A stretch of DNA of 25,794 nt, from IMG/VR virus record IMGVR_UViG_3300046028_000570, positions 1 to 25,794 of that record, one strand, 5' to 3'. Each line of letters opens with the position of its first letter. The first letter of the stretch is position 1. A model generated the notes under the pieces. It saw only the letters and a program-made list of their open reading frames with translations, had not been told where the DNA came from and made no database searches. The DNA is from a virus. Below are positions 1 through 25,794 of this stretch, in pieces. A program made the position numbers and the translations under genes.

Positions 1-5
1 CACCA

Positions 6-239
6 ATGAACGAACGAGACAAAGAGCTGCTAATTGAATCTAAGTTTCCGTTATACGAATTGTATGCACGGGAAATGGAAAAGTTCGCCGCCCTCATCCG
101 TGCCGACGAGCGTGAGGCGCTTGAGAAAATTGACTGGACTGCTTTGATGCGTGAAGAATGTTTGGTGACATGGGCTGATGCGCAGGAACTTGGTGATCGC
201 GTACTCGCAGCCATCCGAGCAAGGGAAAAGAATGACTGA
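6..239 (+). CDS. Small hypothetical phage protein (77 aa)
   Basis: First of three short plus-strand genes at the left edge. The product is charged and predicted mostly helical. It contains a stretch FAALIRADEREA (about residues 27-38) of a kind often seen in small phage proteins of unknown function; that resemblance is from memory. The ATG lies five bases from the window edge, so its ribosome site cannot be judged and a longer form starting outside is possible. The stop overlaps the start of the next gene (ATG at 232, TGA at 237-239), which suggests translational coupling. No catalytic motif, signal peptide or membrane segment is visible. Confidence 0.65.
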   Translation: MNERDKELLIESKFPLYELYAREMEKFAALIRADEREALEKIDWTALMREECLVTWADAQELGDRVLAAIRAREKND

Positions 240-435
240 GCAACGCTACCTAGCCGGGGGACAAGAGTTCTTCTACCCCCATGCTGGCGACCCACCGGCG
301 CCTGAGAGTACCAAGCTACTACTGCTTACCCGTGGGGGCATCTGCACCACGGGGACGTGGAACAACAACTGGTGTTTGGGCTGGCTACCGCTACCCAAGC
401 GCAACATGATGAAAGAGGATAAATTCAAATGCTAA
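232..435 (+). CDS. Small DUF551-like hypothetical protein (67 aa)
   Basis: Start chosen at ATG 232, preceded by a purine-rich AAGGGAAAAG (221-230). An in-frame ATG at 178 would give 85 aa but buries 62 bases in the upstream gene. The C-terminal half reads GTWNNNWCLGWLPLPKR, resembling the DUF551 signature in which an aromatic core ends in W-x-PLP. DUF551 proteins are small phage proteins without an assigned biochemical role. The stop TAA (433-435) overlaps the next ATG at 429, so the three plus-strand genes look like one operon. The family match is by eye only. Confidence 0.6.
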   Translation: MTEQRYLAGGQEFFYPHAGDPPAPESTKLLLLTRGGICTTGTWNNNWCLGWLPLPKRNMMKEDKFKC

Positions 436-683
436 ACGACCTGCAAAAGCAAAAACTGCAAGACTTGGTTTCTTTACCTAATGGCCTAGTGCGTGATTAT
501 GGCCAGCCGAATGAGCGCCTGGATATGTACATCCAGCAACTGAAGGATACATTTCCTGAGCACTTTCACAGCACCAACACGCTCAAAGAACGGGTCTTTA
601 TGGATGAGCCGAAGTCGGCTGTACTGTGCAAGCGTTACGTTCGCAAGCGTTCCGAATCACCTATCAACATTGTTCCGGTCTAA
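429..683 (+). CDS. Hypothetical protein (84 aa), last of the plus-strand trio
   Basis: Unrecognised. The ATG overlaps the previous stop, and AAAGAGGAT about 10 bases upstream can serve as ribosome site. The protein is polar, with a helical N-terminal half and a basic stretch near residues 68-74 (CKRYVRKR). It has no membrane segment. Its last four bases overlap the end of the minus-strand endolysin gene, so the two operons converge tail to tail with no room for a terminator between them. Coding is supported by the ordered overlap chain and the ribosome site rather than by homology. Confidence 0.55.
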   Translation: MLNDLQKQKLQDLVSLPNGLVRDYGQPNERLDMYIQQLKDTFPEHFHSTNTLKERVFMDEPKSAVLCKRYVRKRSESPINIVPV

Positions 684-1102
684 ACGAATGCCCGCGTCCC
701 GGCCTTGTCGATGATGAGCGCCTGGCGCCGAGGGAAGTTGCCTACATCGCTTGGGACGCTGATATGCGTCCAAGCGTCAAACTCACGGATGATCTGATCG
801 AATGGAAGCTGCGCCAGCAGGATTGCCCGCACTACGGCGTCGGGCGTCATGCCTGGAACTCTAATGTCGGCTGCGCAACCTTTGCGGTGTTGGCTGGTGT
901 CCTTACTGCCCACGGCGTCATTAACCGGCTTGGATCGAAACCCGGAGCTGAGCATTACGGGCCTACCTCCGACCGCCACCTTGACTAGCTCCAGCAATTC
1001 TGCAAGGCGTTGGAGGTTGGCAATTTCTTGCTCATTAGGCGTGTTGTCCAACGTGCGGTGGTCAGTGTGCGTCAGCTCGGCAAGAGTGAAGTGAGGCGTC
1101 AT
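680..1102 (-). CDS. Endolysin: M15-family zinc D,D-peptidase
   Basis: Likely peptidoglycan endolysin, cleaving peptide stems to lyse the host. It matches the Peptidase_M15 (D-Ala-D-Ala carboxypeptidase-like) fold: SSGFRS at 52-57, then SQHRKGCAADI with H72 and D79, and WTHIS with H113. These fit the SxHxxGxAxD and WxH zinc-ligand motifs. The 140-aa length suits a single-domain phage endolysin. There is no signal peptide, so export must rely on the holin encoded immediately upstream. The ATG at 1102 overlaps the holin stop as ATGA, indicating coupled translation. It ends the minus-strand late block and overlaps the converging plus-strand gene by four bases. Confident on family; exact bond specificity is inferred. 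Confidence 0.88.
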   Translation of the reverse strand: MTPHFTLAELTHTDHRTLDNTPNEQEIANLQRLAELLELVKVAVGGRPVMLSSGFRSKPVNDAVGSKDTSQHRKGCAADIRVPGMTPDAVVRAILLAQLPFDQIIREFDAWTHISVPSDVGNFPRRQALIIDKAGTRAFV

Positions 1103-1506
1103 TTCTTGAGCTTCATGTCGGCCAGTTTCTCAACTGTGCGGCCACCGAAATACGCCAAGAAGATGATCTGTCCCCACTGGCCGAGAAGCTGGACGTAGGA
1201 TTCTTGAGCGTTGTAGCCGAAGGCTGACATCATGGTGAATAGAAAGAAGGCCACAAAGATGGCTATAAGGGCCATTGGGCGGATGTTCTTGGATAGCCAA
1301 GAGTCTGACCCCATGTCGGCTGTCCAGCGGTCTGTGATGGCCGTCTGTTCGACCTCGTAGAGCTTGGTGTCGTTGGCCATCTTGGACAGCTCGCCGTCCT
1401 GAGCCATTTTGGCCAAGTCCATCTGGGCTTTTGCCTTGGCCTCTGGGTCTGGAATGAGTTTGTCGATCAGCTTATTGCCGATGCCAAGGATTGAGTCAAG
1501 TAGCAT
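1099..1506 (-). CDS. Holin, GTA-type 3TM family
   Basis: Membrane protein that would permeabilise the inner membrane so the endolysin can reach the wall. The 135-aa product resembles the holin family first described for gene-transfer-agent release (GTA_holin_3TM, PF11351): amphipathic N-terminus, charged middle, a DRWTADM...DSWLSKNIRP block, then hydrophobic spans at roughly 77-99 and 107-127. Start set at ATG 1506, four bases after a strong GGAGGT (complement of 1511-1516). A longer reading to 1548 would intrude into the upstream gene. It sits between the tail-anchored protein and the endolysin, the usual lysis-cassette place. Family assigned by eye. Confidence 0.8.
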   Translation of the reverse strand: MLLDSILGIGNKLIDKLIPDPEAKAKAQMDLAKMAQDGELSKMANDTKLYEVEQTAITDRWTADMGSDSWLSKNIRPMALIAIFVAFFLFTMMSAFGYNAQESYVQLLGQWGQIIFLAYFGGRTVEKLADMKLKK

Positions 1507-1508
1507 GA

Positions 1509-1982
1509 TTACCTCCGCATGAAGTCCACGTATTGCATTGTCCCCCAAGCCACCAGTGTCACGACACTGGCAGCCGCCACGGCAAGGAGCACCAGCTCGA
1601 TGACTTCCTCGATCTCCTTAGCGCGCTTGGCTTTGGCGTTGTCCATCTCGATATCATCGGCTTTGTTGCGTGCCACGATGGCGTTGCGCTCGCGCAGAAA
1701 GTCCATCCAGAGATTGGTCTTGCCACGGCGCATGAAGGAGATTTTGATCTGTTCCTCGACCTGTTGCATTTCCTCGGCCAGTTGGATGATCTGCATGGCC
1801 TCTGAGTTGGCCGACTGGAATGGCCTCTTGGGCGGGTTTGCCCGCACCTTCATCACTGCATCCTTGGCGTCAAAGAATTGGTGAATCAGGGCGGATGCAT
1901 CCTTGCCCAAGGCAATGGCCTGCTTTACGCCTGCAATGGTTGCCCGTGCCGTAGCAATGACAGCCATTGTCTCGGCAATCAT
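1509..1982 (-). CDS. C-terminally anchored helical protein of the lysis cassette
   Basis: Unrecognised 157-aa protein. It is mostly helical, with a charged coiled-coil-prone middle (Glu/Gln-rich around 65-80, Lys/Glu-rich around 107-128) and one strong hydrophobic segment near 129-149 followed by a short basic tail ending DFMRR. This is a tail-anchored topology, opposite to an Rz-type i-spanin, whose membrane segment is N-terminal. The ATG at 1982 overlaps the upstream stop (TGATG), with GGA about seven bases before. A TTG at 1985 is a less likely start. Position between a small TM protein and the holin suggests a lysis or membrane role, but that is context only. Confidence 0.65.
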   Translation of the reverse strand: MIAETMAVIATARATIAGVKQAIALGKDASALIHQFFDAKDAVMKVRANPPKRPFQSANSEAMQIIQLAEEMQQVEEQIKISFMRRGKTNLWMDFLRERNAIVARNKADDIEMDNAKAKRAKEIEEVIELVLLAVAAASVVTLVAWGTMQYVDFMRR

Positions 1983-2194
1983 CAATGCTTCCAGATGCTG
2001 ATGATATAACCGACGACGGCAGAGGCTCCAGATACAACGGTCATGCCAAACCAGAGGCCGCCTCGGCCCTTGTTGGCCAGGGCCAGCAGCTCTTCGACAT
2101 TACGCTCCATCTTGTCAACCTTTTTGTCCATGTCCTGGACTTTTTGCCAAAGTACGCCGTACTTGACCAGATCAATCTCGTTGCCTTCTGCCAT
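1982..2194 (-). CDS. Small coiled-coil plus TM protein (holin-like)
   Basis: A 70-aa protein with a heptad-like helix (VQDMDKKVDKMERNVEELLALA) leading into a Gly-rich turn, one hydrophobic helix (about WFGMTVVSGASAVVGYIISIW) and a short cationic tail. This plan recalls small phage holins or haemolysin XhlA-like proteins and is common in lysis cassettes; function is inferred. Start set at ATG 2194 behind GGAG with a nine-base spacer. An alternative ATG at 2212, adjoining the upstream stop and with AAGG upstream, would add six residues. The 3' end overlaps the next gene by one base. Confidence 0.65.
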   Translation of the reverse strand: MAEGNEIDLVKYGVLWQKVQDMDKKVDKMERNVEELLALANKGRGGLWFGMTVVSGASAVVGYIISIWKH

Positions 2195-2212
2195 AACGTC
2201 AGTCTCCAACAT

Positions 2213-2566
2213 TTAGAGGCCTTGGCCTGGCGTGACGTAGATAGTGGTTGCGCTGGCAGCCAAACCGCTGAAATAGGTGTCCTTGTTAAAGCGCAAGATT
2301 TCAACAGCGCCAGGCACCAGCACAATGGCTTCTGAAGGCGTACCGGCCACAGGAGCTACAGCGTTTGCTGTTGCCTCTGCTGCGCTTGTACCAGTGCCCA
2401 AGAACACGGTCACGGTGCCTGCGTTGATAAATCGGTACTGTCCTGCGTTTTGCGGGTCAAACTTGGTGTAGACAGGCGCCTGGATGCCAGCAGGGGCCGA
2501 GGTGGTAGCTGCAACCACAATGGTCTTGCCAAGGGGGGTAAATGCGATTTGTGAGTTATTAGACAT
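2213..2566 (-). CDS. Small beta-rich probable virion protein (117 aa)
   Basis: Predicted all-beta, low in Cys and charged residues and rich in Ala/Thr/Val/Gly, with a pattern (QYRFINAGTVTVFLGTG ... AIVLVPGAVEILRF) seen in small phage proteins near tail genes. The role is not established; a decoration or fibre-associated protein is a reasonable guess. The start ATG at 2566 has AAGGA eight bases upstream, and the preceding small gene ends nine bases before it. Base composition returns towards the phage average here, after the AT-rich fibre block upstream. Confidence 0.6.
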   Translation of the reverse strand: MSNNSQIAFTPLGKTIVVAATTSAPAGIQAPVYTKFDPQNAGQYRFINAGTVTVFLGTGTSAAEATANAVAPVAGTPSEAIVLVPGAVEILRFNKDTYFSGLAASATTIYVTPGQGL

Positions 2567-2575
2567 AATTTTTCC

Positions 2576-2746
2576 TTAGTTTTCCAAAAGAATTTCGTTG
2601 CCATTTTCTTGCAGTAAAAAACCACCATCTTCAAGCAAAAGAACATTTTGTGTTGGACTTTGACTTGAAAGTGAAACGACTTTAGGGCGTGAATTAATCC
2701 AACTTATCACGCCACTTGTAATTGATGCTCTTACTGCTTTTAACAT
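2576..2746 (-). CDS. 56-aa protein with LLLEDG-type C-terminal repeats
   Basis: A short gene that length filters would miss. It starts at ATG 2746 behind CAGGGG (spacer about five bases) and stops TAA at 2576-2578. The N-terminal half is basic (MLKAVRASITSGVISWINSRPK). The C-terminal half holds three degenerate units, LLLEDGGF, LLQENGNE and ILLEN. Such LLLEDG repeats occur, to my recollection, at the ends of phage structural or fibre-associated proteins, but I know no function. It lies inside the AT-rich block, nine bases before the next gene. Repeat conservation at protein level plus the ribosome site are the evidence for coding. Confidence 0.6.
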   Translation of the reverse strand: MLKAVRASITSGVISWINSRPKVVSLSSQSPTQNVLLLEDGGFLLQENGNEILLEN

Positions 2747-2800
2747 AACGGCCCCTGTTTGTCAGCCAGTGTTGTATTCATTTTAATGCCTTAATAAATT

Positions 2801-3745
2801 TTATTTATTCTCTAAGACTTCAATACGAGCAGTTAGTGCAGCAATAGTTGCTGATTGTGATTGTATTGCAACTTGTTGTTTTTTAAGTGCTTCAATTGCT
2901 ACTGCTAAAACTGACCTATCGTAATAACCCCAATGTTTAGTTTTGGTTACTTGATTTCCATCCAAATCTGTTTCTATATATGTTTGAGGAATGGGCGCAG
3001 CTTCTTCACCAATGGCATCATGGACATTTTGTGCATAAAAACCTAATTGCCTTCCATTGCCTTTCATTGGCGTAGGAGTTTCAATTTCCATATCCCTAAA
3101 ATAATAATATCCTGTTTCTAAAGCCATTAACATAGGTATTGGGTCGGCAATCTCTCCATCTTTTATTTTATAGTTTTCGTCTGATACAGAACTAATTACA
3201 CCAGATGCCGAAAATACTGCGGAACCAGCACCATATCTAGAAAATGCAATTGCACTTGCGTTGCCTGATGTGATAGTTATAATATCATCAACAGAACCAG
3301 CATTTTGATTAAACATAGAAAAAGACGCTGTACTTTGACCTGTTGTTGCATTGTTTAAAGTGCTTCTTAATGCTAATGAAGTGCTAATACCAAAATTAGA
3401 ATTAAAAGTTTTTAAATTTAACTCAGCTACTTCATTAACTGTATTAACAAAATTATTTACATTCACCGTTTTTTGATTTACAAATACAACACCAGAAGAA
3501 TCTACTGTTACTGCATTAGTGCTATTGGTTGCTATACCAACAGAATTTGCTGCTGGCAAATAAACGCCATTTGTGGGTACAGTAGAACCGGATGGTATAA
3601 AGTTTGTTGCGGATACAGAACGGCCTGCTGTCAAATCAGATACAGCAACTTTTACAGTTGCGCTACTTTGAACAATGGGCAGTACCTCAGTACCAGCCAG
3701 GGGAACTGTTGATGCTGGTAATGCAGAGATTTTTGAGTCAGCCAT
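2801..3745 (-). CDS. Tail fibre with S74 self-cleaving chaperone domain
   Basis: A 314-aa receptor-binding fibre. Residues 1-45 (SKISALPAS...LPIVQSS) resemble a short phage-fibre attachment segment. The middle is Ser/Thr/Asn-rich beta structure. From about 186 there is a Peptidase_S74 intramolecular chaperone: SDENYK supplies the Ser188/Lys193 dyad with the same five-residue spacing as the endosialidase SDxRxK motif, followed by GRQLGFYAQNVHDAIGEE and WGYYDRSVLAVAIEAL, and a terminal coiled coil (about 286-313). The family trimerises the fibre and then cuts itself off before the Ser. ATG 3745 follows AAAGGA. The gene is much more AT-rich than the head genes, suggesting recent exchange. Confidence 0.88.
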   Translation of the reverse strand: MADSKISALPASTVPLAGTEVLPIVQSSATVKVAVSDLTAGRSVSATNFIPSGSTVPTNGVYLPAANSVGIATNSTNAVTVDSSGVVFVNQKTVNVNNFVNTVNEVAELNLKTFNSNFGISTSLALRSTLNNATTGQSTASFSMFNQNAGSVDDIITITSGNASAIAFSRYGAGSAVFSASGVISSVSDENYKIKDGEIADPIPMLMALETGYYYFRDMEIETPTPMKGNGRQLGFYAQNVHDAIGEEAAPIPQTYIETDLDGNQVTKTKHWGYYDRSVLAVAIEALKKQQVAIQSQSATIAALTARIEVLENK

Positions 3746-3757
3746 GATTAATTCCTT

Positions 3758-3952
3758 TTAGTTTGCTTGAGGATTGTCTGCCAAATACAAACCACCATCC
3801 CATCCAGTAACAACTTCTGCTTGGTCTTCATAAGCACCCTCTGGAATGGGATTTGTTATGCGTTCACCATCTGGCAATGTGGGATTAATTTTCAAATCCC
3901 AGTCGCCAATGTTAATGCACTTGCCGTTTGCGTCACGATAAATTTTGGTCAT
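3758..3952 (-). CDS. Small hypothetical protein coupled to tailspike (64 aa)
   Basis: An acidic protein with sequence MTKIYRDANGKCINIGDWD at its start and GWDGGLYLADNP at its end. Unrecognised. The start was placed at ATG 3952 because it overlaps the tailspike stop as ATGA; an ATG at 3964 would add four residues inside the tailspike. A gene of this size directly after a tailspike could be a fibre-assembly partner, but no chaperone motif is visible. It shares the low GC content of its neighbours. Confidence 0.6.
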   Translation of the reverse strand: MTKIYRDANGKCINIGDWDLKINPTLPDGERITNPIPEGAYEDQAEVVTGWDGGLYLADNPQAN

Positions 3953-5244
3953 TTTGCTACCCATCCTGTGTTACCAGTTCCAGACTCTTTTACGTAAAAA
4001 GATGTGCCAGCGCCGCCGTTTGTTCTTGAAAAAATTGAACCGACTGGCGCTGTAGCCGTGCCTTCTGGTGAAGTTGCATCTGATGTCCAGGTGGGGCCGC
4101 TTGCTTGGACAAATGAACCCGAAGTTACGCTTGCAGATTGCACAGAATTTGCCCTAACAATTGGGCCGGTTCCTGCGTTAACAGGTTGAATGTCAATCAC
4201 ACCAGAAACTTTTGTGATGGCGGTATATGTATTTGTGCAATTGTTAAATTGAATTCCAGAACATGCAACAGCGTAGTTTGCTGTGCTTGCTGTTGTTTGA
4301 ATCAGGTTGGTATAACGGGCAACATATGGGCCGATTAGCTGAACACCTACAGAATCATCAACATCAAGAAAACTACCAACAGTTCCTGCGTTTCTACCTG
4401 TAAAGTTTCCACCAACAACTTTCAATGTTGTTGACAAATCCGATGTTGTACCAGTGTACGCAACTTTAAACATTGCACTGGTTGCCACGTTGGTATTTGG
4501 AACATCTTCTGCGTAACCAGCAACAACTTCAATCGTTCTACATTCTTTGCCCAACTCCATGCCATAAAGGTCAATCTGCTCAAACAAGCAATTAACAAAG
4601 CGCATATTAATGCAACTACCTTTAAGCACAACGCCGCGAGGCACTAAGTTAAAAGTACATTGATCGTAAACGTCTGTTGTTCCACCAGTTTCGTAGTGAA
4701 CGCTTTCAGTCGTAAGATTTCCTGCAACAATGTTTACGAAACGGTTGTTGATCGGAGTCCCAATGTGATAAATGCCGTACTTAAACAACGAAATGTTTAA
4801 GTCTTCAAAATCGTTATAGATCGAGTCTTGTAAATACAGCGCCGCATTTGAATATGTACCGCCGTCACCAATAATCTCAAAACCACGGATTGAAACTTTA
4901 GATCGAAAAGTTTGTGCTGGCGCTGGAAGATTTTGTATCTCAAACAAGTTTTTTAGGCTTGTTGGAACAAAGTTGATTTTTGAGCCGTAAGCGCTTGCTG
5001 CGTATGCGGTGTTGCCCTGATAACGGTTGATGCCCTGAAGCTGCGACCCCTTGTAAAGATTGATCGTGTCGGTGATCTTGTAGACGCCAGCCGGAAAAAA
5101 CACCAACTGATTACCCACTGCCGCATCTACAGCAGCTTGAATTGCGTCAGTATCGTCAGCAACGCCATTGCCTACAGCGCCATAATCAAGCACGCTGATG
5201 TACGCGCCAGAGATCATGCTGAAAGATGCCTTAGTGAGTGCCAT
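3949..5244 (-). CDS. Beta-helix tailspike, pectate-lyase-3 type
   Basis: Probable tailspike that binds and perhaps cleaves a host surface polysaccharide. Residues 15-60 carry the Pectate_lyase_3 opening (SVLDYGAVGNGVADDTDAIQ), followed by FFPAGVYKI and repeated beta-strand/Asn patterns expected of a right-handed parallel beta-helix through about residue 345. The last 80 residues (FVQASGPTWTSD ... GSIFSRTNGGAGTSFYVKESG) form a small beta domain common at phage fibre ends. At 431 aa it lacks the head-binding domain that P22 tailspike carries; that domain is encoded by the separate gene 11 bases upstream. Catalytic residues cannot be assigned by eye. ATG 5244 follows AAGGGA. Confidence 0.85.
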   Translation of the reverse strand: MALTKASFSMISGAYISVLDYGAVGNGVADDTDAIQAAVDAAVGNQLVFFPAGVYKITDTINLYKGSQLQGINRYQGNTAYAASAYGSKINFVPTSLKNLFEIQNLPAPAQTFRSKVSIRGFEIIGDGGTYSNAALYLQDSIYNDFEDLNISLFKYGIYHIGTPINNRFVNIVAGNLTTESVHYETGGTTDVYDQCTFNLVPRGVVLKGSCINMRFVNCLFEQIDLYGMELGKECRTIEVVAGYAEDVPNTNVATSAMFKVAYTGTTSDLSTTLKVVGGNFTGRNAGTVGSFLDVDDSVGVQLIGPYVARYTNLIQTTASTANYAVACSGIQFNNCTNTYTAITKVSGVIDIQPVNAGTGPIVRANSVQSASVTSGSFVQASGPTWTSDATSPEGTATAPVGSIFSRTNGGAGTSFYVKESGTGNTGWVAK

Positions 5245-5255
5245 TATTATTTCCC

Positions 5256-5741
5256 TTAAACCAAGAATTCGATCACCGAAGTGAATGGTGGCGCTTCGGA
5301 GAACGTGACACTCCCACCGGTAATGGTGTAGCTGCTTTGGTTCTGATAGACACCGTTGATATAGATTGAACTGGGCGCATAGGTCACGGGGAAAACGGTC
5401 TGCGTGCTATTGCCTGTTGCATTAAATGCCAAAGTTCCGCGACCAAGATCGTTGCCATTCAGCGAGTTATAAACCAAGCTGCCCTTGCTGTTTTGCACCA
5501 AGATGCTGTAGTCACTGGCAGCGTAAAAACGCGAGGGCGTCCCTTGATAGCCTGGGTAGCCGTTGAGCGTGCGGATGGGCTGGGCTGCTGGAATGGTAAG
5601 CGCTGCGTCCCAGTAGACCGCAATGGGGTTGACCTGGGGGTTCAGGTTGACCGTGCCAATCCAGATGTAGCCATTCTCCAATGGCAGGCCGTCAGTGCCA
5701 GCGAATGCTGGGTATGGCGGTTGAATCGAGAGTGCGGACAT
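5256..5741 (-). CDS. P22-like tailspike head-binding adaptor (stand-alone)
   Basis: The 161-aa product resembles the N-terminal head-binding domain of P22 tailspike. The features are PPYPAFAGTDGLPLENGYIWIG (about 9-30), a segment INP-like NPQVNPIAVYWDAALT (34-49), PIRTLNGYPGYQGTPSRFY (55-73) and YSILVQNSKGSLVY (78-91). A second small beta domain (about 100-161, with SIYINGVYQNQ and SVTFSEAPP) resembles connector modules found before receptor-binding domains. It has no beta-helix, so it would dock on the tail hub and hold the downstream tailspike non-covalently. The start at 5741 has AGGAGA. Alternative: a small independent tail fibre. Confidence 0.78.
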   Translation of the reverse strand: MSALSIQPPYPAFAGTDGLPLENGYIWIGTVNLNPQVNPIAVYWDAALTIPAAQPIRTLNGYPGYQGTPSRFYAASDYSILVQNSKGSLVYNSLNGNDLGRGTLAFNATGNSTQTVFPVTYAPSSIYINGVYQNQSSYTITGGSVTFSEAPPFTSVIEFLV

Positions 5742-5772
5742 TTATGGGGTCTCCTGGATGGTGGATTGTGGC

Positions 5773-7689
5773 TCAAGGCGGGGCAATTGGCAATGCGTTT
5801 AGGGCATCGTTGATCTTGGCCTTGGTGCGACCTTCTTGTCGCATTTTAATGATTTGGCGAATGCCGGATGCTATGGGCAATGGAAGGCCTGTAAGCGCTC
5901 CGGTTGCGCCTGCCTCTGCCATGGCCGCCAAGAGTGTCCCTGCCGTGCCTGAGCTGTTGACAAGCGTTCCTGGTGGCACTGTGGCCACATAGCGCACAGT
6001 ATCGTTTAGGTCGCGCACGATGGCTGCATTTTGCTTGCCAAGAATAACGTCAAGCCTTCCGTTTGCGTCCAGCGCTTTAACTGCCTGGTGCAGTTTGGCA
6101 GGGGATACAAGTGGCCGGTCGCTGGAGTCCATGCCCATGCCCTTGGTGGCCTCATCGCGCAGATTGCGCACGGTAGCGCCTTGCAGTTCTTTCCATGCCT
6201 GTTGTCCATCTGGGCCACTGGTTTGGAGAACACGCTTTAAGAACGTGATTTCCTCGGGTGACGAGTTCAGGATGGATTTGCGGAAAACTTGATCGGCTGC
6301 GACCTGTGGGTCTTCCATGCCTTTGCGGTTCTTGATGAGCCTAGCGACAATGGCGCGGTTCTCGAACTTGCGTGCTTGCTCGATGCGGGTCTGACGGGCC
6401 TTCTTGTAAAGGTCGCCGCCCATGCCTTCGGTTTCCACGTCAAATACCCGGCGCAATGCGCCACCATGAAACTGATCTGCACCTTCAAAACCAGCTCGCT
6501 GGAAGGTTTTGCGCAAATTTTCCGCTTGCAGCAATGTGACTGGCTGGGCAATAAGGTTTCCGTTTTCATCTGGCAATGCTGCGCCAACTGCAACAGCTTT
6601 TGCGCGTGCTGCCTTGAGTACCGGGGCCAAATCGCCCTCTGGGATGTTCTCGTTGATGTAGTCCACCACCGAAGTGAGGGTGACATTGTTTTCCAGCTCG
6701 CCAGCTTTTTCGGCTGCTTTGTAGGCGCTGCGGGTCTTGTTCTTGGCTGCTGTAAGGCCTTCGGTCAAGGTTTTAACGACTGCGCCGCCGGTGCTTGATA
6801 AGTCTGAAAGCTGGGCGTCGGTCATTTCGACTAGGGCGTCAAAGTTCTGCAAGGCTTGCAGGTTGTTTTCCTCGGCGCGCTGGCGCAGGGGGCCGCCCAG
6901 ATCGCTTTTGATCTGCTCTTTCTCAAAGGCCAGTTGCTGTGCTTCGCGGGTGGCCGCACCTTTTGTGAGCGTGACCGGCACGGGCAAGCCTTCGGCGGTG
7001 GTGACGCGACGCAATGCCTCTGGGGTGGCTGCCGCACCGGCTGAAATACGCCCACCGACTGCTGTTGCTGGGGTAGGTGCCACTTCCATGCCCAAGGTCT
7101 CGCGCACGGCCGTTGTGGCCATCTGGACGGGCTTGGCGATAGCCTGACCTGTTGCGGTTGCTGCACGCCGAGTTGCTGCTTGCCCGATCTGGCCTGCTGC
7201 GCCTACGGTGGGGGCTACGGTGCGTGCGGCCTGCATGAGCGCGCCAGGCGCTGCAATCATGGGCATGACTGGTGGCAGCACGTTACCTGCAATCTGGCCA
7301 ACAGTTTGAGTCATTTCTTGCCCGACTTGACCGCGCGGCTGGTAGGTGAGCGCCTGGGCGCCTTTGGCTGCGGATGCTTCTACGGCGCGCACTGCCTCTG
7401 GCGTGCCAAAGTCGCCGGAAAGGATTTGCTGTGCCAAGCCAGTGCCTGCGCCGTAGATGGTTCCAACTAGTCCACCAGTTGCGCCTGTTCCCAGAGCTAG
7501 GGCGGTTTCCCCAGCGCCGACAAGTTGCTGGCCTAGTGTTGGCTCTGGTGCTACGGCCTGTGGCTGCGCTGCTTGCGTTTCCTCTGACTTTGCAAGCTGG
7601 TAGGCCTGCGCCACGGTGTCGAACTCAGGCGTTCCGCGTTTGGCGGAATTCTTGACGATCCAAGCTGCGTATTCGTCGGCTGTTGCCAT
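5773..7689 (-). CDS. Ejection protein, P22 gp16-like (638 aa)
   Basis: Large internal virion protein expected to leave the capsid with the DNA and cross the host envelope. It is called from position, size and composition: third of three genes whose sizes (215, 507 and 638 aa) follow P22 gp7, gp20 and gp16 (229, 471 and 609 aa). The N-terminus has WIVKNSAKRGTPEFDTVAQAYQ, a motif seen at the start of phage internal proteins. Ala/Gly-rich hydrophobic stretches (about 51-90 and 130-170, and again near 575-610) could contact membranes, with long charged helices between. No muramidase motif was found. GGAGGT precedes the start, two bases before the previous stop ends. Confidence 0.72.
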   Translation of the reverse strand: MATADEYAAWIVKNSAKRGTPEFDTVAQAYQLAKSEETQAAQPQAVAPEPTLGQQLVGAGETALALGTGATGGLVGTIYGAGTGLAQQILSGDFGTPEAVRAVEASAAKGAQALTYQPRGQVGQEMTQTVGQIAGNVLPPVMPMIAAPGALMQAARTVAPTVGAAGQIGQAATRRAATATGQAIAKPVQMATTAVRETLGMEVAPTPATAVGGRISAGAAATPEALRRVTTAEGLPVPVTLTKGAATREAQQLAFEKEQIKSDLGGPLRQRAEENNLQALQNFDALVEMTDAQLSDLSSTGGAVVKTLTEGLTAAKNKTRSAYKAAEKAGELENNVTLTSVVDYINENIPEGDLAPVLKAARAKAVAVGAALPDENGNLIAQPVTLLQAENLRKTFQRAGFEGADQFHGGALRRVFDVETEGMGGDLYKKARQTRIEQARKFENRAIVARLIKNRKGMEDPQVAADQVFRKSILNSSPEEITFLKRVLQTSGPDGQQAWKELQGATVRNLRDEATKGMGMDSSDRPLVSPAKLHQAVKALDANGRLDVILGKQNAAIVRDLNDTVRYVATVPPGTLVNSSGTAGTLLAAMAEAGATGALTGLPLPIASGIRQIIKMRQEGRTKAKINDALNALPIAPP

Positions 7690-9213
7690 TTAGCGACCTC
7701 CGCTCAGGATTGCGTCAGCTTGCGCGCGGACATTTACCGTTGGCGCTGCTGCTGGCGTTCCGGTAGTTGGTATTTTCGCCATAGTTTCCGCGCGTTTATC
7801 TTCGGCCATTTGCTCGGGTGAGCGATAGCGTTTTGATACATCAGACACCACGCGAGAATTGAAGTCGTTAAACGTCTCACCTGGCTTTACTGTGTAGTCG
7901 CCTGCAATGAATGTCTTGCCTGCACGGGTCAATGCGCCGTTGTTTTGGGCAAGCCAGTCGGTTTTTGCATTGTTGGAGGCTGCGTCAATTTCTTGCAGCT
8001 TGGCCATGCCGCGCAGGAAGGATGCAATGCTTTTCGAGTTGGCGGTGTCTTCTGGAAAACCTTTCAAAGCCAATGCAATGTCTTTGTCGGTGGCCGGGCC
8101 TGGTGGCAAAGATTTAATGCCTGCTTGATTGCGCAGGCGTGTGTACTCTTGACGCAATCCGGTCTCGTAACCTTCAGCGCCAATAGTTTTCTTGGCGAAT
8201 TCTCCGAGTCGTGCTGCTGCGCCATAGCCGCCCAGGTCTTCAATGCGCTTGGCCAGATCGTTCATCTGGTTTGCGGATTGCTTGGACGTGGCCGCCAGTG
8301 TTGCCGCCTCGTTGATTAGCTTGCGGGAATCGGCTGGGATTTCATTCAGTTTGCTTTGAATGGTCGCCATCTTTTCCGCAACATTGGCAATTGTGGTTTT
8401 CTGCTCTAAGCCCAAACGCTCAGAACGATCAAAAATCTTGCTTTTTAAGTCTTTTACGTCCCAGCCTGTTTTTTCCAAGTTGGCAAGCTGCACTCGTTCC
8501 GCATATTGTGCATCTACTTTTGCCTTGTCGGCTTGTGCTTTTGCCAGATCACGGTTTGCATTTTCAATTTCTACCGCAGTGTTGGCCTTGGCCAAAGCTG
8601 ATTTAGCTGCGGATTCAGCAGCGTCAGCATCGGCAATTTTCTTGCGTAATTCGGGTGGAGCTGCTGCTGCTGTTCTTGCTTCTGTTGAAAGTTTATTTGC
8701 GGCTTCAATGTATTTGTCACCACCAGGCATTTGAGCAAGATTAGTTCCGAAGAAAATTTCTCCAGCTTTTGGGTCTGCCTTAGAAACATCTCGCATGGTT
8801 TCTAAGAACTTTGCACCAGCTTCGTCGCCAGTGTTGCGTTTTGCTTCAATGTTTTGATCCATGAATTGGATTGCAATTTCTGGCTTACCAGCTTTGAATG
8901 CTGAAAATACTTGTCCAGCTTGTTGCAGCGCAATTTGCTGACGCTCACCTGACAACATACCATACGCTTTACCCACAGATTCCGCTTGGTCTTTTGGCAG
9001 CATCATTTGAAGATTTGCGTAGTCTGCCGCAGTTGCATTTGGCCCACGTACCTTTGTAAATCCTTCTTGAATTAGCTTTTGCTGTTCCAATTGTTGCGCT
9101 TGCTGTTCTTGCTTTAAACCAGCTTCTCGAATAGTTGCACCCGTCTGGAAAGCACTTAAAAATGATTGCATTGGATCGGCAATTTGCACGCCGTAATCAA
9201 TAGGTGCTGGCAT
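7690..9213 (-). CDS. Ejection protein, P22 gp20-like (507 aa)
   Basis: Second of the three putative ejection proteins. The sequence is almost entirely helical: Gln-rich N-terminus (about 30-50), Ala/Lys/Glu-rich coiled coil (about 185-250), further helices, and a Pro/Thr/Ala-rich C-terminal linker. No enzymatic motif or signal peptide is visible. Helical, Ala/Gln-rich proteins of this size in this slot are typical of podovirus internal core or ejectosome proteins. The ATG at 9213 shares one base with the upstream stop (TAATG) and lies behind GGGAGGT. The next gene starts directly at its stop. The role is inferred from gene order, not from a residue-level match. Confidence 0.7.
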   Translation of the reverse strand: MPAPIDYGVQIADPMQSFLSAFQTGATIREAGLKQEQQAQQLEQQKLIQEGFTKVRGPNATAADYANLQMMLPKDQAESVGKAYGMLSGERQQIALQQAGQVFSAFKAGKPEIAIQFMDQNIEAKRNTGDEAGAKFLETMRDVSKADPKAGEIFFGTNLAQMPGGDKYIEAANKLSTEARTAAAAPPELRKKIADADAAESAAKSALAKANTAVEIENANRDLAKAQADKAKVDAQYAERVQLANLEKTGWDVKDLKSKIFDRSERLGLEQKTTIANVAEKMATIQSKLNEIPADSRKLINEAATLAATSKQSANQMNDLAKRIEDLGGYGAAARLGEFAKKTIGAEGYETGLRQEYTRLRNQAGIKSLPPGPATDKDIALALKGFPEDTANSKSIASFLRGMAKLQEIDAASNNAKTDWLAQNNGALTRAGKTFIAGDYTVKPGETFNDFNSRVVSDVSKRYRSPEQMAEDKRAETMAKIPTTGTPAAAPTVNVRAQADAILSGGR

Positions 9214-9860
9214 TAGAATTTACCTCCCATACCTTGAAATGAACCAAAACCACCAGCAATAGCTGCTGGAATTGCGCCGAATGCTTTGGCTTGGCCAATT
9301 TGGCCGCCTGCAATCGCTGCGCCTTGCTCGCCAAGCAAGCCGGATATTCTCTGACCTGTTTGCATTCCAGCAGTACCGACACCGGCTGCGGATTGTTGGC
9401 CGAGCGAAGTCATACCTCCAAGACGGCCATATTGCTCTTCAATGAGGCTGGACAAAAGTTGCGGCCTGAACTGAGCCAGTGCGCCTTGGATGTTTCCACC
9501 ACGTAGCCCGCCCGTGGCCGATGCACGTTGCAGCATTGCCTCTTCGCCTTGCTGGGATAGCGCCTTAAAGGTCTCGCCACCACGAATGCGCTCAATGGCT
9601 GCTTGTTCAGCCTCTGGGCCTTGGAGCCCCAAGAATGCCTGCTGCTGTTTAAGTGCTTCCGGGCCTGCTTGGACGTAAGGCTCAAGCAGTTTTTGTACTG
9701 CATCAAACTGACGACGCTGCTCGTCAATGCCAGCCTGGGCTGATCCTGCTTGCGCTTCCGATGCAGATTTTGCTGCCTCGCCTTGCATGTAACCAGATAC
9801 AAGAGTTGCTCCACCAACTGCAAGTCCAGCGATTGCTGCGCCTGATAGTCCGAATGTCAT
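9213..9860 (-). CDS. Ejection / DNA-transfer protein, P22 gp7-like (215 aa)
   Basis: Resembles phage 'DNA transfer protein' entries related to P22 gp7. There is a hydrophobic Gly/Ala N-terminus (residues 5-24, AIAGLAVGGATLVSGYMQG), Ala/Gln-rich helices including DEQRRQFDAVQKLLEPYVQAG, an LxGxxGPEAEQAAIERIR segment, a GLRGGNIQGALAQFRPQLL block and a Gly-rich amphipathic C-terminus. These features suit a membrane-inserting ejectosome subunit. It is translationally coupled to the cupin gene (ATGA at 9857-9860) and to the gp20-like gene (TAATG). GGAGA lies at a good distance. Fairly sure of the family. Confidence 0.78.
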   Translation of the reverse strand: MTFGLSGAAIAGLAVGGATLVSGYMQGEAAKSASEAQAGSAQAGIDEQRRQFDAVQKLLEPYVQAGPEALKQQQAFLGLQGPEAEQAAIERIRGGETFKALSQQGEEAMLQRASATGGLRGGNIQGALAQFRPQLLSSLIEEQYGRLGGMTSLGQQSAAGVGTAGMQTGQRISGLLGEQGAAIAGGQIGQAKAFGAIPAAIAGGFGSFQGMGGKF

Positions 9861-10315
9861 TTTGATTTCTCCAATTGCGCTGTCTGTGCAGTTTCAAGAG
9901 CTGGCGCTGGCGCTGGAATAGTGAACATGTCCCACAGCGCTTGCGGTTCCTGTTCGTTGGTTGGGTTTGCGTGAAAAGTGGTAACTTCAACGTCGGTCAA
10001 AGTGATGCCAGCACGCTTGGTGCCGATTTTAGAAACGCTCATGTCACCTGGGCCAATGGTGCGGGGGCCGCTGTCTGTGCTGACGATCAGTTCGCCCTTG
10101 CGAACCAAGAAAAAGGATTCTTCTTTGTGAATGGCGCCAGTCAGGACAGTGCCTGCTGGGATGTGCATTGTCCGAGCGTATAAGCCATTGCAGAATGCGT
10201 GATCGACCGGCATGTCCACCTGTGGCAACTTGAGCAGTTCGGCTTCCAGGCGATAGATTGGCATGTGCGCTGCTGGCACTTGCTTTTCAACTTCCTGAAT
10301 CGTTACGTTGCTCAT
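9857..10315 (-). CDS. Cupin-fold protein (152 aa)
   Basis: A single beta-barrel cupin-like domain: HIPAGTVLTGAIHKEESFFLVRKGELIV (about 51-78) corresponds to cupin motif 1 with H63 and E65/E66 but only one His of the usual HxH, and GPRTIGPGDM plus a later FHANP (H115) stand for motif 2. Metal binding is therefore uncertain. Phages often carry such proteins near structural genes; the function is unknown. It occupies the place of P22 gene 14 just before the ejection genes, but I see no similarity to that protein. AGGAG precedes ATG 10315. The C-terminus is a Pro/Ala linker and helix ending in Lys. Confidence 0.7.
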   Translation of the reverse strand: MSNVTIQEVEKQVPAAHMPIYRLEAELLKLPQVDMPVDHAFCNGLYARTMHIPAGTVLTGAIHKEESFFLVRKGELIVSTDSGPRTIGPGDMSVSKIGTKRAGITLTDVEVTTFHANPTNEQEPQALWDMFTIPAPAPALETAQTAQLEKSK

Positions 10316-10393
10316 GTGGCACTCCTGTAAAGGGCAAGCCGCTGGCAGCTTTTGGAACTCAGCGGCTTGATTTTCTCACAAATTGGCATTTGG

Positions 10394-10792
10394 TCAATCC
10401 ATCTCGCATTCGCGCTCTTCCTGCGCCTGGCAGGAGCGCAGGTCGTGACAGATGAAATCGAATTTTTCGCAGTAGCCACGAAAGCCTGCGTCGGTGTCCC
10501 AGTCATTGCGGGGAATGCGCTCCATCTTGGCTTGGGTCATGGTCGAATTATCATAATATTCGCAGTTGGAGCAGCGACGGCGACGGGCCTCTTTCTCGTC
10601 CACTTGCATGGCCTTACCAAGCGCAACCCAATAGACCTTGTTCGCCGTGGGCTCGTTGCTGGGCTTTTCTGGGCCAAGCATCCAGTCGTCGATCACGATC
10701 TGGGTGTTCTTCTTGTTCTCGGCTGCGGTGATGAACTCATCCTCCATTGGAAGGCCTACAAAACCCTTGGGCATCATCATAAATTTGTCCAT
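10394..10792 (-). CDS. Cys-rich, possibly zinc-binding phage protein (132 aa)
   Basis: Unrecognised. Start set at ATG 10792, six bases after a perfect AAAGGAG; the frame stays open further upstream but runs into the preceding gene. The C-terminal half contains C74-x2-C77, then C108, C115, C121 and C129 in a pattern RRCSNCEYYDN ... GYCEKFDFICHDLRSC, which suggests one or two zinc sites or an iron-sulfur cluster. Four Arg precede the first Cys pair. The N-terminal half is short and acidic. It lies in the structural block between a small virion protein and the cupin. Confidence 0.68.
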   Translation of the reverse strand: MDKFMMMPKGFVGLPMEDEFITAAENKKNTQIVIDDWMLGPEKPSNEPTANKVYWVALGKAMQVDEKEARRRRCSNCEYYDNSTMTQAKMERIPRNDWDTDAGFRGYCEKFDFICHDLRSCQAQEERECEMD

Positions 10793-10803
10793 GCTGTTCT
10801 CCT

Positions 10804-11139
10804 TTAAGTGATTTCGCGGCCTGATGCGCGGATGGTGAGTGATGTTGCTGCGCTGGCGATGGTGGAGATTACGCCAGCAGCTTCGAGCGCCTGGCCTACC
10901 AGCTCCGGACAGGTATAGCACTCGTCGGGGGCAATGCTGCGGGTGTCAATTATCAGGTTTCCTGCGCCTACGCTGCCGCCGCCGGTGACCAGGTTGGCGC
11001 TGAATGTGACATTGCCTGCGCTGGTGTTGGTAACGGTGAATTTGTCAATGATAGTTTTGCAATTCACGGCGGTGTACTGGATTGTGTTGGTAGATTCGGC
11101 CTGCTTGGCAGGGATTAAGACTTTGACGGTAACGGTCAC
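10804..11139 (-). CDS. Small beta-sandwich probable virion protein, GTG start
   Basis: A 111-aa protein starting with GTG at 11139, supported by AGGAG six bases upstream; no ATG is available near the N-terminus. The composition (VTVKVLIPAKQAES ... IIDKFTVTNTSAGNVTFSANLV) suggests an immunoglobulin- or jelly-roll-like beta domain, with CYTCPELVG near 94-102 adding a Cys pair. Proteins with this opening occur in phage structural regions with unknown role. It could decorate the capsid or tail. It is nine bases downstream of the fibre gene and eleven upstream of the Cys-rich gene. Confidence 0.62.
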   Translation of the reverse strand: MTVTVKVLIPAKQAESTNTIQYTAVNCKTIIDKFTVTNTSAGNVTFSANLVTGGGSVGAGNLIIDTRSIAPDECYTCPELVGQALEAAGVISTIASAATSLTIRASGREIT

Positions 11140-11148
11140 TTTGTGCTC

Positions 11149-12390
11149 CTATTGTTCGGTTTGGGTGACGGCAAAAATAACGGCTGGCGCTGCTGGCGCG
11201 AATGCTGTTGCTGCCACTGTGGCGATGCTGACGTTGGTGCTATCGGCTGCGTACATGACCTCGATGAAGTCACCGGCCAAAAGTGATGCAACCTCGTTCA
11301 GCGTCACGACCAGATAGCCATTGTTCAGTGTAATTGACGCAACGCGGGCAGAGTTTGGAATGTCAGTGGTTCCGTTCTTGCGCAGCCAGACCCAGATGGA
11401 TTTTTGCGACGAGTTGGTCGATGTGATCTGCACCGAGCAAGCAAGGTTATAGAGACCAGCCTGGGCGATGATGATTTGCGATGTAGTTCCACCAATGCTG
11501 ACACCGTTTGCAATCTCGGTGTTGGTAAATAACAACGGGTAGGCGGTATTGATGACTGCCGGGCTTTGGCTGTTGGTCTTGGTGAACTCGCCGTAATAAA
11601 TCTGCTGCTCGATGGTTGGGCGCACAAAGATCACGCCGTCGGTAGTTCCGACTTGCAGCACGGCTGCAACTGGAACCACGTTATTCGGCGCAGTAGGTTT
11701 GACATTAGTAAACGCGCCGGCCACGGTGGGGGAGGCATAAAGAATGTCGCCTAAAGTAAAGCCGCTGGTGTCTACGTCGCGCACGAAACCCCAAACTGTG
11801 CAATAGCCTTTTTGCCCTGTGTCGGGCAAGTCGTGCGTCATCACGCCGACGATGTACAGCGTATTTGTTGCGCCATTGGCTAGGTAGGGTGCCACTGATA
11901 GCGCGCTGTCCGGCACGGCGCCGGTAAAGCCCACCACGGTGCCATTTGGAATGGTAACGCCGGTGAAGTTAGCCACGCGGGCGTATGTCTCCAGTCCGAC
12001 CTGCTGCACCACGTCGTATTCCATGCCAAGGTCAACGGTCTGGTCTGTGTTGTTCCAGGCCATGCGCCGGATGCGGGAAACGTGCGGGGCTGCGCCGTTG
12101 AAGTCTAGGTAATCGGTAACGGTGGAATTGTTGTTCTCTATGACGGGCGCGGCTGCCAGCAGTTGCACCGCGTTGGCTATGCTGGTGAGCTGCGCCAGCG
12201 CGTCGTTAGCGGTGGCCTGGGCGCTGCCTGCCTCTAGCTTGGCCTCGTTTACTTCGTCGGGGATGTACTGCGCCGCATCGGCAACGGAGAAGAGTAGCTC
12301 AAACTGCCTGATCTGTTGCTGGTCGGTCAGAAACTGCGCAAGCTGGTCGCGCGTTAGGTTTAGCTTGCGGGAATAGGGTGCGGTGGCCAT
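11149..12390 (-). CDS. Fibre with C1q/TNF-like C-terminal domain at needle position
   Basis: A 413-aa virion protein. Residues 1-80 are helical (QLAQFLTDQQQIRQFELLF; then an Ala-rich stretch about 48-80). The middle is beta-rich and contains a GVTIPNGTVVGF segment. The last 140 residues (INTAYPLLFTNTEIANGVSIGG ... AGLYNLACSVQITS ... LLAGDFIEVMY) read like the trimeric C1q/TNF-type jelly roll found on phage appendages. It directly follows the gp10-like hub gene, where P22 and Sf6 encode the tail needle; the Sf6 needle knob is also TNF-like. It lacks the long coiled coil of P22 gp26, so needle identity is only a hypothesis. The start overlaps the hub stop by one base. Confidence 0.72.
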   Translation of the reverse strand: MATAPYSRKLNLTRDQLAQFLTDQQQIRQFELLFSVADAAQYIPDEVNEAKLEAGSAQATANDALAQLTSIANAVQLLAAAPVIENNNSTVTDYLDFNGAAPHVSRIRRMAWNNTDQTVDLGMEYDVVQQVGLETYARVANFTGVTIPNGTVVGFTGAVPDSALSVAPYLANGATNTLYIVGVMTHDLPDTGQKGYCTVWGFVRDVDTSGFTLGDILYASPTVAGAFTNVKPTAPNNVVPVAAVLQVGTTDGVIFVRPTIEQQIYYGEFTKTNSQSPAVINTAYPLLFTNTEIANGVSIGGTTSQIIIAQAGLYNLACSVQITSTNSSQKSIWVWLRKNGTTDIPNSARVASITLNNGYLVVTLNEVASLLAGDFIEVMYAADSTNVSIATVAATAFAPAAPAVIFAVTQTEQ

Positions 12391-13802
12391 TAGAACGCCA
12401 ATGCTTCGATTTGGGCCTCAAGGCGGGCGAAGGATACGTGCGCATCGCTATCGCCTTGGAATCGCTGGATACGCCAGTTGCGCATGTGGCCTTGCTGGAA
12501 CCAGGCCAGGCGCTTGGCGGTGTTGCCTGTGGTGCCTACGGTGATGCTGCGGTTTTGGCTCCACGATTTTCCGTCCAGGCTATAGCTGGTGCTGATCTGT
12601 GGGTTGGTGCCGATGGCCACGCTGCCGGTGAGGCTGACCAGCTCTAAGCGGTTGAAGATCGCGCCGTTGCCTTCGTTGTAGGTGATGATCGTGCCAAACT
12701 CCCAGCGCACTTGCTGGCCCCAGTGGTGGCCGGTGTCTTGCACGAAGTAGCCGATGGTGGTGGACTGTGGATCGCCGACAAGCCACTTGTCATAGCACCA
12801 GACCATATTGCGGGCGCGGAATTGAGAAAAGCCGACGATGCTGGTGGTGAGGGTGAACCAGACTTGATCGCCCAAGGCCTCGGATGCGGATGCGTCGTAA
12901 ACGATAGTGCGATCTGGCAGGTGCACGTATAGATGCTCGTGCGCCTTGTCGTTGCGTGCTTCGAGCTTGACCAGTACGAGCTGCGCCTCGGTGTAATTTA
13001 GTAGCAGATTGTCGATCTCCTGCGTGCTGATTTTTTGTGCAGTTGCTGCTGCACCAACGTAAATGCCGGGTGCCTCGTTGCGACCACCGCCCAAAAAGGC
13101 GATGCGCTCCAGGTAGACGCAGCATCCTTGGGTGCCGATGGCGCCCTTTTGAATCTGTGCACCAGAGATGCGCTGGAATGGGAAAAGGTCGCCGCCTATG
13201 TTGTCGAACACCTCGATGGTGTGCCGGTTCATGGCGTAGATTTCATTGCGCAGCTTGAGCAAGGCGACTACCGGGTCGGGGTCGATTTCAGAGGCGCCAT
13301 ATTTCAACGGGTTGACCTGGGTCGGGTCGGTCAGTTCGGTGACGATCAGGCTGGTGCCGTCGGTGGTCATGAAGTAGCCATCCACCCACACCACATCAAT
13401 CACGATCCCAAGGTCGGGGTCGGTGACTTGAACGAGGGTGGAAGTAAGCGGGTTCCAGTAATACAAGCGCCCACCGGAAGCAATGGCCAAAAGGTCAAAG
13501 CTGTAGTCCATCGTTACCAGTTGGGTGGTTGGGCCACCAACGTCGCCCAAAGTGGTAACGGTGCCGTCGCTGGCCACGCGCACTAGGCTGGTTCCCATGA
13601 CGCGGTAGCAGATGCCATTCCATTCGATGCCGCCACGGTCGATGCCTGGGCCGGTGCCGTTGGAAACTAGGCCGTCGCTTGGGCGTAGGAATCCGTTGCT
13701 AATGCCGGACTGCTTTGGCACCGGCACCATGTTGACCGGGTAAGCGGTGCGCAGCTCTGGCGTGTTGTCAGCATATATTCCGTTCAAAATTTGAATTTGC
13801 AT
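12390..13802 (-). CDS. P22 gp10-like tail hub / DNA stabilisation protein
   Basis: Closes the portal after packaging and forms the tail hub. The 470-aa length matches P22 gp10 (472 aa), and the plan matches along the chain: TAYPVNMVPVPKQSG with GFLRPSDGL near the start, RGGIEWNGICYRVMG (about 57-71), a propeller-like series with DGYFMTTDGTSLIVTEL, RHTIEVFDN, IQKGAIGTQGCC, AFLGGGRNEAPGIYV, LYVHLPDRTIVYDASAS and a C-terminal NWRIQRFQGDS. These echo the P22 protein's WFITDLED, STIEYFS, VQKGIAG and HLPRHVLVYDASSS. It is downstream of the gp4-like gene as in P22. Family assignment by remembered alignment. Confidence 0.85.
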   Translation of the reverse strand: MQIQILNGIYADNTPELRTAYPVNMVPVPKQSGISNGFLRPSDGLVSNGTGPGIDRGGIEWNGICYRVMGTSLVRVASDGTVTTLGDVGGPTTQLVTMDYSFDLLAIASGGRLYYWNPLTSTLVQVTDPDLGIVIDVVWVDGYFMTTDGTSLIVTELTDPTQVNPLKYGASEIDPDPVVALLKLRNEIYAMNRHTIEVFDNIGGDLFPFQRISGAQIQKGAIGTQGCCVYLERIAFLGGGRNEAPGIYVGAAATAQKISTQEIDNLLLNYTEAQLVLVKLEARNDKAHEHLYVHLPDRTIVYDASASEALGDQVWFTLTTSIVGFSQFRARNMVWCYDKWLVGDPQSTTIGYFVQDTGHHWGQQVRWEFGTIITYNEGNGAIFNRLELVSLTGSVAIGTNPQISTSYSLDGKSWSQNRSITVGTTGNTAKRLAWFQQGHMRNWRIQRFQGDSDAHVSFARLEAQIEALAF

Positions 13803-13807
13803 TTAGG

Positions 13808-14071
13808 TCACCATTTTTCGCGGTTGCTCCAATACGCTGCGCTCATCTTGCCTTTGGCAATGTTGTCAGCGTGCCGGGCTTTGAATGCTTCGTTGCGCTT
13901 GCTGCCTTCGGGTGAACCTTTGACGCCTTGCTGACCAAAACGAATAGTCTTGATCTCATCGCCAACTTTGGCCACGACTACGTGGCTTTTGGTTGGATGG
14001 CTCGGAGTGGCCTTGGGCTTGTTATAGCCCGAGACCCCAGCACGGGCAAGGCGTGTGTCTTTGGTGGCCAT
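13808..14071 (-). CDS. Small basic conserved phage protein (87 aa)
   Basis: A Lys/Arg/Gly-rich protein of a type I recognise from many phages, including cyanophages: RLARAGVSGYNKPKATPSHPTKSH, then VGDEIKTIRFGQQGVKGSP and a C-terminal FKARHADNIAKGKMSAAYWSNREKW. No function is assigned; the positive charge suggests binding to DNA or a virion component. It starts three bases after the fibre stop without an evident ribosome site, so coupling is likely. It shares GxKGSP and AFKA motifs with the 52-aa gene at 16262-16420. Confidence 0.75.
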   Translation of the reverse strand: MATKDTRLARAGVSGYNKPKATPSHPTKSHVVVAKVGDEIKTIRFGQQGVKGSPEGSKRNEAFKARHADNIAKGKMSAAYWSNREKW

Positions 14072-14074
14072 AGC

Positions 14075-15325
14075 TTAGACGTAGCTTGGATACCACTTGC
14101 CGGTGCCGTAATCGTAGGTCATGATTAAGGCTTTGTTAACTACGGCTGTGCCAGCCACCGCGATGTTGCCTGCGGTTGTCCAAGTGAATGCGCCTGTGGG
14201 AATCAAGGTAATGGAACCACCAGTCAAAAGCATGACGCTTGGGACGGAGATGGTGTTAACTACAGTGGTTCCACTGATGAACGCAATAGGTTTTAAAGGA
14301 GTAATTGTGCTTCCGCTTGGAACGGTTGGGGCCACTGCGTCGGTTGCAGAAAATCCAATAACTGCGGGAGCAGTTAAATTTCCAGTCAACGTGAGGGCGC
14401 CACCAAACGTAGCATTTGCACCATTCCAGTAAGCGCGAGGATTGCCGTCGCCATCGGACAGCACAACGTAATTGCTTGCTGTGCGAATGTCTAGGCCACC
14501 TTGGTTGCCACTGTAGTTTCCGATGATGGTGTTCTTGGCTCCGGTAGAAATATCTCCACCTGCATTCCGACCGATGGCCGTGTTAAAACTTCCGGTAGCT
14601 GCACCTAATGCCAACAGACCCATAGCCACATTGTTTCCACCGCTTACATTTGCAATCATTGCTCCAAAACCAACGGCCACATTGCTTATTCCGGTGGTGT
14701 TTACTTTTAATGAATCAGCCCCCACGGCCACATTGCCATTGCCGGTGGTGTTTGCCAGAAAAGAATCATTGCCTATCGTTGTGTTGGTAAGGCCGCTACT
14801 AGGGCCAATGCCCAATGCAACACCGTTCACGGTGTCAACAAAAATATCTTGGAAAATATATTGAAGTTCAGCGCTGATGTTGTACCAAGAGTTTGTGGCC
14901 TGATAGAAACGCACCGTGATGCCTGCACCTGCATAGAGCGAGGAAGGAAAGCCAAAGCCTGCGGCTGCGCCATTGAGCGCCAGGGTGAAGGATTGGATTA
15001 ATTGCGTCGTGGTAATCAGAATTTGTGTTCCGTCTGGCACGCCGGTGTTCAGCGGTAGCGTGACCGTTCCCGAGGCCAAGGCGCTTGCGGGCTGGATAAG
15101 CATCCACTGCTGTTCGCTAACTGGCGTTGGAACGGTGATGTTAAAGCCGGTGCCTGGGGTGTACAGGTTGGTGGAGACGGTTGGGGAGGCAAATACGGTC
15201 TGAAAGTAGTTCAGCAGTTGCGTAATCGAAACCTTCCGAGCGTCTCCGTTATTGGAGACATACACCGGAAGCAGATCGCCGCCAGATACTTGGCTGATGC
15301 CTGAGAGTTGATTAATGGTTGGCAT
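14075..15325 (-). CDS. Phage fibre with adhesin-type beta-roll repeats
   Basis: A 416-aa fibre. The N-terminal segment (INQLSGISQVSGGDLLPVYVSNNGDARKVSI) is a common phage-fibre attachment module. Residues about 181-275 contain six tandem units of 14-17 residues with core N-x-A-x-G (NTTIGNDSF, NVAVGADSL, NVAVGFGAM, NVAMGLLAL, NTAIGRNAG, NTIIGNYSG), the pattern of the left-handed beta-roll head of YadA-type trimeric adhesins. A Thr/Val-rich beta domain ends the protein (TYDYGTGKWYPSYV). AAGGAG precedes ATG 15325. P22 has no such gene between gp4 and gp10. Probably a trimeric receptor-binding fibre or whisker. Confidence 0.8.
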   Translation of the reverse strand: MPTINQLSGISQVSGGDLLPVYVSNNGDARKVSITQLLNYFQTVFASPTVSTNLYTPGTGFNITVPTPVSEQQWMLIQPASALASGTVTLPLNTGVPDGTQILITTTQLIQSFTLALNGAAAGFGFPSSLYAGAGITVRFYQATNSWYNISAELQYIFQDIFVDTVNGVALGIGPSSGLTNTTIGNDSFLANTTGNGNVAVGADSLKVNTTGISNVAVGFGAMIANVSGGNNVAMGLLALGAATGSFNTAIGRNAGGDISTGAKNTIIGNYSGNQGGLDIRTASNYVVLSDGDGNPRAYWNGANATFGGALTLTGNLTAPAVIGFSATDAVAPTVPSGSTITPLKPIAFISGTTVVNTISVPSVMLLTGGSITLIPTGAFTWTTAGNIAVAGTAVVNKALIMTYDYGTGKWYPSYV

Positions 15326-15334
15326 GGTTGCTCC

Positions 15335-15817
15335 TTAATAGAATTCGAGGGGGCCGTCGCCACCGGCAAGGACTGGATCGACTGGCTGGCGTAGGAATGG
15401 ATTATCGTAGACGCGCCACGGCTTGTTTCCTGCACCGCTTGGCATTGTGCCGGGCATTTGTTGCTGGTTTGGCATGGCCGCGATGGATAGAAGCGTGTTG
15501 TACGATTCTTTGGCCGTGGCCTTGGTGTCGGGCATGACCTGCTTGCCGTAGCTCGGGGCCAACTTAATCGCCAGGTTCGTGTAAATCGCCTCGTTGGAGC
15601 GGTCGGGCACGTTGGTTTGCTCGTCCAGATCGCTGTCCTGGGGGCTGGATGGAAGCGGGTAGCCAAGGCGGATGCCGAGCGCGTTCCATGCTGCGATCAT
15701 GGTGTCCAGGCGCCGCAGTGCGGACTGCATTTGCTCTGGGGTCAGGTCGAATGCGTAGGAGGCAAGGCCAATCTCGTCGAATGCTTGCTCAATAAATTGG
15801 CGCTTTGTCCATCCCAT
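15335..15817 (-). CDS. P22 gp4-like tail accessory factor
   Basis: Head-completion protein that would extend the portal and seat the gp10-like hub. The 160-aa length is close to P22 gp4 (166 aa). It begins WTKRQFIEQAFDEIGLASYAFDLTPEQMQSALRRLDTMIAAWNALGIRLGY, a helical head-tail connector N-terminus, followed by NEAIYTNLAIKLAPSYGKQV and TAKESYNTLLSIA, and ends in a Pro/Gly-rich tail. Gene order coat, (small genes), gp4-like, gp10-like agrees with P22. AGGAGA lies before ATG 15817, one base after the preceding stop. Confident of role, moderately of orthology. Confidence 0.82.
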   Translation of the reverse strand: MGWTKRQFIEQAFDEIGLASYAFDLTPEQMQSALRRLDTMIAAWNALGIRLGYPLPSSPQDSDLDEQTNVPDRSNEAIYTNLAIKLAPSYGKQVMPDTKATAKESYNTLLSIAAMPNQQQMPGTMPSGAGNKPWRVYDNPFLRQPVDPVLAGGDGPLEFY

Positions 15818-15818
15818 T

Positions 15819-16265
15819 TCATTCTCCTGCGGTTGGCTCGGACAGTTTGTCCTGTATCAATTGTCCCAGCTTTTTGTCCTTTGTGCGACCGTCGAAGCGG
15901 ATGCCAAGTTCGGTGGCCTTGGCCTCCAGCTCTGCGCGGGTGGGCGCTGCGTCGTCAACGACTGGCTCGGGCTCGGGCGTAACTGCCTGGGCTGCTGCTG
16001 CCTTGGCTTTTTCGCGCCAGTCAAGGGGTTTGGCTGGCTTTTTCTTTTTGATGGGCTTGGTGGCCCACTTTGGGCGCGGCTTGCCTGCGGGCGTTGCTTT
16101 ATCGCCTGCGGCATTGATGGCCTCTGCGGACGATGTGAACCAGCCTGCGGCCAGTTTGTCGTCTAAATCTTCTTGAGTTTGCACGCTGTCAAAGCTGTAC
16201 GTTTCGCCGCTAGGCTTTTTGTAAATGCCTGGGCTGCGGTAGACCATGGTCGGAAACACGCTCAT
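15819..16265 (-). CDS. Two-domain small virion-region protein with HeH/SAP-like C-terminus
   Basis: 148 aa. The N-terminal part (PTMVYRSPGIYKKPSGETYSFDSVQTQEDLDDKLAAGWFTS) is a motif widespread in small phage proteins near head genes. The centre is a Lys/Pro/Ala-rich linker (about 60-90, with a KKKK run). The C-terminal 35 residues (TRAELEAKATELGIRFDGRTKDKKLGQLIQDKL) fit a HeH/LEM/SAP-like helix-extension-helix, a DNA-binding or protein-contact fold. The function is unknown; a DNA-contacting capsid or tail factor is plausible. The ATG overlaps the previous stop as ATGA. Confidence 0.72.
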   Translation of the reverse strand: MSVFPTMVYRSPGIYKKPSGETYSFDSVQTQEDLDDKLAAGWFTSSAEAINAAGDKATPAGKPRPKWATKPIKKKKPAKPLDWREKAKAAAAQAVTPEPEPVVDDAAPTRAELEAKATELGIRFDGRTKDKKLGQLIQDKLSEPTAGE

Positions 16266-16420
16266 TTCTTGGCTTTCATGGGTTTGGCTGTCTTGGCGGC
16301 TGCTTTGAATGCGGCTGCTGTGGGCGAGCCTTTGGTGCCTGGCTTGCGCATCTTTTCTTTGCTGCCTTCGGCGATTCGCTCGCGCTTGGCTGCGATGTTG
16401 GCATAAAGACCGGGCTTCAT
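16262..16420 (-). CDS. Tiny Lys/Ala-rich phage protein (52 aa)
   Basis: Short gene found by reading the frame between its neighbours. The product starts MKPGLYANIAAKRERI, continues with KMRKPGTKGSPTAAAFKAAAK and ends in Lys. This is a type repeatedly seen as a small basic protein in phage structural operons (recollection). Both ends overlap neighbours as ATGA (16417-16420 and 16262-16265), which strongly supports it being translated. High positive charge and lack of hydrophobics suggest nucleic-acid or virion binding; no function is known. Confidence 0.72.
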   Translation of the reverse strand: MKPGLYANIAAKRERIAEGSKEKMRKPGTKGSPTAAAFKAAAKTAKPMKAKK

Positions 16421-16587
16421 TTCATGGCCTTCTTTGGTGCTTTGCTGGGCTTGCCTGCGGCCTTGGCTGCTTTCTCTGCTGTGCTGAGTGCAATAGCAAT
16501 GGCCTGCTTCATGGGCTTGCCAGACTTCTTTTCCATCTTGATGTTCTTTCCGATGGACTTGCTCGAATAACCTTTTGCCAGTGGCAT
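16417..16587 (-). CDS. Tiny Lys-rich phage protein (56 aa)
   Basis: Begins at ATG 16587 behind a perfect AAGGAG with a six-base spacer and stops TGA inside the next start codon. The sequence includes MPLAKGYSSKSIGKNI, a GKPMKQAIAIALSTAEKA helix like the (R/K)KQAIAIALS core of small DUF6496-type proteins, and a Lys/Ala/Pro tail. It is the first gene after the terminator that follows the coat gene, so it is the first translated product of any transcript that reads through or restarts there. Confidence 0.72.
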   Translation of the reverse strand: MPLAKGYSSKSIGKNIKMEKKSGKPMKQAIAIALSTAEKAAKAAGKPSKAPKKAMK

Positions 16588-16604
16588 GGTGATCTCCTTG
16601 GAAT

Positions 16605-16629
16605 GAAGAAAGGGGGGCCGAAGCCCCCC
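16605..16629 (-). terminator. Rho-independent terminator after the coat gene
   Basis: On the minus strand the bases read GGGGGGC-TTCG-GCCCCCC followed by TTTCTTC. That is a seven-pair all-GC stem closed by a UUCG tetraloop and a short U-rich tail, starting 13 bases after the coat stop. It matches an intrinsic terminator, or a stem that protects the coat mRNA end. The U tract is short, so partial readthrough to the tail genes is likely; this would raise coat over tail protein levels. Confidence 0.82.
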
Positions 16630-16642
16630 AATCGTTTACAGC

Positions 16643-17917
16643 TTAAGGCTGATTGAACAACAAGATGCCGGACATTTCAGGCTGCTTGTTGACCACGCCA
16701 AAGAGTGTGTCCAAGCGGTACTTGATGACCATGCTGTCGATGTCGTAGAACTTCTGCATGACCAACTCGACGCCCTGGTCGGTGGTGGCGCGCATCACTG
16801 CGGTGCCAGCATCGGCTGGGATGGCGTAGCGGCCAGGCAAGATTTCCAACGAATCTTTCTGCCAGAACACATTGATAGCCGAAGCGCCGGTATTGAGCCA
16901 GTTCAAAGGCGCAGCACTGGCAGCAGCGACGATCTTGCAGTTTTGGTACTGCAACTCGGCGTCGGTTGGTGTCGTAACGGCGGAGATGATGGGAGGGCTA
17001 ATCACCAAGGTCGTGCCACCGGCGGGGACGCTGATAACGCGGAACGTTTTCAGTTGGCCGGTGGATTCTTTGGTGATGTGATGCACTGCCTCAATGCCGT
17101 CGATGGTAAACGCGTCGCCTGCTACCACGCCGACCGAGTTGGACACGGTAACGGTTTCGTAGCGGTTGTCCACGTTGATCTGGCCGCCGACCGAGGTCGA
17201 AGTAGCTTGAGGCACGTATTGCGCTTGTGGCAGTGTGGTGTTGATGGTAGTTGTACCACCAGCGGCTGCTGCAATGCGGTTTGCGTAGTCAAACTTGTAG
17301 GTGTCGAAACCTGCGACCATGCCGACGAAATTGCGCTCATAGGCCTTGTCAGACTTTTGATTGCCAAACGAACGGCTGGCTTGCGACAAGTTACCGGCCA
17401 GACCGTTGTAATCACGGCTGGACAAACCCAAGAAGCGATCGTAATCGGGCACGCCTTGCTCGTTCATGATGGTGTCGCACAGGGAGATGTCGTCGTAGTC
17501 ACCGGCAGCAGTAGAAATTGGAACGACCAGCGTGCCTTGAGCGGCTGCGGTGTTCATGATCGCCACGTTGATGTCGGAAGCCAGCTTTTGCTTGGCGCTG
17601 TCGCCCAGACGGCCTTCTTGCAGCGCGTCGCGCAGATCGAGGGTGGTCATAGTCCAAGGCACCGTTTGGCTGAAGCCGATGGTCGAGGGAACTGACAATT
17701 GGGTCATGTTCTGGTACGTCACCGGAGTGCCAGGGGCGCTAGTTTGCGACTGAGCGATGTAAGGCATTGGGCGCCAGATCGTGTCGTTGGTACGGGCCAT
17801 TTCGGTCTGGTTGGTGTTGTACACCGAGACGTGACGCGACAGAACCAGCAGGTCTTGGAAACCTTCGAGGATGTCTTCAAACGCTACGCGTTCTTCTTTT
17901 GAGAATGAATTACTCAT
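16643..17917 (-). CDS. Major capsid protein, P22 coat family
   Basis: Forms the icosahedral shell. The 424-aa length is near P22 gp5 (430 aa). Shared landmarks are NDTIWRPMPY (P22: NTIWMPVEQ), DLRDALQEGRLGDSAKQKLASDINVAIMN (P22: [29 protein letters not shown]), a beta domain beginning VDNRYETVTVSNSVGVVAGDAFTIDGIEAVHHI (P22: VDNRFATVTLS...GDKISFAGVKFLGQM), and NVFWQKDSLEILPGRYAIPAD near the C-terminus (P22: NVFWADDAIRIVSQPIPAN). It therefore has an HK97 fold with a P22-style insertion domain. AGGAG lies six bases before ATG 17917. The terminator just downstream separates it from the tail genes. Confidence 0.92.
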   Translation of the reverse strand: MSNSFSKEERVAFEDILEGFQDLLVLSRHVSVYNTNQTEMARTNDTIWRPMPYIAQSQTSAPGTPVTYQNMTQLSVPSTIGFSQTVPWTMTTLDLRDALQEGRLGDSAKQKLASDINVAIMNTAAAQGTLVVPISTAAGDYDDISLCDTIMNEQGVPDYDRFLGLSSRDYNGLAGNLSQASRSFGNQKSDKAYERNFVGMVAGFDTYKFDYANRIAAAAGGTTTINTTLPQAQYVPQATSTSVGGQINVDNRYETVTVSNSVGVVAGDAFTIDGIEAVHHITKESTGQLKTFRVISVPAGGTTLVISPPIISAVTTPTDAELQYQNCKIVAAASAAPLNWLNTGASAINVFWQKDSLEILPGRYAIPADAGTAVMRATTDQGVELVMQKFYDIDSMVIKYRLDTLFGVVNKQPEMSGILLFNQP

Positions 17918-17938
17918 GATTAGCTCCTAAATTAAAAA

Positions 17939-18793
17939 TCACTTGGATGCTGTTCGTTTCTGCGCTTTGTACTGAATGACCTTGGTCATGTTGCCAGTAC
18001 GAGCCGCTTCTTCTCGCAGCCGTTCGAGGGTTGAGTCCACCGCCCCAGATACTCGGCCAGTTCCTGACACGACGCGCTCGGGTGGTGGTGCTGCCTTGCG
18101 GTTGGTAACTTTCAATTCTTTCTCCAGTTTCGCTACCGCAAAGGCAAACTTTACGGGGTCTTTGATTTCGGACAACTCTTTGGCCTTCTTGGGATTCTTG
18201 CCAAGTGCGTAAATCACCAGCGCAGGATTATCTGCGCCTTGGAGCACCACGCCTTGCTGGGTGACGCTGAAGAGTTCCTGGGCTACTGCCTCGGCATCTT
18301 CAAAGTCTTTGACCTTCAGCTCTGCTTTCGCTTTGCCGTAGCCATCCAGTTTGGACTGCCATGCCTTTTGCTGATTCATAACTTCAGTTTCGTGCCTGGC
18401 GTTTACTTCATCGGCTTGTCGCTTGCGCTCGAACCATGTCGTTAGTGCTTCCTCGAACTTCTCCGCGTCGTAGTCGTGATCTTCTAGGCTTGGCTTCTTG
18501 CCCAGCGCGACCGGCTTGTTCTCAGTCGTGGTAGTTTGCAGCTTGCCTTGGAGTTCGCGGTTCTGGCGTTGCAGTTCTCGGTTTGTCTTACGCAATTCGC
18601 GTACCCATTCGGGGGCTTGAGTTGTTTCCTCGGGAGGCGGCGCTTCCTCACCAATGCTCACGAATACTTCGTCGGTTTCGCTTTCGTCTGATTCATCGGC
18701 TGAGTCTGCGCTGGGCGCGTCCTCAACTTGGATTTCGTCCTCGACCATCACGTCGCCGTCGTCGTTATCGCTTGCTTCTACCTTTTGATTCAT
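17939..18793 (-). CDS. Scaffolding protein, P22 gp8-like position
   Basis: Directs coat assembly and then leaves the procapsid. The 284-aa product is highly charged: an acidic N-terminal third (Asp/Glu runs through about residue 58), a helical middle with ELRKTNRELQRQNRELQGKLQ (coiled coil near 65-85), and a basic C-terminal helix pair (STLERLREEAARTGNMTKVIQYKAQKR) that resembles the coat-binding end of phage scaffolds. P22 gp8 is 303 aa and lies in the same slot between portal and coat. Start set at ATG 18793, with AGGG upstream; GTG at 18814 (291 aa) and ATG at 18796 are alternatives. Confidence 0.83.
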   Translation of the reverse strand: MNQKVEASDNDDGDVMVEDEIQVEDAPSADSADESDESETDEVFVSIGEEAPPPEETTQAPEWVRELRKTNRELQRQNRELQGKLQTTTTENKPVALGKKPSLEDHDYDAEKFEEALTTWFERKRQADEVNARHETEVMNQQKAWQSKLDGYGKAKAELKVKDFEDAEAVAQELFSVTQQGVVLQGADNPALVIYALGKNPKKAKELSEIKDPVKFAFAVAKLEKELKVTNRKAAPPPERVVSGTGRVSGAVDSTLERLREEAARTGNMTKVIQYKAQKRTASK

Positions 18794-18881
18794 CATTAAC
18801 CCTGTCAAACTCACCCATTGAAACGGCTGGGTGGATACCGTTGATTACATTGTCGCCCGTTTTCGTTTAACTTACAACAGA

Positions 18882-20924
18882 CTAAATTTGTTGCTGAACG
18901 GCGCCGCCGATTTCCTTGGCTAGATTCATTGCATGGTCTTGGGAATCCATGTCGATGTTGGCCAAGGTTTCGACCGTTTTGGCGCGGCTGAGTTCGGCGT
19001 CGGCTACGGTCTTGACGGTGCTGGCGCGGGCCTGGGCTGCTTTGGCTGTGGCTTCTTCGGCTGCGGCTTGCAGGTAGATCGCATTCGGGTCTTGCGGCTG
19101 GCCTTGCATCTCGGCCATGAGTTCCTCGGCCTCTGCGTCGGTGGGCTTGACCACGCCCATGCGCAGGAGCTTCTTGCGGAAGTAGGCGTTCGTGTCGCTG
19201 AGGCCTTCGCCTTCCATGTTCATCATGGCCATTGCGGTGAGCACCTGGGCTGTCTCTGGGTCTTGGGTGATCTGGAGCATGCCGGTAATGGCGCGGACAG
19301 TCGCTGATTTCTTGCTGCTGCTGGACGGGCCGACGTCGGATACCACGTCGAAGGTGGCGCTGGTCATGTCGTTGGCCATCACCATTGCGCCGGTTTCTTG
19401 GTCAATGGTGGGTTGCATCAACTCGACCACACCAGCTTCGCCGGTGGGCGCAATGGTCTTCATCTTGCGCTTGTCTTCGGTGTAGATTTCTTTGGCCATC
19501 GAGAGCCAGATTTCGCCGCAGCGCTTCATGCCCTTGGCAAAGTTGCTCATGTAGATGAACGACTGCATATCGACGCGAGCTTGGATCATCTCCACGGCTT
19601 TGCCTGAAATGCCGCTGACCATCTTGTCTGCGCCTTGCTGGTTGCCCAGAATGTCCTGCATGTCGGTTTCGGTGATCTGCAAGAGCGCGGCCATTGCCGG
19701 GGGAATCTGTGGGCTCTTGGTGTAGGCGACGGGGCCGCTGATCGCTTGGTTGCCGTTCTGGTCGGTGATCGGATTGATAAGCAGGTAAGGGTAGTCCTTG
19801 AGATTGTCCTCTGCCCACATCACTTGATGACCTGCGACCTGCTCGGGCGTAAGAATGGGCTTCTCGACGCTGGACAGGGCGCTGATCTCGCCAAGCTTGG
19901 AGAGCTGCATGTTCTTGAGGCGTTGGGCATCCTTGGCCAGGCGGACGTGACCCATGCAACGCTCGACGTTATCAACAAACCAGCGCTTGCCGTAGACGAC
20001 AACAATGGGAATGCAACGGCCTGCGATGTAGCCTGCGTCTTCCAGGACACGGCCACCGCTTAGGACGTACTTGCGCACGCGCTTGCGCTTGACCTTCTTT
20101 TGACGGACTTCCCGGCTACCAATGGCCAGCAGGGTTTCTTCCAGGGTTTCGTCGTTGGCAAAATCGAACTGGGTGTATCGCTCTTCCGTGCCGTCGATGG
20201 CATGGAAGATCCGGATGGTCTCAGTTTTTTCCTCGACCTTGAAATACTCGGCCACGTAAACCACATCGGGGGTGCACCAATCGAATTCGTACTGGTGGAT
20301 GATCTTTGGCCAGTCGGTTGGGTCGTCGCCCCAAGTGTCTTTGTAGGCTTGGCGGGTCATGCTGGTGACCACGAAGCAGTATTTCGCGTCTGATTTGTCC
20401 TGGCGCTTGGCACCTAGGTCAAAGAAAACGGAGCTGTCGGCGTCAAAAATCGGCTCAATGCGGATGCGCTGGCGGTCATCCTCGTCGTTCTCTTCGTCCT
20501 CGTAGACGGTGCGCAGGCGCCAGGCGCCAATACCGCCGCCCACTGCTTCCTCAAAGGCATTGTCGTAGGCTTCGTCAGCCACGGAGGCCTGTTCGTCTGC
20601 CCGGTAGAGGCCATCGCAAACTTCGGCCAGCTTGTCATTCTCTGCGCCGTCTTTGCTTACGAAGTCCACGGTAATCCGGTTGTTGCGGTACTCATTGACC
20701 ACGCGGATCACGGCCAGCATGATCTTGTTGACTTCAAACTTGGGCTTGTTTTCGTACTGATCCCAGAGCGGGCCTTCCCACTGCGCGCCTGCTAGGGAGT
20801 AAAAGCGCCGGTCTTGGAGGCATTGCAGGCGCTCGTCGCGCAGGGCGCTTTGCACGTCGTCGAACTGCGCCAGGGCTTCGGAGTGAAGGTTGGCGAGGCG
20901 TTGGTCATTGGATAGTCGGGCCAT
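18882..20924 (-). CDS. Portal protein, P22 gp1 family
   Basis: Dodecameric DNA channel at one capsid vertex. 680 aa versus 725 in P22. Parallel landmarks are FYSLAGAQWEG near the N-terminus (P22: FFSRVSQWDDW), FEVNKIMLAVIRVVNEYRNNRITVDFVSKDGAENDKLAEVCDGLYRAD (P22: [24 protein letters not shown]), EEAVGGGIGAWRLRTVYEDE, DSSVFFDLGAKRQDKSDAKYCFV, VRLAKDAQRLKNM, DDYPYLLIN-like KDYPYLLIN, MISG...AVEMIQARVDMQSFIYMSNFAKGMKRCGEIW, and FDVVSDVGPSSSSKKSATVRAI. The C-terminus is an Ala/Gln-rich helix, like the P22 barrel. AAGGA precedes ATG 20924. Confidence 0.93.
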   Translation of the reverse strand: MARLSNDQRLANLHSEALAQFDDVQSALRDERLQCLQDRRFYSLAGAQWEGPLWDQYENKPKFEVNKIMLAVIRVVNEYRNNRITVDFVSKDGAENDKLAEVCDGLYRADEQASVADEAYDNAFEEAVGGGIGAWRLRTVYEDEENDEDDRQRIRIEPIFDADSSVFFDLGAKRQDKSDAKYCFVVTSMTRQAYKDTWGDDPTDWPKIIHQYEFDWCTPDVVYVAEYFKVEEKTETIRIFHAIDGTEERYTQFDFANDETLEETLLAIGSREVRQKKVKRKRVRKYVLSGGRVLEDAGYIAGRCIPIVVVYGKRWFVDNVERCMGHVRLAKDAQRLKNMQLSKLGEISALSSVEKPILTPEQVAGHQVMWAEDNLKDYPYLLINPITDQNGNQAISGPVAYTKSPQIPPAMAALLQITETDMQDILGNQQGADKMVSGISGKAVEMIQARVDMQSFIYMSNFAKGMKRCGEIWLSMAKEIYTEDKRKMKTIAPTGEAGVVELMQPTIDQETGAMVMANDMTSATFDVVSDVGPSSSSKKSATVRAITGMLQITQDPETAQVLTAMAMMNMEGEGLSDTNAYFRKKLLRMGVVKPTDAEAEELMAEMQGQPQDPNAIYLQAAAEEATAKAAQARASTVKTVADAELSRAKTVETLANIDMDSQDHAMNLAKEIGGAVQQQI

Positions 20925-20959
20925 GAAGGTTCCTTACTTTGTGCGATTGTCTCACCAGA

Positions 20960-22183
20960 TTACCACTTGTGCATAGTGGCAATTGGCTTGAATACTGCCG
21001 GTTTGGCTGCGCCGGAGCGCCGGACGGCCTCGCAAGCGTAGCGCAGGGCGTCGATGACGTGGTTCTTTTTGTCCTCCAGCACCGGCAAGATTTTACCCGT
21101 TAGGGGGTCTTGCTTGTAACTGTACAGGGTCAGCTCGTCGATGGTGTGAATGCAGCGGGGGTGCACCACGATGTCGTAGTTCTTGAGAAACTCGATTCCT
21201 TCCTCGACCGACTTCGGGCCTTTGACGGCGGTCATGATCTTAGGAAAGCCGTTCTTGCGCATGTGGCTGATCGTCTCGGGCCGGGCTGAATCGGCCACAA
21301 TGGGCCATTTCTCGGCCTCTGGAACGGTCATGAATAGCTCAGGGGTGTTAACGATCTCGCAGCCCACCATATAGGCCTCATAGTCAATGTAGAGGGTGCG
21401 GCCAATGATGTGGCAGCGCACCAGCGTTGTCGGGTCAACGGCAAAGCCCCAGTCAGCACCGAGGCGATGGATAGCGTCGCGCGGGGCGTCGAACTCGTCG
21501 ATCTTCCAGTTCTTGAACACGCGGGCATTGCTGTTGCTCAGGTATTGGCCCATCCAAACGTGCTGATACTTGTCCGGATCGCGCCTGCGGTCGTACTCCA
21601 TTTCGTCGCGCAGCACGTCGGGAAACCACGGATTGTCTGTGTAGTTGACCTTCAAGACACTGGCATTCTTTGGTGGGGTTTCGCCGCGTAGCAGGGTGTC
21701 CACTGGATCGCTGGCCTGGCGCGGGTTCCACGTGAACCACAGCTCGCTGTTTGGCTTTCGGATCGTTGGCCGGAGCAAGTCAAGGCTGGTCTGGCTCAGG
21801 CTTTGGGCCTCTTCCACCCAGGCGCAATCGTAGCCTTCCAGCGACTTGATGCTGTCGGCGGTATGGTTCTGCATACCCTGGAAGATGATCGCGCCATCGG
21901 CCTTCTTGGACTTGATGACAGCATCCTGCACCTCGAAGTAAGCGCCTGCGTTCATGGCCTCGATCTTGTTCTCTAGCAGCCGCTTGACGGACTGGCTGAG
22001 GGATTTCTGAATCTCACGGACACAAACGCTGCGCCGCTTCTGATCCATGATGTGCGACTCGATCATCAGCTCGGCAAACATATGCGACTTCCCCGAGCCA
22101 CGGCCACCCCAAGCGCCTTTGTACCGGCTGGGCTCCAGCAGGGGGAGCGCCCATTCTGGGGTTTGTAGCTGCAAGATGCTCAA
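20960..22183 (-). CDS. terL: Large terminase (packaging ATPase/nuclease), PBSX/Sf6 type, TTG start
   Basis: Motor and nuclease for DNA packaging. 407 aa of the Terminase_3 (PBSX/Sf6) family: Walker A GGRGSGKS at 26-33, Walker B with catalytic Glu CAWVEEAQ at 120-127, coupling motif WFTWNPR at 149-155, and nuclease acidic residues D244 (GADWGF), D298 (ADSARPE) and D378 (HVIDALRYA). The start is TTG at 22183: it overlaps the small-terminase stop as TTGA with GGTGGTGA just before it, and the first in-frame ATG falls after Walker A, so it cannot be the start. All catalytic residues are present. Confidence 0.93.
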   Translation of the reverse strand: MSILQLQTPEWALPLLEPSRYKGAWGGRGSGKSHMFAELMIESHIMDQKRRSVCVREIQKSLSQSVKRLLENKIEAMNAGAYFEVQDAVIKSKKADGAIIFQGMQNHTADSIKSLEGYDCAWVEEAQSLSQTSLDLLRPTIRKPNSELWFTWNPRQASDPVDTLLRGETPPKNASVLKVNYTDNPWFPDVLRDEMEYDRRRDPDKYQHVWMGQYLSNSNARVFKNWKIDEFDAPRDAIHRLGADWGFAVDPTTLVRCHIIGRTLYIDYEAYMVGCEIVNTPELFMTVPEAEKWPIVADSARPETISHMRKNGFPKIMTAVKGPKSVEEGIEFLKNYDIVVHPRCIHTIDELTLYSYKQDPLTGKILPVLEDKKNHVIDALRYACEAVRRSGAAKPAVFKPIATMHKW

Positions 22184-22632
22184 GACTTCACCACCACGCG
22201 CTCGATGCGCGTCACTAGCGGGTTAGCAGCATCGCCCGACACTTCCAGCTTATCGCCGTACTTCTTGGGCGCCAGCTTGGACAGCAACCATTTGCGGGTG
22301 TCCACTTGGAGCTTATGCTTTTGCACCGCTGCCCAGTCTTTCTTGCCGTCTGGGAGAAAACCCACGTCGGAATCGCTCAGTTCCAGCACCTCTTGCGCCA
22401 TGCGTTCAATCAAGTCTTCCCTCGCGCGCGCATAGTCTACGGCCAACGCGGCATCATCATTGAGCCAAGTATTGAACGTGCTTTGATGAACTCCAGCAAC
22501 TTCGCAGGCCTTGAGCGCACTCAGGCCACCGCGCATTCCAGCCAACACCACTGCGCTGATCTTTGCCCGATCCTCACTACCCGGCGTAGTCCGCTTTACC
22601 GGCGCTTTCTTTTCGTGTGTTTTTGTGGTCAT
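22180..22632 (-). CDS. terS: Small terminase, Sf6-like
   Basis: DNA-recognition subunit of the packaging complex. 150 aa with a basic N-terminus, a helix-turn-helix (GLSALKACEVAGVHQSTFNTWLNDD, about 36-60), a central helix (DLIERMAQEVLEL) and the typical C-terminal DTRKWLLSKLAPKKYGDKLEVSG block of Sf6-type small terminases. GGAGGA lies nine bases before ATG 22632, which overlaps the upstream stop as ATGA. Pairing with a PBSX/Sf6-type large terminase upstream of a P22-type portal resembles the Sf6 head-gene combination. Confidence 0.9.
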   Translation of the reverse strand: MTTKTHEKKAPVKRTTPGSEDRAKISAVVLAGMRGGLSALKACEVAGVHQSTFNTWLNDDAALAVDYARAREDLIERMAQEVLELSDSDVGFLPDGKKDWAAVQKHKLQVDTRKWLLSKLAPKKYGDKLEVSGDAANPLVTRIERVVVKS

Positions 22633-22850
22633 GCTGCATTGTCCTCCAGTTCGATGAGTTTGTCCAAATAGTGCCTGGCTTTCTTCAGGTCATTGATACC
22701 ACCTTTGTCGCGCCAGCGGGAAACGTACTTGACGATGTTGCCTTCAAAGTAGCCGAGCTGGTTGGCCGCGATGAAGTCCCAAGGTTGGATGTTTTTTTCC
22801 TTGTAATGATCGCCGCCGATCTGGGTTTGGTTTGCTGTGGAATTGGTCAT
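22629..22850 (-). CDS. DUF3310 protein (73 aa)
   Basis: Matches the DUF3310 signature: IGGDHYKEKNIQPWDFIAANQLGYFEGNIVKYVSRWRDKGG followed by LKKARHYLDKLIEL. DUF3310 proteins are common in phages and are sometimes labelled nucleotide kinases without a visible kinase P-loop; none is visible here. The length is normal for a minimal DUF3310 domain. It is coupled at both ends by ATGA overlaps, to the winged-helix gene upstream and the small terminase downstream. That places it in the packaging operon rather than with nucleotide-metabolism genes. Confidence 0.88.
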   Translation of the reverse strand: MTNSTANQTQIGGDHYKEKNIQPWDFIAANQLGYFEGNIVKYVSRWRDKGGINDLKKARHYLDKLIELEDNAA

Positions 22851-23404
22851 AACTTGTCCATTTCAATAAATGCGACCGTTTTAATGTTCTTTGCTGGCTT
22901 TGGGTTGTCTGAGTCCCAAAGACGCATTGCGCGGCCTTGTGGGCTGTTTAAAAGGTCTTCCCGCGCGTTCTCGTGGTATGTGCACATTGTTTCATCGGTG
23001 CATTCTTTGCATCCACCTGAAACGGCGTCAAGTTTCTGCTCAAAATCATAAAAGAGGTTGTCTCGGGTGTTGCTCCATTCGCGCCAGGCCAAATTAAATT
23101 CTTCGGATTCGTGAAGCAACAGCAGGTCGGTCAAGTTGCGGATTTTGTAGTTCGCTGGTGCGCGGCCAACTGGCTCTGTGAGTTTCTTGATAGCCCCGGC
23201 TTTCTCCAATCGCTTGATGGCAAGCATGATGGATTGCTTGGAGGTGCGCAAGGCTTGCGCCATGTCGTCATAGCTGGCCGAAAATTCGCTGGTCTTGTAG
23301 TTAGCCTCTGACGCTATCAAGGTCAAGACCCTGGCATCTGTTCCGCTGAGCTTGGCGTTCTTGGCCATCCATCCCAGCATCTTCAAAGTTTCCCGGTAGT
23401 CCAT
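22847..23404 (-). CDS. Winged-helix DNA-binding protein (185 aa)
   Basis: Probable transcription regulator or replication accessory protein. Residues about 15-90 form a winged helix: LSGTDARVLTLIASEANYK, then SYDDMAQALRTSKQSIMLAIKRLEKAGAIKKL, the recognition helix and wing. The C-terminal half is acidic and contains a short Cys/His cluster (GGCKECTDETMCTYH) that might bind zinc. Start set at ATG 23404 with AAGGA seven bases upstream; ATG 23431 (194 aa) has no ribosome site. It is the first gene after the AT-rich dyad region and could bind there. It is coupled to the DUF3310 gene by ATGA. Confidence 0.75.
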   Translation of the reverse strand: MDYRETLKMLGWMAKNAKLSGTDARVLTLIASEANYKTSEFSASYDDMAQALRTSKQSIMLAIKRLEKAGAIKKLTEPVGRAPANYKIRNLTDLLLLHESEEFNLAWREWSNTRDNLFYDFEQKLDAVSGGCKECTDETMCTYHENAREDLLNSPQGRAMRLWDSDNPKPAKNIKTVAFIEMDKL

Positions 23405-23436
23405 TGATAATTCCTTTGGTTGTTCGTTCATCTAAT

Positions 23437-23461
23437 TTATGGCCCCCCTGCGGGGCCATAA
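23437..23461. repeat. Ten-pair GC-rich hairpin in the leader of the winged-helix/terminase operon
   Basis: Perfect inverted repeat ttatggcccc / ggggccataa around a five-base loop (cctgc). Neither strand has a U tract after it, so it is not a classic terminator. Read on the minus strand it sits about 33 bases before the chosen ATG (23404), in the 5' leader. It could stabilise the mRNA, attenuate transcription, or be a protein-binding site. Confidence 0.6.
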
Positions 23462-23491
23462 GTATTAGATTAACTTACGTTAATCTTATAC

Positions 23492-23500
23492 TTATACAGA
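23492..23500 (+). promoter_or_regulatory. DnaA-box-like 9-mer (one mismatch)
   Basis: Reads TTATACAGA, differing from the DnaA-box consensus TTATNCACA at one position. It overlaps the ttatact/agtataa dyad. It is listed because a perfect box and a second near-match lie within 250 bases; alone it would be expected by chance in AT-rich DNA. Confidence 0.35.
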
Positions 23501-23647
23501 GTATAAATTTTCTACAACTCTACATTGATAGATTTCTACACTACTGCAAATCCATTGTACACTACAACTCTCTGGATTTGATGATAAGTAAAATTTTTTT
23601 ATATGAAAGGTAAGAATTAAATTCTTTTTGTGTTGCTTTTCTTTCAT

Positions 23648-23656
23648 AGTGTATAA
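23648..23656 (-). promoter_or_regulatory. DnaA-box-like 9-mer (one mismatch)
   Basis: On the minus strand it reads TTATACACT, eight of nine matches to TTATNCACA. It is part of a segment gtgtataaattttt that resembles agtataaatttt at 23500-23511. Confidence 0.35.
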
Positions 23657-23692
23657 ATTTTTAGTTGCAAAAAACAAACATCCTTGAGGCTT

Positions 23693-25729
23693 TCAGTCCC
23701 TGTTGGAAAGGATGTGCATCGAAGTTGTCCATAGGTTATCCACAACAATCCATCCATGCTGCGCTGCTTGAATCATGTCTGCCCCAAGGAGTTGGCCGAT
23801 CATTTGTCCGTCTGGTTTGCACATGGATTCGGCCTTGGATTGCTTGAATCCATCATTGCTGATTAAGAAATCCAAGAGGGCAGACCGCGACAAATAGGGC
23901 TGTCCACCGTAGGTTTCGCAGTGAGATTTACACCATGCACGTTCAAACCGTTTGGTGCTGGCGGTGAATTCGGATTCTTTCTTTGGGGTTGTTGTGGCAT
24001 TTGAATCCTCATCTTGAATGGCAACGCAAGTGGTTGCAGCGCCGCCAAACTTAGTCGTTCCCATCTCGATGATCTCCAGTTTGAAATAGATGGTATCGCC
24101 TTTGCTTGGAAGTTCACGCTGTTTTGTAACAGTGACGGAGCGCGTGCCTTCTTTCTCTGTGACCTCAATTTCGGTATCAATGTGCGCTCGGATGCCTGAC
24201 CAGCCGCGTGCTCCTTTGGCTGCGTCTTTGCCATTGTGGTGAATAATCATGAGAGCCGCTCCGGTGGATTGCGCCACCTGGTCAAAACGTGCCATGACTG
24301 GCCCCATGTCCTCACCGCTGTTCTCATTGGCGCCTGCGCTCATTCTTGCCAGTGTGTCACCGATGATTAAACGAACCCGCTTTCCTTTGATCTGTTCAAT
24401 AGCTCTGACTAGCTCGATGACGTCTTGAGCGTCTTGGTCGCCGTTGTAGAAGTTCATGGGAACTGGCACCATGGCTAAGTTTTCAAGAGTGCAGCCGTGG
24501 TACTTTTTGATGGCCTGCATACGTGATCGAATGCTTGATGGTGATTCGCTGGCCAGATAAACCACCAGGCCGGGATCGGTCTTTCGTCCGTAACAGTCGG
24601 TGCCGGTTGCGATTGCTGTGGCCACCGAAAGCGCCCAGAATGTCTTTCCTGAGTTGCTGTCGCCGTAGACCACGACCGAGCTTCCGATGGTCATGAGGCC
24701 TTCAACAAGTTCGTCTGGTGCCTCGTATTCGCTGCCAAGTTGGTCACCAAAGACCACCTTGAGCTTGTCCATGACTTCTGAGCCTGTCTGCTGAATCAAT
24801 AGGCCTGCCAGGTCGTGCCCTGCCTGGGCATAGTCGTTGGCGTCGCCTTCTATGGATGGCATGACCATGCGGGCGCCGTATTTGGCGCTGGCCTGCTCTG
24901 CGTATCGTTGGCCGACGCCTGATTTGTCATTGTCTGCCACGATCACGATGTCCTGGGTTGCGCCGTATATTTCCCGGAGCGTACCAGTTACCGGAACTAG
25001 GTTGCTGGCGCTGTAAGCCACGACGACGGGCCTGTCGGTGGTTTCGTGGATGGTGGCTGCGGTTGCAAAGCCTTCGGCGACGTACAGGGTGCCGAGCTCG
25101 TCTGTGGTGCCTAGCATCCAAAACTTGCCGCCTGTCTGGCCGCCTGGGTGGTAGAGCTTACCGCCTTCGTGGTCGATGTATTGAAGGCTGGCTAGGTTGC
25201 CGTCTTGGTCGTAGAGCGGAACAATTAGCCTGCCGTCGCCGGTAATTCGTGCGCCGTGTGGGCTAATACCTTTGCGTGCCAAATAGGGGTGATCTGGAAG
25301 TGCGGCCTGTGCGCCTGCCCAAATTTTCTCCACCGTATCGCTGGCCACCTGGTGCTGTCGCTCCAGTGCTGCATCGCGTAGGGCTTTGGCCTCGCTAAGG
25401 CGCCGGGCATGGGACATTTCTTCGGCTTGGCTGAGTTTGCGTCCTACGTCTGCGCGCCAGGTCACTTCCATTCCTGCGCGCCAGCAGCCAAACCGACCGG
25501 CTGGAATGCCATCACCAAACACCAAATACCAGCCGGGCTTGTCGCCGTGACCTGGTGAGCCTTTAGTGCCTGACTTGAAACGATGGATTTTCCCGTCCAT
25601 GTGTATCTCGTTTGGTGGCTCAAGGCCTGCTGCGCGCATGGCGTCAATGAGCTGCGCCTCTGGCGGTGCCACCCGCTTCTCTTGCGCCGGTGCCCAAGGC
25701 CCATTCAATACGGTAGTGAGGTCAGCCAT
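23693..25729 (-). CDS. Fused Toprim primase / RecA-like replicative helicase (678 aa)
   Basis: Primes and unwinds phage DNA. Residues about 40-90 (GKIHRFKSGTKG ... GWYLVFGDGIPAGRFGCWRAG) resemble the N-terminal part of TraC/phage-type primases; a charged helix follows (100-130). The Toprim core has LYVAEGFATA with E219 and VADND with D266/D268. The second half is an AAA_25/RepA-like RecA fold: Walker A GDSNSGKT at 356-363, Walker B RLIIGDTLAR with D458, and IIHHNGKD (495-502). A C-terminal helical domain of about 80 residues may bind DNA. AAGGTG precedes ATG 25729. It lies upstream of the candidate origin and regulatory region. Confidence 0.9.
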   Translation of the reverse strand: MADLTTVLNGPWAPAQEKRVAPPEAQLIDAMRAAGLEPPNEIHMDGKIHRFKSGTKGSPGHGDKPGWYLVFGDGIPAGRFGCWRAGMEVTWRADVGRKLSQAEEMSHARRLSEAKALRDAALERQHQVASDTVEKIWAGAQAALPDHPYLARKGISPHGARITGDGRLIVPLYDQDGNLASLQYIDHEGGKLYHPGGQTGGKFWMLGTTDELGTLYVAEGFATAATIHETTDRPVVVAYSASNLVPVTGTLREIYGATQDIVIVADNDKSGVGQRYAEQASAKYGARMVMPSIEGDANDYAQAGHDLAGLLIQQTGSEVMDKLKVVFGDQLGSEYEAPDELVEGLMTIGSSVVVYGDSNSGKTFWALSVATAIATGTDCYGRKTDPGLVVYLASESPSSIRSRMQAIKKYHGCTLENLAMVPVPMNFYNGDQDAQDVIELVRAIEQIKGKRVRLIIGDTLARMSAGANENSGEDMGPVMARFDQVAQSTGAALMIIHHNGKDAAKGARGWSGIRAHIDTEIEVTEKEGTRSVTVTKQRELPSKGDTIYFKLEIIEMGTTKFGGAATTCVAIQDEDSNATTTPKKESEFTASTKRFERAWCKSHCETYGGQPYLSRSALLDFLISNDGFKQSKAESMCKPDGQMIGQLLGADMIQAAQHGWIVVDNLWTTSMHILSNRD
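23736..23744 (+). promoter_or_regulatory. Perfect DnaA-box 9-mer TTATCCACA
   Basis: Exact match to the strong DnaA-box sequence TTATCCACA. It lies inside the 3' end of the primase-helicase gene, about 40 bases from its stop and next to the AT-rich repeat region. It could bind host DnaA at a phage origin. Codons here spell DNLWTT, so a coding coincidence is possible. Confidence 0.45.
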
Positions 25730-25794
25730 GCGTCACCTTGCGGCTTTCCAGATAGGTGGAAAGCGCCAGCATGACCTTGTAAGTAGGGTTTGCT
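25722..25794 (-). CDS. Partial upstream gene (C-terminal end)
   Basis: The minus-strand frame ending TGA at 25722-25724 is open to the window edge and reads ...NPTYKVMLALSTYLESRKVTHG. It would overlap the primase start by eight bases, as other genes here do. A second frame, ending TGA at 25734-25736 with no overlap, reads less like protein. Too short to identify; other frames are also open, so this call is tentative. Confidence 0.4.
   Translation of the reverse strand, partial: ANPTYKVMLALSTYLESRKVTHG

Follow-up and report, generated by a model that had tools for sequence, protein, structure and literature searches.

A repeat-bearing gap exchanged together with the tail of a phage primase-helicase: a candidate replication origin

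The question

The replication origins of most environmental tailed phages are unknown. The locus studied here lies in a virus record of 25,794 bases (IMG/VR IMGVR_UViG_3300046028_000570, positions 1 to 25,794; the whole record is called 'the window' below), where a sequence-only reading had placed a candidate origin in the non-coding DNA behind a primase-helicase gene. Is this an origin, and if so, what reads it? In our view, the phage replication origin is probably made up of the primase-helicase gene's 3' end and the adjoining gap, as a cassette that brings its own reader. The location first proposed is supported by cassette exchange, by class-specific iterons and by an enrichment of DnaA boxes in relatives, but several of the features then cited in its favor are not.

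Gene setting

The window has head genes of the P22 type (Pfam P22_portal and P22_CoatProtein), and from the coat protein through the primase every gene is on the minus strand. Pfam places Toprim_3 (E=1.1e-12) and AAA_25 (E=3.2e-32) in one and the same protein, the primase-helicase. The gap behind its gene is the largest between credible ORFs of the window, as had been claimed. The start of the winged-helix gene is at 23407 rather than 23431, because relatives carry a stop codon between these two ATGs. A DNA similarity search of the 4.3-kb region against named phages gave no match. The terminator-like hairpin at the end of the primase-helicase gene was not detected by a consensus terminator scan, because its loop exceeds the length that the scan allows. 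All features are collected in Table 1.

Table 1. Features of the candidate origin region, in window coordinates
Feature	Position	Strand	Remarks
Primase-helicase gene, 678 aa	23693..25729	-	Pfam and PHROGs: Toprim_3 (residues 215-303), AAA_25 helicase (325-503), C-terminal domain
Coding part of exchanged C-terminal domain	23693..23979	-	About residues 584-678; predicted winged helix, proposed origin-binding domain
Perfect DnaA box TTATCCACA	23736..23744	+	Inside primase-helicase gene, codons for VVDN
Degenerate second box TTGTCCATA	23725..23733	+	11 bp from the perfect box
Terminator-like hairpin ACATCCTT/AAGGATGT	23678..23715	-	Then T-rich stretch; end of primase-helicase gene; absent from relatives
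AT-rich gap, 285 bp	23408..23692		30% GC; proposed origin core
Outlying repeat copy CATAGTGTATAAATTTT	23645..23661	+	Orientation opposite to the three phased copies; conserved in L082-L084 and L092
Phased repeat copy 1, GTAGTGT	23559..23565	-	Gap position 128
Phased repeat copy 2, GTAGTGT	23538..23544	-	21 bp on, gap position 149
Phased repeat copy 3, GTAGAGT	23517..23523	-	21 bp on, gap position 170; kept in all W-type relatives
P1, palindrome ATAAGTATAAGATTAAC-GTAA-GTTAATCTAATACTTAT	23458..23495	-	17-nt arms
P2, GC-rich hairpin TTATGGCCCC-GCAGG-GGGGCCATAA	23437..23461	-
Third arm ATAAATTAGATGAAC	23426..23440	-	Near repeat of P1 first arm, could pair with P1 second arm; in all W-type relatives
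Winged-helix protein, 186 aa	22847..23407	-	Weak HTH_36 match; PHROGs replication-initiation matches, N-terminus only; candidate second initiator or regulator

Three classes of gap among the relatives

Relatives were collected with four queries: the primase-helicase (80 loci), the winged-helix protein (3 loci), the palindrome (one further true relative, L092) and the C-terminal domain, which brought in L112 and L113 along with 29 loci of greater distance. Classes were set by what follows the primase stop, namely W (the window, L082-L084, L092, L112 and L113), C (L002-L081) and D (L114-L142); the sampling of W is thin, its seven sequences representing about four lineages. The W-type gap, common to the window and six relatives, combines 21-22-bp iterons, a palindrome and a GC hairpin with DnaA boxes in the gene end. 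In C-type gaps the repeats are GCCCCT (median of 8 copies, 74 loci), and D-type gaps carry 13 to 16 copies of [AG]GGACA/AAGACA plus a long palindrome. In the nearest named phages with a whole primase-helicase (37-43% identity), arrays also stand directly behind the gene: GGTTCA in Alteromonas phage XX1924, GGTACA in Idiomarinaceae phage 1N2-2 and GGGACA in Salicola phage CGphi29. Class-specific arrays exceed all shuffles in the C type, the D type and these three phages, and the class repeat words are enriched 63- to 572-fold in the gap compared to the genome. The general layout is thus a primase-helicase stop, then class-specific repeats with palindromes, then often a DnaA box before the next gene.

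Two structural observations were made along the way. In C-type gaps (L034:6052-6230 and others), inverted GCCCCT/AGGGGC arrays make up a long hairpin-forming element, whose outer arms vary yet stay complementary (CCAGTT/AACTGG, CCCGTT/AACGGG, CCTGT/ACAGG) around centers such as CCTATAGG. In the D type (L117:1118-1370 and others), a palindrome, AAGACATACTCTTTAGAGTATGTCTT, lies between GGACA arrays; its center varies by locus and is still self-complementary.

Cumulative GC skew, which had been put forward as a check, was computed on the relatives' records. The detrended minimum falls inside the gap of the W-type record G001, but skew fails to mark the gap in four C-type records, and in divergent genomes it is confounded by gene orientation. 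Being supportive for G001 alone, it was given little weight.

The gap is exchanged together with the tail of the primase-helicase

A cassette of ~1.1 kb is made up of the final ~95 primase-helicase residues, the gap of 285 bp and the winged-helix gene. On both of its sides, the DNA of the window shares 89-91% identity with that of a relative whose gap is unrelated. Compared to the C-type L002, the primase-helicase is 85 to 100% identical up to residue 578 and 32% identical thereafter; DNA similarity between the two ends at 23979 and resumes at 22648. With L023 and L073 it resumes at 22837-22839, within the DUF3310 gene that directly follows the winged-helix gene. Compared to L082, of the same gap type as the window, the protein is 44 to 68% identical up to residue 450 and 81% in the C-terminus. 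The C-terminus of the window is closest to those of L082 and L092, and is 71-81% identical to those of W-type relatives overall.

On the tree of C-termini, gap type requires a single change, whereas the W type alone needs four on the N-terminal tree. AU tests rejected a W clade for the N-terminus (p=0.0004) and a grouping of the window with L002 for the C-terminus (p=0.0005), these groups having been named before the trees and after the identities were seen. No mismatch between C-terminal class and gap repeat word was found in 110 loci; the sole deviating case, L069, has a diverged C-terminus plus a diverged repeat region. At the level of sequence, the comparison of more than 100 relatives shows that the gap and the predicted DNA-binding tail of the primase-helicase are exchanged between phages as one unit. 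Physical linkage by itself would keep neighbors together. It gives no reason, however, to expect a change of word along with the tail, a constant place for the array, or an enrichment of host-initiator boxes at that place. When adjacent repeats are exchanged along with a DNA-binding tail and their word changes too, the pair has the look of an initiator and its origin.

Elsewhere in the protein, L092 presents a distinct pattern (primase-helicase at L092:999-3014): the middle, which corresponds to the helicase, is 10 to 31% identical to the family, and the ends are 59 to 83% and 71 to 74% identical. The helicase domain appears to have been exchanged likewise in this phage.

Candidate readers of the gap

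A structural model of the C-terminal domain (pLDDT 87) has the winged-helix order of elements, and its structural matches are mostly winged-helix DNA-binding proteins, with Z about 6-7. Foldseek returned zero hits at E<=0.001 with this model, and no PDB chain gave a significant sequence match; the P4 alpha protein is absent from the list of fold matches, which is not evidence of absence. The model supports the winged-helix fold class, and no particular family.

The small winged-helix gene is found only with W-type gaps, and is the next gene in all W-type loci read. No relatives of its product were detected in a scan of bacterial genomes, or in CGphi29, 1N2-2 and XX1924; among named phages, only Bacteroides phage proteins matched (33-37% identity, at most 90 residues), and searches of PDB sequences gave only generic HTH hits above E=0.05. 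An AlphaFold model built on four sequences was poor (pLDDT 52) and was set aside. The C-terminal half of the protein has a conserved C-x2-C-x5-C-x2-H, possibly a zinc site.

A palindrome and hairpins next to the winged-helix gene

The short dyads first listed for the gap exist, but the list omitted the strongest element, the 17+17-nt palindrome P1 beside the 10-bp GC-rich hairpin P2. The region of the two has a fold z of -5.2. In the alignment with L082-L084, the 38-nt palindrome block has zero differences among the window, L082 and L084, the neighboring winged-helix proteins being 79% identical in the same comparison. One G-C pair of P1 has become A-T in L092, with both arms changed; in L112/L113 the inner arms are rewritten and pairing is kept around the same GTAA loop, as read by hand and from folds because MAFFT misaligned the 3' half of the hairpin region there. 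P2 differs in sequence in each lineage (L082, L092, L112) yet stays paired. Such paired changes favor a pairing within one strand, be it RNA or DNA. Rfam gave no family at gathering score in the window and seven relatives. A search with the palindrome pattern returned 11 viral contigs, of which four are true relatives, including the new L092; the other seven look like chance, several of the matches being inside unrelated genes.

These structures could mean that the gap serves chiefly to control the winged-helix gene and the packaging operon that follows it. It would then contain a promoter, operators bound by the winged-helix protein, and an RNA leader whose elements P1, P2 and third arm can adopt alternative pairings. 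P1 and P2 are directly upstream of the winged-helix start codon, their pairing survives changes on both sides, the GTAA loop that is kept is a GNRA on the sense strand, the winged-helix gene accompanies every W-type gap, and packaging genes follow. Such a region, however, leaves unexplained why the gap is swapped together with the C-terminal domain of the protein encoded upstream, why denser arrays occupy the same place in C- and D-type gaps that have no winged-helix gene, and why DnaA boxes gather there. We therefore consider it unlikely that control is the main role of the gap. The two functions can coexist, and a regulatory RNA leader for the winged-helix gene may well form part of the W-type gap.

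Phased repeats in the W-type gap

Two direct repeats had been reported in the gap and were found again: a 10-base repeat, CTACAACTCT, at 23512 and 23562 (50 bp apart), and 8-base TACACTAC words 21 bp apart within 23534-23565. In the gap of the window, words repeated exactly show no excess over shuffles (42/300 and 96/300 were equally high). Repeats of the form GTAKWGT follow each other at 21-bp steps in the window, and at the same places in L082 and L092 with one or two degenerate copies. In L112/L113 the steps are of 22 bp (gap positions 77, 99, 121 and 148, 170), a periodicity that none of 200 shuffles reached. For the window alone, 2 of 200 shuffles were as high at lag 21/22, and 57 of 200 when the best of all lags was taken; the period is only suggestive from this sequence by itself. 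The word GTAG[TA]GT, picked after the gaps were seen, has three occurrences in the window and four in G001, a record of 34.9 kb; all of them fall in the gap.

DnaA boxes

The perfect DnaA box TTATCCACA of the sequence-only reading is present, but it sits within the coding frame of the primase-helicase, whose stop codon ends at 23693, so that the non-coding stretch is devoid of a perfect box. The two weaker boxes, TTATACAGA at 23492 on the plus strand and TTATACACT at 23648-23656 on the minus strand, were found as well; their single mismatch, however, holds only relative to the relaxed TTATNCACA, and they differ from TTATCCACA at two positions. Sites at one mismatch to TTATCCACA number 4 in the window, compared to 4.0 expected. 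For TTATNCACA, 3 of the 10 sites of the window fall within the 259 bp of the proposed region, a count reached by 13 of 1000 base-shuffled copies of the region, which makes the cluster mildly unusual.

All seven W-type sequences have at least one perfect box in the last 52 nt of the primase gene. Pairs of boxes 11 bp apart, each with a perfect box as one member, occur in the window, L082-L084 and L092; the counterpart of the degenerate box is TTGTCCACA in L092 and TTATCCACA in L082-L084. The box codons are conserved in the protein too, so this conservation is not independent of protein constraint, which may explain part of it. In the C type, 49 of 74 loci have a perfect box within -100 to +300 of the primase stop, most often at +129 to +132; these loci are mutually related and do not amount to 49 independent events. 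The density of perfect boxes is 1.66 per kb beside the primase stop and 0.035 per kb elsewhere in the same fetched loci, a ~47-fold difference; an equal density elsewhere, named at the outset as grounds for rejecting the origin, is thus not seen in relatives. In the D type, 16 of 29 loci have a perfect box at +233 to +250, and one box was found elsewhere in 210 kb. No perfect box lies beside the gene in CGphi29, XX1924 and 1N2-2. Conservation in relatives, taken as a whole, holds for the perfect box and the 21-bp-phased repeats, but neither the pair of weak boxes nor the 10-base repeat with its 50-bp spacing is kept more than loosely.

Boxes and repeats might be due to chance, or be by-products of an AT-rich gap and conserved codons: one-mismatch boxes are at their expected frequency in the window, exact gap repeats do not beat shuffles, and the perfect box is in conserved codons. 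We find this very improbable given that the palindrome and hairpin are kept through paired changes, that the phased repeats of L112/L113 exceed every shuffle, that boxes are enriched in non-coding C- and D-type gaps, and that the gap is exchanged together with the C-terminal domain; as far as sequence can tell, conservation strongly disfavors it. A classical DnaA-dependent origin, in which host DnaA alone opens the gap without a phage initiator, is equally hard to credit. Boxes do occur in all W-type sequences and most C-type loci, but they number just one or two strong ones, the repeat word tracks the C-terminal type, and iterons remain where no perfect box lies near the stop, namely in 13 of 29 D-type loci, about a third of C-type loci and the three named phages. 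The suggestion that host DnaA replaces an initiator of the phage's own is thus not supported; host DnaA looks like a common but non-universal helper, and the best candidates for initiator are the C-terminal winged helix of the primase-helicase and, in the W subtype, the neighboring winged-helix protein.

Finally, the gap lies just upstream of terminase genes in the window and in C- and D-type loci, but a packaging (pac) site is extremely unlikely because terminase genes do not track gap type: the small and large terminase genes of the window are 91% DNA-identical to those of L002, which has another gap type, and the record of L082, of the same gap type, has no match to the large terminase of the window.

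A possible course of initiation

Gap structure, conservation, cassette exchange, the agreement of tail and word, and box enrichment in relatives are observed; binding, opening, priming, the use of DnaA and origin function itself are what we infer. On the origin reading, the C-terminal winged helix of the primase-helicase would bind the phased short repeats in the AT-rich gap, and in the W subtype the small winged-helix protein would probably bind them too. Opening of the duplex would be assisted by host DnaA on one or two boxes within the end of the gene. The helicase domain could then enter and the primase begin synthesis; the palindrome or the hairpin, after becoming single-stranded, may be the starting place.

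A more elaborate version has two layers: the exchangeable primase-helicase tail and the W-only winged-helix protein would read one cassette, and P1, P2 and the third arm would act as a single-strand or RNA switch, one of its pairing states serving priming and the other turning on the late genes and that of the winged-helix protein. We regard this as speculative and rather doubtful; if true, one short exchangeable element would set both the start of replication and the early-to-late switch.

If the origin reading is correct, an origin could be assigned in more than 100 contigs of uncultured phages with a single rule, namely to search the DNA following the Toprim/AAA_25 primase-helicase gene for the repeat word that belongs to its C-terminal type. 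The repeated exchange of a reader domain with its binding region would constitute a natural experiment in DNA-recognition specificity, and bears on the ways in which phages may escape competition between origins or attack directed at the origin. A direct test of what host DnaA does in these phages also comes within reach.

Comparison with known systems

No description of origins in these phages was found in the open-access literature, subscription papers being outside the scope of the search. CGphi29 (NC_020844.1), a distant relative with the same primase layout, is the type example of the TasH/TIGR locus (PMC12045711). Like the window, CGphi29, 1N2-2 and XX1924 have repeat arrays directly behind the primase-helicase gene, but with other repeat words and without a perfect DnaA box beside it.

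The alpha protein of satellite phage P4 unites a Toprim primase, a helicase and a C-terminal winged helix that binds origin repeats (PMC4234260). The same parts are found here in a single protein, the winged helix being predicted and its binding to repeats proposed. The present helicase, however, is of the AAA_25 (RecA/RepA-like) type, the origin would lie directly behind the gene, DnaA boxes are present, the W type has an extra winged-helix protein, and the C-terminal domain has no significant sequence match to any solved structure. ORF904 of plasmid pRN1 and the replication protein of phage BIP-1 also combine primase, helicase and C-terminal winged helix, with structured origin DNA directly downstream of their own gene, in which structure is kept while sequence changes; they differ by a Prim/pol primase, an SF3 helicase and a single large stem-loop without iterons, where phased or dense iterons are found here (PMC4234260). 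The oriV of RSF1010 (RepA, RepB', RepC) offers iterons, hairpins as priming sites, and a hexameric helicase with a separate initiator, a possible parallel to the primase-helicase and the small winged-helix protein; it relies on three separate proteins and a different primase, and the parallel of P1/P2 with its ssi sites is putative (PMC4234260). In the RepA_N/origin pairs of PLE satellites, a DNA-binding domain and an iteron origin vary and are exchanged as a module while the remainder of the protein stays; that domain is N-terminal, the origin lies in a separate non-coding region, and the pairing was demonstrated experimentally, whereas the present case is computational (PMC8263062).

By analogy, P4 alpha and pRN1/BIP-1 would be the nearest in working principle. 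The present case combines features of P4 alpha, pRN1/BIP-1 and PLE in a Toprim/AAA_25 family of P22-headed and other phages, and adds class-specific words, DnaA boxes and, in the W type, an extra winged-helix protein.
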